From Myxococcus fulvus (GTDB taxonomy: Bacteria; Myxococcota; Myxococcia; Myxococcales; Myxococcaceae): a stretch of DNA of 64,000 nt. The position numbers and the translations under genes were made by a program. The stretch lies in the NCBI RefSeq assembly GCF_900111765.1, contig NZ_FOIB01000006.1:434001-498000 (forward strand). Reading direction: 5' to 3'. Below are positions 1 to 64,000 of the stretch, one piece after another. The first letter of the stretch is position 1. Each line of letters begins with the position of its first letter. The notes under the pieces are model-generated. The model ran no database searches. It saw only the letters and a program-made list of their open reading frames with translations, and was not told the DNA's origin.

Positions 1-3000
1 GCGGTGTCGCTGGTGATGAGGAAGTCCTGGACGGCACTGTTTCCCATTCCGTCGCTGTTGCTGAAGATTCGGACAGGAAGGCCTGCGTTCTGCAGGTCCT
101 GTGGCGTGGCGTTCCGGACGAAGTTGTCGAACTGCGCCTGGGAGGTGAAGCGGCGGGCGGAGCCCTGGCTGGTCACACCCAGCGAGCTCCAGGTTCGATT
201 GCCCTGGGAGTCCACGAGGTAGATGGCCACGTGACCGTCGCTGACTCTCACCACGGCGGAGTTGGGTGGGAGGTCCAAGAGGTCCTGCCGGGAGCAGGAC
301 GTCAGCCCCAGCGGATCCCACTGCGTGAGCGGATCCGCGACATACCGGTAGGCGTTCAGTCCTCCCACCAGCCCGAGGGGATCCGCCGAGAGATAGCCAC
401 CCGTCTCGGGGCTGTAATAGCGGAAGCGATTGTAATAGAGCCCGGTCTCCGGGTCCTCGTACTGGCCCGGCCATCGGAAGGGGCAATCCGTCTGGTGCTC
501 CTCCACGCTCGTGGCGCCATGGAGGCCCATCTGCATGCGCCAGGCGAGCTGTCCCTCCTCGTCCACCATCTCGGTGGGCGTGCCGAGGTGGTCGGTGAGG
601 ATGCTCCACTGGCGCTCTCCCTGGAGCCTGGCCAGGGGCGTCATGCCATGAGGTTCGAAGAGCCAGGTGATGGGCTCCTGTCCCAGCCGCTGCTCGTGCA
701 GCGGGACGGCTCCATCCCAGACCCAACGCGTCTCCGAGACGGTCTCCTCGTTTCGATGGATGCGCTTCCGGGTACGCCTGCCCATGGCATCGTATGTGAA
801 TGAAACGCGCTCACCGCCGGGAAGCAACACTGTTTCCAGCATGCCCGCGCCATTCCATTGATAGCGCGTCACCGTGTCACCCCGCCGGGCCTCGATGAGC
901 TGTCCATCGTCGTCATGGCGGTACGTGACGCCGTCCGCGCAGAGGAGCCGGCCCCCGGGCCCATGGCTGCGATGGCTCGGGTCGGGGTGCTGAAAGAGAT
1001 TGCCCGCCTCATCCGGGAAGCGTGACTGGTAGGACCCGTCGGGGAGATGAGCGCCCAGGAGCCCGCCGCCCGCCGTTCGCTCCGCGCGAAGCTTTCCTTG
1101 CGCCCCGCCGTCGATGGCCAGGAGCTGTCCTCCCGGGGACCACTCATAACGCCGCTCCGCCATGAGTCGGTCGCCGTGCACGGAGGCTCTGCGCGCGGGA
1201 AAGCCTTGGGCGTCCCAATCCCAGAGGCTCTTGACCTCGCCTGGAAACGCGCGCTCCCGCTCCCGTCCAAGCTCATCGCGTGTGAAGGTGGCTGCCCATT
1301 TCGCGCGCTCCGTGGATGCGGCCAGGGCCTCTATCCGATGGGCGGCGTCGAAGTGGAGGTGGGCGTTGAGTCCCTGGCTGCTCAGGAGCTGCACGCGCAC
1401 ACCGGATGGCGCATATGTCGACTCCACCCAGTCATCGTCGCTGCGCTCACGCAGGACCCTCCCCTGGGCATCCCGCTCGAATCGAAGCGCCACATCGTCG
1501 TTGATGGCCTCCAGCATGGCGCCGGAGGCGTCATCATACCGGTAGGACTCCGAGCGCCCGTCGGGATAACGAACCCGGGTCATCTGGTCCCGGTCGTCGT
1601 AGTCATACAGGGTCCGCTTGCCGCTCGCGCGTTGAAGGGCGACCACCCGCCCGCATGCGTCGTACTCGTAGGTGTGGGTTCGCCCGTCGAAGGAGGTGGA
1701 CTGCTTGACGCGAGAGCATGCATCGAGCTCGTAGCGATAGAGTTCTCCCGCGGTATTCGTGACGCGGACGAGCTGCCCCTCGAGGTCGTGTGTCAGGTGG
1801 ACGCGAAGGCCCCGCTCCTCCGTACTCGCGAGCCAATGATTGCCTGCATACGTCATGCGGACGTGTTGGCCCGGGTCCTTCACCTCCAGGACATGTCCCT
1901 CGGCGTCGTAGCGATACTCGCGCCGGAACCCTGTGTCGCTTTGAAGCTGCGCCACCCTGCCCAGACTGTCGTAGACCCTCGCTGTCACCGCGCCATGGCG
2001 GTCCCGGCTCTTGATGGGGCGCCCGAGCGTGTCGAACCAGGTCCGACTCTCCTCTCCTCGGGGGGTACGAACCTGGCGGAGGTTCTCGTGTTTGTCGTAG
2101 TCGAGCAGGGCCAGTCCGCCATCCGGCCTCACGATGCGGCGCAACTGTCCTTGCTCATACTCCATGCGTGTCACGCCTCCCTGGGCGTCCACGCGATGGG
2201 TGAGTCGACCTCGGGGGTCATAGGCGAAGTCCAGGGTGGCCCCGCCTGACTGCTCCACCCGCGTCAGCTGGTTGCGTGAGTCATAGGACAACGAGACGAC
2301 GCTCGCGCCGGGGCCGGCGACCTGGACGCAGTTGCCACGCTCGTCGTAGCGGCGTGAGACGGCGCGCCCCAGGGGGTCCGTCACGCGGGCTTGCTGGCCG
2401 GTGTCGGGGTCCCACTCGTATCGGGTGACGCCGCCCTGAGGGTCCGTCACCGCGACCACCATGCTCAGCTCGTCGAGCGCGTACTGGGTGACATGGCCGA
2501 GGCTGTTCTCGACCAGTGTGCGCCGGTTGGGGAGGTCATAGGTGATGACGTGGTCGAAGATGCCGCCGTCGCCCCAGGTCCGGATGCACCGCGCGCCGCT
2601 GCCCTGCCCATCCCACTGGAAGTAGAAGGACAGGCCCGTGCGGTCCGTCTCCTTCACCATGAGGTGGCCCACGTACTCGAACTTCTGTGCGTTGCCCTCG
2701 GCGTCGAGGACCTCCACCAGATCTCCTCGCGCGTCGTAGCGGTAGCGGGCATGGACATACCAGCCCTCGCCTCGTGACAGCGGGAGCCGGATGGCCACCA
2801 GCCTGCCGTTGCGGTCGTGCTCGAAGAGGACACGTCGGCCCACCGAGTCGCGGCAGGCCTCCAGCCTCCCGTTCTCGTCGTAGTCCAGTCGTACGGTGTG
2901 TCCCGTGCGCGTCTCCTTGGACCGGAGCACGGCCCGCGCAGGGTCTCCCCCTGTCACGGGACCGAAGCGGTGGGTGACACCGTCATGGGTTTCGAGCTCC

Positions 3001-4013
3001 CAGCACCGGTGGTCCAGGCAGCGCAGCGTCAGCCGCTCCAGCGGATGGTAGAGGGATTGACCTCGCTCGACGGTCCTCCCAGGCAGGCGCGTGGTGTCGA
3101 ACTCGATCTCCCGCCCATCCTCCGCCAGATAGACCACCCGTCCCCGCTCGAGCCACACGGCCTGATTCAGTGTGTGGCTCCAGCCCCGGCCCAGCGGGCC
3201 GTCCCGGAAGGACAGGGCGGAGTCATAGGCGCGCTCGAAACGCAGGGGAAGGGGACCCGGGAGATGGAAGTCCTCGCGATGCGTGAGCAGTCTCCCGGTG
3301 GCCACGTCCACGGGGTGTCCGGTGAGGAAGCAGACCGCCCGGTGGACCCGGCTGCGAACCCGCCTGGGGACCATCCGGTCCACCGCGTCGTGCAGGGCAC
3401 GCGACGCCGCTCGCCATCGACCACTGGCTTGCTGTGTCCTCCGGAGCGCGCGAAGCAGTCGTCCGCCCGCGCGAAGGACCGCCCCGAGCGCTCTCATCGC
3501 AGCCCGCATCCCCAATGCCATGGCGATGGAGGCCAGGTCCGGGACCATGGGCTTCATCACCAGGACGGGGGCACCCTTGGGGAGGGCCAGCACCAGGCTG
3601 GTGGGCATCCGCACGGGGTCGCTGCAGCTCAGCGCGATGTCTCCGAGCCGCACGCCCAGGCTCCCCGCGATGGAGACATCCTTCGCGCCGAAGTAGAGCT
3701 CCGCGTCGTTGCCGGGTTTGGGCGGAGGGATGAAGGCCACGCCGGGCGCGGGGAGGTGGGGCAACGTGAGCATGTTGGTCACGTTCGTTCCGCAGTTGGT
3801 CGCGGGGAGCCCATTGATCAGGACGGCGTTGGGTTGGCCTCCCAGGGCCCGGGTGATGGCCGCTCCCACCAACATCCCCATGGGGTCGAACACCAGTCCC
3901 ACGAAGGGCATGGGGACAGGCACGGGGACCGGCAGCGGCGCGGGGGGCGCGGGGACACCCACGACGTGGATGTCCAGGCCCAGCACGGGGTCCATCCAAC
4001 TCGATGCGAGCAT
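1..4013 (-). CDS. PAAR/RHS-repeat polymorphic toxin (3' end beyond window)
   Basis: Large RHS/YD-repeat protein read from 4013 to the left edge (about 1337 codons) with no stop, so the C-terminus is missing. The first ~180 residues are hydrophobic and proline-rich with a PAAR-like segment (VLINGLPA). A DUF6531-like block follows (HPVDVATG...FERAYDS), then many YD-type repeats (YRYDARG, YEYDACGRV) and the RHS core ending in RYYSPETGGYLSADPLGL and a second DPLGLT around 302-320. Residues beyond DPLGLT should be the variable toxin tip; about 100 are visible and I do not recognise them. RHS proteins form a shell that encloses and self-cleaves the toxin; PAAR tips are delivered by type VI secretion. 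The start ATG lies one base after the stop of the upstream gene (TGACATG). The immunity gene would be expected outside the window. Confidence 0.9.
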   Translation of the reverse strand, partial: MLASSWMDPVLGLDIHVVGVPAPPAPLPVPVPVPMPFVGLVFDPMGMLVGAAITRALGGQPNAVLINGLPATNCGTNVTNMLTLPHLPAPGVAFIPPPKPGNDAELYFGAKDVSIAGSLGVRLGDIALSCSDPVRMPTSLVLALPKGAPVLVMKPMVPDLASIAMALGMRAAMRALGAVLRAGGRLLRALRRTQQASGRWRAASRALHDAVDRMVPRRVRSRVHRAVCFLTGHPVDVATGRLLTHREDFHLPGPLPLRFERAYDSALSFRDGPLGRGWSHTLNQAVWLERGRVVYLAEDGREIEFDTTRLPGRTVERGQSLYHPLERLTLRCLDHRCWELETHDGVTHRFGPVTGGDPARAVLRSKETRTGHTVRLDYDENGRLEACRDSVGRRVLFEHDRNGRLVAIRLPLSRGEGWYVHARYRYDARGDLVEVLDAEGNAQKFEYVGHLMVKETDRTGLSFYFQWDGQGSGARCIRTWGDGGIFDHVITYDLPNRRTLVENSLGHVTQYALDELSMVVAVTDPQGGVTRYEWDPDTGQQARVTDPLGRAVSRRYDERGNCVQVAGPGASVVSLSYDSRNQLTRVEQSGGATLDFAYDPRGRLTHRVDAQGGVTRMEYEQGQLRRIVRPDGGLALLDYDKHENLRQVRTPRGEESRTWFDTLGRPIKSRDRHGAVTARVYDSLGRVAQLQSDTGFRREYRYDAEGHVLEVKDPGQHVRMTYAGNHWLASTEERGLRVHLTHDLEGQLVRVTNTAGELYRYELDACSRVKQSTSFDGRTHTYEYDACGRVVALQRASGKRTLYDYDDRDQMTRVRYPDGRSESYRYDDASGAMLEAINDDVALRFERDAQGRVLRERSDDDWVESTYAPSGVRVQLLSSQGLNAHLHFDAAHRIEALAASTERAKWAATFTRDELGRERERAFPGEVKSLWDWDAQGFPARRASVHGDRLMAERRYEWSPGGQLLAIDGGAQGKLRAERTAGGGLLGAHLPDGSYQSRFPDEAGNLFQHPDPSHRSHGPGGRLLCADGVTYRHDDDGQLIEARRGDTVTRYQWNGAGMLETVLLPGGERVSFTYDAMGRRTRKRIHRNEETVSETRWVWDGAVPLHEQRLGQEPITWLFEPHGMTPLARLQGERQWSILTDHLGTPTEMVDEEGQLAWRMQMGLHGATSVEEHQTDCPFRWPGQYEDPETGLYYNRFRYYSPETGGYLSADPLGLVGGLNAYRYVADPLTQWDPLGLTSCSRQDLLDLPPNSAVVRVSDGHVAIYLVDSQGNRTWSSLGVTSQGSARRFTSQAQFDNFVRNATPQDLQNAGLPVRIFSNSDGMGNSAVQDFLITSDT

Positions 4014-4014
4014 G

Positions 4015-5448
4015 TCAGTCCCCTCCCGTGCGCGCCTGTCTTGGGGCAGTCAGGGGCTCGGCGTCGCCGGACTCCAGGGCTGCTGCTTGCGCCTCCAGGG
4101 ACGTTGCTTGCGCGCTCAAACCGTGGCGCTTGCACAGGGCCGCGAGGGCGCGGGCGGCCTCGGGGGCGCTGGAGGCTCGGCGCTCATGGGGGCGCAGCGC
4201 CTGTGCGGCGTCGAGCGCGCGCTTCCAGACGCGTGTCGCCTCCGAATGCATCTTGAGGTTGGCGAGGAGTTGTCCGGAGAGCCGATAGCCCTCGATGGCG
4301 AGGACGGGGGTGTCGTGGAGCCCGCCCAGCCGCCCCGCTTCGGCGTACGCAACCGCGGCTTCATGCTGACGCTCCAGCACCAGCAACGTCGTCCCCGTGG
4401 ACAACTGTGCCTGCACCGCGAGGGCGCCCTGGTGTGTCGCCTCCGCCCGTGCCCGGGCCTCCTGGAGGACGAAGAGCGCTTTCTCGGAGGCTCCCCCCTG
4501 AACGAGATAGCCCGCCAGCATGAGCTCCATGAGCACTGCTTCCTTGTGGAGCTGGGCCTCCACGGCCAGGTCCCTCGCCTTGCGCTGCTCGAGCGCGGCT
4601 CGTGCCGCGTCTCCTTCGCGCATGGCCCGGGCGGCGGACAGGACGAGGATGCGCAACTCCCTCATCCGCTCGGTGTCCAGCAGCGCGGGGGGGATTCCCG
4701 CGGGCTCGAGCTCTCGCAGGAGCTCCACGGTCATGGGGCCAGCTGCACGGGGTCTTGGCGGGGGCGCCTCGCGAGGGCCCGCGGCGCCGGAGAGCATGGC
4801 TCCGGAGGCCCCCGGAGGTGCCGAGCGCATGCTTTCCTCGATGTTCTGAAGGTCCTCGCGTGCCTGGGCTTCGTCCACGCGCGCATCGACGCTCAGGATG
4901 TGCCCCTCGAAGGGGGCGAGCGCGGGTGCGGACACGGATGACTCCGTGTCGAGCAGGATCCAACGGACTTCCTGGAGGGTGGGTTGGTGCAGGAGCGCGC
5001 TCAGCTCACGTATCCATTGTCGCCCATCCCGAACCCAGACGGGCGCGAGCACCAGGGTGAGGCCTCGCGAGCCGTCACGTAGGAGGGCCTGCACCTGGTG
5101 CAGCATGCGGGCGAAGCCCGGGAGACCTGGAGCGGGCTCCTCGATGGACAGCTCGCGTAGCTGGATGGGAGGTTGGAGCCGGGCGAGCTGTGTGCGGAGA
5201 TCCTCGTAACTGTCCCGGAGCTCGAGCGCCCGGATTCTCCAGCCGTCGTCCTCCTGCTCCACGGGCGCCTCCAGGATGAAGAAGGCGCTCGTGTTGCGAG
5301 CGTCATGCTCCGCTGCCGCGACATGCTCCAGCGCGCTCAATCTCAGGGCGCTTGAGGTCAGGACATGCAGCGCGCGGTTCTCCTGCGCGACGACGAACCA
5401 CTGGAGCTCCTCGACAAGCCTGCTCAAGGCCTGATGAATGGCGTCCAT
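4015..5448 (-). CDS. Helical-repeat protein coupled to the RHS toxin, possible adaptor
   Basis: Protein of 477 residues, no signal peptide or membrane segment. Residues 1-190 look like a mixed alpha/beta domain I cannot name. After a Pro/Ala linker (about 200-245), residues 250-450 are Ala/Leu/Glu-rich helices with TPR-like spacing (AVAYAEAGRLGG, SEATRVWKRALDAAQ). The stop TGA is one base from the ATG of the RHS gene, so the two are almost certainly co-transcribed and translationally coupled. Genes in this position next to PAAR-RHS effectors often encode chaperones or adaptors for loading on VgrG. That role is inferred from position only; no Eag or DUF4123 signature is visible. A purine-rich GGGGGGCG sits just upstream of the ATG. 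Confidence 0.8.
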   Translation of the reverse strand: MDAIHQALSRLVEELQWFVVAQENRALHVLTSSALRLSALEHVAAAEHDARNTSAFFILEAPVEQEDDGWRIRALELRDSYEDLRTQLARLQPPIQLRELSIEEPAPGLPGFARMLHQVQALLRDGSRGLTLVLAPVWVRDGRQWIRELSALLHQPTLQEVRWILLDTESSVSAPALAPFEGHILSVDARVDEAQAREDLQNIEESMRSAPPGASGAMLSGAAGPREAPPPRPRAAGPMTVELLRELEPAGIPPALLDTERMRELRILVLSAARAMREGDAARAALEQRKARDLAVEAQLHKEAVLMELMLAGYLVQGGASEKALFVLQEARARAEATHQGALAVQAQLSTGTTLLVLERQHEAAVAYAEAGRLGGLHDTPVLAIEGYRLSGQLLANLKMHSEATRVWKRALDAAQALRPHERRASSAPEAARALAALCKRHGLSAQATSLEAQAAALESGDAEPLTAPRQARTGGD

Positions 5449-5642
5449 TGCGCCCCCCGGTGACGCTTGCTTCCTGAGGTTCTACCTGATGAAGCATTGC
5501 CCGCGAAGCGATGGGGAGCGGGGCGGCGGAAATGTTCGAATCCAGGCATTCGTCAGGCATTGCAGGGCGTCCGGGTGCGGTCGCGCGCCATGACGTCCCG
5601 GGTAATCGCATGGTGGATGCCGCCGCATGCAGAGTGTCGGGC

Positions 5643-6221
5643 ATGAGCTCCGTCATCTTCCGCAGCCCGAGTCTCTTCAAGGCGGCGATGCGTGTCTGGC
5701 CTCCCTATTGGGGCACAGGCATCGCCGTCGAGGAGGTCGACCCGCAGTGGCGCAGCGCGACGGTGCGCATGCGCCAGCGCTTCTACAACGCCAACGCCTT
5801 CGGCTCCCACTTCGGAGGCAGCCTCTATGCGATGTGCGACCCCCACTACGCGCTGCTGCTGATTCCGCTGCTCGGGCGCGGCTACGTCATCTGGGACAAG
5901 GCGGCGAGCATCGAGTTCCTCAAGCCCGCGCGGGGCACCGTCACCGCCGTGTTCGATTGGAGCGACGCGCAGCTCGAGGAGATCCGCGAGAAGACCGCGG
6001 GCGGGGAGAAGTTCGAACCCCGACGGACGCTGGAGATTCGCGACGCCGCGGGCGAGGCCGTCGCCCGCGTGCTCAAGACGCTCTATGTCCGACGGCGCGA
6101 GCGCACACACCCCGCACCGGATACCCCGCAGCCGCTCGTTCTCTCGGGCTCTCACAATCGCGCATCAATGACAAACACCTCCGGGTCCGCACGCGTTGAC
6201 GGGTCGCGCGGGGATATCTAG
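5643..6221 (+). CDS. DUF4442 hotdog-fold thioesterase-like protein
   Basis: 192-residue protein from MSSVIFRS. The central segment FYNANAFGSHFGGSLYAMCDP and the following ASIEFLKPARGTV resemble the DUF4442 branch of the hotdog thioesterase superfamily, cytosolic proteins thought to act on acyl thioesters. The natural substrate is unknown. The last ~40 residues are polar, low in structure and probably dispensable. An in-frame start at 5511 would add 44 residues of poor composition, so the ATG at 5643 is preferred. The 3' end overlaps a good promoter for the next gene, suggesting this gene is transcribed alone. The 194 bases upstream (5449-5642) hold no other gene that I can support. Confidence 0.8.
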   Translation: MSSVIFRSPSLFKAAMRVWPPYWGTGIAVEEVDPQWRSATVRMRQRFYNANAFGSHFGGSLYAMCDPHYALLLIPLLGRGYVIWDKAASIEFLKPARGTVTAVFDWSDAQLEEIREKTAGGEKFEPRRTLEIRDAAGEAVARVLKTLYVRRRERTHPAPDTPQPLVLSGSHNRASMTNTSGSARVDGSRGDI

Positions 6222-6224
6222 ACA
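6196..6224 (+). promoter_or_regulatory. Sigma-70-like promoter for the 6279 lipoprotein
   Basis: TTGACG (6196-6201), 17-base spacer, TAGACA (6219-6224), 55 bases before the ATG at 6279. A strong ribosome binding site (GAAGGAG) follows at about 6264. The promoter lies over the stop codon of the DUF4442 gene. Confidence 0.5.
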
Positions 6225-6278
6225 GCTCATCGCCTCCTGGATGTTGGTGTCCCCCCAGGAAGGCTTGAAGGAGCTGTC

Positions 6279-6629
6279 ATGAAGCGACATGTCGTTTGGC
6301 TGGCCATCCTCGCCGTGCTGGGTTCTGGTTTCGCGGGCTGCGGACCTGGGACGGAGACCCCCGAAGTCCCCGCGGATGAGACGTCACAACCCTCACCCTC
6401 GGATGAGGTCTCGTCCGAGGACAGACCCGTCGAGGCGTTCGCGCGCAACTGCAAGACGACCTGCTCGGGTTTCACCGCGAGCGGCGGCACCTGCAATGTC
6501 GTCGGCTTCGGCGCCACCACGTTCCTCGGCGGCTGCAAGAAGGCCTGCCGGTTCGCGCGCCAGGACGCCGATGCGAAGGCTGCCAGCTATGGCTGTCAGC
6601 TCGCGCAGTGCAGCGATGCGTGTAACTAG
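6279..6629 (+). CDS. Small cysteine-rich lipoprotein
   Basis: 116 residues. The signal peptide MKRHVVWLAILAVLGSGFAGC ends in a plausible lipobox (GFAG|C), so the protein is probably lipidated and exported. A Pro/Glu/Ser-rich spacer of about 35 residues follows, then a compact domain with eight cysteines (CKTTC, TC, GGCKKAC, GC, QC, DAC), consistent with four disulfide bonds. Such short Cys-rich lipoproteins are common in myxobacteria; no function is assigned. It has its own promoter and a good GAAGGAG site eight bases before the ATG. Confidence 0.8.
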   Translation: MKRHVVWLAILAVLGSGFAGCGPGTETPEVPADETSQPSPSDEVSSEDRPVEAFARNCKTTCSGFTASGGTCNVVGFGATTFLGGCKKACRFARQDADAKAASYGCQLAQCSDACN

Positions 6630-6741
6630 CGGCTGAGCCCTGCCCCGGGCCGGGGACCACGGGCGTCCCGCCTTGCGTCCCCGGCCTTCCAGGACACCGG
6701 CGTGCTGGGCCCTGCTCGCTTCGCGCCGTACACTCCCGCGC

Positions 6742-8076
6742 GTGACGTTCTCTCCCGACGACCTGGTGGCCCTCGCCTCCGATGAGACGGACACCGTTCG
6801 TCTTCGTCTCGCGCGGACGCTGCTTCAACAGGGCGACCCCCGGGGCGCGCTCATCGAGGTGCAGTGCGCGCTCGCCCGCTCCGGGACGCAAGCGCCATCG
6901 CGGCTCCGGGAAGAGGAGGCCGCGTTGCTCGCCGCACACGAGGCGTCGTGGCTCTCGGAGCTCGGGCTGCTCCCGGGGGATGCCGTGTTCAAGCGCGGCT
7001 TCGTGGACCGCGTCACGCTGGACACGCGTCGTGCCCGTGGCGTCTACGCGCGACTTGTCCGCCGCGAGCCCGTCCGGTCGCTGAGCCTGCTCGTGGACTT
7101 CACGGGCTCCGAGGAGTCGCTCCCGCGGCTCCTCGAGGAGATTCGTGAGGCCGGTCTCCCGGCCTCGCTGGAACAGCTCATCATCGACCGGAAGAACTAC
7201 TGGGAGGTCATCCTCGATGATGAGCTCCAGCTCCAACGGCAGGGCGCGCGGATGCTCGGGCTCGCACTGGACCTCCAGGACGCCGCCCGTCCCCACGCGG
7301 GTCTCGAGTTGCTCGACCTCGCGCTCAGGGACTCCGAGGCCGCACGGCTCGAGACGCTCGAAGTCAACCTCCTCGCGCGAGGGGAGAGCTCCCTGGAGAC
7401 ACTCCTCCAGACGCTGGAGCGCGTGGGGCCGCGGCCCTCGTTGCGTGACTGGCGCCTGTCGTTCTCCAGCCCCAGCGGGAAGGAGTGGATCCGCTGGGTC
7501 CAGCTCGGTTCGCTCGCGCGCCTGTTGTCCTTGTACCCGAAGCTCCAGACCCTCGTGCTCCCCATGGCGGAGCTCCCCGCCGAGCACGTCGCGCACCCGG
7601 AGCTGCGTGAGCTGTCGCTTCACTGGTCGGGGCTCACCCCGTGTGGTCCCTCGGACCTGTCGCAATGGAAGCCCGCACCCGTGCCCAAGGGGGGCGGGCT
7701 CCAGCTCTTGCGAGACGCCCGGCTCCCGCGACTCCAGCGACTGCACATCGACTTCCAATACGCGTGGTACATCGCGTGGACCCCAGAAGACCTCGTGCCG
7801 CTCCTCGAGGCCGAGGGTCTGCCCGCCTTGCGTCAGCTCGAACTGCACAACTGCGCGTCTGGCGATGCGCTGTGCCGTGAACTGGTCCGCACGAAGCACG
7901 CCTCCCGGCTCGAGGTGCTCGACCTGACGGGTGCCACTCTCTCGGACGAAGGGGCCCTCGTGCTCCTCCGTCATCGCGAGCGCTTCCCACGATTGCAGCG
8001 GCTCGGCTGCGGCCCGTGGGGTCTCTCCGAAGCCCTGTGGACCGAGCTGCGCAGCCAGTACCCCGTCGATACTTGA
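6742..8076 (+). CDS. TIGR02996-domain leucine-rich-repeat-like protein
   Basis: About 444 residues from a GTG (VTFSPDDLVAL); an in-frame TTG at 6673 would add 23 unconvincing residues. The N-terminus (DETDTVRLRLARTLLQQGDPRGALIEVQCAL) matches the TIGR02996 repeat-companion domain, which in myxobacteria and planctomycetes precedes leucine-rich repeats. The remainder has LRR-like units (LPRLQRLHIDF, LPALRQLELHNC, ASRLEVLDLTGATLSDEGALVLL). Probably cytosolic and used for protein-protein contacts; partners are unknown. It is likely monocistronic. Confidence 0.75.
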   Translation: MTFSPDDLVALASDETDTVRLRLARTLLQQGDPRGALIEVQCALARSGTQAPSRLREEEAALLAAHEASWLSELGLLPGDAVFKRGFVDRVTLDTRRARGVYARLVRREPVRSLSLLVDFTGSEESLPRLLEEIREAGLPASLEQLIIDRKNYWEVILDDELQLQRQGARMLGLALDLQDAARPHAGLELLDLALRDSEAARLETLEVNLLARGESSLETLLQTLERVGPRPSLRDWRLSFSSPSGKEWIRWVQLGSLARLLSLYPKLQTLVLPMAELPAEHVAHPELRELSLHWSGLTPCGPSDLSQWKPAPVPKGGGLQLLRDARLPRLQRLHIDFQYAWYIAWTPEDLVPLLEAEGLPALRQLELHNCASGDALCRELVRTKHASRLEVLDLTGATLSDEGALVLLRHRERFPRLQRLGCGPWGLSEALWTELRSQYPVDT

Positions 8077-8207
8077 ATTCCGATGGAGTGGGTGGCGCAA
8101 ACGCTGAATCGCCAGGCTGCCAGCGGCTTCGCGACGCATGACGGGCCTGGAGGTGGCGGCTAGCGTCCGCGCACCAGGCATCTTCCTGGCTCGTGGTCGG
8201 AGCAAGC

Positions 8208-8741
8208 ATGTCGACGCAGTCGAATGAGAGCGCGGTGACGCAGGCGGTGGAGCGGCTGAAGTCCTTCGTGGAGACGAAGGAGGGCATGTCCGTGGAGTTC
8301 TCCGCGCCGGTGGACGCCGCGGCGGTGGCGGGTCTGGAGGCGAAGTACAAGCTGAAGCTGCCGCCCAGCTACGTGCGCTTCATCACCACGCTCGGCACCT
8401 TCAAGGTGGAGTACGACGGGCAGGAGCTCATCGGGATGGAGGAGCCGGGACTGCTACGCGCCGCCGCGCCGGACCCGTCGGACGCCGTGGATGGCGAGGA
8501 CTCCGAGGTCGCGGACGCCATCCACCAGGCCCTGTTCTTCCAGCGCCGCGATGACGACTCGGTGGAGAACTTCTGGTGCTTCAACCCGCGCGCCCGCTCC
8601 CCGGAAGGCGAGCTGGCCGTCGTCTCCTACAGCCATGACGAGGCCTTCAGCCTCTCCGACGGCGAAGAGGACTTCCGCGACTTCTCGACCCACATCGTCA
8701 AGGTCATCGACGACTTCATCGAGACCTACGCGGAGGCTTGA
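8208..8741 (+). CDS. SMI1/KNR4 family protein
   Basis: 177 residues from MSTQSNES. The segment AAVAGLEAKYKLKLPPSYVRFITTLGTFKVEYDGQEL is the typical SMI1/KNR4 (SUKH) core: an approaching helix, LPPSY, then a strand with an early glycine. The middle is acidic (AVDGEDSEVADAIHQALFF). SUKH proteins often act as immunity proteins to contact-dependent or secreted toxins, but many are housekeeping or of unknown role, and no toxin gene is adjacent here. The start was chosen at the ATG at 8208; a GTG 15 bases upstream is in frame. Confidence 0.82.
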   Translation: MSTQSNESAVTQAVERLKSFVETKEGMSVEFSAPVDAAAVAGLEAKYKLKLPPSYVRFITTLGTFKVEYDGQELIGMEEPGLLRAAAPDPSDAVDGEDSEVADAIHQALFFQRRDDDSVENFWCFNPRARSPEGELAVVSYSHDEAFSLSDGEEDFRDFSTHIVKVIDDFIETYAEA

Positions 8742-8794
8742 GTCGTCGGCACCCGGCGCGGGCGCGGCTCCCCGCCGCGCCCTGGGGGAATCCC

Positions 8795-9181
8795 ATGAAG
8801 GTCTGCACCGCCATGCTTCGCTACCATCTGGGCCAGGTCACCCTGACCTACTTCGTCGACCACGACGAAGTGCCGGAAGACCTCGGTGAGCTCGACAGCT
8901 ACATCGAGACGATGCGCTACGGCGCACAGGCCTCGGGAGACTTGCCCTGGCTGCTCATGGGCTTGCGGCATCTCCTCCATGGCCCGAGGGTCGACCTCTC
9001 GGCCTACGGTGGTGGTGTGTTCCCCCTCTCGGACGATGACATGCGGGGCATCATCCTCCGCGTGCTCATCAGGCTCGACGACCGCCGTGCATTCTCCGCA
9101 CCCGAGGTCCCCGTTCAGCTCGAGAGCATGGGCGGCGACCTCTGGCGGAGTTACCGCGACAGCTGGAACTTCTCGCCCTGA
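8795..9181 (+). CDS. Hypothetical 128-residue protein
   Basis: Begins MKVCTAMLRYHLGQVTLTYFVDHDEVPEDLGELDSYIE and ends DSWNFSP. No signal peptide, membrane segment or recognised domain. It lies 53 bases after the SUKH gene in the same direction and could be co-transcribed with it. Size and acidic character would fit a small cytosolic partner or immunity-like protein, but there is no direct evidence. A frame-consistent TTG upstream (8738) overlaps the SUKH stop and is not preferred. Confidence 0.65.
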   Translation: MKVCTAMLRYHLGQVTLTYFVDHDEVPEDLGELDSYIETMRYGAQASGDLPWLLMGLRHLLHGPRVDLSAYGGGVFPLSDDDMRGIILRVLIRLDDRRAFSAPEVPVQLESMGGDLWRSYRDSWNFSP

Positions 9182-9291
9182 GGGACTGACTGCTCGGAAT
9201 CCCACCGCGACGTGGCCTCACGCCTGCGTGCCCACTTGAGGGGCGCCGTCTCGCTCCCTACCTTCCGCCGCTTTGTCTGGAAGGAGCGGAG

Positions 9292-10710
9292 ATGCGTGTC
9301 AGGAATGGTGGTGCGCTGGTGTGGATGGCTTTGATGGCCTCGGGCTGTGGGGGCCTCGCGGTGGAGCCCCCTGAGGTGACGGCCCAGGCCTGTCCGCCCG
9401 GTGTGGCGTCGAGGACGCGGGTGGTCAATCCACCAGGGGCCTCCGTCAACACCCACCTGGACGGTCTCACCGACGTCCAGGGGACGCTCTTCTTCACCCT
9501 CGGCGCGCCGGGCGGTGGCACGGTGTTGTGGCGCAGTGATGGCACCGAGGCCGGCACGGTGCAGGTGCGGGCCTTCCCCGCGGGCGTCTTCGCCGAGGGC
9601 ACTCCGGCGGCGGTGGGCAACACGCTGTTCTTCCAGCTCGCCGACTCCGCGACGGGAATGGTCCACCTCTGGACCAGTGACGGGACGTCGGCCGGAACCC
9701 GCTTCATCAAGGCCTTCACGCCGGACTTCAACGGCCCCGCGCTGCGCGCCGTGACGGCCATCCATGGTCGACTGGTCTTCTTCCACCTGGGTGCCTCGGG
9801 AGGCCCGGCGCTGTGGAGCTCGGATGGGACGAGCGCGGGGACGGTGCTGCTCTCGAACCTCCCCGGTGTCCTGGGGCTCTATTTCGACCAGACCCTGCGC
9901 GTCGGTGATGCGCTGTTGTTCTTCCGCTCGCAAGGCGGTGCCACGACGCTGTGGCGCACGGACGGCACCCAGGCGGGGACCACGTCCCTCAAGCAACTGG
10001 ACGCGGGCTCCGTGGGCATCCAGCAGGTGGGACGGGCAGGGGACCAGGGGTTGTTCGTGCTCCGCGACGGGCCGAACGACGAGGTCTGGAAGACGAATGG
10101 CACGGCCGCGGGCACGCTGCGATTGGACACGTTCGGTCAGCGCGTCCGCCTGGTGGGCGGGCTGGGCTCGAAGGTGTATGTGGCCCAGTCGGCGCAGCTC
10201 TACAGCCTCTCGCTGAGTGGCGGTGGCAGGACGCTCGTCACCACCTTGCCGCGCGACAATCCGGACCAGCTCCCCCAGGTGCTGCGGACCGCGGCCTCCG
10301 GTGACTCGCTCTACTTCTCCGTCGGCCTCAACGGCTTGAGCCCCGTGCCCGACGACGTGCGGCTCTGGGTGACGAACGGCACGGCGGCGGGGACGCGCGA
10401 GCTCTTCCGCTCGCTGCACCGCGATGACACGTCCTATTCCCCCGTGTTCGCCACGGGCACGGGGGCCGTCCTCTTCACCGGCTCACCGGACGGCACCGCT
10501 AACAGGCCCTGGTTCACGCGAGGCACCACCGCGACGACGGGACTGCTCGCGAACGTCACCGTCCCGGTGGTGCCTGGCCTCGGGCCCGAGCCCTTCGTGC
10601 GCGCGGGCAGCCGCGTGTTCTTCCCCGCCACCGATGACACCGGCCTGGAGCAGCTCTGGTCCGTGCCGGCGTCGTTCTCGTGTCCTCCGGGCGTGGCCGA
10701 GTCCCTGTAA
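9292..10710 (+). CDS. ELWxxDGT-repeat lipoprotein
   Basis: 472 residues. The N-terminus MRVRNGGALVWMALMASGC is a lipoprotein signal with C19 as the probable lipidated cysteine. The rest consists of repeats with the signature L-W-x-x-D/N-G-T-x-A-G-T (LWRSDGTEAGT, LWTSDGTSAGT, LWSSDGTSAGT, LWRTDGTQAGT, VWKTNGTAAGT, LWVTNGTAAGT), the ELWxxDGT family abundant in myxobacteria and predicted to form a beta-propeller. Probably cell-surface or periplasmic; function unknown. GGAGCGGAG precedes the ATG. The next gene converges, with a three-base gap. Confidence 0.88.
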   Translation: MRVRNGGALVWMALMASGCGGLAVEPPEVTAQACPPGVASRTRVVNPPGASVNTHLDGLTDVQGTLFFTLGAPGGGTVLWRSDGTEAGTVQVRAFPAGVFAEGTPAAVGNTLFFQLADSATGMVHLWTSDGTSAGTRFIKAFTPDFNGPALRAVTAIHGRLVFFHLGASGGPALWSSDGTSAGTVLLSNLPGVLGLYFDQTLRVGDALLFFRSQGGATTLWRTDGTQAGTTSLKQLDAGSVGIQQVGRAGDQGLFVLRDGPNDEVWKTNGTAAGTLRLDTFGQRVRLVGGLGSKVYVAQSAQLYSLSLSGGGRTLVTTLPRDNPDQLPQVLRTAASGDSLYFSVGLNGLSPVPDDVRLWVTNGTAAGTRELFRSLHRDDTSYSPVFATGTGAVLFTGSPDGTANRPWFTRGTTATTGLLANVTVPVVPGLGPEPFVRAGSRVFFPATDDTGLEQLWSVPASFSCPPGVAESL

Positions 10711-10713
10711 CCG

Positions 10714-13458
10714 CTATCGGCTCAGCGGGTCATCGGGCCGGGTCCCCCGGTCCAGCTCATCGCGGTCGAAGGCCCCGTCCAGGTCCCGGTCGATGCCGAT
10801 GCGCACCTCCGAGCCCTTGGGCACCACCGTGAACGTCAGCTCGTTGCCGGGCAGCGCCATCGTCTGGAGCTGCGCGGCGGTGACGGTCTCCGCCGCGCGG
10901 TCTGCCTGGAACAAACCTCCTCCCACGTAGGTGGCGCCGCGCGCGATGCCGCCCTGGTTGCCCTTCGCCACCAGGCCCACCTTGCCGCTGTCTGCGAGGG
11001 CCTGGAACGAGGCCAGGGTGCTCGCCTGCGCGGGCGTGGGGCTCGCCGTGGTCAGCGTCACCTGCCGGCCCACCGCGGCGTGCGTGTCCTTGCTGTCCGG
11101 CCCGGGCGGCTCCCCGACCGTCGTCGCGGTGCCCTTGGGCAGGTCCGAGCCCGAGAACGCCAGCATGAACGCCACCATGTCCGCGACCTCCTGGTCGCTC
11201 TGGAGCGTGAACACCGGCTCGGTGATGAAGCGGGCAATCGAGTCCACGCTGCCGTCGTGCGAGAAGCCGAAGCCCGCCAGGTTCGACGTCTGGGTGAACT
11301 CCATGCCCACCTTCTCGTAGAGGTTTCGCAGCTGCGAAATCTTCATCGTCACGTTGGTGAAGCCATCCACGGAGACGAGCCCCGTGTGACGCTCGCCGTT
11401 GGGGCCCGCGTTGACGGGCAGGAACTGGCTCCCGTTCCACCGCACATCCGCGCCCAGGCCCGTGGGCAGGGTGTGGCACGTCGAGCAGGCGAAGACGCCC
11501 GAGTCCAGCAGGCGCGGCGGCCGGTAGATGCGCAGGCCGTTCACCGCGTTCCCGTTGGGCAGCGCCTGTCCGGCGGCGCCGAAGCGCCCCGTGGTGAAGT
11601 GCCCGGGCAAAGGCAGGCTCGTGGGCAGCGAGTTGTCGAGGTTCCGGAAGGGGTTGGGCGGGAAGGTGAGCGTCGCGAGGAAGTCCTCGAACTGCTGCAT
11701 CTCGATGACGGTGAGCTGGGTGTCGTCTCCCTGGAGGCTGGTGAAGGCGCCGTTGAACTCCTCGATGCCCGCGCGGTCTCCGCGCCAGTGCAGGGGCTCC
11801 TTGCCGATGAGGTCCTGGAGCGTCTGCGTCGTCATGGGGCCCTTCATCGCGTGCCACGGCTGGAAGTTCGAGGTGAGCCCGGGGATGCCCATGCCCAGGT
11901 TCTGTCCGGTGACGGCCTTCATCTCGCCGGCGGGGTCTCCCAGGTCCCACGCGAGCCGGTCGAGCCGGCCGTCGATGTGGCACGACGCGCACGACACGTG
12001 CCCCAGGCCCGAGCCCGTGTGCGTGTCATAGAGGTGCCTGCGGCCGACCTTGATGGCGCCGGGGGAGGGGTCGAAGAACGGCACCCGCGCCACCTCGACG
12101 TTCGAGGTGGTGTCCACCAGGGAGATGCTCGCGGCGAACTTGTTGAGCACGTAGAGCCGCGTCCCGGAGAGCACCACGCCCGTGGGTCCCTCGCCCACCG
12201 TCACCTGGGTGATGCGGCCGCCCGCGTCGTCCATGACGGCGACGTTGTTGGAGCCCATGCCGGTGATGTAGACGCGGCTGCCGTCCACGTTCCAGGCGAG
12301 CCCTCGCGGGTCTCCCATCGCGAGCCGCCGCGTCGCCAGCGGCACCGTGCCCGTGGTGTACGTCAGGTGCGGATTGAGGTCGAAGCGGGAGATGACGGAG
12401 GGATTGTTCGGGTCGAACGCGGCGGCGAGCACGCGCAGGAAGCGGCCCTTGAGGTTGGGCTCGAAGCGGACCTCGTTCACCGCGTCCGTGCCCACCACGA
12501 CGACATGGCCGCCGGGGTGGACCGCCAGCGCCATGTTCAGGTTCATCGTCCCGCTGGCGTACGTGACGGCCAGCGTGGACGCGTTGATGATGGCCACGTC
12601 CCGGTCCGGCAGGTCCCAGCCCGGGCGCCGTCCGGACGCGGACGCGTTGCTTCCCGAGACGACGCTCGTCCAGTCGCGGTTGTTGTCGTCCATCCACTGG
12701 CCGCTGGCGTTCTTCTTCACGATGAGCGCCACGGGAGGAGGCGTGGGGGTGCCGCTGCGCCTCGGCGGGTTGAACGCATTTCCGGCGTTGGGGGGCGGGT
12801 TGACGCCGCCGTAGGGGCCGAGCCCGCTGCTCACCACGTTGGGTGGGAAGCCGCCGCCGCCCATCGCATTGCCGCCGCCGAGCACCGTGCTGCGATTGCC
12901 GGACTCGAAGAAGGCGACGTAGACGTGGGTGCCCGCCGCGTTGGTGGCGAGCGCGCGAGGCTCTTCGCCTTGCAGCGCGAGGCGCGTGGGCGTGGCGAGG
13001 GGGTTGGTCGGGTCCAGCACCAGCACGCGGTTCACCTGTGAGCATGAGATGAACGCGCGCTGCGGTGAGCCCGCGAAGATGACGTCCGCGGGCTCGTCAT
13101 CCGTGGGGAGGGTGGCCCTGACGTTGAGCGTGGTGAGGTCCACGATGCTGACGCTGTCGGAGACGTGGTTGACGACCCACGCCTCCGTGTTGCTCCGGGC
13201 GCGCACGGACACGGGGTCCAGGCCCACCGGGATGGAGGCCGTGAGCACCGGCGTGCCGCCCGTCACGGAGAACACCATCAGGCGGTTGTCCGCCGTGTTC
13301 ACCGCGAGCAGGCGCGTGCCGTCCGGCGTCAGCTCCAGCGGGTGGACGTGGGGATGTTCCCAGTTCACGAACGCGCTCGGTGACTGGGCCCGCGCCGCGC
13401 CCGCCACCAGCACCACGCACAGCAACAACGAGAGCCGCACCTCTCGGACACAAGGCAT
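10714..13458 (-). CDS. Secreted beta-propeller / di-haem cytochrome c peroxidase-like protein
   Basis: 914 residues. Signal peptide MPCVREVRLSLLLCVVLVAGAARAQ. Residues ~30-470 carry YncE/SMP-30-like propeller repeats (TADNRLMVFSVTGGTP, SVSIVDLTTLNV, GSNNVAVMDD, ASISLVDTTSNVEVARVP). The C-terminal part has two haem-c sites, CASCH (about residue 489) and CSTCH (about 657), with WHAMKGPMTTQTLQDL and LPNGNAVNGLRIYRPP, typical of the MauG/di-haem peroxidase family. The C-terminus has a VRIGIDRDLDGAFDRDEL acidic segment resembling a calcium-binding loop. It is probably a periplasmic or surface redox enzyme; substrate unknown. GGGAGG precedes the ATG. Confidence 0.85.
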   Translation of the reverse strand: MPCVREVRLSLLLCVVLVAGAARAQSPSAFVNWEHPHVHPLELTPDGTRLLAVNTADNRLMVFSVTGGTPVLTASIPVGLDPVSVRARSNTEAWVVNHVSDSVSIVDLTTLNVRATLPTDDEPADVIFAGSPQRAFISCSQVNRVLVLDPTNPLATPTRLALQGEEPRALATNAAGTHVYVAFFESGNRSTVLGGGNAMGGGGFPPNVVSSGLGPYGGVNPPPNAGNAFNPPRRSGTPTPPPVALIVKKNASGQWMDDNNRDWTSVVSGSNASASGRRPGWDLPDRDVAIINASTLAVTYASGTMNLNMALAVHPGGHVVVVGTDAVNEVRFEPNLKGRFLRVLAAAFDPNNPSVISRFDLNPHLTYTTGTVPLATRRLAMGDPRGLAWNVDGSRVYITGMGSNNVAVMDDAGGRITQVTVGEGPTGVVLSGTRLYVLNKFAASISLVDTTSNVEVARVPFFDPSPGAIKVGRRHLYDTHTGSGLGHVSCASCHIDGRLDRLAWDLGDPAGEMKAVTGQNLGMGIPGLTSNFQPWHAMKGPMTTQTLQDLIGKEPLHWRGDRAGIEEFNGAFTSLQGDDTQLTVIEMQQFEDFLATLTFPPNPFRNLDNSLPTSLPLPGHFTTGRFGAAGQALPNGNAVNGLRIYRPPRLLDSGVFACSTCHTLPTGLGADVRWNGSQFLPVNAGPNGERHTGLVSVDGFTNVTMKISQLRNLYEKVGMEFTQTSNLAGFGFSHDGSVDSIARFITEPVFTLQSDQEVADMVAFMLAFSGSDLPKGTATTVGEPPGPDSKDTHAAVGRQVTLTTASPTPAQASTLASFQALADSGKVGLVAKGNQGGIARGATYVGGGLFQADRAAETVTAAQLQTMALPGNELTFTVVPKGSEVRIGIDRDLDGAFDRDELDRGTRPDDPLSR

Positions 13459-13623
13459 GGAGCCTCCCGCGCGACACCCTCGTTCGCGCGTGGGTGGAGA
13501 ATTCAGCGATGGCTGCTAGATCTGACTATCCAGAATTGGATGAGTCTTTAGCATGAACCGCTGACGCGCGCTGCGGGGAGGGTGTTCCGCGCGCCACCCG
13601 GGTGGGGCAGGTGGCGCCGCGGC

Positions 13624-15366
13624 TCAGGTGGGCTGCGGTGCCCCCGAGGTGCTGGTCACCTTCGCGGGCGCCTGCTGGGTGCTCTCCTGTTTGATGTGCT
13701 CCAGCACGTCCTCCATCGTCGCCATCATCGAGTGCGGACTGGTGTCCGACCACGTCCCGTCCGTCTCCATCATCTTGGCGACGCCGTTGCGCGCGCCCGC
13801 CACCAGCACCCGTCCCCGGCGGACGGCCAGCGCATCGGACAGCTCGCGCAGGGTGCGCAGGCCCGCGGTGTCCATGAACTTCACCTCGGAGAGGTCCAGC
13901 ACCAGGAAGTCCGGCCAGGGCGGGGCCTGCAGCGCCGCGCTCACGTTGGCGCAGGAGCGGACATCCAGGTCGCCGCGCACGCGCAGCAACTGCACCGGAG
14001 GCCGCGCGTAGACGTCCTGCCCCTCGGAGCCGAGCGGGCGGAAGAGCGGGCGCCCATCGGGGCGCAGCAGCAGGCTGCGCACGTGGGCCTTGGGCCGCGA
14101 GAAGAAGCCCCACGCCAGCGACAGCAGCACCCCCGCGACCAGGCCCGGCAGGAAGCCCACCGTGGCGATGAGCAGCGCGGTCGCGACGGACACCGCCGCC
14201 TTGCCCGCGTTCTGCGCCATCAGCGCGCGCAGCCCGCGCAAATCCAACAGCCGCGTGCCCACGACGACCAGGATGGCGGCGAGCGCGGCCATCGGAATCA
14301 GCGCGACGAGCGAGCCGGCCAGGATGCAGGCGCCCAGCAGCATCACCGCGTGCAGCACGGAGGCGGCGCGCGTGCGGCCCCCCGCCTGGACGGACACGGA
14401 CGAGCGCACGATGGCGCCCATCACCGGCATGCCGCCGAACATCGCCGACGTCGCGTTGGCGAAGCCCTGGGCCACCAGCTCCTGGTCTCCATCCGTCCGG
14501 TGGTTCTCCAGCCCGGGCAGCTGGTCCAGCGCCCGCGCGGACAGGAGCGAGCCCAACGACGCCAGCACCGTCAGCGCCAGGATGTCCGGCAGGAGCGCCT
14601 GGAAGCTCAGCCCCTCGAAGGAGGGCATCACCGGCATGGGCAGCCCCGTGGGCAGCGCGCCGACGCGCGCCAGGCCCTCGGAGAGCACGCCCAGGCCCGA
14701 CGCCGCGGTGGCGACCACCAGCCCCACCAGCACCGCGGGGATGGAGCGGTGGAGCTTGGGGATGAGGAGCATGCAGGCCACCACCAGCACGCCCACCACG
14801 ACGGAGGCGCCGTGCACGGACCAGGTGGCCCAGCTGGAGGGGAGCACCAGCGCGCGCGCGGAGGACGCGCCCTCCGTCACCGCGCCGAGCAGCCGGGGAA
14901 TCTGACCGTCGAGCAGCAACAACCCGATGCCCGCGGTGAAGCCACGGGTGACTTCGGAGGGCATGAACTGCGCGAGCCTGCCCGCGCGGGCCAGGCCGAG
15001 CACCACCTGGAGCGCGCCGCACGCGAGCGTGGCCACGATGACGCCAGCCACGCCGTGCTTCATGGAGATGAGCAGCACGGTGGGCACGAGCGCGGCCTCG
15101 GGGCCCGTCACCTGGAGCCGACCTCCGCCGAGCATCGCCGCGACGACGCCGGCGACGGCGCCGCTGATGAGGCCCACCTCGGGAGGCAGCCCCGAGGCCA
15201 CCGCCAGCGCCAGATTCAAAGGAAGCGCGACACACGCCACTGTCAGTGCGGCGCTCGCGTCACCCGGGAGCGTCCGGCGTGACACCATCTGCTTCCAGTC
15301 CGTCCACAGCCGCTTCGGACCTGCGGTCCATCCACGGGGCGTCTTGAGCGTAGGAGTCTCGACCAT
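13624..15366 (-). CDS. SulP-family anion transporter with STAS domain
   Basis: 580 residues. About 10-14 hydrophobic segments between residues ~35 and 430 (LPLNLALAVASGLPPEVGLISGAVAGVVAAMLGG, VTGPEAALVPTVLLIS, GFTAGIGLLLLDGQIPRLLG) match the SulP/SLC26 fold; a cytoplasmic STAS domain follows (FLVLDLSEVKFMDTAGLRTLRELS, about 485-560). SulP proteins move sulfate, bicarbonate or other anions; the substrate cannot be read from sequence. Divergent from a histidine kinase/NtrC-type regulator pair, with palindromes between them, so probable regulation by that pair. A sigma-54-like GGCACG (-24) with a weak -12 (TG at 15384-15385) lies at 15396-15383, close to the start. Confidence 0.92.
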   Translation of the reverse strand: MVETPTLKTPRGWTAGPKRLWTDWKQMVSRRTLPGDASAALTVACVALPLNLALAVASGLPPEVGLISGAVAGVVAAMLGGGRLQVTGPEAALVPTVLLISMKHGVAGVIVATLACGALQVVLGLARAGRLAQFMPSEVTRGFTAGIGLLLLDGQIPRLLGAVTEGASSARALVLPSSWATWSVHGASVVVGVLVVACMLLIPKLHRSIPAVLVGLVVATAASGLGVLSEGLARVGALPTGLPMPVMPSFEGLSFQALLPDILALTVLASLGSLLSARALDQLPGLENHRTDGDQELVAQGFANATSAMFGGMPVMGAIVRSSVSVQAGGRTRAASVLHAVMLLGACILAGSLVALIPMAALAAILVVVGTRLLDLRGLRALMAQNAGKAAVSVATALLIATVGFLPGLVAGVLLSLAWGFFSRPKAHVRSLLLRPDGRPLFRPLGSEGQDVYARPPVQLLRVRGDLDVRSCANVSAALQAPPWPDFLVLDLSEVKFMDTAGLRTLRELSDALAVRRGRVLVAGARNGVAKMMETDGTWSDTSPHSMMATMEDVLEHIKQESTQQAPAKVTSTSGAPQPT

Positions 15367-15428
15367 GATGCCCGGGCCATCTACATGGACCGTGCCGACG
15401 GCCTCCCCACTCTGAATGGTGATTCACC

Positions 15429-15492
15429 TGTCGGTCGCGGCAGACGCTTCGTCGTCACCTGTCGGCCGACACCTGTCTGTCGGAACCGACAG
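15429..15492. promoter_or_regulatory. Cluster of TGTCGG palindromes between sulP and the two-component genes
   Basis: Three copies of the half-site TGTCGG: a single site with degenerate partner at 15429-15434, a perfect 12-base palindrome TGTCGGCCGACA at 15460-15471, and an inverted repeat CTGTCGG-AA-CCGACAG at 15477-15492. The first two sit in a direct repeat CACCTGTCGG spaced 31 bases (three helical turns). They lie 63-126 bases from the sulP start and 108-171 from the kinase start, as expected for operators of a divergent regulator. The binding protein is inferred, not shown. Confidence 0.6.
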
Positions 15493-15599
15493 GAAGATTC
15501 ACGAGGGAACATCCGCTCGAAAATGCTGCGCGACGCTCGCCAGCTCGGTAGTGAGACTTCCGGAACAAGCGCGCCCTCACATGCGTATGAATCGGCCTC

Positions 15600-17108
15600 A
15601 TGCGACTCGCTCACCGACTGCTCATCTCCCACGCACTCATGACCGCGGCGCTCCTGGGCGCGGCTGCCTTCTCGGGGGTGGCCATCGTCCGGATGACGTC
15701 CTTGCTCACGGAGGTCCGTGAGGAGCAGCTCGGCGGAGTCATCAAGGAGGAGGCCGTCCATCAGGCCGCCTGGGCCGTGGAGGTGGCCGCCCGGCAGGGC
15801 CTGTTTGCTTGTGAGCACAGTCCTCATGAGGTGCCCGCCGCCGCGGCGACGCTCGGGCAACGGCTCACCCACCTGGACGCCCTCCTGAAACGTCACGGCG
15901 CCGCCACGCAGCCGTTGCTCCTGCGCGCGGCCGAGGGCTTCAAGATGTACGCGGCCCACATCCTCCAGGGCGACACGTGCGAGCGGCTGCAGAACGCGGC
16001 GCTGCGCAACCAGCGGCTGCACCTGGCGGAGCAGCTCACCGATGCGTGGATCAACACCACGCTCGCGCTGCACTCGGCCATCCGTCAGCGTGAGATGCGG
16101 GCGCACGACATCGGCTCGTCGGCGATTGCCGTGGGGCTGCTCTTGGGCGCGCTGGCGGTGGTGGCCGCGTGGGCGGTGGCGCGGTGGGTGGCACAAGGGG
16201 TGACGCGCCCCCTGGGGCAGCTGTCCGCGCTGGCGCACCGGGTGGGTGACGGCAACTTCGCGCCGCTGCCCGCGGTCTCCGGGCCCAGCGAGATTCGCGC
16301 GCTGTGGGCGGACCTGGACCGCATGCGGGGCAGGCTGTCGGAGCTCGACCAGCTCAAGGATGCCTTCGTGGCCTCCGCGTCCCATGACTTGCGCACGCCG
16401 CTGGCGCGCCTGCGCACGGCCATTGGTCTGTTGGCGGACGGCACCGCGGGGCCCTTGACGGCGCAGCAGCAGCGCGTGGTGGCGCTGGCGCAGGTGGCGT
16501 GCGAGCGCGAAATCCGGCTGGTCACCGCGCTGTTGGATTTGACGCGGGTCCAGGCGGGCAAGGCCGTGCGGCGCGACGAGGGGTGTCGGTTGGATGACGT
16601 CATCGCGCGCGCCGTCGAGGAGGTCTCCGAGCTGGCGGAGGAACGCGGTACGAAGCTGGTGCTCCAGGCGGAGGGGACGACGCCTCCGGCCTCGTTGGAC
16701 GCCGCGCTGGTGGAGCGCTCGCTGGTGAGCCTGATGACGAATGGTGTGCGCGTCTCCGCGCCCGGACAGACGGTCTACGTCACCCGCACGCTCCTGCCCC
16801 GCGGGCCGGACGGACAGCCCGGGACGTGGGCGCGTGTCGAGGTGCGGGATGAAGGACCCGGCGTGCCCGAGGACGTGCGTCCGCGGGTCTTCGAGCCCTT
16901 CTTCACCCGCGCGGTGGGCGCCGCCTCCGCGGATGGATTGGGGCTGGGGTTGCCCCTGGCGCAGCGGATGATGCGGGCCCTGGGCGGGGATGTGCTGGTG
17001 CTGGAGAACGCGAACCCCGGCGCGCGGTTCGTGCTGGTGTTCCCGCTGGGGTTGGGGGCGCCCCTCCCGGCGGCGACGGAAACGACGTCCAAGAGGTACG
17101 AGGCATGA
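15600..17108 (+). CDS. Membrane sensor histidine kinase with HAMP domain
   Basis: 502 residues. An N-terminal membrane segment (LLISHALMTAALLGAAAFSGVAIV), a periplasmic helical sensor of about 145 residues with two cysteines, a second membrane segment (SSAIAVGLLLGALAVVAAWAVARWVAQG), HAMP (VTRPLGQLSALAHRVGDGNF), then the H-box ASASHDLRTPLARLRTAIG and an ATPase domain (DEGPGVPED, GLGLGLPLAQRMMRALGG). It phosphorylates the regulator whose ATG overlaps its 3' end by four bases. The N-box is degenerate (LMTNGVRVS), which is unusual but compatible with activity. The signal is unknown; linkage to SulP suggests an anion or envelope cue. Confidence 0.92.
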   Translation: MRLAHRLLISHALMTAALLGAAAFSGVAIVRMTSLLTEVREEQLGGVIKEEAVHQAAWAVEVAARQGLFACEHSPHEVPAAAATLGQRLTHLDALLKRHGAATQPLLLRAAEGFKMYAAHILQGDTCERLQNAALRNQRLHLAEQLTDAWINTTLALHSAIRQREMRAHDIGSSAIAVGLLLGALAVVAAWAVARWVAQGVTRPLGQLSALAHRVGDGNFAPLPAVSGPSEIRALWADLDRMRGRLSELDQLKDAFVASASHDLRTPLARLRTAIGLLADGTAGPLTAQQQRVVALAQVACEREIRLVTALLDLTRVQAGKAVRRDEGCRLDDVIARAVEEVSELAEERGTKLVLQAEGTTPPASLDAALVERSLVSLMTNGVRVSAPGQTVYVTRTLLPRGPDGQPGTWARVEVRDEGPGVPEDVRPRVFEPFFTRAVGAASADGLGLGLPLAQRMMRALGGDVLVLENANPGARFVLVFPLGLGAPLPAATETTSKRYEA

Positions 17109-18526
17109 AGCGCCCCCGCGGTGGACATGTGTTGGTGGTGGATGACGACGCGGAGCTGTGCGAGCTCATCTCGTTGAGGCTGGAAGCGCGCGGGATGAAG
17201 GTGACCACCGCGCTCACGGCGGCCCGGGGACTGGAGCTGCTCGAGCAGGAGGAGGTGGACTCCGTCGTGCTCGACCTCCGGCTGGAGGGCGTGGACGGGC
17301 TGGAGGTGCTCGCGCAGATGCGGGCGCGCTCACCGGACCTGCCGGTGGTCATCCTCACCGCGCACGGCACCATCGAGACGGCCGTCGAGGCGATGCAGCG
17401 GGGGGCGTACGGCTTCCTCACCAAGCCCTTCCAGGACCATGAGCTGGTCCAGAAGCTGGTGCACGCGACGGAGCGCAATGAGCTGCGGCGGGAGCTGGCG
17501 GACCTGCGTCGCATCGTCGCGGGCACCACGCCCGAGCGGTTGCTGGGCACGAGCCCCGCCATCGCCGAGGTGAGGGATCGCATCGCGCGGGTGGCGCCGT
17601 CCGAGGCCACCGTGCTCATCCTGGGGGAGTCCGGCACGGGCAAGGAGCTGGCGGCGCGGCAGGTCCATGCGTTGTCGCGGCGGGCGAGCGGGCCTTTCGT
17701 CGCGGTCAACTGTGGAGCGCTGCCGCCGGAGCTCTTGGAGAGCGAGCTGTTCGGCCACGTGAAGGGCGCCTTCACCGGCGCCACGCAGACGCGCGAGGGG
17801 TTGTTCGGCGCGGCGCGCGGCGGGACGTTGTTCCTCGACGAGATTGGCGAGGCGGCGCTCCGGGTGCAGGTGAAGCTGTTGCGTGTGCTCCAGGAGCGGC
17901 GCTTCGCGCGGGTGGGCAGCACGGTGGAGGAGGAGGCCGACGTGCGCGTGGTGGCGGCCACCAACCGAGACCTGCGCGAGGAGGTCGAGGCGAAGCGCTT
18001 CCGCGAGGACCTCTACTACCGGCTCGCGGTGCTCCCCATCGTGATGCCTCCCTTGCGCGAGCGGCTGGAGGACATCCCGATTCTCGCCACGCGGCACCTG
18101 GAGCAGGCCGCCGCGCGCAACGGGCTGCGGCTGCCTCGGCTGGCGCCGGAGGTGATGGACCTGCTGCGCTCGCACTCGTGGCCGGGCAACGTGCGCGAGC
18201 TGGTGAACGCCATGGAGGCGCTGGTGCTGCTGGCGCCCGAGGACGACATCCGCTTCGAGCACGTGGCGCGCATGTTCGACCCGCCGACGTCCTCACGCGC
18301 GCCGGCGGACTCCGCGCGCGAGGAGGAGCAGGACTGGCTGAGCGCGGAAGGGGAGCTGCCCACGCTGCGCGAGGCGAGAGACCGCTTCGAGCGGCGCTAC
18401 CTGTCCGAGGTGCTCCGCCGCTCCAAGGGCAACGTGGCCGCGGCCGCGCGCACCGCGAGCCGCAACCGGACGGACTTCTACGAGCTGTTGCGCAGGCATG
18501 GGTTGTCGCCCGCGGAGTTCAAGTAG
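17105..18526 (+). CDS. NtrC-family sigma-54-dependent response regulator
   Basis: 473 residues, ATGA overlap with the kinase. Receiver domain 1-125 with phospho-acceptor in VVLDLRLEG and a conserved lysine in FLTKPF. AAA+ domain about 145-375: Walker A GESGTGKE, canonical sigma-54 contact GAFTGA, Walker B GGTLFLDEIGE, SWPGNVREL. A C-terminal Fis-type helix-turn-helix (GNVAAAARTASRNRTDFYELL) binds DNA. It should activate a sigma-54 promoter, with the TGTCGG palindromes at 15429-15492 as the obvious candidate sites. All key catalytic residues are present. Confidence 0.95.
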   Translation: MKRPRGGHVLVVDDDAELCELISLRLEARGMKVTTALTAARGLELLEQEEVDSVVLDLRLEGVDGLEVLAQMRARSPDLPVVILTAHGTIETAVEAMQRGAYGFLTKPFQDHELVQKLVHATERNELRRELADLRRIVAGTTPERLLGTSPAIAEVRDRIARVAPSEATVLILGESGTGKELAARQVHALSRRASGPFVAVNCGALPPELLESELFGHVKGAFTGATQTREGLFGAARGGTLFLDEIGEAALRVQVKLLRVLQERRFARVGSTVEEEADVRVVAATNRDLREEVEAKRFREDLYYRLAVLPIVMPPLRERLEDIPILATRHLEQAAARNGLRLPRLAPEVMDLLRSHSWPGNVRELVNAMEALVLLAPEDDIRFEHVARMFDPPTSSRAPADSAREEEQDWLSAEGELPTLREARDRFERRYLSEVLRRSKGNVAAAARTASRNRTDFYELLRRHGLSPAEFK

Positions 18527-18551
18527 CGCCTGGGGCGGAGGGACGTCGGAC

Positions 18552-18580
18552 TTGATTGGTTTTTGCAATCGAGTTACGTA
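18552..18580 (+). promoter_or_regulatory. Candidate promoter/operator of the zinc-linked genes
   Basis: TTGATT, 17-base spacer, TACGTA (18575-18580), nine bases before the ATG at 18589, in an AT-rich patch unlike the flanking DNA. The spacer contains TTTTTGCAATCGA (18560-18572), related to two TTTCAATG repeats before rpmG. With COG0523, DUF1826 and a cysteine-free L33 downstream, Zur is the likely regulator; the site does not match the gamma-proteobacterial Zur consensus closely. Confidence 0.35.
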
Positions 18581-18588
18581 AGCGTCCG

Positions 18589-18996
18589 ATGCTCCGCCCC
18601 TTGTCCCTTCCAGCGCGTGCCTGCGCGGCCACCCTCGCGGTGCTGTGGCTGGCGTTGCCGCTGGTGGGGGCGCTCCATTCGGACGAGCACGCGCACCGCT
18701 ACTGTGCGGAGCATCGGGCGTTCGAGGAGCTGGACGATGAGGACCTCCTCGCTTCGTTCACGCGCCAGGGACCCGAGTCAGAGGTCGTGCTCACGGATGG
18801 CGAGGAGGGTGGGGATTCGCATGCGCGGTGTGCCCTGGCCTGGGCACAGGCGCGTCAGGCGGCGTTCCTGCCTTCCGGACTCCTCCTGACCGTCCCTCCC
18901 TCGCGACAGCTCCTCATGCTCGAGGAGTCCGTGGGGTACGGACGTGGCGTTCCGTTGCTGGCGCTCGCACCGAAGGGCTCTCCGCCCGGTCGCTGA
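18589..18996 (+). CDS. Small exported His/Cys-containing protein
   Basis: 135 residues from [11 protein letters not shown] signal peptide ([22 protein letters not shown]) is followed by a putative metal-binding stretch [18 protein letters not shown], then an acidic middle and [19 protein letters not shown]. The pattern of five histidines and one cysteine within 15 residues suggests zinc or another transition metal. It heads a run of genes (rpmG, COG0523 GTPase, DUF1826) associated with zinc limitation, so a periplasmic zinc-binding role is inferred. An in-frame start at 18556 would add 11 residues and destroy promoter spacing. Confidence 0.65.
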
Positions 18997-19070
18997 GCCG
19001 TCGCACTCCGTCACTTGTCGCGGACCTGGGTCATGCGCCCAGCGCCTCGTCGCGCCCTGGTGCGCGCGTT

Positions 19071-19092
19071 TTTCAATGCCTCTCTTTCAATG
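19071..19092 (+). repeat. TTTCAATG direct repeat in the rpmG leader
   Basis: TTTCAATG occurs at 19071-19078 and 19085-19092, period 14, just before the rpmG ATG at 19101. The same core (TTTTTGCAATCGA) occurs before the first gene of the cluster at 18560. They may be operator sites for a shared regulator such as Zur. Low confidence from sequence alone. Confidence 0.35.
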
Positions 19093-19100
19093 GATTCATC

Positions 19101-19265
19101 ATGCCCAAGGGCAATCGGACCATCGTCCATCTCGTCTCGACCGCGAAGACCGGCTACTTCTACACGACGACGAAGAACAAGCGGAAGTCGCAGGACAAGC
19201 TCCAGCTCAAGAAGTACGACCCGCGCGTGCGCAAGCATGTGCTGTTCGTGGAGGGCAAGCCATGA
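19101..19265 (+). CDS. rpmG: Ribosomal protein bL33, zinc-free (C-minus) form
   Basis: 54 residues, [20 protein letters not shown]... with the typical [29 protein letters not shown] core of 50S protein L33. The two CxxC pairs of zinc-binding L33 are absent; no cysteine is present at all. Many bacteria keep such C-minus paralogues under Zur control so that ribosomes can be built without zinc. The stop overlaps the ATG of the COG0523 GTPase by four bases, an arrangement that strengthens the zinc-starvation reading. Another rpmG copy is expected elsewhere in the genome. Confidence 0.95.
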
Positions 19266-20506
19266 GCGAGCCCTCCGTGAAGCGCCGCCTGCCCACCACC
19301 GTCCTCTCCGGCTTCCTCGGCGCGGGGAAGACGACCCTGCTCAATCACATCCTCAACAACCGTGAGGGCCTGCGCGTCGCCGTCATCGTCAACGACATGA
19401 GCGAGGTGAACATCGACGCCCGGCTCGTCCAGGGTGGCGCCTCGCTCAGCCGCGTGGACGAGAAGCTGGTGGAGCTGTCCAACGGCTGCATCTGCTGCAC
19501 GCTCCGGGAGGACCTGCTCGAGGAGGTGGGGCGGCTGGCCCGCGAGGAGCGCTTCGACTACCTGCTCATCGAGTCCACCGGCATCTCCGAGCCGCTGCCG
19601 GTGGCGGAGACCTTCACCTTCGCCGACGAGTCCGGCCACAGCCTGTCCGAGGTGGCGAGGCTGGACACGCTGGTGACGGTGGTGGATGCGCTCAACTTCC
19701 TGCGCGACTGGGAGGGCTCGCAGGGGCTGGCCGAGCGTGGACTGGCGCTGGCCGAGGAGGATGAGCGGACCGTGGTGGACCTGCTGGTGGAGCAGGTGGA
19801 GTTCGCGGACGTGCTGGTGCTGAACAAGACGGACCTGGTCTCCGCCTCCCAGTTGGAGGAGCTGGGTGAGATTCTGCGCAGGCTCAACCCGGAGGCGCGG
19901 CAGGTGCTGGCGGAGCGGGGCAGGGTGCCGCTCGCGGAGGTGCTCGACACCCGGCGCTTCGACTTCGAGCGCGCGAGTCGTGCTCCCGGGTGGCTCAAGG
20001 AGCTTCGCGGTGAGCACATGCCGGAGTCCGAGACGTACGGCATCCGCAGCTTCGTCTTCCGCGGCCGCGTGCCGCTGCATCCCCAGCGCTTCTGGGACTT
20101 CATCCATGGGAGCTGGAAGGGGGTGCTGCGCAGCAAGGGGTTCTTCTGGCTCGCCACCCGGATGGACATCACGGGTGTGTGGGCCCAGGCCGGTGGCGCG
20201 TGCAGCTTCGAGCCCGCGGGACTGTGGTGGGCCGCGGTGCCTCGCGAGGAGTGGCCGGAGGAACCCGAGGCCCAGGCCGAGCTCGAGCGCGAGATGACGG
20301 GGCCGTACGGGGACCGGCGGCAGGAACTGGTCTTCATCACCCGGGATGCGGACCCCGAGGAGGTCCTGGGGCAGCTCGAGGCGTGTCTGCTGACGCCCGC
20401 GGAGCTCGCGCTGGGGCCCTCCGGATGGTCGGCGCTGGAGGACCCCTTCCCGGCGTGGGAGGTGGTGCGCGACGAGGCCCCGGCCGCCGAGGAGCGGAGC
20501 GCCTGA
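19262..20506 (+). CDS. COG0523 CobW-family GTPase, probable zinc metallochaperone
   Basis: 414 residues. Walker [14 protein letters not shown] (17-29), the metal-site motif CICC (76-79) characteristic of COG0523, ESTGISEP (switch region), NKTD guanine-specificity motif ([12 protein letters not shown]), and a C-terminal CobW_C domain ([18 protein letters not shown]). COG0523 proteins bind GTP and zinc or cobalt and deliver metal to client enzymes. Overlaps rpmG by ATGA and the following DUF1826 gene by TGATG. The neighbours place it in the zinc-homeostasis (ZigA/YciC-like) subgroup rather than the cobalamin or nitrile hydratase subgroups. Confidence 0.93.
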
Positions 20507-21156
20507 TGGAGCCCGCCTCGCGGTGGGAGTCACGCGCTCCCGAGTCCTGGTCCGCCTCGCACGTCCTCGTCTGGCAGCCCTCGGAGCTGACGGAAATCTA
20601 TCGCGAGGGCCTCAACCTCTGCGTGTGGCGGCGGGGCCTGGGCTCCGGGCTCAGCCGGTGGTTGGCGTCCCTGTGTGCCCGACACACGCTCCACGTCGTC
20701 GAGCGCGTGGACGCAAGACGCCTGGACTTCCGACGGACGCTCGCGGAGTTGCCGGAGGTGGAGGAGCGCGAGGCCTGGTGTGACGACTTGCGCCTGCTCT
20801 GCCAGGTGTACGCGGACCTCCTCGAGTGCCGGTGGTTGGGCGTACGCCTCACGACGTCGGAGCGGGAGATGTGCCCGCGCTTCCACGTGGACCGGGTCGG
20901 CGTCCGGTTGCTCTGCACCTACGCGGGGCCCGCCACCGAGTGGCTGGAGAACGCGGACGTGCTGCGCGAGGGACTGGGGCCGAAGGGCGAGGTGCTCCGG
21001 CCGGGTGGGCGCGTGCAGCGATTGGAGCGCTTCGATGTGGCGCTATTGAAGGGGGAGGCGTGGCCGGCGAACTCGGGGAACGGCGTCGTCCACCGCTCTC
21101 CGGCGCTCGTGCCAGGGCAGCGGCGCATCATGCTCTCCATCGACGCCGTCGACTGA
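20506..21156 (+). CDS. DUF1826 domain protein
   Basis: 216 residues. Contains the conserved CPRFHVDRVGVRLLCTYAGPATEWL segment of DUF1826 and a C-terminal GNGVVHRSPALVPGQRRIMLSIDAVD, consistent with a cupin-like or 2-oxoglutarate-oxygenase-like metal site (HxD...H). DUF1826 genes are repeatedly found beside COG0523 GTPases in zinc-regulated loci, and here the start overlaps the GTPase stop by one base. It is probably the client or partner of the GTPase; its enzymatic activity is unknown. Confidence 0.88.
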   Translation: MEPASRWESRAPESWSASHVLVWQPSELTEIYREGLNLCVWRRGLGSGLSRWLASLCARHTLHVVERVDARRLDFRRTLAELPEVEEREAWCDDLRLLCQVYADLLECRWLGVRLTTSEREMCPRFHVDRVGVRLLCTYAGPATEWLENADVLREGLGPKGEVLRPGGRVQRLERFDVALLKGEAWPANSGNGVVHRSPALVPGQRRIMLSIDAVD

Positions 21157-21247
21157 AAGGACATGGCCTGCGATAACGGGCAGGCCCTGTCCTCCTGGGC
21201 CGGGGACATGCACCCGGCTTGGGGCCGTGGCGTCAAAGGAGTCGCCG

Positions 21248-22033
21248 ATGGCGTGGGAACTTCGGGTGGCCTCGTACAACGTCCTCGCGGATTCCTACAT
21301 CCGGCCCGAGTGGTTCCCGAACACGCCCGCGCACCTCTTCGAGCCGCGAAGGCGACAGGATGCACTTGCTCGACGCATCCTGTCGCTGGACGCGGACATC
21401 GTGTGTCTACAGGAGGTGGAGTCCCCCTGCTTCGACGCGCTCCAGCGCGCCCTGGCTCCACACGGGTACTCGGGCGTGCTCGCCTTGAAGCAGCAGGGCA
21501 AGCCCGACGGCTGCGCGGTGTTCCATCGTGTGGCGCGACACGCGGGTCACCGGGCGCACTACTTCCAGGACGTGTTGGAGGACGGGCGCGTCTCGGGGCA
21601 CCTGGCGTTGGTCGTCGACTTCGAGATGGGCCAGGACCGCTTGCGCGTGGCGTGTACGCACTTGCGATGGGACCGGCCCGACAGGCCCGTGGCGCTGCAC
21701 CAGGGGATGCAGCAGACCACGGAGCTGCTCGGGGTGGTCGTCCAGGCGGACTTGAGTGCGTTGTGGGTGGTCTGCGGTGACTTCAATGCGCGCCCCGGTG
21801 AGCCGCTGGTACGCGCGTTCACCGAGGCTGGTCTGGCAGATGCCTACCAGGGCCAGCACGCGCCCACGTGCAACGCGAATGGCGAGGCCAAGGCCATCGA
21901 CTTCATCTTCCACTCACGGGCCCTGAGCGCCCGGCCCGTGGCCCCGCCGGTCATCGACGACCTGACGCCACTGCCCTCGGAGCAGGAGCCCTCGGACCAC
22001 CTGCCCCTGGTCGCGACGCTGCGGCAGGCGTGA
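21248..22033 (+). CDS. Endonuclease/exonuclease/phosphatase (EEP) family protein
   Basis: 261 residues from MAWELRVASYNVLADSYIRPEW. Motifs of the magnesium-dependent EEP superfamily are in order: SYNVLAD, CLQEVESP (metal-binding Glu), THLRWDRP, CGDFNARPGEPLV, IDFIFHS and the catalytic SDHLPLVATL. The start region resembles CCR4-type nucleases. No signal peptide, so it acts in the cytosol; substrate (nucleic acid, phosphoinositide or nucleotide) unknown. AAAGGAG at about 21236 supports the ATG at 21248. Confidence 0.9.
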   Translation: MAWELRVASYNVLADSYIRPEWFPNTPAHLFEPRRRQDALARRILSLDADIVCLQEVESPCFDALQRALAPHGYSGVLALKQQGKPDGCAVFHRVARHAGHRAHYFQDVLEDGRVSGHLALVVDFEMGQDRLRVACTHLRWDRPDRPVALHQGMQQTTELLGVVVQADLSALWVVCGDFNARPGEPLVRAFTEAGLADAYQGQHAPTCNANGEAKAIDFIFHSRALSARPVAPPVIDDLTPLPSEQEPSDHLPLVATLRQA

Positions 22034-22055
22034 GGGAATGCCAGTCCGTTCCGCG

Positions 22056-22376
22056 CTAGATGCTGATGATGAAGGGGCCGATCTGGAAGGGTCGATGGTC
22101 GACGCGCAGCGTCTCCCCTCCGCGGTACGGGTCGCCTCGGGAGTTGTGAATCACCGCGTCCTCGTCGAGGAGCAGGACGAAGCGGTGGTAGCCGCCTGGA
22201 TACCAGCGGGCGTGGTGCGCGCAGACGTCAGGTGACGTGAGCACGATGTCGCAATCCTCGGCGGAGCCGATGACGATGCCCGTCTCCCGGGAGCAGCGCG
22301 CTTCCAGGTTGTCGACGTACCGCGTCTCCACCTGCCCGGTTCGGGTGTCCTCGATGTGCACGGCAATCTGGCTCAT
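22056..22376 (-). CDS. Small FHA-like domain protein
   Basis: 106 residues, MSQIAVHIEDTRTGQVETRYVDNLEARCS..., with VIGSAEDCDIVLTSPDVCAHHARWYPGGYHRFVLLLDEDAVIHNSRGDPYRGGETLRVDHRPFQIG. The glycine-strand-D(I/V)VL pattern and a late hairpin resemble a forkhead-associated domain, which binds phosphothreonine, but the canonical S-x-x-H is replaced by CAHH, so phosphopeptide binding is uncertain. Convergent with the EEP gene (22 bases apart). An in-frame extension to 22817 lies over the next gene and is not supported. Confidence 0.65.
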   Translation of the reverse strand: MSQIAVHIEDTRTGQVETRYVDNLEARCSRETGIVIGSAEDCDIVLTSPDVCAHHARWYPGGYHRFVLLLDEDAVIHNSRGDPYRGGETLRVDHRPFQIGPFIISI

Positions 22377-22507
22377 TCGAGGGATTGTAGTGTGTCCGCG
22401 GACCCTCGCGACGTGGTCCCGGAGCCACGTTTCCACCCCGGTGGCCCCCTGGGGTCCCGGGGCACATGGGCGTGGGCGGCGGCATGCCGGCTGCAATTCC
22501 GCGGGGG

Positions 22508-24082
22508 ATGCGGATGACTCGAGGGATGTGGGAGCGCGTATCCAGAGGTCACGGTGCCAGTGTCCTGTTGCTCTGGCTGGGGCTCGGGAGCACGGCGGCC
22601 CTGGCGGTTCCCATCGAGCTCCCCGTGACGAAGGGCACGGTCCTGGTCGAGAAGGCCGACGAACCCGGGTGGAACTCAGGCTCGGTCCAGCGTCTTGCCT
22701 GCGAAGGTCGCTTCTGTCTGTGGCTCGCCGTCGAGGAGTTGGGGGCGTGCTCCTTTGGATATTGCTCCAACATGCAGATGTGGGTGTCGGACCTCGAGGG
22801 AAGGTTCCTGGGCGCAAGTCATGGCATCGACGACCATGCCTCGCGGTCCCTGCGGTTCGTCGACCCCGAGCATGTCGAGGTCGTCACCTGGACCCGGGAT
22901 GAGCTCTTCCATGTCATCGACACGGGGTTGGACCCGCTCCATGTGAACCGGCGAGTCATGAAGGTCTCGCGGGATGGCGCTCGCTTCATCGAGGTGCCGG
23001 GACAGGGGCCTGGATGGACGATGGTCGGCGCTCGGGCCGAGAACATCCCGGGTCACCCCAAGCCTCCCAAGCCTCGGACGGTGAGTGGCGCGCTTCTCGA
23101 GCGAGCCCGTGCCCTGTGTCCCAAGCGCGCGAGCTACGAACCCGTGGAGTATGTCTGTCGGGATGGGATGTGCCTGCTGTTGCTCTCCGGGTTCAAGGCC
23201 AATCCTGACGGCCCGCCCGAAGATGCGACCTGGATGCTGGACGGCCGCGTCCGGGGTCCGTTATGTGTCGTCCTGGTCCAGGGAAAGAAGCTGACCTGGC
23301 TCTCCGCCGCGGAGGATGGGTCCTCGGTCGAGTTGTTGCCTGACTCCTATCGATTCTGGGGCGGCATGGCGGTGCGTGGCGGCGTGGTGCCGGTGCTGGA
23401 ACTCTCCCGAACCCGACCGGGCTACATGGTGTTGGCCGACACCGTGGGCGCAGTCGTCCATGGGAGCCGGCCCTACCCCGTGAGAATCGGACCGTCCGCC
23501 GAGGCCGCGCTCGCCCTGGCCCCCACGGTCCAGGCCTTCACGCAGGCGCAGGTCACCTGGGGCCTCGGGCGCTGGAAGGACGCGGCGGACCTGGCCTTCG
23601 CATGGCGACTGGCGCGCGTGGAGCAAACGCTCGTCCTCCAGGTCGAAGTGCACGACGAGACGGTGGTTCCCCGGGGCACGGGCACAGGGGTGCACTCGGA
23701 CCACCTGGAGTTGACCCTCTGGCAGCACAGGGGATTGGGCTCCCCGCGCCCGGAGACGCGCAAGCTCGGGGTGCTGCTCGGAGCCGGAGGCGAGGTCGAG
23801 GTGCGTGATTGGACGGCGAAGGCCGACGTGATGCTCCCGTTCCTCCAGGGCACCTGGCGGGAGCGTCCCCAGGGGTACGAGGTGACGCTCGTGCTGCCCT
23901 GGGCGGACCTCGGCATGACGGAGCCGCTGACCGCAGTGGGTTTCGTGATGGCTGTGTCGGACGCGGACGTCCGAGGCAAGCAGGAGACCCTGATGGAGCA
24001 GGCGGGGGGGCTGAACCTGTGGTCTGAATACCCGCCGACGATTCTCGAGTACAGCCGCGAGTTCTTTCACCAGATGAACTGA
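22508..24082 (+). CDS. Secreted protein with CBM9/DOMON-like C-terminal domain (copy 1)
   Basis: 524 residues with a signal peptide (GHGASVLLLWLGLGSTAALA|VPIE). The N-terminal half contains paired cysteines (CEGRFCLW, ACSFGYCSNMQ, CPKRASYEPVEYVCRDGMCLLLL), probably disulfide-bonded. The C-terminal ~190 residues (from about AALALAPTVQAFTQAQVTWG) contain DLAFAWRLARVEQTLVLQVEVHDETVVPRGTGTGVHSDHLEL, a CBM9/DOMON-like beta-sandwich pattern used for sugar or haem binding. Strongly similar to the next gene, so a tandem duplication. Exported; function unknown. Confidence 0.75.
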   Translation: MRMTRGMWERVSRGHGASVLLLWLGLGSTAALAVPIELPVTKGTVLVEKADEPGWNSGSVQRLACEGRFCLWLAVEELGACSFGYCSNMQMWVSDLEGRFLGASHGIDDHASRSLRFVDPEHVEVVTWTRDELFHVIDTGLDPLHVNRRVMKVSRDGARFIEVPGQGPGWTMVGARAENIPGHPKPPKPRTVSGALLERARALCPKRASYEPVEYVCRDGMCLLLLSGFKANPDGPPEDATWMLDGRVRGPLCVVLVQGKKLTWLSAAEDGSSVELLPDSYRFWGGMAVRGGVVPVLELSRTRPGYMVLADTVGAVVHGSRPYPVRIGPSAEAALALAPTVQAFTQAQVTWGLGRWKDAADLAFAWRLARVEQTLVLQVEVHDETVVPRGTGTGVHSDHLELTLWQHRGLGSPRPETRKLGVLLGAGGEVEVRDWTAKADVMLPFLQGTWRERPQGYEVTLVLPWADLGMTEPLTAVGFVMAVSDADVRGKQETLMEQAGGLNLWSEYPPTILEYSREFFHQMN

Positions 24083-24148
24083 CGAATGGGTGCTCACGTG
24101 ACAACCCTGTTCCGTGTCTGTTCATCATTCCTGGCCCGTGGAGCCGTG

Positions 24149-25657
24149 ATGAAGCGAGTCCTGTTGCTCTGGCTGTGTTTCGGGAGCACGACGGCCCTGG
24201 CCGCCCCCACCGAGCCTTGGTTCGAGAAGGGCTCGGTCCTGGTCGAGACTCCCGAAGGTGGCGCGTACTACGGGCTGGATACGCAGCGGCGCATCGGTTG
24301 CGAAGGTCGCCTCTGTCTGTGGCACGTGGTCCAGAGCCTTGGCCCCTGCTTCTACGGGCTCTGCACGAACCAGCAGATGGTCCTGTCGGACCTGGAAGGG
24401 AGGTTCCTGGGGGCGGCGTACGACCTCGATGCCTGGGCATCGAACTCCCTGAGATTCATCGACGCGGAGCATGTCGAGGTCGTGACCCAGGGCAGGAACG
24501 AGCCCTTCAACATCCCCGCCGATGGGATGGATCCGACCCAGGTTTCCTGGCAGGTCCTGAAGGTCGCGCCGGATGGCTCACGCTTCACCCAGGCTCCCAG
24601 CCCGATGCCGAAGTGGACGAAGCCCGCGGCACGGCGTGGGAAGGTGCAGGTCGTCTCGAAACCTCCCAAGTCCCTGCCCGTGGACGACGCGCTCCTCGCT
24701 CGGGCTCGGGCCCTGTGTCGCAAGGACCTGCGCTTCATTCCCGTGGACTACGCCTGCCGGGACGGGGCCTGCCTCCTGCTGCTCTCCGGCGTCGAGCCCT
24801 CGCCCGAGGTGGATACCGAGGACGCATCCCCACCGGCGCCGGATGCTCTCAAGGGACCTTTCTGTGGCCTCCTGGTGCGGGGGGATGAGCTCCAGTCGCT
24901 CGGGTTCGACGAGGAGGGGATCGAGGTGGAGGTGTCATCCACCGCGTATGCCTTGTCGGGACCTGTTGGCGCCCGAGGCTCGATGGAGCACATGGAGACG
25001 CTCTCCCGCAGCCGGCCGGGATACATGGTGTTCAGCGACACCGTGGGCGCGGTGGTCGACGGAATCAGGCCGTACCCCGTGCGGTCGGCGCATTCCAAGG
25101 TGGCCGCGCTCGCGTTGGCCCCCACGGTCCAGGCCTACACGTCCGCGCATGTCACCTGGGGGGGGGCTGGCTGGAAGGACGCGGACGACCTGGCTTTCGC
25201 CTGGCGGCTGGCGCGCGTGGGTGAGGCGCTCGCCATCCATGTGGAGGTGCACGATGACAAGGTGGTGCCCCTGGGGACGGGCACCGGTGTGCATTCGGAT
25301 CATGTGGAGCTCACCGTGCAGCGGTCGAGCGCCTCCGCGCTCAAGCTGGGCGTCCTGCTCGCGGCGGGAGGAAAGGTCGAGGCTCGCGACTGGACGGGAG
25401 AGGCGAACACACCCCTTCCTTCCATCCAGGGCACCTGGCGCAGGCGTCCTCAGGGGTACGAGATGACGCTCTCGCTCCCGCTGGCGGGCCTGGGCGTAAC
25501 GGAACCGCGGAGCTCCCTCGGCTTCTCGCTCGCGGTCTCCGACGCGGACGCGCGAGGCAAGCAGGAGACGCTGATGACGCACAGCGGGTCTCTGATGTTC
25601 TGGACCGAGTACCCGCCGAGCATCGACGAGTACCGCCGCCACGGCTCCATGGACTGA
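24149..25657 (+). CDS. Secreted protein with CBM9/DOMON-like C-terminal domain (copy 2)
   Basis: 502 residues, paralogue of the upstream gene: matching signal peptide (VLLLWLCFGSTTALAAP), the same cysteine pairs (CEGRLCLW, PCFYGLCTNQQM, CRKDLRFIPVDYACRDGACLLLL) and the same C-terminal domain (DDLAFAWRLARVGEALAIHVEVHDDKVVPLGTGTGVHSDHVEL). The ATG at 24149 sits at the expected distance before the signal sequence; an upstream in-frame start (24086) would add 21 residues. The two genes are 66 bases apart and probably co-transcribed. Divergence is higher in the N-terminal half, which suggests an old duplication with separate ligands. Confidence 0.75.
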   Translation: MKRVLLLWLCFGSTTALAAPTEPWFEKGSVLVETPEGGAYYGLDTQRRIGCEGRLCLWHVVQSLGPCFYGLCTNQQMVLSDLEGRFLGAAYDLDAWASNSLRFIDAEHVEVVTQGRNEPFNIPADGMDPTQVSWQVLKVAPDGSRFTQAPSPMPKWTKPAARRGKVQVVSKPPKSLPVDDALLARARALCRKDLRFIPVDYACRDGACLLLLSGVEPSPEVDTEDASPPAPDALKGPFCGLLVRGDELQSLGFDEEGIEVEVSSTAYALSGPVGARGSMEHMETLSRSRPGYMVFSDTVGAVVDGIRPYPVRSAHSKVAALALAPTVQAYTSAHVTWGGAGWKDADDLAFAWRLARVGEALAIHVEVHDDKVVPLGTGTGVHSDHVELTVQRSSASALKLGVLLAAGGKVEARDWTGEANTPLPSIQGTWRRRPQGYEMTLSLPLAGLGVTEPRSSLGFSLAVSDADARGKQETLMTHSGSLMFWTEYPPSIDEYRRHGSMD

Positions 25658-25670
25658 CGCGGAGGCGGGG

Positions 25671-26441
25671 CTACTGCATCGTCGTCAGCACGCAGCCCCA
25701 GCCGTCGTAGTCACCCTCGTGGGCCTGGAGGACCTCCAGGATCTCCACCGTCACCTCGTCCGCGCGCCCGTCGGCCAGCGAGTCCTCGCGTGTGAAGGAC
25801 ACGGCCCACCGCGTATCGGGAGGCTCGGGCGCGCGCGGGGCGGAGACCTTGAACCCCTTCTTCGCGAGCTGCCCCCCGGCGCGCTTCGCCTGCTCCTCGC
25901 TGGAGAAGTGCGCGAGATGGTCCACCTCTCGAGCCACCTCACTCCGGTCTCCCTGCTTCGCCAGCAGGTCGAGCAGGCTTCGGTTCGACATCAGGTGGCG
26001 GTGGAGCTCCGGCGGATAGAGCCAGTCGAAGTACACGGCCCACTCCGGGTCCTCCTCCAGCTCCAGCTCCAGCGTGTAGTCACCCTGCACGGGGGTCACC
26101 ACGCGCTGGACCTCGGACTGCGAGACGCCGCGCGGGCCGAAGAAGAACGCCTCCGTGAGGCCCTGCCCCACGCTGCGGCCCACGAAGAGGAACCCCAGCG
26201 CCCCGAGCGCCGGGACGAACGCGTCCTCCAACGCGAAGAGCGCGTCCGACTCCTCCCGCGAGCGCAGGCCATCCGGCCGGGGCGACTTCATCGCCACGCG
26301 CACGGTGAGCCGGAGAGGATGGCTCGGAAGCGGCGCCTGGGACGCCGCCTCCATGTCCAGGAGGAACGACGTGGGGCCGTCCTCCAGCTCCATGAGATAC
26401 GTATCGAAGTTCTCTTCCCACGCCTTCACCGCGCTGCTCAC
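25671..26441 (-). CDS. DUF695-RraB fusion protein
   Basis: 256 residues from a GTG that overlaps the stop of the upstream lipoprotein (GTGA). The N-terminal ~150 residues resemble DUF695 (ENFDTYLMELEDGPTSFLLDMEA, later EWAVYFDWLYPPELHRHLMSNRSLLDLLAKQGD). The C-terminal ~95 residues resemble RraB, the regulator of RNase E: alternating strands with RRVDHLAHF-type spacing and the terminal signature HEGDYDGWGC. RraB binds the C-terminal scaffold of RNase E and lowers its activity. Whether this fusion acts on RNase E in a myxobacterium is an inference from the fold. Confidence 0.75.
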   Translation of the reverse strand: MSSAVKAWEENFDTYLMELEDGPTSFLLDMEAASQAPLPSHPLRLTVRVAMKSPRPDGLRSREESDALFALEDAFVPALGALGFLFVGRSVGQGLTEAFFFGPRGVSQSEVQRVVTPVQGDYTLELELEEDPEWAVYFDWLYPPELHRHLMSNRSLLDLLAKQGDRSEVAREVDHLAHFSSEEQAKRAGGQLAKKGFKVSAPRAPEPPDTRWAVSFTREDSLADGRADEVTVEILEVLQAHEGDYDGWGCVLTTMQ

Positions 26442-28447
26442 TGCTCACCTTCCTCCACCGTGAGCTGGTACGAGTCCTGGAAGTTGGCCTCGCGGTTCTT
26501 CGCGTCGCGCACCTCGAAGATGTAGACGCCGGGCTCCGCGCTGAAGCGGATGCTCTCCGGCTGGTCGCCCTTGGCCCGGTCCGCCGTCTGCACGAGCGTC
26601 AGCTTCCCGTCCGGCTGCACGCGGTGCAGGTACAGGCCCACGTCCACCTTGAGGATGCCCAACAGCGTCGCCGTCAGCGGCGTGCGCACCGGACGGTCCG
26701 ACAGGTCCAACCGGTAGAAGTCCGTGTCCTTCACCGGGAACACCGTGCCGCGCACCGCCTTGCCTGGCGTCAGCTCCTGCGCGCGCTCCAGGTTGTTGTT
26801 CGGCTCGCGCTCCTCGCCGCCGTTGTCCGGCACCGTGGTGATGGTGATGCGGTAGGGCTGCTCCGCGTTCTCGAAGTCCTTCACCCACTTGCCCTCCACC
26901 TTGCGCGACGCGCCCTCCACCCGGAACCAGCACGAGCCACTGCACGCGACGTTGTTCAGGCGCTCGGGCTCCTTCAGCGCGCCGTCGTTGGCGCGCAGCA
27001 GCACCGTCTCCTGCTGCCCGTCACCCTGAGGCGGCTCCACCATGGAGAGCACCAGGTCCAGCCGCTCCACGCCCGACAGCTCCACCTTCGCCAGCACCGG
27101 CTCCGCCGTGCGCAGCACGAAGTGGTCCACGTCGCCCTTGGGCGAGATGAAGCCCTCGCGGTAGCTGCCGGCCGTCAGCGGCGTCGCCTTGTACAGCTCG
27201 TCGTTGGGCTCCAGCTCCGCGTTCGCGCCGGCCTCCTCCTGCGTCACGGTGAGCGTGTACGGCGTGCCCGAGTTGAACGTGCGGCGCGCTTCCTTGCCCG
27301 TCCCCGTCCAGCCGCCCTTCACCACCACGTAGACCACCCGGTCCGTCGCGCGCACGCCGATGTTGCGCAGGGACAAGGCCTCGCCCTCCTTGCCTCGCAG
27401 CGAGAACAGCGGCGCCTCGGCCGCCGACAGCACCGAGATTTCCGGCCGCACGCCCTCCACCGCGGACAGTTCGATCTTCAACGCCACGGAAGGCGGCTCG
27501 GGCGGCACGGCCGTGCCCGCGTCCGTCGCCTGCGCCACCGCCGCGCCCTGGGGCTGCGGCGCCGCGGGGGGCTCTCCTCCGGCGAAGGTGCCCGTGGGGG
27601 CGGGCGGCGTGTCCAGCGGCGCCGCGCCTTGCTCCGGCGTGCCCGTGGCCGCGCCGCTCTCCGAGCCCGGAGCGGGGGAGGGCGTCTCACCCTGCGCGGC
27701 GGCCGCGCCCTGCGCCACGGCGCCCTGGAGCGCCTCGGCTCCCTGGGGCGCGGAGCCCTGCGCGGGCGCGGCGCCCTGCGCGTCGTCCGGAGCGGGGACG
27801 CCCTCGCCCGGCGGCGGCGTGGGGACGGCGGCCTCGGGCAGCTCCACCCGGTACCAGTCCTCGTCGCCCGCGTGGCCCAGGAACGCCGTCACCGTCTGCC
27901 CCAGGGGCAGCGAAATCGCGTCCACCGCGCGGTCGTTCGGCTCGTGCTCCTCGCCGTCGTTGGGCGCGCGCATCTTCACCGTCAACGTGTACGCCCCGCC
28001 CACGCCCTTGCGCGCGGGCGCCACGCGCACCCAGCGCTCCTTCTCCACGTAGAGGTTGGGGAAGCGCTCCGGCTTGCCGTCGCCCTCGCTGTTGATGGCG
28101 GCCAGGCGGTTCCTGTCCCGGTCATGTACCTCCAGGGTGATGTCCCCGCCGGGCAGGCCCGACACGGTGACGTCCACCACCCGGGGCGACGCGGGCGCCA
28201 GCCGGTACCAGTCCTCGTCGGCCTTGTTGGGCTGCGCCGTCAGCTCCGCCGTCACCGTGCTGTCGCGGGTGATGTCGAGCGCCTGCTCGGGCCGCTCATT
28301 GGGCTCCTGCTCCGTGAGCGCCGCGGGCCCTGTCTCTACGGGCCCCGCGTCGGGCACCTCGCTCGGCTTGTCGTCCTTGCAGGCGACCAGCGTCGCGGCC
28401 AGCACACAGACCCACCCCCAGCGTCGCGTCACGTTCATTCTCCGCAT
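26438..28447 (-). CDS. PPC-repeat lipoprotein with long AQG-rich insert
   Basis: 669 residues. The lipoprotein signal ends CVLAATLVAC. Pre-peptidase C-terminal (PPC) domains recur, each opening with an EPN motif and a DxDWYR strand: EQEPNERPEQALD...EDWYRLA, HEPNDRAVDAISL...DEDWYRVEL, LEPNDELYKATPL...VDHFVLR and REPNNNLERAQEL...TDFYRLDL. A low-complexity insert of about 115 residues (about 206-320; DNA 27488-27832), built of Ala, Gln, Gly and Pro, splits the second domain. PPC domains occur as C-terminal modules of secreted proteases; here no catalytic domain exists, so a structural or adhesive role is inferred. The start MRRMN is preferred. Confidence 0.85.
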   Translation of the reverse strand: MRRMNVTRRWGWVCVLAATLVACKDDKPSEVPDAGPVETGPAALTEQEPNERPEQALDITRDSTVTAELTAQPNKADEDWYRLAPASPRVVDVTVSGLPGGDITLEVHDRDRNRLAAINSEGDGKPERFPNLYVEKERWVRVAPARKGVGGAYTLTVKMRAPNDGEEHEPNDRAVDAISLPLGQTVTAFLGHAGDEDWYRVELPEAAVPTPPPGEGVPAPDDAQGAAPAQGSAPQGAEALQGAVAQGAAAAQGETPSPAPGSESGAATGTPEQGAAPLDTPPAPTGTFAGGEPPAAPQPQGAAVAQATDAGTAVPPEPPSVALKIELSAVEGVRPEISVLSAAEAPLFSLRGKEGEALSLRNIGVRATDRVVYVVVKGGWTGTGKEARRTFNSGTPYTLTVTQEEAGANAELEPNDELYKATPLTAGSYREGFISPKGDVDHFVLRTAEPVLAKVELSGVERLDLVLSMVEPPQGDGQQETVLLRANDGALKEPERLNNVACSGSCWFRVEGASRKVEGKWVKDFENAEQPYRITITTVPDNGGEEREPNNNLERAQELTPGKAVRGTVFPVKDTDFYRLDLSDRPVRTPLTATLLGILKVDVGLYLHRVQPDGKLTLVQTADRAKGDQPESIRFSAEPGVYIFEVRDAKNREANFQDSYQLTVEEGEQ

Positions 28448-28609
28448 CGTGCCGCATCACTTCCTCGCGGCGTCCGAGTGTCAAGCACCCCAACATCGCG
28501 GCCGGCGCTTTCATCCCCCCGGGTCGGGGATCCGCTGTCGCTGGATTCACCGCGAAGACTTCCAGCCAGGGACTGGAGCCATTGACGCGGGGCGATCCAA
28601 GATGGCGCC

Positions 28610-29440
28610 ATGAGCCGCCTCCCCCTCGCCCTGCTGCTGCTCTCGAGCGCCGCGCCCGCCGCGTCCACCGCCCCGCCGGGCTACGCCCAGGCCTCCGACT
28701 ACCTGGAGCGCGAGCGCCAACCGGAGCGCTACACGCCCCTGCACCTCTTGGATGGGCGCGACACGACGGCGTGGTGCGCCACGGGGACGCCGCCCGCCGC
28801 CGTCACCATCGGCTTCAAGGACGTGGTGACCATCGACGAGGTGCGCGTCTACACGGGCGACGGCACCGACAAGGCCGCGTACAAGGCCCACGCGCGCGCG
28901 AAGAAGCTCACCCTCACCACCGTGGACACGTCCAAGAGCCTCAAGGTGGAGGACAAGCGCGGGCTCCAGGCCGTCCCCATCAGCCCCGCCATGACGGGCA
29001 ACCGCTTCACGCTGGAGGTCCCCGAGCGCTTCCCCGGCACGGCGGAGGACGGCCCCGTCTGCATCACCGACCTCGTCTTCTACTCGGGAGGCAAGGCGCT
29101 CAACGGCACGTGGTTGGCGCCCCGGCTGCGCTACGACGCGCGGCTGGCGCCGCTGCTGGGCACGTGGTTCAGCGGCCTGGAGGGCGCTCCGGACCGCTTC
29201 CTCTCGCTCTACGTGGACGGGACGTACCGCTTCGCGCACGAGCCGCTGGAGGGCGGCGAGCCCAGCGCCGTGACGGGCACGTATGCCCTGTCCGGTTCCC
29301 GACTCACGCTGGAGGTGCCCAAGCGGGGCAAGGTGACGCTGCGGCTGCAGAAGGGCGGCTCGGACGAGGCGGCCGCCACCCTGGAGCCCGAGGGGGCCCT
29401 GGCCGACGAGTGGGGCCGCGCCTTCCGCGGCCAGCCCTAG
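28610..29440 (+). CDS. Secreted NADase-type glycan-binding/discoidin-like protein
   Basis: 276 residues with signal peptide LPLALLLLSSAAPAAS. The first half resembles the NADase-type glycan-binding (F5/8 type C-like) domain: ASDYLERERQPERYTPLHLLDGRDTTAWCATG...VTIGFKDVVTIDEVRVYTGDG. The second half is a beta-strand-rich lipocalin-like unit (LLGTWFSGLEGAPDRFLSLYVDGTYRFAHEP), of the sort that ends with a strand-turn-strand repeat. Probably a surface or secreted binding protein. Only two cysteines, in the first half. Confidence 0.75.
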   Translation: MSRLPLALLLLSSAAPAASTAPPGYAQASDYLERERQPERYTPLHLLDGRDTTAWCATGTPPAAVTIGFKDVVTIDEVRVYTGDGTDKAAYKAHARAKKLTLTTVDTSKSLKVEDKRGLQAVPISPAMTGNRFTLEVPERFPGTAEDGPVCITDLVFYSGGKALNGTWLAPRLRYDARLAPLLGTWFSGLEGAPDRFLSLYVDGTYRFAHEPLEGGEPSAVTGTYALSGSRLTLEVPKRGKVTLRLQKGGSDEAAATLEPEGALADEWGRAFRGQP

Positions 29441-29462
29441 GTCCGTCCGGCGTGCCGCCCGA

Positions 29463-29864
29463 CTAGAGGGCGGCCACCTTCTTCTTGGCGCTGAAGCGGC
29501 GGAAGAAGGCGATGATCTCCTCCTCCGCGACCTTCACGTCGGTGGCGTCCTGGAATTCCGACTCCAGGAAGATGCCACCGCAGGACTCGCAGGTGTCGTA
29601 GTGGAGCGGGTGCTGGCGGTCGCCGCCGTCCACGCGGACGAGGTCGACATGGCACTCGGGACACTGGCCGGTCAACGCCTCCGCGTCCACCTTGCCTCCC
29701 TGATGCTCCAGCCCTTGGAGGTTGTTGTGGAGCAGGACCCGGTTCAGGTCCGCGACGTCGATCCACAGCCCGCCGCAGTCTCCACACTTTCGCAACGTCT
29801 GGTCATCCCCCACGAGATCGGCCATCTCGACGTTGCAGCTGGGGCAATCCATGGGACGGTTCAT
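29463..29864 (-). CDS. TFIIB-type zinc-ribbon protein
   Basis: 133 residues from MNRPMDCPSCNVEM. Two zf-TFIIB-like zinc ribbons: CPSC...CGDCGGLWID (about 7-33) and CPEC...CESCGGIFLE (about 66-95), each with CxxC pairs and the GG-h-(W/F) hallmark. Such small proteins are predicted nucleic-acid or protein binders; function unknown. A good ribosome site (GCAGGAGA) lies immediately before the ATG at 29864, and a sigma-70-like promoter is at 29905-29934, so it can be transcribed separately from murA. Confidence 0.85.
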   Translation of the reverse strand: MNRPMDCPSCNVEMADLVGDDQTLRKCGDCGGLWIDVADLNRVLLHNNLQGLEHQGGKVDAEALTGQCPECHVDLVRVDGGDRQHPLHYDTCESCGGIFLESEFQDATDVKVAEEEIIAFFRRFSAKKKVAAL

Positions 29865-29904
29865 TCTCCTGCAATGGGGGACGCACGTCCCCAGTGGTCG
29901 GAGA

Positions 29905-29934
29905 ATGATAGGTCGCGCGAAATTTGGGATGCAA
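29905..29934 (-). promoter_or_regulatory. Sigma-70-like promoter of the zinc-ribbon gene
   Basis: On the minus strand TTGCAT (29934-29929), 18-base spacer and TATCAT (29910-29905), 41 bases before the ATG at 29864. The -10 matches five of six; the -35 is weaker. Confidence 0.45.
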
Positions 29935-29938
29935 CCCA

Positions 29939-29961
29939 CGTTGCCGCTTCTGTTGGCAACG
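29939..29961 (-). terminator. Hairpin after murA
   Basis: CGTTGCC (29939-29945) pairs with GGCAACG (29955-29961), loop of nine bases, 33 bases past the murA stop on the minus strand. No U-tract follows, so termination may be partial or Rho-dependent. Confidence 0.35.
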
Positions 29962-29993
29962 CGCCGTCTGGGGGTCGAAAGGCCCCGTGCTCC

Positions 29994-31265
<1,272 letters not shown>

Positions 31266-31279
31266 GTTGCTTCCGGCCC

Positions 31280-32161
31280 TCAGCCCTGTGGCCCGCTGAC
31301 CGCGGGCTGTGTCCCAAATGCCATGCGCTCCCGCCGCTCGAGGTCCTTCTCCACGCGCGCGTCCTCGTAACCGGCCGCGCGCAGGAGCTCCAGGACGGCG
31401 GGGCCCTGCGTCTCCCCCATCTCCAGTGCAAGCAGTCCGCCAGGCTCCAACCACTTCCGGGCCTCGCTGACCACGCGCTTCAAGGCAACCAGTCCGTCGG
31501 GCCCTCCGTCCAGCGCCAGCCGGGGCTCGCGCCGCACCTCGGCGGACAGCCCGGGAATCTCGTCCGACGCGATGTAGGGCGGGTTGGACACGACGACGTG
31601 GAAGAGGACGCCAGCGGGCAGCGGGGAGAACAGGTCACCCTGCAGCACCGTGACGCGCTCGGAGACCTTGAGCGCCTCCGCGTTCTCGCGCGCCAGCGCG
31701 CACGCGTCCGGCGACAGGTCCGTGGCCGTCACCGCCAGCAGGGGCCGCTCGGCCGCGAGGCTGATGGCGATACAGCCCGAGCCGGTGCACACGTCCAGCG
31801 CGCGCGCGGGCGCGTCCTTGGGGAGCTTGCGCAGGGCGGCCTCCACCAGGAGCTCCGTCTCCGGGCGGGGGATGAGCACGCGCGCGTCCACCTTGTAGGC
31901 GCGGTTGTAGAACTCACGCGTCCCGGTCAGGTACTGCGTGGGCTCACCCGACAGGCGCCGGGCGATGAGCGCCTTGTAGGTGGCCAGCTCGTCCTTGGAG
32001 AGCGGGCGGTCCAGGTCCACGTACAGGCGCACGCGGCCCGTCTTCAGCACGTGCGACAGGAGGATTTCCGCGGTGAGCCGCGGCGCGTCCACCTGCCGCT
32101 TCTCGAAGTGCTGCGTCGTCCAGGTGAGGACCTTGCGGATGGTCCAGGTCTCGCTGCTCAT
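31280..32161 (-). CDS. prmC: Peptide chain release factor N5-glutamine methyltransferase PrmC
   Basis: 293 residues. The N-terminal helical domain ([30 protein letters not shown]) is followed by a Rossmann methyltransferase domain with [18 protein letters not shown] (SAM-binding) and the glutamine-recognising NPPY motif ([16 protein letters not shown]). It methylates the GGQ glutamine of RF1/RF2. The start ATG overlaps the prfA stop by four bases, so its substrate RF1 is made in the same transcript. The standard length is 270-300 residues. Confidence 0.96.
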
Positions 32162-33252
32162 GCTTCGGGCTGTGGCCTCGGACCGCCGCCCGTCTGCGCC
32201 TTGAGGGCCTCGGCCTGGTAGTAGGTCCGGCAGGCGGTGATGATGTCCTCGATGTCGCCCATCATCACGGCCGGCAGGTTGTGAACCGTCAGGCCGATGC
32301 GGTGGTCCGTCAGCCGGTCCTGCGGGAAGTTGTACGTGCGGATCTTCTCGCTGCGGTCGCCCGTGCCCACCTGCGAGCGGCGGGTGGAGTCACGCTCGGA
32401 GCGGATGCGCTCCTGCTCGATTTCGTAGATCTTCGCGCGGAGCATGCGAAGGGCCATGTTGTAGTTCTTCAGCTGGCTCTTCTCCTGCTGGCACTTCACC
32501 ACGATGCCCGTGGGCCGGTGCGTCAGGCGCACCGCGGAGTCCGTGGTGTTGACGCTCTGTCCGCCGGAGCCCGTGGAGCGCATGGCCTGCCGGTCGATGT
32601 CCGCCTCGTTGATCTTCACGTCCACCTCCTCGGCCTCGGGCATGACCGCCACGGTGATGGTGGAGGTGTGGATGCGGCCCTGCGTCTCGGTGGCCGGCAC
32701 GCGCTGGACGCGGTGCACGCCGGACTCGTACTTCAGGCTGCTGAAGACGGCGTCGCCCGACAGCGTCACGGTGGCGTCCTTCACGCCGCCCGCGTTGCCG
32801 GGGCTCATGTCGATGATGTCCGACTTCCAGCCGCGGGTGTCCGCGTACCGGAGGTACATCTGCATGACCTCCTCGGCGAACAGCGCCGCCTCGTCGCCGC
32901 CCGCGCCCGCGCGGATCTCCAGGATGACGTTCTTGTCGTCATTGGGGTCCTTGGGGAGCAGCAGCACCTTGAGGCTGGCCTCGAGCGTGTCGCGCTGGTC
33001 CTTCAGACCGGGCAGGGCCTCGCGCGCGTAGGTCTTCTCGTCCGCGCCGCCGGCGTCGAGCCAGGCCTCCACCTCCTTGAGGTCCGCGAGCACCTGGCGG
33101 TACGTCCGGAACGTCTCCACCAGCTTCTCCAGGCCCGCACGCTCCTTGGAGACCTTCTGGAGCCTCGCCGAATCGGCGAGCACGTCCGGGTTGGACAGGT
33201 CCGCGGTGAGGCGCTCGAACCGGCGCTCGACGTCTTCGAGTTTGTCAATCAT
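32158..33252 (-). CDS. prfA: Peptide chain release factor 1 (RF1)
   Basis: 364 residues. Contains the catalytic [28 protein letters not shown] (GGQ), an RF1 stop-codon-recognition region near [19 protein letters not shown], and [13 protein letters not shown] near the end. It recognises UAA/UAG and triggers peptide release. First gene of prfA-prmC-murA. No frameshift or truncation. Confidence 0.97.
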
Positions 33253-33416
33253 CGTCGTTCCAGGGGGTATTGCCCCTTTGTCCGGCTGCTGGCAAGGGAG
33301 GACGGAGTCAAGAAATTCCTTGGCCGCTCGGGCGGTAGCATGAAAGAAGGGCCGCCCTCACCGCCGAGCCTCGTGCCCGAGCGGTCGGTCTCACATCACC
33401 TACACGGAGTCCTTCC

Positions 33417-33539
33417 ATGCCCGCCCAGAAGGGAAATCGTTCCAAGAAGAAGGTCGCCAACCGCGCCAAGGGCCGGAAGGCCCAGCTGAAGCGCCGCCGC
33501 AGCCGCGCCAAGAAGGGCCAGTCCAACAACAAGGTCTGA
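33417..33539 (+). CDS. Tiny, highly basic protein (40 residues)
   Basis: MPAQKGNRSKKKVANRAKGR followed by KAQLKRRRSRAKKGQSNNKV: 17 of 40 residues are Lys or Arg and none is acidic. ACACGGAG lies about nine bases before the ATG, and a strong hairpin (33550-33580) begins 11 bases after the stop, giving a complete transcription unit. The composition suggests binding to RNA, ribosomes or DNA; it does not match ribosomal protein Thx or H-NS-like proteins by eye. Small genes of this kind are often missed because of their length. Confidence 0.7.
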   Translation: MPAQKGNRSKKKVANRAKGRKAQLKRRRSRAKKGQSNNKV

Positions 33540-33547
33540 CGCGCCGG

Positions 33548-34747
33548 TTACTCCCTCCCGCCAGTCGTGGGGGAGGGAGTCGGCCCGGCCCACGGCTCCA
33601 ACTCGGGGAGCATCCTCCCCAGGGAGCGTGAGCTTTCGGCCAGAAGTCGCAGCACCTCCTCGGCCGCCGGCCCCGTCACGGGCACCGGCTGGAAGGGGAG
33701 CTCCGGGAAGCGGTCCGTGCGCAGCGGCAGCACCTCACTCGAGAGGTAGCCCTCCGGTCCGAAGGTCCCCTTCCACAGCGCGCTGCGCTTGTCGCGCGGG
33801 TTCCAGTTGCCTCCGAAGACGAAGTTGCCCAGAGAGTACACCACGGGCTTGCCCTGGAAGAGCTCCATGCCCTGGAGCACGTGCGGGTGGCTGCCCAGCA
33901 CGCCCGAGGCGCCCGCGTCGATGGCGGCGTGCGCCAGTTGGACCTGGTAGGGCTCCAGCACCTGGGTGCCCTCGCGGCCCCAGTGGAAGTAGGGCAGCAC
34001 GACGTCCGCCTGGGCCTTCGCCCGGGTGATGTCCTCGCGCAGCATCCGCTCCATCACGTCCACGTCGGAGAAGTGGCCCGCGACGCCCGGCGTGGTGTCG
34101 GTGGCGTAGACCTCCGGCGGCTCGATGTTGCGCTCGCCCAGGAAGAAGTAGCCCAAGAGCGCCACCCGCAGGCCGCCCACGGTGACGATGGCGGGGCGGC
34201 GCGCCTCGGCCAGGGTGCGCCCGGCGCCGAAGTAGGGGATGCGCGCGGCCTCCAGCGTCGCCAGGGTGTCGAGCAGCCCCTGGGCGCCGTAGTCCATCAG
34301 GTGGTTGTTGGCCAGGCTGACCACGTCCACGCCGCCCGCGGTGAGCGCGCCCACCAGCTCCGGGCGGGCCCGGAAGTTGAAGTTCTTGGGCAGCTTCTCG
34401 CCCCCTTCGGTGAAGGGGCACTCCAGGTTGATGACGAAGAGGTCCGCCGCGTCACCCAGGGGCCGGACCTCCTTGAAGCCGTAGGCGAAGAGCTCCTCCC
34501 GGGAGCGGCCCTTGGCCAGCTCGTCGTCGAAGAACTTCTGGTGGTTGTGGCCGAGCGTCACGTCCCCGCCGAACAGCAGGGTGACGGGTCGGGGGACGGC
34601 GGGCGGGGAGGGGGGCGCCAGGGCGGCGGGCGTCCCGGCGTCCTCGGTTTGTCGGGCCGGGGCGGGGGGGGTGGGGTCCACCGTCACCGGGACGGGGCGA
34701 GGATGACAGGCGGAGAACAGGAGGAGCAGCAGGGCGGCGTGGCGCAT
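33548..34747 (-). CDS. CapA-family lipoprotein (poly-gamma-glutamate/capsule-associated)
   Basis: 399 residues. Lipoprotein signal MRHAALLLLLFSAC, a Pro-rich spacer, then the CapA/PGA_cap metallophosphoesterase-like fold: LLFGGDVTLG, DLFVINLECPFTEGG, VSLANNHLMDYG, VVLPYFHWGREG and SGVLGSHPHVLQGMELFQGKPVVYSLGNFVFGG. The family includes CapA of Bacillus and many enzymes of unknown substrate. It is exported, presumably attached to a membrane. It diverges from the TPR gene; the intervening 63 bases contain no clear promoter consensus. Confidence 0.93.
   Translation of the reverse strand: MRHAALLLLLFSACHPRPVPVTVDPTPPAPARQTEDAGTPAALAPPSPPAVPRPVTLLFGGDVTLGHNHQKFFDDELAKGRSREELFAYGFKEVRPLGDAADLFVINLECPFTEGGEKLPKNFNFRARPELVGALTAGGVDVVSLANNHLMDYGAQGLLDTLATLEAARIPYFGAGRTLAEARRPAIVTVGGLRVALLGYFFLGERNIEPPEVYATDTTPGVAGHFSDVDVMERMLREDITRAKAQADVVLPYFHWGREGTQVLEPYQVQLAHAAIDAGASGVLGSHPHVLQGMELFQGKPVVYSLGNFVFGGNWNPRDKRSALWKGTFGPEGYLSSEVLPLRTDRFPELPFQPVPVTGPAAEEVLRLLAESSRSLGRMLPELEPWAGPTPSPTTGGRE
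33550..33580. terminator. Bidirectional terminator hairpin between convergent genes
   Basis: ACTCCCTCCC (33550-33559) pairs perfectly with GGGAGGGAGT (33571-33580), loop of 11 bases. It lies between the 40-residue gene (plus) and the CapA gene (minus) and overlaps the last codons of the latter. No U-tract. Confidence 0.55.
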
Positions 34748-34810
34748 GGACGGAGGGAAACTCTACCTTGCACCCGTGTTTGCGCGGCGCGTAGATTGCC
34801 CCGCGCTCTC

Positions 34811-35626
34811 ATGGCCCGGGAAAAGGACAACATCGCGCTCTCCGACGAGCACAACACTCGCGGAATCGAGCTGGCGGACCGGGGTTGGCTGGACGAGGCC
34901 ATCAAGGAGTTCAAGAAGGCCATCGAGCTGGACCCCAGCTCCGCCCACGCCCACGACAACCTGGCGACCGTCTACGCGGAGAAGAAGCTCTTCCGCGAGG
35001 CGCTCACCGAGTACCTCACCGCCCTGAAGCTGGAGCCGGAGAGCGCCACGGCGCACTACAACCTGGCCTGCTTCCTCTCCACGCACGCGGGGGAGATGGC
35101 CGTGGAGGAGTACAAGGAGGCCATCGAGCTGGACCCCGAGTACCCGGACGCGCACCTCAACCTGGGCCTCACCTACGCGGACCAGGGCCGGGTCGAGGAG
35201 GCGATGCGCGAGCTGCAGGCGGCCATCGAGCTGGACCCGCAGGACGCGTTCCCCCGGCACGAGCTGGCGGCGCTGATGATGGACGAGGGCGACTACCGCT
35301 CGGCGATTACGCTGCTCAAGGACGTGGTGCGGCTGGAGCCGGACAACTTCGAGGCCCAGCTGGATTTGGGCATCTGCTACGCGCAGAAGGGCTTCTACGC
35401 GGAGGCCGAGCGCGCGTACGAGCGGGCCCGGGCGCTGAACGCCGAGGACCTGCTGCTCAACTACAACCTGTCCGCGCTGTACGCCCTCTGGGGGCGGCCG
35501 AAGGACGCGGTGCAGTACCTGAAGTCGGCGCTCACGGCGGACCGGCAGAAGGTGATGGGGTGGTTGTCGACGGACCCCATGTTCGACGCCCTCAAGGGCG
35601 ACACCGACTTCGAAGCCTTGTTCTGA
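34811..35626 (+). CDS. TPR-repeat protein
   Basis: 271 residues, at least six tetratricopeptide repeats from residue ~12 (NTRGIELADRGWLDEAIKEFKKAIELDPS, HDNLATVYAEKKLFREALTEYLTALKLEPE, HLNLGLTYADQGRVEEAMRELQAAIELDP, ...). No signal peptide, so cytosolic. The C-terminal VMGWLSTDPMFDALKGDTDFEALF is a common end of solitary TPR proteins. There is no ribosome site before the ATG; the AUG may be near the 5' end of the transcript. It lies four bases before the CorC/HlyC-like gene, with which it forms an operon. Confidence 0.92.
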   Translation: MAREKDNIALSDEHNTRGIELADRGWLDEAIKEFKKAIELDPSSAHAHDNLATVYAEKKLFREALTEYLTALKLEPESATAHYNLACFLSTHAGEMAVEEYKEAIELDPEYPDAHLNLGLTYADQGRVEEAMRELQAAIELDPQDAFPRHELAALMMDEGDYRSAITLLKDVVRLEPDNFEAQLDLGICYAQKGFYAEAERAYERARALNAEDLLLNYNLSALYALWGRPKDAVQYLKSALTADRQKVMGWLSTDPMFDALKGDTDFEALF

Positions 35627-35629
35627 GCC

Positions 35630-37054
35630 ATGGGCATGGAATGGGTGTTCCTGGGGCTGGCGATCCTCCTGGTCTTCGCCAACGGCTTCTTCGTGGCGAC
35701 CGAGTTCGCCATCGTGAAGGTTCGCGCCACGCGGCTGCAGGCGCTGGTGGACGAGGGCCAGCCGGGCTCCACGCAGGCGCTGAAGATGGTGGAGCAGCTG
35801 GACGCGTACCTGTCCGCCACCCAGTTCGGAATCACGCTGGCGTCGCTGGGGTTGGGCTGGCTGGGTGAGCCCGCCTTCGCCGCGCTGCTGGAGCCGGTGC
35901 TGACGCGGGTGGTGCCCGAGGGCGCGAGCGCCACGGTGGCGCACACCGCGTCGGTGGTCATCGCCTTCAGCATCATCACGTTCCTGCACATCGTGCTCGG
36001 GGAGCTGGCGCCCAAGAGCCTGGCCATCCAGCGCGCGGAGGCGACGACGCTCGCGGTGGCGCTGCCGATGCGCGCCTTCTACCTGCTGTTCTACCCGGCC
36101 ATCGTCCTGCTCAACGGGCTGGCGGCGTGGGTGCTGCGGGTGGTGGGGCTGCAGTCGGTGGGCGAGGCGCACGAGGCGCACAGCGAGGACGAGCTGCTCG
36201 TCATCCTCCACAGCTCGGCGCAGGCGGGGGCGATAACCACGGCGCGCGCGGAGCTGCTCGAGCGCGCGCTGGAGATGGCGCAGAAGACGGCGCGGCAGGT
36301 GATGGTGCCGCGAAACCAGGTGAAGTTCCTGGACGTGGAGGAGCCGCTGGAGAAGTGCATCGCGGACGCGCGCGCCGCGGGGCACACGTGGCTGCCGGTG
36401 TGCCGGGGCAACCTGGACGAGGTCGAGGGCGTGGTGAACGCCAAGGACCTCTTCTTCCTGTTGTCGCGCGGCGAGCTGCGCAGCCTGGCGCAGGTGCAGC
36501 GGCCGGTGCTGTTCATCCCCGAGAACGCGACGCTGGAGCAGCTGCTCGCGGAGTTCCGGCGCAGGCGCCGTCAGACGGCGCTGGTGGTGGACGAGCACGG
36601 CGGCACGTCGGGCCTGGTCACCATCGCGGACGTGGTCGCGGAGGTGGTGGGCGACGTGGCGGAGCTGGGCCGGCGGGTGGAGGAGGTGCGCTCGTTGCCC
36701 GGTGGCCGCTTCGAGCTGCCCGGCACCGCGCAGCTGGATGACCTGGAGGAGCGGCTGGACGTCAGCTTCGACCTGGACGAGGACGAAGAGGGCGAGGTGA
36801 CGACGATTGCCGGCTTCCTGATGTCGAAGCTGGGGCGGGTGCCGGAGAAGGGCGACTCGCTGCGGCTCGACATGTGGCGCATCCTCGTGGAGGAGGTGGA
36901 CGGGCCCCGCGTGGTGCGCGTGGTGGTGGAGCCCCAGTCCCGCGCCGTGCCCCGGACGCCCGCGGATGGCTCCGCGCCGGCCACGTCGACGGAGGGCTCC
37001 TCGGGTGAGACGCCCCCGACGGCTTCGTCGGGCTCGGGTGGCGAGTCCGCCTGA
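35630..37054 (+). CDS. Hemolysin/CorC family membrane protein (DUF21-CBS-CorC)
   Basis: 474 residues. DUF21 membrane domain 1-190 with hydrophobic helices (MEWVFLGLAILLVFANGFFVATEFAIVKVRATRL; ASVVIAFSIITFLHIVLGELAPKSL), a paired CBS domain about 210-320 and a C-terminal CorC_HlyC domain. The bacterial family includes magnesium/cobalt transport and efflux accessory proteins (CNNM-like). The C-terminal ~40 residues are low-complexity (SSGETPPTASSGSGGESA). The gene is the second in an operon with the TPR protein. Confidence 0.92.
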   Translation: MGMEWVFLGLAILLVFANGFFVATEFAIVKVRATRLQALVDEGQPGSTQALKMVEQLDAYLSATQFGITLASLGLGWLGEPAFAALLEPVLTRVVPEGASATVAHTASVVIAFSIITFLHIVLGELAPKSLAIQRAEATTLAVALPMRAFYLLFYPAIVLLNGLAAWVLRVVGLQSVGEAHEAHSEDELLVILHSSAQAGAITTARAELLERALEMAQKTARQVMVPRNQVKFLDVEEPLEKCIADARAAGHTWLPVCRGNLDEVEGVVNAKDLFFLLSRGELRSLAQVQRPVLFIPENATLEQLLAEFRRRRRQTALVVDEHGGTSGLVTIADVVAEVVGDVAELGRRVEEVRSLPGGRFELPGTAQLDDLEERLDVSFDLDEDEEGEVTTIAGFLMSKLGRVPEKGDSLRLDMWRILVEEVDGPRVVRVVVEPQSRAVPRTPADGSAPATSTEGSSGETPPTASSGSGGESA

Positions 37055-37132
37055 GCGTTGACGCAAAGCCCGCGCCGCTCATTCGCGACGCGGGCCGTGC
37101 TGCCTTCGCGTTCCCAGTCCCTTGGGCCGCGC

Positions 37133-37906
37133 TCAGGGCGCGGACGTGCCCTTCTTGTCGGCCGCGGCCTTCTTCACGGGCCGCTTCTCCTTGCCGGAGG
37201 CCTTGGCCTGTGCGGGCTGGGGCCGTTCAATCTTGAGCAGCTCCAGGTCGGTGCTCTCCGGCGTGGCGAACTTGATGATGCCCACGCCCGGCGCGAACCA
37301 GATGTAGCTCTCCATGGAGCGGCCCTCGGAGCCGGGGCGGCTGGCGCGCGCGGTGACGATGTTCTTCACCTTCAGGGCCTTGAACGTCCCGGCCGCGACG
37401 GTGACCTCCTCCTCGCCCACCACCGTGGACTCCTTGTCGAACGTGGTCGCGATGATGGGACGGATGCCGCCCGTCTTGCCCACGGGCGGCTGGAGCTTCA
37501 CCGACAGGCTGTTCTTCCAGGTGCCGCCCGGAACCATGCTCGACGGCGCGGGCACGGCCACGCCCTCGGAGCTCACCACCTGGACATCCATGCCGGACGC
37601 CGACAGCAGCGTACCCTCCAGGCCACCCAGGCCCGTGCTCATGCCCAGGCTGCTACAGGTTGCATCCGTCTCGCCCTGTCGGCCCTTGAGCTTCACGGAC
37701 ACCTTGCCGGTGAGGCCCTCCGGCGTGGGCGTCACGCCGTGCGTGCTCAGCACCATCTCCGAGGACCTGCCCGCCCGGTAGGTGAGCGACAGCCCCTCCT
37801 CGAGGGGGAAATACGGGTTGGGGCAGGGAGCGACCGCCTCCACTGCTTGAGTGTCAGACCGGGGTGCTACCTCCGGCGTAGGAGACGCTCCCATGAGGAG
37901 CGTCAT
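37133..37906 (-). CDS. Putative secreted DUF3108-like protein
   Basis: About 257 residues from MTLLMGASPTPEVAPR; an in-frame TTG at 37933 adds nine residues but has GGAGG directly adjacent, so the ATG is chosen with caution. The body is beta-rich with YFPLEEGLSLTYRAGRSSEMVLS, SMESYIWFAPGVGIIKFATPESTDLELLKIERP, reminiscent of DUF3108/outer-membrane-associated domains that start with YPL-x-x-G-x-x-(L/W)-xYR. A Lys/Ala/Pro-rich tail follows (QAKASGKEKRPVKKAAADKKGT). It diverges from smc and a structured leader lies between them. Confidence 0.65.
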   Translation of the reverse strand: MTLLMGASPTPEVAPRSDTQAVEAVAPCPNPYFPLEEGLSLTYRAGRSSEMVLSTHGVTPTPEGLTGKVSVKLKGRQGETDATCSSLGMSTGLGGLEGTLLSASGMDVQVVSSEGVAVPAPSSMVPGGTWKNSLSVKLQPPVGKTGGIRPIIATTFDKESTVVGEEEVTVAAGTFKALKVKNIVTARASRPGSEGRSMESYIWFAPGVGIIKFATPESTDLELLKIERPQPAQAKASGKEKRPVKKAAADKKGTSAP

Positions 37907-37963
37907 GGCAAGAAAGGGCTGGAACGTAGGCAACCTCCAGAAAAGTCAATGGGAAGGTAGGGT

Positions 37964-38132
37964 GGGGCGCCCAGGGTGCAAGTCCGAGAGAGGACCCTGC
38001 TGGCCGACTCCTGTCCGACCGAAGGGCAAGCAGCCGAACGTATGGCCACGCGTGGCATGGTCACGCTTGATCGCCTGGGAGGCGGCTGGTAGTCCTCGGA
38101 GAAATCGTTCCGAGGCCGATTTCTAGGCCTCG
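37964..38132 (+). ncRNA. Candidate structured leader RNA upstream of smc
   Basis: The 248-base gap between divergent genes holds many inverted repeats: a bulged hairpin GTCC/GGAC at 37982-37995, a perfect palindrome GCCACGCGTGGC at 38045-38056, and three mutually exclusive hairpins at 38094-38132: CCTCGG (38094) with CCGAGG (38110), AGAAATCG (38100) with CGATTTCT (38117), and CGAGGCC (38111) with GGCCTCG (38126). smc starts at 38182. GGGTGCAAGTCC and AAGCAGCC recall cobalamin riboswitches and SRP RNA, but defining motifs of both families are absent. Could be an attenuator or an unknown small RNA. Confidence 0.3.
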
Positions 38133-38181
38133 CGCTCACTTTTCACTCAGTACCTCGCGCGTCTCCCGGGAGCCCGCTGGC

Positions 38182-41100
38182 ATGCGTATCAAGCGGTTGG
38201 ACATCACTGGCTTCAAGTCCTTCATGGAGCGCAGCGTCTTCACGTTCGATGAAGGCGTCACCGGCATCGTCGGCCCCAACGGCTGCGGCAAGTCGAACGT
38301 CGTGGACGCCATCCGCTGGGTGATGGGTGAGCAGAGCGCGAAGAACCTCCGTGGCCGTGGCATGGAGGACGTCATCTTCAACGGCTCGGAGAACAAGCCG
38401 CCCCTGTCCATGGCGGAGGTGTCGCTGACCTTCCTGGTGGACGACACGGACCAGCTCGCGCCCCAGTACCAGGGCTTCTCGGAGATCACCGTCACGCGGC
38501 GCCTGTTCCGCAACGGGGACTCGGAGTACCTCATCAACAAGACGCTGTGCCGCCTGCTCGACATCACCGAGCTGTTCCTGGGCACGGGCGTGGGCACCAA
38601 GGCCTACTCCATCATCGAGCAGGGCCGCGTGGGCCTCATCGTCTCCAGCAAGCCGGAGGACCGTCGGCACCTGCTGGAGGAGGCCGCGGGCGTCACCAAG
38701 TACAAGGCGCGCCGCAAGGCCGCCGAGCGGAAGATGGAGGCCACCGAGGCCAACCTCCTGCGCGTCACCGACATCACCAGCGAGCTGGAGAAGCGGCTGG
38801 ACGCGCTGTCGCGTCAGGCGAAGAAGGCGGAGAAGTACAAGAAGCTCAAGGCGCGCATGCGGGACATCGACCTGCACGCGGCCAGCCACCGTCACCTGGA
38901 GCTGCTCGCGGAGAAGCAGGTCCTGCAGTCGCGCCTGTCCAACCTGGGCACCGAGGAGCGCGACAGCCTGGACCGCGTGAAGGAGCTGGAGGAGACCATC
39001 GCCAGGCGCCGCGCGGAGCTGGACGCGGAGGCCGCGGCGCTCCAGGCCCTGGCCGCCGAGGTGCACGCGCTGGAGAGCTCGCTGCAGCGCGACACGCAGG
39101 ATTTGTCCTACGGCAAGCGCGACCTGGAGGAGACGCAGGCCCGCGTGGCCCAGGCCCGCACGGAGCTGGACGGGCTGCTCGCGCGCCAGGCGGAGATGTC
39201 CGAGGCCATGGCCGCGCGCGAGGCCGAGCTGTCCGGCATCGCCGGCTCGTGGAAGGAGGACGAGGTGTCGATGCAGGTGGCGCAGGAGGAGCTGCGCCGC
39301 GTCACCCAGCTGCAGACGGAGGTGGCCCTGCGCCTGGAGCAGGAGCGCGCGGGCCTGGTCGCGGTGGCCACGCGGCTCGCGAACCACGAGAGCAACCTGG
39401 TGGGCCTGGCCCGTCAGCGCACGGACCTGGAGGGCCGCCGCGCCAAGCTGCAGGCGGAGCTGGCGGCGCTGCGCGAGCAGGAGACGCAGCTGGAGTCGGC
39501 GCGCGGTGAGGTGGCGAAGCGGGTGGAGGACACCCGGCACCTGGCCGCGGAGCTGGCCGAGCACAAGGCGCAGGAGGAGGACGCCCTGTCGCGCACGCGC
39601 GCGGCCTTCACGGAGAACGAGATCCAGGTCATCGCCCTGCGCGAGGAGCTGAGCGACAAGAGGAGCCGCCTGTCGTCCCTGGAGGACATCCAGAAGAACT
39701 ACGACGGGTTCGACCGCGGCGTGCGCGCCGTCATGGTGCGCGCGGGCACGGTGGCCCGGGAGCAGGGCATCTTCGGCCTCGTCGCCGACGTGCTCACGGT
39801 GACGCCGCGCTACGAGCGCGCGGTGGAGGCCGCCCTGGGTGAGCGGCTCCAGCACGTCATCGTCGAGAGCCGCGACAAGGGCGTGGAACTGGTGGAGTAC
39901 CTCAAGGGCCACGCGGAGGGCCGGGGCAGCTTCCTGCCCGTGCCCGCGCTGGACGCCCTGCCGCCCGTGGAGGCGCCGGACTTCGAGCGCCCGGGAGTGC
40001 TGGCGCACGCGCTGGGCGAGGTGACGTGCGAGGAGGCGCTGCAGCCCGTGGTGCGGCTGCTCCTCGGTGACGTCGTCATCGTCCAGGACCTGGCGGCGGC
40101 GCGCGCGTACTCGGAGGCCGGCGGTCCGGCGCGCACGCTCGTCACGCAGGACGGCGAGGTGTTCCGTCAGGACGGCACCATCGTCGGCGGTGAGCGTGAG
40201 GGCGCGGCGGTGGGCGCGCTCCAGAAGAAGCGCGAGATCGCGGAGCTGGCCACCGAGGTGGCGCGGGTGGAGGAGCGCTACAACGAAATCCTCACCCGGC
40301 ACTACACGCTCCAGAAGCAGATGGGGCACACCGAGGGCGTCCTCAAGGGGCTGGCCAAGAACCAGCACGCCGAGGAGGTGAACCTCGCCAGCCAGGAGAA
40401 GGACCTGCACAAGGCGGGCGAGGACCTGGCGCGCGTGCGCGAGCGGGTGCGCTCCCTGGAGCAGGAGGACGGGCAGCTGGGGCAGAGCCACATGGCGCTG
40501 GCCCACGAGGAGGAGGCCAGCCGCGGCGAGGTGGCCCACGGACAGACGGACCGCGAGGCCCGCGAGGAGCGCGTCAAGCAGCTCGCCGGCGAGCAGGAGA
40601 CCCTGCGCCAGCGCGCCGAGGCCGCCAACGCGGACCTGACGGGCCTGCGCATCAAGGTGGCCGCCGGCAGCGAGCGCGGCGAGTCCGCGCGCAAGGAGCT
40701 CGACAGCCTCGTCACCCAGCGCCGGGAGATGGAGACGCGCGTGGCGCGCCTGCAGGCGACCCTGGCCGAGGGCGGCGCGCGCACGGAGGAGCTGGGCAAG
40801 CGCACCACGGAGACCGAGGCGGGCCTGTCCCAGCGCGTGGAGGAGCACCGCGTCGCCGCGGAGGGCCTGGAGTCCCGCCGCGCCGCGCACCTGCTCGCCT
40901 CCAGCGAGGTGCGTGAGCAGGACTCCCAGTTCCGCGAGCTGCGCGGCCGGGTGGAGGAGCTGATGCAGGGGCTGTCGCAGATTTCGCTGCGCGAGCGCGA
41001 GATTGCCCTGGAGCTGGAGCACCTGTCGGCCGGCATCCGCGAGCGCCACCAGGTGGACCTGGCGCTGGAGCTGCACCGCTACCACCTGCTGCCGTCGCTG

Positions 41101-41781
41101 ACGCCGGAGACGGAGGCCGAGCTGAAGGATTTGCGCGCCCAGGTGGAGAAGATGGGGGAGATCAACCTCACCGCCATCGACGAGCACGCGGAGCTCTCCA
41201 AGCGCTTCGACTTCCTCACCGCGCAGAAGACGGACCTGCAGGCCTCCATGGGGCAGCTGCGGGAGGCCATCCAGCGCATCGACGCGACGAGCCGCGAGCG
41301 CTTCAAGCAGACCTTCGACGTGGTGAACGAGAAGTTCCAGGCCATCTTCCCCCGCCTGTTCGGCGGTGGCCGCGCCAGCCTGGTGCTCACCAACGACGGG
41401 CCCAACGGCGAGCCGGGCGTGGAAATCGTCGCGCAGCCGCCGGGCAAGAAGCTCCAGAGCGTCAATCTGCTCTCCGGTGGAGAGAAGGCCCTCACCGCCG
41501 TGGGCCTCATCTTCGGCATCTTCCTCATCAAGCCCACGCCCTTCTGCCTCCTGGACGAGGTCGACGCGCCGCTGGATGAGGGCAACGTGGGCCGCTACAA
41601 CGACATGGTGAAGGAGATGAGCCGCCAGTCGCAGTTCATCCTCATTACGCACAACAAGCGGACCATGGAGGTCTCCAACACCCTCTACGGCGTCACCATG
41701 GAGGAGCCGGGCATCTCCAAGCTGGTCAGCGTGAAGATTCGCGAGGCCAACGCGGCCAACGACGACAAGATCAGCGCGTAG
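38182..41781 (+). CDS. smc: Chromosome segregation protein SMC
   Basis: 1199 residues, the usual SMC length. Head: Walker A GPNGCGKSNVVDAIRWVMGE (31-50). Two long coiled coils rich in Glu, Ala, Arg and Gln flank a hinge (about 510-650, GIFGLVADVLTVTPRYERAVEAALGERLQ). C-terminal head: signature LSGGEKALTAVGLIFGIF and Walker B FCLLDEVDAPLDEGNVGRY. It condenses and organises the chromosome with ScpA and ScpB, neither of which is in this window. Intact and translated from ATG (MRIKRLDITGFKSF). A strong hairpin follows the stop. Confidence 0.97.
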   Translation: MRIKRLDITGFKSFMERSVFTFDEGVTGIVGPNGCGKSNVVDAIRWVMGEQSAKNLRGRGMEDVIFNGSENKPPLSMAEVSLTFLVDDTDQLAPQYQGFSEITVTRRLFRNGDSEYLINKTLCRLLDITELFLGTGVGTKAYSIIEQGRVGLIVSSKPEDRRHLLEEAAGVTKYKARRKAAERKMEATEANLLRVTDITSELEKRLDALSRQAKKAEKYKKLKARMRDIDLHAASHRHLELLAEKQVLQSRLSNLGTEERDSLDRVKELEETIARRRAELDAEAAALQALAAEVHALESSLQRDTQDLSYGKRDLEETQARVAQARTELDGLLARQAEMSEAMAAREAELSGIAGSWKEDEVSMQVAQEELRRVTQLQTEVALRLEQERAGLVAVATRLANHESNLVGLARQRTDLEGRRAKLQAELAALREQETQLESARGEVAKRVEDTRHLAAELAEHKAQEEDALSRTRAAFTENEIQVIALREELSDKRSRLSSLEDIQKNYDGFDRGVRAVMVRAGTVAREQGIFGLVADVLTVTPRYERAVEAALGERLQHVIVESRDKGVELVEYLKGHAEGRGSFLPVPALDALPPVEAPDFERPGVLAHALGEVTCEEALQPVVRLLLGDVVIVQDLAAARAYSEAGGPARTLVTQDGEVFRQDGTIVGGEREGAAVGALQKKREIAELATEVARVEERYNEILTRHYTLQKQMGHTEGVLKGLAKNQHAEEVNLASQEKDLHKAGEDLARVRERVRSLEQEDGQLGQSHMALAHEEEASRGEVAHGQTDREAREERVKQLAGEQETLRQRAEAANADLTGLRIKVAAGSERGESARKELDSLVTQRREMETRVARLQATLAEGGARTEELGKRTTETEAGLSQRVEEHRVAAEGLESRRAAHLLASSEVREQDSQFRELRGRVEELMQGLSQISLREREIALELEHLSAGIRERHQVDLALELHRYHLLPSLTPETEAELKDLRAQVEKMGEINLTAIDEHAELSKRFDFLTAQKTDLQASMGQLREAIQRIDATSRERFKQTFDVVNEKFQAIFPRLFGGGRASLVLTNDGPNGEPGVEIVAQPPGKKLQSVNLLSGGEKALTAVGLIFGIFLIKPTPFCLLDEVDAPLDEGNVGRYNDMVKEMSRQSQFILITHNKRTMEVSNTLYGVTMEEPGISKLVSVKIREANAANDDKISA

Positions 41782-41849
41782 TCGCGCGCGGGGCCGGGGC
41801 CGGGGGACTCCCCGGCCTCCTGTGCTGGCGGCGGCACACAGGCCAGAAA

Positions 41850-41894
41850 CACGGAAGGCGCGGGCCCCGACTCTCGGGAACCCGCGCCTTCGTG
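41850..41894. terminator. Bidirectional terminator hairpin after smc
   Basis: GAAGGCGCGGG (41854-41864) pairs perfectly with CCCGCGCCTTC (41881-41891); a further CAC/GTG pairing extends the stem with one bulged base. It separates smc from the convergent lipoprotein gene. Loop 16 bases. Confidence 0.6.
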
Positions 41895-41919
41895 CGTTCC
41901 AGGCGGTGCCTGGAGTGGG

Positions 41920-43128
41920 CTACTTCTTGTAGCTCTTCTTCGGGCAGGCCTTCTGGTCCGCCTCGACGCGGGCCTGGGCGGTGCTCAGGTCCTTCTGGGT
42001 GTTGGTGAGGGCCGTCTGGCTGGCCGTCTCCACCGGCGTCCAACCCTCGGCGTCGGTCGTCTTCAGCTCCTGCACCAGCGCCACGGAGGCCTGGTCCACG
42101 ACCTGCTGGGCCTCCAGCGCCTTCACCCAGCCCTGCGCGGCCTCGACCAGGTTGTTGCACTTGCCGGACAGCTCGTCGAAGAGCTTGTAGTCCTTGGTCT
42201 TCTGGTACTTCGCCACCACGGCCTCGAAGGCCTCGGCCGCCGCGGCGCGGGCGCCAAAGGCGATGGCCGCGTCCGCCGCGCGCTGGTTGCGGACGACCTC
42301 GAGCTGGAAGAAGCGCAGCTGCGGGGGCAGCGAGGACGTCGCCTCGGTGGCGTTGGAGTTGAAGTGCACGAAGCGGTGCGGATAGGTCAGCTTGTCGGTG
42401 GACACCTTCGCGGGCACCGCGAGCACCTTCGTCTTCAGGCACGCGGCCAGCTGGTCACCCTCGGTGCTGCCAGAGGCGTCGAACGTCACCTCGGCCGTGG
42501 GCTGCCCCTTGACGAGCGTCACGTGCGACGTCAGCACGGGCGGCGTCGCGCCCTTGTAGCCGGCGTAGCAGTCACACCACTCCTGCTGGGCCAGGCGCAC
42601 CGCGCCGGAGAAGTCCGAGCCGTCGTTCACCCCGAACTTCACCGAGGCGCTGCTGCCGGTGTCGTGCTCGAAGGTCGCGGTGGACTCGACGGCCGCGGCG
42701 CCCTTGGCGAGCAGCTTCGGCTTGACGAGCTTGTCCACCACGCCCTGGACGCACTGCTGGCCGGTGGGGGTGAGGTTGTCACCGCTGATGGCGTGCGTGG
42801 CGCTCGTGTCCGTCACGGTGGTCTTCACCGTCACGACGGTCTTCTCGGCGGGGCCCCGGTTGCTGGGGCTCACCAGACACTCGAGCACTTCCGGACGGGT
42901 GGTGAGCATGGCGCCCACGAGCACGCCCTGGTTGGACGGGGGCAGGTCCAGCTCGCGCGGGAAACAGCTGGCCACGTCGAAGGCGGGCTGGTTGCCGATG
43001 CGCACGCGCTCCTCGGTGCTCACGGGCTTGCCGCCATTGCCATTGGCCGCCGCATCCTCTGCGGGCTTCTGCTGACCGGCGCAAGCGGCGGTGAAGACGA
43101 CGGAGGCTACGACGAGACGACGCAACAT
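41920..43128 (-). CDS. Hypothetical lipoprotein
   Basis: 402 residues from MLRRLVVASVVFTAACAGQQ, a clear lipoprotein signal with GGGAGAA before the ATG. A Gly/Asn/Ala linker follows, then a beta-rich domain (about 45-290) with cysteines at CFPREL, ECLVS, QQCVQG, EWCDCYAGY and ACLKTK, and a C-terminal coiled-coil-like helical region (AFEAVVAKYQKTKDYKLFDEL; QTALTNTQKDLSTAQARVEADQKACPKK). No recognised family. It lies 38 bases downstream of the FHA-type sigma-54 activator on the same strand and is probably co-transcribed. Confidence 0.75.
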   Translation of the reverse strand: MLRRLVVASVVFTAACAGQQKPAEDAAANGNGGKPVSTEERVRIGNQPAFDVASCFPRELDLPPSNQGVLVGAMLTTRPEVLECLVSPSNRGPAEKTVVTVKTTVTDTSATHAISGDNLTPTGQQCVQGVVDKLVKPKLLAKGAAAVESTATFEHDTGSSASVKFGVNDGSDFSGAVRLAQQEWCDCYAGYKGATPPVLTSHVTLVKGQPTAEVTFDASGSTEGDQLAACLKTKVLAVPAKVSTDKLTYPHRFVHFNSNATEATSSLPPQLRFFQLEVVRNQRAADAAIAFGARAAAAEAFEAVVAKYQKTKDYKLFDELSGKCNNLVEAAQGWVKALEAQQVVDQASVALVQELKTTDAEGWTPVETASQTALTNTQKDLSTAQARVEADQKACPKKSYKK

Positions 43129-43166
43129 GCGGTTGTTCTCCCTGGGGTAGGACTGCGAGGGGGCAC

Positions 43167-44555
<1,389 letters not shown>

Positions 44556-45153
44556 GGGTCCTCTTTAGGTGCGAGGGGACCGGGCGGGCAAGCCCGACGC
44601 ACCGTCTGCGCGCCCCCACTTCGCGGGGGCAACAAGAGTGAAAGATTCTTCCCGGAAGGCAGCTGTAAGCGGGCCTCCTGCGAGAAGGAAAACCCGGGCC
44701 GAGCGGCCCGGGACCTGGGAAACGTCGAGGGGGGACGCTTCATGGCGAGGAAGGGTTCCGCGCGCGTGTGCGGCGCGAGCGCGGCCTCGCTCATGGGTTT
44801 CGGGAGGACGCGTCGAGGGGCGGCGCCTGGAGCCAAGCGCGCTCCAGTCAGGGGGCGGCGGCGAGTGTCCACCAGGACACGTTCACCACCGGTCGCGCGC
44901 CAGGACGCGTCGGGCTCACGGCGCGCGGCCCCCTCCAGCGCGTGCCTGGGGAGGCCCGCGGGAGGAGAAATCACCACGTCGTGGGTCCGAGGGCCCCGTC
45001 CGGAAGACACGGCACGGCCGGCGTGCCGCCACATGGGCAGGCGCGCCGACTCGCATCGTCCGGGGAGGGAAGGGCCGTTCCTGAAACTCACGGCCGGCAT
45101 CCAATGCGAACGCCTCGCGCGAATCCAGTGTTCACGCGAGGCCGTGCTTCACT
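44556..45153. other. 598-base stretch without a supported gene
   Basis: I see no convincing gene. Open frames in several phases here are Arg/Pro/Ala-rich and look like high-GC artefacts. Two perfect hairpins occur: GCCCCC (44612-44617)/GGGGGC (44625-44630), and CCCGGGCC (44693-44700)/GGCCCGGG (44705-44712) with a GAGC loop. These could be terminators or part of a leader for the FHA regulator. The segment may also hold an unrecognised small RNA. Confidence 0.5.
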
Positions 45154-45570
45154 TCAGTACGTCGCCGGCGAGTCGCTGGCCGGGAAGGACTCCTTCGACA
45201 GCTCGTCGACGAGGTCGTCGGACGCGTTGCCGCCGGACTTCACGCCCGCATTCACGGGAGCGCCGGCTCGCGGCGTCTTGCTGGAAGCACTGGACTTGCT
45301 GGAGCCGGACGCGCGCTTCTTGCCAGGCTCCGCGGCGGGCTTCTCCACGGACGCAAGGCGCGAGCCCAGCAGGTTCTTCGCCCGCTCGGCCAGGTGACGC
45401 TGCTCGTCCTGCCAGTCGCGGAAGAACTGCGCCAGCTCCGGGTCGCCCGCCTGCTCGGCGTCGCGGATGAACTGCTCGGCCGTCGAGGCGCCCTTGAGCA
45501 GGTGGTACAGCGTGCTGATGACGTTGTAGTGCGCGTCCCGGGTCCCCGTCTGCCGCTCTTCACCTGCCAT
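45154..45570 (-). CDS. Small helical protein with FPASD tail
   Basis: 138 residues from MAGEERQTGTRDAHYNVIST. The first ~70 residues form an amphipathic two-helix pattern (LYHLLKGASTAEQFIRDAEQAGDPELAQFFRDWQDEQRHLAERAKNLL) resembling ferritin-like/DUF2383-like stress proteins, though the metal-binding E-x-x-H set is incomplete. A Lys/Ser/Ala-rich linker leads to a C-terminal acidic tail DDLVDELSKESFPASDSPATY. The ESFPASD motif is found at the ends of many unrelated small bacterial proteins. Function unknown. GGGAGG precedes the ATG. Confidence 0.75.
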   Translation of the reverse strand: MAGEERQTGTRDAHYNVISTLYHLLKGASTAEQFIRDAEQAGDPELAQFFRDWQDEQRHLAERAKNLLGSRLASVEKPAAEPGKKRASGSSKSSASSKTPRAGAPVNAGVKSGGNASDDLVDELSKESFPASDSPATY

Positions 45571-45670
45571 GTCCGCCTCCCGAGAAAGGGTGGTGTGCCA
45601 TGGGGGAAAGCTAGCCACGGTGGCGGTGGGCGGCCCCGTTTGGGGCGCCCGCCCGCCTGCCTGCACGCGG

Positions 45671-45928
45671 TCAGGCTTGCAGCATGGGGTCCAGCTTGCC
45701 TTCCTTGTCGAGCTGGGCCAGGTCCGAGTAGCCGCCGACGTGCGTGTCGCCGATGAAGATTTGCGGCACGGTGCGCTGGCCGCCGCTCATCTCCACGAGC
45801 TTGGCTCGCGTGTCGTCGTCTCCGGTGACGTCCAGCTCCTGGAAGTCAACGCCCTTGCGCTTGAGCAGGTCCTTCGCGCGGACGCAAAAGCCACAGTAGT
45901 TCGTGGTGTAGATCTTCACGGGCTTCAC
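45671..45928 (-). CDS. Glutaredoxin
   Basis: 85 residues from a GTG supported by GGAGGAG nine bases upstream. Active site YCGFC (about 10-14) with VKIYTTNYCGFC, then TVPQIFIGDTHVGGYSDL, the standard glutathione-binding cis-Pro (TVP) and GG motifs. The GrxC-like fold reduces disulfides with glutathione or serves iron-sulfur transfer. The C-terminal region is short and complete. It lies after groEL on the same strand, separated by hairpins. Confidence 0.93.
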   Translation of the reverse strand: MKPVKIYTTNYCGFCVRAKDLLKRKGVDFQELDVTGDDDTRAKLVEMSGGQRTVPQIFIGDTHVGGYSDLAQLDKEGKLDPMLQA

Positions 45929-46048
45929 GGTGTCTCCTCCTTCATTCCCAAACCTAAGGGCGTGGCCTGCCCCGCGCCACCCGGGGCATGAAAGCACGAC
46001 GGCCCCCGGCTCCCTGAACAGGAACCGGAGGCCGTCTTCGACAGCAGT

Positions 46049-46070
46049 CACCCCGGCCGGAGCCGGGGTG
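46049..46070 (-). terminator. Terminator hairpin after groEL
   Basis: CACCCCGGC (46049-46057) pairs perfectly with GCCGGGGTG (46062-46070) around a CGGA loop, six bases past the groEL stop on the minus strand. An additional ACGGCC/GGCCGT inverted repeat follows at about 45998-46034. Confidence 0.55.
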
Positions 46071-46076
46071 GGGCAA

Positions 46077-47756
<1,680 letters not shown>

Positions 47757-48047
47757 TTACTTCTCGATGACGCCGAGCACATCCTCTTCACGGAGGATGA
47801 GGTGCTCCTCGCCGTCGAGCTTGATCTCGGTCCCGGCGTACTTGCTGAAGAGGATGGTGTCGCCGGCCTTGATGTCCAGGGGACGCACCTTGCCGTCCTC
47901 CTGCACCTTGCCGTTGCCGACGGCGACGACCTTGCCCTCGAGGGGCTTCTCCTTCGCCGTGTCCGGGATGAAGAGGCCGCCCTTGGTCTTGTTCTCCTCG
48001 GCGACCCGCTTGACGATGAGCCGATCCTGCAGGGGACGAATCTTCAT
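47757..48047 (-). CDS. groES: Co-chaperonin GroES
   Basis: 96 residues, [44 protein letters not shown]. Contains the mobile loop and the terminal [10 protein letters not shown]. Forms the heptameric lid of GroEL. AAGGAG precedes the ATG. Upstream lie a terminator-like hairpin (48116-48135), a perfect CIRCE (48142-48168) and a promoter (48185-48212). Confidence 0.98.
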
Positions 48048-48115
48048 GGTCTGCTCCTTGATGGGGCGCCCACCGTCCGGGGACTCCGGGCGGCTTGGGG
48101 CGCCGCTGGGGGTTG

Positions 48116-48135
48116 AAAAAGGGCCGTGACGGCCC
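48116..48135 (-). terminator. Intrinsic-terminator-like hairpin in the groES leader
   Basis: On the minus strand GGGCCG-TCA-CGGCCC (48135-48121) is followed at once by TTTTT (48120-48116), a classical Rho-independent terminator. It sits between the promoter/CIRCE and the groES ATG, so it would terminate nascent groESL transcripts unless read through. Points to attenuation, discussed in the findings. Confidence 0.6.
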
Positions 48136-48141
48136 GCGGCA

Positions 48142-48168
48142 TTAGCACTCCGACATCGCGAGTGCTAA
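48142..48168 (-). promoter_or_regulatory. CIRCE operator (HrcA site), perfect
   Basis: TTAGCACTC, nine-base spacer, GAGTGCTAA: exact match to the CIRCE consensus bound by the heat-shock repressor HrcA. It overlaps the expected start of transcription just below the sigma-70 promoter of groES. Confidence 0.95.
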
Positions 48169-48184
48169 CGCCTAGGCGCGGCGG

Positions 48185-48212
48185 ATAATAACCAGGGAAG
48201 ATGACCCGTCAA
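48185..48212 (-). promoter_or_regulatory. Sigma-70 promoter of groES-groEL
   Basis: Minus strand TTGACG (48212-48207), 16-base spacer, TATTAT (48190-48185). Both hexamers match five of six. Start of transcription predicted near 48178, directly next to the CIRCE. Confidence 0.75.
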
Positions 48213-48325
48213 GCGACGCGGGACGCTCGGGCCGTGAGCTGCCAACTGCCCGGCATTGCTGTCTTTTTCCCCTCCCGTTGCGTCCGTGACAGGTAGAGCC
48301 CGTCCGCATGCCCGCACGGCTCGGA

Positions 48326-48352
48326 TTGGCACTCGGACGTCACGAGTGCTAG
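48326..48352 (+). promoter_or_regulatory. Second, slightly degenerate CIRCE-like element
   Basis: TTGGCACTC, nine-base spacer, GAGTGCTAG: one mismatch to consensus in each arm, and the spacer is exactly nine bases. It lies 111 bases before the ATG at 48463 and 158 bases from the first CIRCE, on the divergent side of the groES promoter. Confidence 0.75.
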
Positions 48353-48462
48353 CGCAAGTGCCTGGAATCATTGACGGGTGCTTTTGCGACGCGGAGGGTC
48401 GATTGCTACCGTTCCCTTATTCCCGCCGGCCACGCGGGCTGGGCGGGGGGAAGGGAGTGTCG

Positions 48463-49062
48463 ATGAGTCAACTGGTGGCGGCCCTGTCGTTGAAGGAGTT
48501 CTTCAAGTCGCTCCTGGACGAGGTCACCTCGCGGCAGCGGGTGACGCTGGAAGAGGTGACGGAGTTCTACCTGGTGAACCTGCTGGCGGAGTTCGCCAGC
48601 ACCGACAACCTGTTCGACCGCCAGGAGGACGGCCGCCGCGCGCGGGAGCCCCTGGCGGTGCTCTACCACCAGGCCCTCCAGCAGGAGCGTGAGGCGCGCA
48701 TCAAGACGCTGCGGCGGCTGGGCGACGTGTCGCTCTACACCGTGGGGTTCTTCTCCGGCGCGCTGCAAGGCGGGGTGGTGGGCCCCGACTACTACATCCA
48801 GATGGGCGGCACCGCGTACGGCCAGGTGGCGGACCTGTCGCCCCGCGCGGGCTTCGCGGGGGTGTACCGGGAGCTGCGCGACAAGTTCCGGGCGGTGGCC
48901 GAAGTCCTGGAGGAGATCGCCGCGCGGGGCATGGTGCAGGCGGGGCCCAGCGGGGCGCTCAAGGTCTACGAGACGTGGGCGCGCACGGGCAGCGACAGGC
49001 TGGAGCGGGTCCTGGTGGACGCGGGGATGATGCCCGCGCCCAAGGGGCAGCTCCCCAACTGA
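48463..49062 (+). CDS. Conserved hypothetical protein downstream of CIRCE-like site
   Basis: 199 residues from MSQLVAALSLKEFFKSLLDEVTSRQRVTLEEVTEFYLVNLLAEFAS. Helix-rich N-terminal half, no signal peptide or membrane segment. The middle has GDVSLYTVGFFSGALQGGVVGPDYYIQMGGTAYGQVADL, where alternating Gly and aromatic residues suggest a compact turn-rich core. No recognised domain. GGGAAGGGAG lies before the ATG. The next gene follows 22 bases later on the same strand, so the two probably form an operon. A role in protein quality control under HrcA is inferred only from the CIRCE-like site. Confidence 0.8.
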   Translation: MSQLVAALSLKEFFKSLLDEVTSRQRVTLEEVTEFYLVNLLAEFASTDNLFDRQEDGRRAREPLAVLYHQALQQEREARIKTLRRLGDVSLYTVGFFSGALQGGVVGPDYYIQMGGTAYGQVADLSPRAGFAGVYRELRDKFRAVAEVLEEIAARGMVQAGPSGALKVYETWARTGSDRLERVLVDAGMMPAPKGQLPN

Positions 49063-49084
49063 GGCACGTGAGGGAGGTCGCCAC

Positions 49085-49726
49085 ATGATTGGCCGCGTTC
49101 AGGACCACCTGGAGGCCATCTACGGCTTCACGTGCGAGGCACGGGCGGAGACCTTCGTGGTGGACACGGAGGCCGCCGCCCGGCTGGGCGCCACCGGGCG
49201 CAGCGACGAGGAGCTGCTCGTCCACGAAGCCGACGACGCGCTGGAGCTGGCGCTGTACCTGTCCCCGGCGCTCCTGGACCGGCTCAAGCCCTACGAGGCC
49301 GGGCCGCTGGGGTACGTGCTGGACGGGGACCTCGCCGGCTACTGCCAGGTGGCCGAGGGCGTCAGCCACTTCCTCTACATGGCCCACACCGCGGCGCACG
49401 GGCGCACGGTGTCCCTGCTGGAGCTGGAGGCGCAGGCGGAGGTGGACAAGTTCGCCGTGTGCCTGCTGCACCGCTGGGGCGAGGGCGTGGGGGCCTGGGC
49501 GCAGGAGCTGCTCACCCGACTGTTCGACCGGGTGTCCTACCGCGACCGGCTGTCCTCCCAGGAGCGCTGGCGGTACGAGGAGGCCAACCGGCTGTCCCGG
49601 CGGTTCTGCTCGCGGATGATGACGCACGTGGCCGGACGGCGGCTGGAGCGGCTCCTTTCGGACCTGCGGTACGCCTACCGGCTGGGGGCGGAGGCGAAGC
49701 TGAGCCACTTCGCCCACGGAGGCTGA
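49085..49726 (+). CDS. Conserved hypothetical protein, partner of the preceding gene
   Basis: 213 residues, MIGRVQDHLEAIYGFTCEARAETFVVD. No signal peptide; mainly helical, with ELLVHEADDALELALYLSPALLDRLKPYEAGPLGYVLDGDLAGYCQVAEGVSHFLYMAHTAAHGRTVSLLELEAQAEVDKFAVCLL and a basic C-terminus (LSRRFCSRMMTHVAGRRLERLLSDLRYAYRLG). VSHF-x5-HTAAHGR-x5-LELEAQAEVDKF looks like a possible His/Glu metal cluster, though no HExxH is present. Function unknown. Co-transcribed with the 48463 gene. Confidence 0.8.
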   Translation: MIGRVQDHLEAIYGFTCEARAETFVVDTEAAARLGATGRSDEELLVHEADDALELALYLSPALLDRLKPYEAGPLGYVLDGDLAGYCQVAEGVSHFLYMAHTAAHGRTVSLLELEAQAEVDKFAVCLLHRWGEGVGAWAQELLTRLFDRVSYRDRLSSQERWRYEEANRLSRRFCSRMMTHVAGRRLERLLSDLRYAYRLGAEAKLSHFAHGG

Positions 49727-49771
49727 GTCCGGGCCCCCACGTCCCGCCGCCATCGGTTAGGGTAGGTGGGC

Positions 49772-50251
49772 ATGCCACGCGAGGCGTCCGCAGGCGGGAT
49801 TGTCATCCGGGAGAGTGACGGCACCTGGGAGGTGGTCGTCATCCGTCCGCATGGCCGTCCCCTGTGGGCGCTGCCCAAGGGGCACGTGGACCCGGGCGAG
49901 ACGCCGGAGCAGACGGCGAGCCGCGAGGTGCACGAGGAGACGGGCCTCACCGCCGCGCTCGTCGCGCCGCTGGGGGAGATTCGCTACGTCTACCAGTTCA
50001 GGGGTCAGCGCATCTTCAAGCGCGTCCACTTCTTCCTCTTCCGTTACCAGGAAGGCGCGCTGGGGCCGCTGCCGGGGCCGCGCGTGGAGGTGGACGAGGT
50101 GAGATGGGTGCCGGTGGGACAGCTGGTGCCCCTGCTCGGCTACAAGGGCGAGAAGGCCGTGGCCGCGCGCGCCGTGCGGTGGATGCGCGCCCAGGGCCTC
50201 TTGCCCCAGGCCCCTTCCCCGGCCGTGGGGCCCGAGGGGAAGGGAACCTAG
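49772..50251 (+). CDS. Nudix hydrolase (MutT/Ap4A-type)
   Basis: 159 residues. Complete Nudix box GHVDPGETPEQTASREVHEETGL (about 31-53; G-x5-E-x7-R-E-V-x-E-E-x-G). Begins with ASAGGIVIRESDGTWEVVVIRPHGRPLWALPKG, the fold and the WALPKG motif typical of diadenosine-polyphosphate hydrolases. It clears nucleoside diphosphate derivatives. Convergent with rpoZ, 13 bases apart. Start ATG at 49772; GTG six bases before is an alternative. Confidence 0.94.
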   Translation: MPREASAGGIVIRESDGTWEVVVIRPHGRPLWALPKGHVDPGETPEQTASREVHEETGLTAALVAPLGEIRYVYQFRGQRIFKRVHFFLFRYQEGALGPLPGPRVEVDEVRWVPVGQLVPLLGYKGEKAVAARAVRWMRAQGLLPQAPSPAVGPEGKGT

Positions 50252-50264
50252 AGGGACGGCGCGA

Positions 50265-50501
50265 CTACTTGGCGGTGTCGGCGGTGTACTTGCCGGACAG
50301 CGCCTCGCGCACGTCACGGTCGAACTTCACGCGGCCGGTGGCCACCTCGCGCAGGGACAGCACGGGGGGCTTGTTCTTGGAGCTCTCGATGATGGGGCGG
50401 GCGCCGGCCATCAGCTGACGCGCGCGCTTCGCACCGAGCAGCACCAGCGCGAACCGGTTGTCGACGAGGGGGAGGCAGTCTTCGACTGTGACGCGAGCCA
50501 T
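50265..50501 (-). CDS. rpoZ: RNA polymerase omega subunit
   Basis: 78 residues, [36 protein letters not shown], with the omega signature (E-D-C...V-x-N-R-F-x-L-V...A-x-x-R). Omega wraps the C-terminus of beta-prime and stabilises the enzyme; it can also carry the ppGpp site. Its own promoter lies at 50546-50574. Slightly shorter than the E. coli protein but full length for the group. Confidence 0.95.
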
Positions 50502-50545
50502 GGAACGTCCTTCGGAATTTCGGTGGGGCTACCTGAGAACACTGA

Positions 50546-50574
50546 AACCTAAAGAGCACCCCGGGGGGAGTCAA
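50546..50574 (-). promoter_or_regulatory. Sigma-70-like promoter of rpoZ
   Basis: Minus strand TTGACT (50574-50569), 17-base spacer, TAGGTT (50551-50546), 45 bases before the rpoZ ATG at 50501. Confidence 0.5.
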
Positions 50575-50621
50575 GGAAGGACGTACCCCCAGGGCCGCCG
50601 GGCGGACAGGCGCTTCGTGGA

Positions 50622-50972
50622 TCAGGTGTACCACCAGGCCCAGAGGATGAGGACGCCCTGCAGCGGGAGCCTCGCCCAGAGGACGGCCTTGGGAATCTTC
50701 CGGAACCGCTCCGGCTCTCTCGCCATCTGGAGGTTGGCGGGGAAGACGGCGATGAACAACGCGATGAGCCCCCAGGCCGACACCACCCGGGTGGCGGGGA
50801 TGAGCAGGCCCACTCCCAGCAGCACCTCCGCCACCCCGCTCCAGAAGACGAGCGGGCCGTGCCAGGGCAGGTACGGCGGCATCATCCGCACGTAGGCGCG
50901 CGGATGGACGAAGTGGTTGATGCCGCCGGCCACCATGAAGAGGCCCAGCACGTACATCAGGACGGTCTTCAC
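50622..50972 (-). CDS. DoxX-like small membrane protein
   Basis: 116 residues from a GTG overlapping the pgm stop (GTGA). Four hydrophobic segments: [56 protein letters not shown] and [47 protein letters not shown] is typical of the DoxX/DoxD-like (DUF4267-type) family. Function unknown. Co-transcribed with pgm. Confidence 0.85.
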
Positions 50973-52606
50973 GCTCCCGCGAAGGCCTGGGCGACGATGG
51001 CGCGGGCCTCCTCGAGGATGGCGTTCAGGTGGGCCTCGTCGCGGAAGCTCTCCGCGTAGATCTTGTACACGTCCTCGGTGCCCGAGGGCCGCGCGGCGAA
51101 CCAGCCATTCTCCGCGACCACCTTGAGTCCTCCGATGTCCGCGTCGTTGCCGGGCGCGCGGGTGAGGCGCTGGAGGATGGGCTCGCCGGCCAGGCTCTGC
51201 GCCTTCACCGCGTCCGGGGACAGCTTCTTGAGCACCGCCTTCTGCGCGGGCGTGGCCGCCTGGTCGATGCGCGCGTAGTACGGCGTGCCGAAGCGCGCGG
51301 CCAGGTCCTGGTAGTGCTCGCCCGGGTCCTTGTCCGTGCGCGCCAATATCTCCACCGCGAGCAAGTCCAGCAGCATGCCGTCCTTGTCCGTGGTCCACAC
51401 CGTGCCGTCGCGGCGCAGGAAGGACGCGCCCGCGCTCTCCTCGCCGCCGAAGCCCAGCGTGCCCGCCAAGAGGCCGTCCACGAACCACTTGAAGCCCACC
51501 GGCACCTCGACGACGCGGCGGTGGAGGCTTTGCGCCACCCGGTCGATGAGCCCGCTGGACACCAGCGTCTTGCCCACCGCGGTGCCGGCCTTCCAGCCGG
51601 GGCGGTTCTGGAAGAGGTAGTGGATGGCCACCGCCAGGTAGTGGTTGGGGTTCATCAGCCCGAGCGAGCGCGTGACGATGCCGTGCCGGTCCGAGTCCGC
51701 GTCGTTGCCGAAGGCCAGGTCGTACTGGTCCTTGAGCTTCACCAGATTGGCCATGGCGTACGGCGACGAGCAGTCCATGCGGATCTTCCCGTCGTGGTCC
51801 ACCGGCATGAAGCGGAACGTCGGGTCCACGGTGGGGTTCACCACCGTGAGATTCAGCCCATAGCGCGTAGCGATGGGCTCCCAGTACGCCACGTTGGAGC
51901 CGCCGAGCGGGTCCGCGCCAATCTTCAGCTTCGCGCCCTTGATGGCCTCCATGTCGACGACGGAGCCCAGGTCCTCGACATACGGCGTGATGAAGTCGTG
52001 CGGCTTCACGGTGGGGGCCGTGCGCGCCCGCGCGTACGGCGTGCGCTGGATGCCGCGGTTGTCCTCGCCGAGCAGCGCGTTGGCACGACGCTCGATGAGC
52101 GCGGTGACGTTCGTGTCCGCGGGGCCGCCGTTGGGCGGGTTGTACTTGATGCCGCCGTCCTCGGGCGGGTTGTGGGACGGGGTGATGACGATGCCGTCGG
52201 CGAGCCCCGTGGTGCGTCCCTTGTTGAACGTGAGGATGGCGTGGGAGATGACGGGCGTGGGCGTGGCGCCGTCGGTGAAGCGCACCTGCACTCCGTTGGC
52301 GGCGAGCACCTCCAGCGCCGTCTGCTGCGCCGGGGCGGAGAGCGCGTGGGTGTCCATGCCCAGGTACAGCGGGCCGTCGATGCCCTGCTGCTGGCGGTAC
52401 TCGCAGAGCGCCTGCGTCACCGCGACGATGTGCGCCTCGTTGAAGCTGGTGCGAGCCGATGAGCCGCGGTGTCCCGAGGTGCCGAAGGCCACGCGCTGCT
52501 CGGGGACGCCCACGTCGGGCTTCTCCGCGTAGTAGCGCGCGCGCAGCTTCTCGGGGGCGATGAGGAGGTCTTCGGGCGGGAGCTTTCCGGCGAGAGGATG
52601 GGCCAT
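50969..52606 (-). CDS. pgm: Alpha-D-glucose phosphate-specific phosphoglucomutase
   Basis: 545 residues, [20 protein letters not shown]. Substrate and catalytic motifs of the alpha-D-phosphohexomutase family: [12 protein letters not shown], active serine loop [21 protein letters not shown], metal-binding DADSDRHGI and sugar-binding [15 protein letters not shown], then [15 protein letters not shown] for phosphate binding. Interconverts glucose-1-phosphate and glucose-6-phosphate, supplying UDP-glucose and glycogen metabolism. The ATG at 52606 is chosen because the frame continues much further upstream without biological support. Confidence 0.97.
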
Positions 52607-52701
52607 GTCGACCGCACCATAGGCGCGCGGCCCGACGGTTTGCTCAGCCTTCTCGACGAGCTGTCGTCGGGTGGACCGAGACCCGCCCGGCGTCTGTGCT
52701 G

Positions 52702-54327
52702 CTACGGGCTGGGCGCGCCGGAGGGGGAGGGCGGCGCCTCCTGCTCGGGCAGGTAGAAGGCCCCGGAGCGCGCGGCGAGCACGGCGGCGGTGAGCAGGCC
52801 CACCGTCAACCCGAAGACGATGATGCTCGCCAGCGTCACCCAGTCGGTGACACTCGCCGGCTGGAACAGCGCGCCGAAGGGCGTGGCGAAGTCGAAGCCC
52901 GCCTGCGGCGCCTTGCGCAGGTTCTGCACCGCGGTGAGCAGCGCCGTCGTCACCAGTCCCAGACCCATGCCCACCACGGCCGCGAGCGCCGCGCTGCCCA
53001 CCATCATCGGACGGCTCACGGCGCGCGTGGTGGGGCGGCTCTGCACGTCGAAGTCCGGGTCCCTCACGCCCAGCGGCACGAAGCGCGCGAGCAGGAGCAG
53101 GCCGGGGATGCCGCCCACCATGGTGAACCAGAAGAAGGGCTCCCAGCCGATGGAGTACACGAGGAAGCCGGCGATGGGCCCCGCCACCACGCGCGGAATG
53201 GAGAACAGGCTGGAGAGCAGCGCGAACTGCGTGGCGGAGAAGCGCTTCTGCGTCAGCCGCATCAGCAGCACGGAGAACGCGCCCGTGCCCAGCCCTTGCG
53301 TCACCTGCTCGAAGCCGATGGCGCTGTACATCAGCCATACGCTGGGCGCGCCCGCCCGGGCCACGAGCACGTAGCCGATGTTCGACACAATCTGGATGAC
53401 GCCGAACACCCAGAGCGCGCGGCCCAGCCCCAGCACCGTCGTCCACGCGCCGCCCACCAGCGTGCCCAGGATGGTGCCGAACAGGCCAATCGTCCCGAGC
53501 GCCACGCCGCGGTGCAGGTCGCTGTAGCCCATGTCCACCAGGAACGGGCGCAGCAGTGTGCCGCCGAGGTTGTCGGCCAGCTTGTAGAGGAAGACGAAGG
53601 CGAGGATTTCGAGCGCGCGGTGCCGCGACAGGAAGCCCACGAACGGATACCAGACGGCGTCCTTGAGGGACTTGGGCGGGGCGAGCCGCTCCTCGGGCTC
53701 CGGCGCGAAGCGGGTGATGATGAGCATGGGCAGGTACAGCGTCGCCAGCCCGATGACCACCCACTTCCACGACACGCGGCCCGCGAGGGTAATCGCCGCC
53801 GAGCCCGCGATGAACATGGCCGCGCGGTACAGCGCCACGCGCGCGCCCACCGCCACGCCCTGCTCCTCCTTGCGCAAGACCTCCACCGCGTACGCGTCGA
53901 TGGCGATGTCCTGCGTCGCGGACGCGAAGGCCACCGCCATGGCCAGCGCGCCCACCACCCACGCGGCCTCGGGATGTTCTCCCAGCCCCGCGAGCGCCAG
54001 CGTGGTGGCGAACAGCGCCACCTGCGCCACCGCCATCCAGCCCCGCCGCCGTCCCCAGAAGGGCGGCACGTAGCGGTCCATCAGCGGCGACCAGATGAAC
54101 TTGAAGGACCAGGGCGCCTGCGCCAGCGTGATGAGGCCCACCACGCGGATGTCCACGCCGATGCTGCGCAGCCAGTCCGGGATGGCGATCCACACCAGGC
54201 CCAGCGGCAGACCCGAGGAGAACGAGAGCAGGGTGACGGAGGCCGTCCGCCAGGAGGCCATGGCCCGAGCCAGGCTGGCCCACGTCCCCGGTCGCTTCTC
54301 CCCACTCTTGCCGCCCTGCTCGCTCAT
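52702..54327 (-). CDS. ampG: AmpG-like major-facilitator permease
   Basis: 541 residues with 12 or more hydrophobic segments. N-terminal [54 protein letters not shown] is the AmpG signature; [16 protein letters not shown] and [21 protein letters not shown] complete the family pattern. AmpG imports anhydro-muropeptides for peptidoglycan recycling, in the inner membrane. The gene is 74 bases after the lipoprotein at 54402 on the same strand. It also resembles PAT1/acetyl-CoA-type transporters, so substrate is inferred. Confidence 0.88.
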
Positions 54328-54401
54328 AGGCGGCGGACTCTATACCAGCCGCGTGCGGGGCCCAGGCCGTCCCGCGCTCCTGCGCTCGGAGGGTTGGCCG
54401 G

Positions 54402-55364
54402 TCACCGGTCCAGCGCCGACAGGTCCGGGCAGGAGGCGCGCACGCCCTCCGTCGGATTGAAGATGTCCCAGGAGCGGGAGATGAACGTCACCTTCCCCTG
54501 GGCATCCCAGCACTCGGTGTACTTCGCGCCCGGGATGTCACCGCGCAGAATCTCCACGGCGGCCAGGCCCCGGCCGTCCGGCGCCCAGCGCGTGGTGAGC
54601 GCCATGTCCTCCTTCAACCCCCCGAGAACGAAGTCCGTCTGGACCAGCTCGAAGGTCATCTCCGCCACGCCGCCCTCGCCCTCCCGGTACACGTAGCGCG
54701 TGGGCAGGGGCAGGGTGGTGTCCGCCAGGATCCAGACCAGCTCCACCCGCGTGGGGAACGTCCTCGTCTGGTAGTGGATCTCCTCCCCGTCGATGAAGTC
54801 CACGCCCAGGTACCCCTCCTCGCGCGAGCGCTTCAGGTCCAGGATGAGACTGCCCGTCCCCCGGCGCACGCCTCCGGTCGCCTCGAAGTGGCCGGAGAGG
54901 AAGCTCCACCAGTCGCCCTCGCCCTCGCCGACGTCGCGAAGCTGGAGGTGGTAGTCGAAGCGTCCCCCCTCACGCGTCATCACGAAGCGCGTGTCGAACT
55001 TCATGTCGTTCTTGCCCAGGAAGGGCCCCCAGACCCGACGGTTGGGGCCGCGGGAGGTCGCGGGCTGGGTCCGGATGTTCTCGATGGCCTGCAGCATGTT
55101 GCCGACCGAGTCGTTGAAGTCGCGGCCCGTCTCGCTCGTGTCGCCGATGATGCCGGAGAGCTCTCCCAGTCGTCCCAGTTGCAGGGCCTGGACCTTGGAC
55201 GCCACGCGCAGGGCCCGGGCCTTCGCCTGCTCCTGCCCGAGCACCTTCGCCATCAGGTCCTCGCGCCGGGGGATGGCGTTCTGGAACTCCAGGTCGTCGT
55301 TGGAGAAGTCGCCGCCGCACGCGGCCAGGGCCAGACACAGGCAGATGGGCGTCAGGTATCGCAT
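54402..55364 (-). CDS. Lipoprotein of the ECF-caspase operon (copy 1)
   Basis: 320 residues. Lipoprotein signal [14 protein letters not shown], with AAGGAG seven bases before the ATG at 55364. The body after ~120 residues contains [75 protein letters not shown]. These align with the lipoprotein at 58309 (VWGPHTGPLDPHSWKL; SGSHTAGVDGDGERLSGYGSGQFLIDFEK; RWERTGAGRSDIKLSGGDLFGEATLSECWNEG). The overall domain is a beta-rich predicted outer-membrane or periplasmic module. Function unknown. It follows the caspase gene by 11 bases. Confidence 0.85.
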
Positions 55365-55375
55365 CGAACGCTCCT

Positions 55376-56977
55376 TCATGGCCGGTAGGTGAGGAGCGCG
55401 CCCAGCTCCCAGAAGCCCAGGGAGCGTTGCTCGTCCACGGTGTAGAGCAGGTAGTGGAGCCGGGCACGCCCCGTCACGTGCAGGCGTCGCAAGGGCTGCC
55501 AGCGCAACCCCGCGACGAGCCCCGGCGAGAACATCGCGAACTTCTGGTCCGGATACGCGGCCTCCTCGAAGTCGCGCCGCATCACGAGGTACGCCATGCG
55601 CGCGCCGACGAACGGGGTGACGCGTCCCTGGGGCCACTCGGACGCGAGCGTCGTGCCCAGGCTCGTCACCGAGTACCGGTACGCAGGCCCACTCAACGTG
55701 GGCAGGTCCAGCAGCGCCTGCTTGCGCCCCACCGCCACGTCCACGCCCCACACCCAGTCGCGTCGGAAGTAGTCGTGCAGCTGCGCCTCCGCGCCCAACA
55801 TCCCCACCGAGAGGAACAGCGACTGGCGCGTGGGCGCGTCGAAGTAGGACTGCACCGCGCCGGACAGGCCCAGCGTCCACCACGCGCCACCGTCCAGGCT
55901 CACACCCTTCACCGGGTCATCGGAGAAGGGCGCGTCCCTCAGGCGCGACTCCTCCAGCACCACGGGCTGTCCGCGCGACACCTGCACCTCGCCGATGCGC
56001 AGCCTGTCGGAGAGCCTTCGCTTCACGCGGTACGTGCCGGGCGCCAGGGCCACGCGGCGCTCCACGCCGTCCGTCTTGTCCAGCTCCGCCACCACCAGCC
56101 CAGCCGGGTCCACGAAGTAGTACATGCCGGCAGGCGCCACCTGCGGCACCACCAGCCCGTCGCCACCCGCGCGCAGGTCCGTGAGCACCAGGTCGCCGTT
56201 GCCCGCCAGGTCGTAGCTGAACGTGGGGTGCTGCGCGCCGCCGCTGCTCGCCGCGGTGTCCGCCACCGTGCGCGCGTACGCATGCGAGTACGCCTCGAAC
56301 AGCGTCACCCGTCCATCGCCGCTGCGGTCCGCGTCGCCCAACAGGCCGCTCGCCAGGTGGTGGGAGAAGTAGCTGCCGCCCAGCGCGTCCGACTCCTGCG
56401 AGTCCTCGTCCGCCGCGCTCGAGGTGAGGATGACCAGGCCCCGCGCGTCGCGTGACGCTCCGGACTCGATTTCGAAGGCCGGGGCCCGCCGCGCGCCCTT
56501 GGTGCGCGTCATCGCCCCGGAGCGGCACGAGTCGAGAATCGCGATGCGGATGTCCGCGGGCGCGTTCGACAGCCGGCGCTTCAAGTCGTCGAAGCCCAGG
56601 CGCGTGTTGCCCAGCCGCAGCGTGCCGTCCTTCGCGTGGCCGGAGTAGTAGACGAGCAGCGCCGTGCGCTCGCCCCTCTCCTGGGCCGCCTTCGCCCGCG
56701 CCTCCAGCGCCGTGAGCGCCGCGAGGAAGTCCTTCGACGTCTCGTTGAGCAGCAGCTTCGCGTCGCCGGGCGCCACGCCGCCCAGCCGCGCCAGCAGCTC
56801 GTGCATCTTGCGCGCGTCGTCGCGGGCGAAGCGCAGGGGCCGCGTCTCGTCGCCGCCCTCGTCGTTGCCGGCAATCAGCGCGAAGCGACGCAGGCTGTCC
56901 GCGTGCGCCGCCGAGGCCACGGTGAGCGCGAGCACCAGGCCCAGGGCCCGCCCGAATGGGAAGAGGGGTGGGCTCAT
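55376..56977 (-). CDS. Secreted caspase-fold protein fused to a predicted beta-barrel
   Basis: 533 residues. Signal peptide LGLVLALTVASAAHA (to ~26). Caspase/peptidase C14 domain ~27-255: RRFALIAGNDEGG, LLVYYSGHAKDG with catalytic His114, and IAILDSCRSGA with Cys151; the p20-like core is complete. DADRSGDGRVTLFE (214-227) resembles an EF-hand, as in calcium-dependent metacaspases. About 270-345 is PEGA-like beta structure. The C-terminal ~170 residues alternate hydrophobic and polar residues, with LGALLTYRP at the end, as in an outer-membrane barrel. Expected in periplasm or outer membrane. The start overlaps the anti-sigma stop by ATGA. Confidence 0.9.
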   Translation of the reverse strand: MSPPLFPFGRALGLVLALTVASAAHADSLRRFALIAGNDEGGDETRPLRFARDDARKMHELLARLGGVAPGDAKLLLNETSKDFLAALTALEARAKAAQERGERTALLVYYSGHAKDGTLRLGNTRLGFDDLKRRLSNAPADIRIAILDSCRSGAMTRTKGARRAPAFEIESGASRDARGLVILTSSAADEDSQESDALGGSYFSHHLASGLLGDADRSGDGRVTLFEAYSHAYARTVADTAASSGGAQHPTFSYDLAGNGDLVLTDLRAGGDGLVVPQVAPAGMYYFVDPAGLVVAELDKTDGVERRVALAPGTYRVKRRLSDRLRIGEVQVSRGQPVVLEESRLRDAPFSDDPVKGVSLDGGAWWTLGLSGAVQSYFDAPTRQSLFLSVGMLGAEAQLHDYFRRDWVWGVDVAVGRKQALLDLPTLSGPAYRYSVTSLGTTLASEWPQGRVTPFVGARMAYLVMRRDFEEAAYPDQKFAMFSPGLVAGLRWQPLRRLHVTGRARLHYLLYTVDEQRSLGFWELGALLTYRP

Positions 56978-57744
56978 GGCTTGAGCAGCACCCAGTGCGT
57001 CTGCGTGCCCTTCACATCCAGGGGCGCCATCCGCTCCACCTCGCCGCCCGCCGCCGAGAAGGCACGCCGCGTCGCCTCCACCAGCGACTCCACCGCGAAG
57101 GGCTCGTCACCCAGCACCAGCACCACGCGCTCGGCGCCCGAGCCGGTGAACTCCCAGCTCCCCTCCAGCCAGTGCACCTCCGCGCCGGGCTCCACCGCCA
57201 CGCTGGCGCCGGACTCCGGATGCAGCGCCGTCACCTCGCCGATGGCATCCACCGACACGGCGGCCATGTATCGGTGCGCGCCCGCCTTGTAGCCCAGCAT
57301 CACCCGCTCGCCGGGCTCCAGCGCCTCGGGCCTGTCGGGCCGTGCCTCGCGCTGCGGGCCCGAGCCGCCGCCGATGCGCAGCTCCGCCACGTCGCCGCCA
57401 CCCTTGCGCCGGTTCCACTCCGGGCCTTCTTCGAGGAGCGGCTTGGCCAGCACCACCACCAGCAGCGACGCGGCCAGGGCCACCGTCGCGGGCACCCAGC
57501 GCCGAGGAGGAGGGCGCGTGGCCTGCTGCCGCTGCTGGCGCTCCAGGGCGCGCTCGACACCCGCCTCGAAGCGCTCGAAGGGGAGCTCCGCCTCGAAGCT
57601 CGCCTGGTTCTCCTCGAGCCCCTTCAGCACGGCGCCGCAGGTGAGGCAGCCGGCCGCGTGGGCCCGGACGCGGTGGGCCTCGGGGGAGGCCAGCTCGCCG
57701 GCCCTCAGGCGTCGCAGTGTCCACTCCGACTCGTGCGCGCTCAT
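56974..57744 (-). CDS. Anti-sigma factor (zinc-binding, single membrane span)
   Basis: 256 residues. N-terminal ZAS/zf-HC2-like motif HAAGCLTC (about 29-36: H-x3-C-x2-C). A single membrane span (WVPATVALAASLLVVVLAKPLL, about 83-104) separates a short cytoplasmic sigma-binding region from a periplasmic domain of ~150 residues (LEPGERVMLGYKAGAHRYMAAVSVDAIGEVTALHPESGASVAVEPGAE). It should hold the ECF sigma factor inactive until a signal from outside is sensed. Overlaps the sigma gene and the caspase gene by ATGA. Confidence 0.88.
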   Translation of the reverse strand: MSAHESEWTLRRLRAGELASPEAHRVRAHAAGCLTCGAVLKGLEENQASFEAELPFERFEAGVERALERQQRQQATRPPPRRWVPATVALAASLLVVVLAKPLLEEGPEWNRRKGGGDVAELRIGGGSGPQREARPDRPEALEPGERVMLGYKAGAHRYMAAVSVDAIGEVTALHPESGASVAVEPGAEVHWLEGSWEFTGSGAERVVLVLGDEPFAVESLVEATRRAFSAAGGEVERMAPLDVKGTQTHWVLLKP

Positions 57745-58283
57745 CGAACCCTCAGCTCCTCTCCGCCCAGCTCGGCGAAGCGCTCCAGCCGCTTGCGGAT
57801 GGTGGGCACCGAGCGCCCCAGCATCGCGGCCACCTCTTCCAAGGTCATCCCGTCCACGTGGTAGTGGACCACCGCCGCCTGCGTCTCCTCATCCACCTTC
57901 GACAGCAGCCGGCGCACCAGGTCTCTCGTCTCCATCTCTCCGTCGCCACCGTGTCCCTCCGAGCGCGCGGCGGCGTCGCGCTCGAACCACTGCCTCCAGC
58001 CCGCGCGCTCCGAGCGCAGCTGGTTGAGGCAGTGGTGGGTGGCTATTTTCATCAACCACGTCAGCGGCGAGGCGTCCGCGCGGAAGTCCTCCGCGTGGGC
58101 CAGGGCGCGCGCGAAGACGTCATGCATCGCGTCCTCCGCCTTCGCCGCGTCCTTCAACAGATAGCGGCAGCGTCCCATCACGCTGCCGCCGTACCGCGTG
58201 TACAGCTCGCGCAGGAAGTCACGCCGGTCCGGGAGGGGACCGCCTTGGATGACCCGGAGGGCCGGCTGGCGCGGAGCTGTCAC
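57741..58283 (-). CDS. ECF RNA polymerase sigma factor
   Basis: 180 residues from a GTG; an ATG at 58346 would add 21 residues. Region 2 (LYTRYGGSVMGRCRYLLKDAAKAEDAMHDVFARALAHAEDFRADASPLTWLMKIATHHCLNQLRS) and region 4 (VDEETQAAVVHYHVDGMTLEEVAAMLGRSVPTIRKRLERF) with an HTH for -35 recognition; region 3 is absent, as in ECF sigma factors. Binds core RNA polymerase and directs it to its own regulon, usually including its own operon. It ends in an ATGA overlap with the anti-sigma factor. Confidence 0.95.
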   Translation of the reverse strand: MTAPRQPALRVIQGGPLPDRRDFLRELYTRYGGSVMGRCRYLLKDAAKAEDAMHDVFARALAHAEDFRADASPLTWLMKIATHHCLNQLRSERAGWRQWFERDAAARSEGHGGDGEMETRDLVRRLLSKVDEETQAAVVHYHVDGMTLEEVAAMLGRSVPTIRKRLERFAELGGEELRVR

Positions 58284-58308
58284 GCCCCCCAGACTAGCGC
58301 GAGCCGCC

Positions 58309-59295
58309 TCACAACGAGGAGTAGACCGCGGTGCTGAACCCGCCACAGGCGCTCACCGCCCCGTAGCCGATGACCGGGTTGTAGCTGGCGGCGTAATAGG
58401 TGCTCATGTGCCCCTCGTTCCAGCACTCGCTGAGGGTGGCCTCGCCGAAGAGGTCTCCGCCCGACAGCTTGATGTCCGAGCGGCCAGCCCCGGTGCGCTC
58501 CCAGCGGCTCTTGATGGCCATCCGCTCCAGCTTCGCGCGCGTCGGGTCCGCGTCGATGTCCTGCAGCGACACGAAGTCCAGCTCGCCGCCGGAGCCCGGG
58601 GCCTGCTTGAAGCGGTACTTCGCGCTCGTCACCAGGTCGCCCGTGTCGGTGTAGTCGAAGTCCGCCTCCACCGAGGCCGTCGCGTTCGGTCCGGTGCGCG
58701 AGTAGCGGACCTCCAGCGTCGCCAGGGCCTCCCCGTCGCCCTCGTTGCCGGGCAGCGTGCGCTGCTTCTCGAAGTCGATGAGGAACTGGCCGGAGCCGTA
58801 GCCCGACAGCCGCTCCCCATCACCGTCCACGCCCGCCGTGTGCGAGCCGGACAGCACCGTCTTGAAGCTCGAGTCCGGCTCCAGCCGGCCCTTGGCGTCC
58901 AGCACCCACGAGTACGTGTCGCCCCCGGTGTGCTGGACGGTCAGCTTCCAGGAGTGGGGGTCCAGGGGGCCGGTGTGCGGGCCCCACACGGCGACGTCCC
59001 CGTCGATGGAGGAGGGCGGGTGCTTGACGATTTCGGCCACCAACCCGAGCACGCTCAGCGTGGCGGCGTTGATGCTCACGGCGGCGGTGGCGGTGAGGAA
59101 GTAGTTCCCCGACAGCTGACCCTCGCCATAGTACGCGGACGTCTTGCCCTGCTCGTCACCCACGGGTCCCGGCGACGACACCTCCACCATCTGCTTGGAG
59201 GGCACTCCCTGGCGGAACGACTCCACGTCCTGCTTCTTGTCGGAGTCACAACCCACCAGCATCAGGGCGGCACACAGCAGGCTCTTGCGCAGCAT
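58309..59295 (-). CDS. Lipoprotein of the ECF-caspase operon (copy 2)
   Basis: 328 residues. Signal MLRKSLLCAALMLVGC. Beta-rich with VWGPHTGPLDPHSWKL and a C-terminal GDLFGEATLSECWNEGHMSTYYAASYN. Homologous along its length to the lipoprotein at 54402, which lies at the other end of the operon. The stop is 25 bases before the ECF sigma start, so it is probably the first gene of the same transcript. GGAAGG precedes the ATG. Function unknown. Confidence 0.85.
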   Translation of the reverse strand: MLRKSLLCAALMLVGCDSDKKQDVESFRQGVPSKQMVEVSSPGPVGDEQGKTSAYYGEGQLSGNYFLTATAAVSINAATLSVLGLVAEIVKHPPSSIDGDVAVWGPHTGPLDPHSWKLTVQHTGGDTYSWVLDAKGRLEPDSSFKTVLSGSHTAGVDGDGERLSGYGSGQFLIDFEKQRTLPGNEGDGEALATLEVRYSRTGPNATASVEADFDYTDTGDLVTSAKYRFKQAPGSGGELDFVSLQDIDADPTRAKLERMAIKSRWERTGAGRSDIKLSGGDLFGEATLSECWNEGHMSTYYAASYNPVIGYGAVSACGGFSTAVYSSL

Positions 59296-59478
59296 GGTCC
59301 TTCTTCCTTCCTGTTCGGATGGCCCCCGGCGGGCCGTGCGGCAGCGTGTTCGCTCCTATGGACACAGCCCCATCGGAAAACAGAAAAGGCGTCGGTCTGA
59401 CGTTGAAAGCCTCCGTGATTCCAGGGGGTTGGAGGCCGCCTGGCTGCTCCTCGGGCGACTTCGGGCGGCTTTCGGACG

Positions 59479-60366
59479 ATGGAAATGCAGCGTCCCTACC
59501 TTTCGCCCATGGAAAAACGACACCCCAACCATCCTGGCGAGATGGGCACCGACGCGGCGTTGGCCGAGCGCGAGCGCACCTCGGACGAGCTCAACGCGCG
59601 AGCGCGGGCCGTGGGGCTGCTGCGAGAGGCGGGGGTGCCCTTCGTGGTGGGCGGCGCGTATGCGTACGCCACCTATACCGGCATCTATCGGGACACGAAG
59701 GACCTGGACCTGTTCCCCCGCAAGGCGGACGCGGCGCGCGCGCTGGAGGTCCTGGAGAAGGACGGCTGGCGCACCGAGCGCACCGACGAGGTGTGGCTCT
59801 ACAAGGCCTTCAAGGGAGAGTACTTCGTCGACTTCATCTTCTCGTCCGGCAACGGCGTGGCGGTGGTGGACGACGAGTGGTTCGAGCACGCGCGGACCTC
59901 CACCATCTTCGGACACGAGTGCCTGGTCGCGCCCGCCGAGGAGATGATCTGGTCCAAGGCGTTCGTCGTGGAGCGCGAGCGCTTCGACGGCGCGGACGTC
60001 AACCACCTCATCCTCAAGGCGGGCAAGCAGATGGACTGGGAGCGGCTGATGCGCCGCTTCGACCGGTACTGGGAGGTGCTGCTCAGCCACCTCATGATGT
60101 TCCGCTTCGCCTATCCCTCCGAGACGCAGCTCATCCCTGACTGGGTGATGGCGGAGCTGATGCGGCGCACGCTGGACAGCATGCGGGACGGCGCCTGGGA
60201 GCAGAAGCTGTGTCGCGGCAACCTTGTCTCCAAGGTGAACTACCACGTGGACATCCACCACTGGGGGTTCGGGGACGGGCGGGCCTGGGACGAGAACGAA
60301 CGACGACAGGGGGGCGAGCGTGGCGAGGGATCCGAGCTCGAAGATTCGATTGGCGGCGGTCGGTGA
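59479..60366 (+). CDS. Nucleotidyltransferase-family protein
   Basis: 295 residues; an internal ATG at 59509 (MEKRHPNH) would remove ten residues and is a reasonable alternative. The core LREAGVPFVVGGAYAYATYTGIYRDTKDLDLFPRKADA is the nucleotidyltransferase fold signature: GG-A...D-x-D, the Asp pair binding Mg2+. Downstream KDGWRTERTDEVWLYKAFKGEYFVDFIF continues the fold. Related proteins include HEPN-free solitary MNT-like enzymes; the target is unknown. A plus-strand gene overlaps its 3' end by 47 bases. Confidence 0.85.
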   Translation: MEMQRPYLSPMEKRHPNHPGEMGTDAALAERERTSDELNARARAVGLLREAGVPFVVGGAYAYATYTGIYRDTKDLDLFPRKADAARALEVLEKDGWRTERTDEVWLYKAFKGEYFVDFIFSSGNGVAVVDDEWFEHARTSTIFGHECLVAPAEEMIWSKAFVVERERFDGADVNHLILKAGKQMDWERLMRRFDRYWEVLLSHLMMFRFAYPSETQLIPDWVMAELMRRTLDSMRDGAWEQKLCRGNLVSKVNYHVDIHHWGFGDGRAWDENERRQGGERGEGSELEDSIGGGR

Positions 60367-61054
60367 CCTTCACTGTCGTGAGGACCAGCACGGCCGGTTC
60401 CGGCACCTCGTCAAGCAGGTGAACGCGACGGCGGACCTGCTGGTGCTGTGCGGGGACCTCACGGACCGCGGCATGGTGGAGGAGGGCAAGGTGCTCGCCG
60501 AGGACCTCTCGGCGCTGCGCGTGCCGTGCGCGGCGGTGCTCGGCAACCACGACTACGAGCAGGGCCACGTGAAGGACATCTGCGCGGAGCTGGCCAAGGC
60601 CGGCGTGCACATCCTCGACGGGGACCACTACATCTTCGAGAAGGTGCTCGGCGTGGCCGGGGTGAAGGGCTTCGGCGGCGGCTATGGCAACGCGACGTTG
60701 CAGGCGTTCGGCGAGGGACAGACGAAGGCCTTCGTGCAGGAGGCGGTGACGGAGTCGCTCAAGCTGGAGGCGGCGCTGAGCCACCTGGACACGCCGCGCA
60801 AGGTCATCATCATGCACTACGCCCCGATTCCGGAGACGCTGGAGGGGGAGAACATCGAGATACGCCCCTTCCTCGGCACCAGCCGGCTGGCGATGCCCAT
60901 CGACCACTACGGCGCGGAGGCGGTCTTCCACGGGCACGCGCACCACGGCTCGCTGCAGGGCAAGACGAAGAGCGGCATCCCCGTCTTCAACGTCGCCATG
61001 CCCCTGCTCACGAAGCACACGCCGGACCAGCGCTACGTGCTGCTGGAGGTGTAG
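60320..61054 (+). CDS. Metallophosphoesterase
   Basis: 244 residues from a GTG (MARDPSSKIRLAAVGDLHC). Motifs in order: GDLHC, LCGDLTDRG, LGNHDYE, HYAP and the terminal HGHAHHGS, together binding two metal ions. It probably cleaves phosphodiester or phosphomonoester bonds in the cytosol. Overlaps the nucleotidyltransferase gene by 47 bases in another frame, so the two are translationally coupled, an arrangement that suggests a linked nucleotide function. Confidence 0.93.
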   Translation: MARDPSSKIRLAAVGDLHCREDQHGRFRHLVKQVNATADLLVLCGDLTDRGMVEEGKVLAEDLSALRVPCAAVLGNHDYEQGHVKDICAELAKAGVHILDGDHYIFEKVLGVAGVKGFGGGYGNATLQAFGEGQTKAFVQEAVTESLKLEAALSHLDTPRKVIIMHYAPIPETLEGENIEIRPFLGTSRLAMPIDHYGAEAVFHGHAHHGSLQGKTKSGIPVFNVAMPLLTKHTPDQRYVLLEV

Positions 61055-61063
61055 CGCTGGCGC

Positions 61064-61432
61064 TCAGGTGGTGACGACCATGCCGTCCTCCACCTTCACG
61101 GGCCAGGGCGTCAGGGAGGCGCCGTTGCACGGGCCTCCCACGCACTTGCCGTCGTCGGGGCGGAAGAGCGCGCCGTGCCAGCCGCAGACCAGGTGCTGCT
61201 TGTCCGGCGTCAGGTACTGGTCCAGCACGCGCGCCAGCGGCAGGCCCGCGTGAGGACACCGGTCCACGAAGCCGTGGACCTGACCGTCCTTGCGCACGAG
61301 GAAGCCGTGGAAGAAGGCCTCCTCGATCTGCAGGACGAAGTTGCGCGCGCCCGGGTCCGCGAGGGAGTCCACCGGGCACAGCGTGACGTCAGGAGGCGTC
61401 GTCCAGACGCGCTGCCGGGTCGGAAGGCTCAA
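61064..61432 (-). CDS. Rieske-type [2Fe-2S] ferredoxin-like protein
   Basis: 122 residues from a TTG overlapping the hmgA stop (TTGA). Rieske cluster motifs [10 protein letters not shown] and [18 protein letters not shown] (C-x-H...C-x-x-H). The upstream in-frame extension lies over hmgA and has atypical composition. Rieske ferredoxins pass electrons to oxygenases. Since HmgA needs no ferredoxin, the role here is uncertain; it may serve an unlinked oxygenase or an additional step in aromatic degradation. Confidence 0.85.
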
Positions 61433-62766
61433 GGCAGACGGGCCTTCTCGAAGCCCGCCCAGCAGTCGTCGTAGTCGAGCTGCATGGTGGACGACTCCAT
61501 GGCGAAGCGCGTGGGGCGGATGACCCAGCGCGACTCGAACATGAACGCCATCGTGTCCTGAATCTTGTGCGGCTTGAGCTCCGCCTTGATGGCCTGCTCG
61601 TAGCTGGCGCGGTCCGGACCGTGGCCGCTCATGCAGTTGTGCAGCGACGCGCCGCCCGGGGCGAAGCCGCCGGCCTTGGCGTCGTACACGCCCTGCACCA
61701 GCCCCATGAACTCGCTCATCACGTTGCGGTGGAACCAGGGCGGCCGGAACGTGTCCTCGGCCACCATCCACCGCGGCGGGAAGATGACGAAGTCGCAGTT
61801 GGCCGTGCCGGGGGACTCGCTGGGCGACGTCAGCACCGTGAAGATGGACGGGTCCGGGTGGTCGTAGCTCACCGTGCCGATGGTGTTGAAGCGCGCCAGG
61901 TCATACTTGTACGGCGCCAGGTTGCCGTGCCACGCCACCACGTCGAGCGGCGAGTGGTTGAACTGCGACGCCCACAGCCGGCCCTGGTACTTCTGAACCA
62001 CCAGCGTCGGACGGTCCACGTCCTCGAAGGCGGCCACCGGCGTGAGGAAGTCGCGCGCGTTGGCCAGGCCGTTCGAGCCGATGGGGCCCAAATCCGGCAG
62101 GCGGAAGAGCGCGCCGTGGTTCTCGCAGATGTAGCCCGCGACGGGACCGTCCGGCAGCTCCGCGCGGAAGCGCACGCCGCGCGGCACGACGGCGACTTCA
62201 CCCGGGCGCAGCTCCAGCACGCCCAGCTCCGTCACCAGCGTCAAACGCCCCGCCTGCGGGACGAGGAGCAGCTCGCCGTCCGCGCTGTAGAACACCTTGT
62301 CGGTCATGGACCGGTTGGCGCGGTACAGGTGGATGGAGATGCCACAGCTCGTGGCCGTGTCGCCGTTGCCGGCGTAGGTGATGAGGCCCTCCACGAAGTC
62401 CGTGGGCTCCGTGGGCATGGGCTGGGGGTTCCAGCGCATGCGGTTGGGTGAGGGCGGCACCTCGTCGAAGGGACCGCCACGCACCAGCCCCTGAGGGTGG
62501 GGCTGATACGCGGGATGGTTGGCGCTCGGACGCAGGCGGTACAGCCAGGAGCGCTTGTTCTCCCGGCGCGCCACCGTGAAGGCCGTGCCGGACAGCTGCT
62601 CCGCGTACAGGCCGAAGGGGGCCTTCTGCGGAGAGTTGCGCCCCACGGGCAGCGCGCCGGAGACGGCCTCCGTCGCCACTTCGTTGCCGAATCCGGAGAG
62701 GTAGTCGCCGGGCGCCTTTCGGAGCCCGCTCTTCGGAGGTACCGCGGTTCGAGTCTCGAGGGTCAC
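61429..62766 (-). CDS. hmgA: Homogentisate 1,2-dioxygenase
   Basis: 445 residues. [27 protein letters not shown] at the N-terminus and the iron-binding cupin region ([63 protein letters not shown]) identify the enzyme. It opens homogentisate to maleylacetoacetate in tyrosine and phenylalanine degradation. Follows hppD by 30 bases in an operon; the next steps (maleylacetoacetate isomerase, fumarylacetoacetase) are outside the window. Confidence 0.97.
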
Positions 62767-62796
62767 CGTGAAGTTCCTCCGCAGTCGGGCCGGGAG

Positions 62797-63873
62797 CTAC
62801 TTCCGGGACTTCTCCACCTTGATGACGCCGCGGCGGATCTGGTCCAGCTCGATGGACTCGAACAGGGCCTGGAAGTTGCCGTTGCCGAAGCCCTCGTTGC
62901 CCTTGCGCTGGATGATCTCGAAGAAGATGGGGCCGAAGAGGTTGTTGGTGAAGATCTGCAGCAGGAGGCCCTCCTGCTCGTTGCCGTCGATGAGGATGCG
63001 GTTCTTGCGCATCCGCTCCAGGTCCTCACCGTGGTTGGGCACGCGCTTGTCGACCAGGTCGTAGTAGGCCTCCAGCGTGTCCTGCAGGTCCACGCCCCGC
63101 GCGCGCAGCCGCTCGACGGTTCCGTAGATGTCCTGGGTGGACAGGGCCAGGTGCTGGATGCCCTCGCCGTTGTACTCGCGCAGGAACTCTTCGATCTGCG
63201 ACTTCTCGTCCTGGCTCTCGTTGAGCGGAATCCGGATGGCGCGGTCCGGGGCGATCATCGCCTGGCTGAACAGGCCCGTGGCCTGGCCCTTGATGTCGAA
63301 GTACTTCTGCTCGGTGAAGCCGAAGATGCGGTTGTAGAAGGTCGACCAGGTGCGCATCTGGCCCCGGCGCACGTTGTGCGTCAGGTGGTCCAGCGACTCC
63401 AGGCCCACGCTGTTCTTGGCCTCGGACTCGGCGGCGCCGGGAATCTGCACCCAGGAGTCATAGATGGTGCCGGCCGCGCCGTGACGGTCGATGAGATACA
63501 GCAGGCTGCCACCGATGCCCTGCAGGACATAGAAGCCCTCGCCCAGGGAGCTGGCGGCGGGGTCCGCGGCGACGGCGCCGCGCTCCAGCGCCAGCTCGTA
63601 CGCGGCGCGGGCGTTGGCCACGCGGAAGGCCATGGCGTTGGCGGACGGGCCGTGGGCGGCGCGGAAGTCGGCGGCCTGACCCGCGGGCTCCTGGTTGATG
63701 AGCAGGTTGATGTCGCCCTGCTTGTAGCGGACCAGCGCCTTGGTCGGGTGCCTGGCGTAGGCCGTGAAGCCCAGCTTCTCCACCAGCGCCACCATCGCCT
63801 CGGGGGCGGGGCTCGTGAACTCCACGAACTCGAAGCCATTCAGCCCAATCGGGTTTTCCGCCGTGGTCGCCAT
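62797..63873 (-). CDS. hppD: 4-hydroxyphenylpyruvate dioxygenase
   Basis: 358 residues from MATTAENPIGLNGFEFVEF, with GGAGG eight bases before the ATG. Iron ligands are present in LDHLTHNV, IQHLALSTQDI and the C-terminal FFEIIQRKGN. Converts 4-hydroxyphenylpyruvate to homogentisate, the step before hmgA. Earlier in-frame starts (63894) are weaker. The 127 bases beyond it to the right edge contain no further gene that I can support. Confidence 0.97.
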   Translation of the reverse strand: MATTAENPIGLNGFEFVEFTSPAPEAMVALVEKLGFTAYARHPTKALVRYKQGDINLLINQEPAGQAADFRAAHGPSANAMAFRVANARAAYELALERGAVAADPAASSLGEGFYVLQGIGGSLLYLIDRHGAAGTIYDSWVQIPGAAESEAKNSVGLESLDHLTHNVRRGQMRTWSTFYNRIFGFTEQKYFDIKGQATGLFSQAMIAPDRAIRIPLNESQDEKSQIEEFLREYNGEGIQHLALSTQDIYGTVERLRARGVDLQDTLEAYYDLVDKRVPNHGEDLERMRKNRILIDGNEQEGLLLQIFTNNLFGPIFFEIIQRKGNEGFGNGNFQALFESIELDQIRRGVIKVEKSRK

Positions 63874-64000
63874 GACACTGCCTCCGGACATCATCTACGA
63901 GTGTGACTGAAACGTAGGGAGGGGCGGCGGAGGAGGAAAGCACAAAGAACTGCCAGAGAATGTCAGCGGCCCGCACCATCTCCCGAGGGAAGGCCCGCGC

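Follow-up and report, generated by a model that had tools for sequence, protein, structure and literature searches.

A shared Lys-Gly motif suggests that a co-encoded caspase activates an ECF sigma/anti-sigma switch in Myxococcus fulvus

Five genes of the soil bacterium Myxococcus fulvus, which lie within the 64,000-nucleotide stretch of DNA analysed here (the window), appear to form an autoregulated ECF sigma/anti-sigma switch. The activating (‘site-1’) protease of this switch is most likely the co-encoded caspase, a reading that we favour with some reserve. The same Lys-Gly or Arg-Gly site is found in linkers of the caspase (CASP) and of the anti-sigma factor (ASIG), which suggests that CASP frees itself and then unlocks the sigma factor (SIG). 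We have found no earlier account in the literature of a Lys-Gly site recurring at three such linkers. The features, in positions of the window and in the direction of transcription, are as follows.

59359..59387, minus strand: promoter-like element TTTTCTGTTTTCCGATGGGGCTGTGTCCA, pattern TTTY-N15-GC[TC]GTGTCCA, conserved upstream of LP1
58309..59295, minus strand: LP1, lipoprotein with lipobox VGC (open reading frame; conserved family; homologue of LP2)
57741..58283, minus strand: SIG, ECF sigma factor with a GTG start (Pfam Sigma70_r2/r4_2, TIGR02937)
56974..57744, minus strand: ASIG, anti-sigma factor with a ZAS-like N-terminus, one transmembrane helix and a periplasmic DUF4384-like domain (structure model, profiles)
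57400..57411, minus strand: ASIG R112-x-K114-G115, predicted caspase cleavage site (conservation; segment with pLDDT<50)
55376..56977, minus strand: CASP, a Peptidase C14 caspase that carries a signal peptide, a beta-sandwich and an outer-membrane barrel of 8 strands (Pfam, AlphaFold, Foldseek/VIA-align)
56636..56638, minus strand: catalytic His114 of CASP
56525..56533, minus strand: D149-S-C151 of CASP, the S1-pocket Asp and the catalytic Cys
56495..56506, minus strand: R158-x-K160-G161 of CASP, in the linker between p20 and p10, where autoprocessing is predicted (conservation; pLDDT<50 at 159-176)
56294..56329, minus strand: EF-hand-like loop D217-E228 of CASP, DRSGDGRVTLFE, predicted to bind calcium
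55904..55909, minus strand: CASP K357-G358 in the pre-barrel linker, predicted release site (conservation; pLDDT<50 at 356-363)
55385..55882, minus strand: 8-strand outer-membrane beta-barrel of CASP, residues 366-531 (AlphaFold strands; NspA/OmpA/OmpX matches)
54402..55364, minus strand: LP2, lipoprotein with lipobox AAC and AAGGAG before the ATG (open reading frame; homologue of LP1)

The initial annotation described five tightly packed minus-strand genes, and the open reading frames confirm this layout in full: 25 bp separate LP1 from SIG, ATGA overlaps join SIG to ASIG and ASIG to CASP, and 11 bp separate CASP from LP2. The two flanking lipoproteins are indeed homologous (BLASTP 2e-16; HHalign 99.9%). 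The gene order, whose conservation was proposed as a check, is kept both within the genus, where the operon is intact in 20 of 25 genomes, and in other myxobacterial families, where three loci (L051-L053) carry all five genes and a fourth (L054) has one lipoprotein. This five-gene arrangement exceeds chance. A broken caspase or gene order in relatives, which had been named as grounds for refutation, does occur, but in a single clade: G005 has an IS66-like insertion inside the caspase gene and the operon has decayed in G006, G018 and G023.

A promoter was expected before position 59295, and the conserved promoter-like element at 59387-59359 is a good candidate. With identical spacing, it precedes LP1 in three further families. 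The 10.8 Mb genome contains one exact match to the pattern, at the operon, and 22 of the 25 matches across 41 genomes are at this operon (a reversed control has 2 matches). Judged by its sequence, this is a deeply conserved promoter element dedicated to the operon. It replaces GGAAT-N15-CGTC at about 59421-59397, which was considered as an ECF promoter and rejected because it is not conserved among orthologues. We also rejected a wider regulon, as there is no second site in the genome and the 3 extra sites elsewhere in the 41 genomes are near the control level of 2.

SIG consists of sigma2 and sigma4 domains only (Pfam Sigma70_r2, 6e-15; Sigma70_r4_2, 9e-10). From profiles and its structure model, ASIG fits the ZAS-type membrane anti-sigma factors, with a cytoplasmic ZAS domain and a single transmembrane helix at residues 84-105. 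The zf-HC2 match of ASIG by itself is weak (0.017), but 19 of 42 family members match this model, and the family profile matches ChrR (4e-4) and, weakly, RsiW and DdvA. DUF4384 is recognised by profile in family members; a Foldseek search of the periplasmic domain against known folds gave no match below 0.001. The sole stretch of the model with pLDDT<50 is residues 106-115. The association of these genes is widespread: among 69 caspase loci from several phyla, 66 have an anti-sigma gene upstream and 58 a sigma gene.

CASP has the His-Cys dyad and caspase fold of Peptidase C14 (Pfam Peptidase_C14, 1.3e-12, residues 30-255), and both catalytic residues noted earlier, His114 and Cys151, are present in 120/120 homologues. 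In its AlphaFold model (mean pLDDT 83) the caspase domain is joined by a beta-sandwich and, at the C-terminus, by eight strands; the caspase part aligns with metacaspase-4 (6w8r) over 209 residues (VIA-align Z 21.7, rmsd 2.8). The structural prediction also bears out the outer-membrane barrel that was expected at the C-terminus, with Foldseek matches to NspA (TM 0.76 by target length), OmpA and OmpX; from the topology of this barrel, the catalytic domain would face the periplasm. The EF-hand-like loop holds as well, its acidic positions being nearly invariant, and it may be the counterpart of the 280-loop of metacaspases, whose p10 domain has a calcium-binding loop. Metacaspases owe their cleavage after Lys or Arg to an acidic pocket (PMC5756287). 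The acidic S1 residue typical of metacaspases and orthocaspases, two residues before the Cys, corresponds to D149, likewise found in all 120 homologues. We infer that CASP cuts after Lys or Arg and before Gly.

This is the bond that recurs in the operon. K160-G161 is present in 120/120 caspases (R158 in 112/120), and [K/R]357-G358 precedes the barrel in 97% of caspase homologues. In the anti-sigma factors K114 is conserved in 115/117 and G115 in 114/117, with an Arg two residues earlier in 101/117; the site lies about 10 residues beyond the transmembrane helix, in the periplasmic juxtamembrane linker. Across 49 non-redundant sequences no residue of the protein is better conserved than K114 and G115, and across 42 diverse ones (mean identity 29%) these two are the sole invariant columns. 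All three sites sit in segments of the AlphaFold models with pLDDT<50, and it is this invariance inside disordered linkers that makes them look like cleavage sites. Near the transmembrane helix, KG is found in 106/111 ASIG proteins versus 1/19 control anti-sigma factors from the same genomes, and RxKG in 91/111 versus 0/19. In a caspase-less orphan anti-sigma factor in G023 the site reads KSG. On the other side, a plain RG arises by chance after the helix in about 6/17 controls, which weakens the case.

Related caspases carry variants of the same theme. In a divergent family the caspase linker reads (S/R)RG and the adjacent anti-sigma factor xARG or xSRG, and the pre-barrel [KR]G is again conserved. 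In favour of a matched pair, one locus (L303) has lost the Gly from both partners (SRAP/ARSV); against it, another (L057) pairs RSKG with RVRG. A third family is lipid-anchored: at 31/31 distinct loci its tether to the lipid carries [E/D/V]KG and the linker of its anti-sigma factor KG, while the flanks of the motif are variable. We do not regard the co-variation of Lys/Arg and of the P3 Arg as statistical proof. Both raw tables seem convincing when phylogeny is ignored, with a Fisher p of 0.002 for the P3 Arg, but the tree leaves one and three independent contrasts, neither significant; because the caspase Lys/Arg change occurs once on the tree, the Lys/Arg pattern amounts to about one coordinated switch.

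The following sequence of events would account for these observations. The caspase would be exported and anchored in the outer membrane by its eight-strand barrel, and its catalytic domain would lie in the periplasm. On activation, for which calcium, the barrel or the lipoproteins are possible sensors, CASP would cut its own p20/p10 linker at K160|G161 and mature, and then cut at K357|G358 and leave the outer membrane. In Type I metacaspases, autoprocessing between p20 and p10 is reportedly absent (PMC5756287), which counts against the maturation step. Freed CASP could then reach the inner membrane and cut the juxtamembrane linker of ASIG at K114|G115, after which a site-2 protease and cytoplasmic proteases would free the sigma factor; candidate site-2 proteases are present in the genome (Peptidase_M50, best match 2e-72). 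The sigma factor would transcribe the operon from the 59387-59359 promoter, giving more caspase and lipoproteins. In this scheme the cuts, the freeing of CASP, the step within the membrane, the trigger and any part played by the lipoproteins are predictions.

Alternatively, the caspase may be an output of the switch. The sigma factor would drive it as an effector, be it in lysis, in predation or in quality control of the envelope, and ASIG would be cut by a conventional DegS- or trypsin-like site-1 protease, with Lys-Gly as the site of that protease or as a binding motif. Cutting by unrelated site-1 proteases is common among bacterial anti-sigma factors. The caspase does sit in the operon downstream of the promoter element, and in L220 and L217-L219 the anti-sigma Lys-Gly is kept next to a gene for a barrel without a caspase. 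However, we consider this fairly unlikely, since it leaves unexplained both the invariance of the same motif inside the caspase and the Lys/Arg agreement between partners in three caspase architectures. That Lys-Gly is a structural or docking element which is never cleaved, with ASIG or its DUF4384 domain as inhibitor or scaffold, seems improbable. Caspase and anti-sigma factor do share the motif, and DUF4384 recurs in papers on bacterial caspase homologues, but the sites are unstructured, coincide with the three positions at which one would look for maturation, release and a site-1 cut, and extend to the lipid tether of the third family.

Two further roles were listed in the initial annotation. 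Programmed cell death, in which stress or development would induce the caspase as a killing protease, is suggested for Myxococcus metacaspases in an earlier study (PMC3501461). The analysis gives it no support and no direct evidence in either direction. The signal peptide and barrel place CASP outside the cytoplasm, one Myxococcus clade has lost or broken the operon, and the operon has no killing partner; we hold this role to be very improbable. Maturation of LP1 and LP2 by the caspase that they flank, despite their homology and shared operon, is hardly credible, as neither has a conserved [KR]G and most paralogous trio loci lack such lipoproteins. The active site, barrel, operon, promoter element and homologous lipoproteins of that interpretation stand and these two roles lack support; anti-sigma cleavage, also among its proposals, is favoured by the motif common to both protein sequences.

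Regulated intramembrane proteolysis by RseA/DegS/RseP involves an ECF sigma factor, a single-pass anti-sigma factor with a periplasmic juxtamembrane site-1 position, and a site-2 protease. Our system resembles it in the single-pass ASIG, in K114-G115 at the juxtamembrane position and in the site-2 proteases of the genome, but the predicted site-1 protease here is an outer-membrane-anchored caspase with its own release site. FecA/FecR/FecI-type cell-surface signalling, which works through TonB-dependent transducers (PMC11637429), likewise combines an outer-membrane barrel, an inner-membrane anti-sigma factor and an ECF sigma factor in one locus. In contrast, our locus has no TonB-dependent receptor, and its 8-strand barrel is fused to a protease that might carry the signal itself. 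In Craspase, a type III-E CRISPR system, Csx30 in its complex with RpoE is cut by TPR-CHAT (PMC9729208), so that there too a caspase-like protease acts on a partner of an RpoE-type sigma factor. That CHAT protease is cytoplasmic, RNA-activated and works with the CRISPR effector gRAMP, whereas CASP belongs to C14, has a signal peptide and a barrel for export, and is paired with a transmembrane anti-sigma factor; there is no CRISPR gene in the operon or the tested neighbours. ECF54 sigma factors also have protease genes (CHAT, subtilase) as neighbours, with proteolytic control proposed, but have no anti-sigma factor (PMC8999054); here the anti-sigma gene overlaps those of sigma factor and caspase and carries the motif, which sets the operon apart from ECF54. 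The coupling of caspase and ECF sigma factor is itself not new: sigma-70/metacaspase operons were reported in 2012 in M. xanthus, Anaeromyxobacter, Haliangium and Sorangium, with four of five M. xanthus metacaspases adjoining a sigma factor as here (Asplund-Samuelsson, PMC3501461). Unlike the present account, its main text names neither an anti-sigma factor nor a barrel, and the passages on which we draw give no common cleavage motif or mechanism.

We tentatively extend the proposal, with slightly more doubt than confidence, to the Myxococcota and several other phyla. Here caspases may be releasable outer-to-inner-membrane messengers that a barrel or a lipid tether keeps at the outer membrane until they free themselves at a basic residue-Gly bond; they would then cut the matching site of a transmembrane anti-sigma factor. 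Such transmembrane signalling based on caspases would exist in several parallel copies per genome. To our knowledge, the substrates of bacterial caspase homologues are largely unknown, and these proteins are usually discussed in terms of cell death. In this case the genes suggest both a substrate and the precise bond to be cut, the substrate being encoded beside the protease in several phyla. Should this hold, bacterial caspases would gain a signalling job, site-1 proteases would include a further, new class, and a signal could pass from the outer to the inner membrane by way of a protease that makes the journey itself.

The initial annotation described five tightly packed genes at 59295-54402 on the minus strand: a lipoprotein (LP1), an ECF sigma factor, an anti-sigma factor, a caspase with an outer-membrane barrel and a second lipoprotein (LP2). 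All of its positions, gaps and overlaps hold, and the observation as a whole is confirmed. By Pfam and NCBIfam, two of the genes encode an ECF sigma factor and a caspase (Peptidase_C14); LP1 is homologous to LP2. The zinc-finger match of the window's anti-sigma is weak when searched alone; at family level there are matches to ChrR, weak ones to RsiW and DdvA, and one to DUF4384 in the C-terminal part. The AlphaFold model of the caspase (18 homologues) comprises a caspase domain at 29-260 (Z 21.7 against metacaspase-4, VIA-align), a beta-sandwich at 270-345 and eight C-terminal strands at 366-531. Foldseek matches to NspA, OmpA and OmpX bear out the predicted barrel. As the strand number is even, we infer that the N-terminal caspase would face the periplasm, as in OmpA-type barrels.

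Caspase and anti-sigma share a Lys-Gly motif. His114, Cys151, Asp149 and K160-G161 are invariant across 120 caspases, with Arg158 present in 112 and [K/R]357-G358 in 97%. Among 117 anti-sigmas, R112 is found in 101, K114 in 115 and G115 in 114. These last two are the protein's most conserved residues in 49 non-redundant sequences, and the sole invariant columns in 42 (mean column identity 29%). The pLDDT of the caspase falls below 50 at 159-176 and 356-363, as well as in the signal-peptide region and at 404-406. In the anti-sigma model (mean 90) the sole such stretch is 106-115, which joins the TM helix (84-105) to the periplasmic domain. Caspase 159-176 and 356-363 and anti-sigma 106-115 lie where a p20/p10 linker, a barrel tether and a juxtamembrane site-1 position, respectively, would be. 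C14 members apart from true caspases are described in PMC5756287 as cleaving after Lys or Arg.

Within 30 residues past the TM helix, KG occurs in 106 of 111 family members and RxKG in 91, against 1/19 and 0/19 for control anti-sigmas from the same genomes. RG by itself is fairly frequent among the controls, and 3 of 20 control loci adjoined divergent caspases and had RG.

Two other caspase architectures carry related motifs. The divergent caspases, with putative barrel-like C-termini, have (S/R)RG in the linker and a conserved late [KR]G matching the pre-barrel position, while the adjoining anti-sigmas have xARG or xSRG. Three of these loci have Lys in both proteins, and one (L303) has lost the Gly from both. 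L315 is a Lys/Arg mismatch judged by its linker, yet has Lys-Gly in tether and anti-sigma alike. No adjoining anti-sigma was found at L288-L296 and L298, divergent caspases with a CDSYFF-like active-site context and an SRG/ARG linker. The third family, lipoprotein caspases, lacks K-G in the p20/p10 linker; at 31/31 distinct loci K-G is found both in the tether that follows the lipidated Cys and in the linker of the anti-sigma. One group of paralogues has lost the caspase domain: what is left is a protein made up of a signal peptide, [KR]G and a barrel-like part, adjoining an anti-sigma still carrying the motif. The window's genome (G000) holds both kinds:

L319, G000:C6:411 kb, lipid-anchored caspase in a sigma/anti-sigma/caspase/lipoprotein operon, K-G in tether and anti-sigma
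L320, G000:C2:1203 kb, lipid-anchored caspase in an operon of the same kind, K-G in tether and anti-sigma
L220, 3372-5403 (G000:C1:112 kb), paralogue without caspase domain, tether motif kept: a sigma gene and an anti-sigma (TRSKG) are followed by a signal peptide-LRKG-barrel-like protein of 204 aa

A maximum-likelihood caspase tree requires a single Lys/Arg change in the caspase and three in the anti-sigma, which reduces the agreement between partners to about one coordinated event. The Arg two residues before the Lys (P3) shows no co-variation on this tree. The case is therefore built on a motif that is conserved within disordered linkers and recurs across three architectures, rather than on a co-variation statistic.

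Full-length caspase orthologues (81-97%) are present in 20 of 25 same-genus genomes, the window's included. The caspase is absent from four, and in G005 it is split by an IS66-like insertion (L050, 6537-8942), with the sigma, anti-sigma and lipoprotein genes apparently intact. The five-gene order is conserved: it was seen in every intact genus member fetched and in three loci from other families (L051-L053); L054 has a single lipoprotein. One Myxococcus clade has a decayed operon (G006, L098; G018, L097; G023, L099), with LP1 truncated and fused to sigma by deletion, sigma lacking its first ~108 residues, and only remnants of caspase and LP2. The promoter and the anti-sigma reading frame are retained, with the K-G site changed to K-S-G in L099. 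A further 80 caspase loci were gathered from genome contigs with the caspase as sole criterion. Where at least 2.6 kb lay upstream, an anti-sigma was found in 66 of 69 and a sigma gene in 58, spanning Myxococcota, Gemmatimonadota, Fibrobacterota, Latescibacterota, Aminicenantes, Acidobacteriota and others. This coupling is not new, since a 2012 paper (PMC3501461) already reported metacaspases associated with sigma-70 genes. Two records named 'Comamonas sp. KCTC 72670' (L115 and L166, BNCN01) hold a Myxococcus-type operon with 81% identity to the window's caspase, and are probably misnamed.

A candidate promoter lies upstream of LP1:

59387-59359, minus strand, TTTY-N15-GC[TC]GTGTCCA element

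The element is conserved in three other families with its spacing unchanged, and this is the sole exact match in the 10.8 Mb genome. Across 41 genomes 22 of 25 matches fall at this operon; the reversed pattern gives 2 matches. The simplest reading of the pattern is an autoregulated ECF promoter, almost dedicated to this operon.

An AmpG-family muropeptide permease gene (54327-52702, minus strand; TIGR00901, 1.8e-110) starts 74 bp past LP2 and could be co-transcribed. A gene of this family holds the place in all genus loci, as a 36% homologue in one clade. The divergent nucleotidyltransferase-like (59479-60366, plus) and metallophosphoesterase (60320-61054, plus) genes overlap by 47 bp and stay beside the operon across the genus. 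Further along (61429-63894, minus) are putative homogentisate 1,2-dioxygenase and 4-hydroxyphenylpyruvate dioxygenase genes for tyrosine breakdown, judged by eye.

The best reading, held with moderate confidence, is that the caspase would mature by self-cleavage, free itself from the outer membrane and then, close to the inner membrane, cleave the anti-sigma. Its release would overcome the separation of the two membranes. The window's genome encodes several M50 site-2 protease candidates, one a strong match, and one of these may take the following step. Calcium is a plausible stimulus, given the conserved EF-hand-like loop. In the open-licence papers searched, we came across no prior claim that a periplasmic caspase cleaves an anti-sigma. 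With moderate confidence, we put forward the cleavage-motif mechanism as a new proposal that is directly testable.
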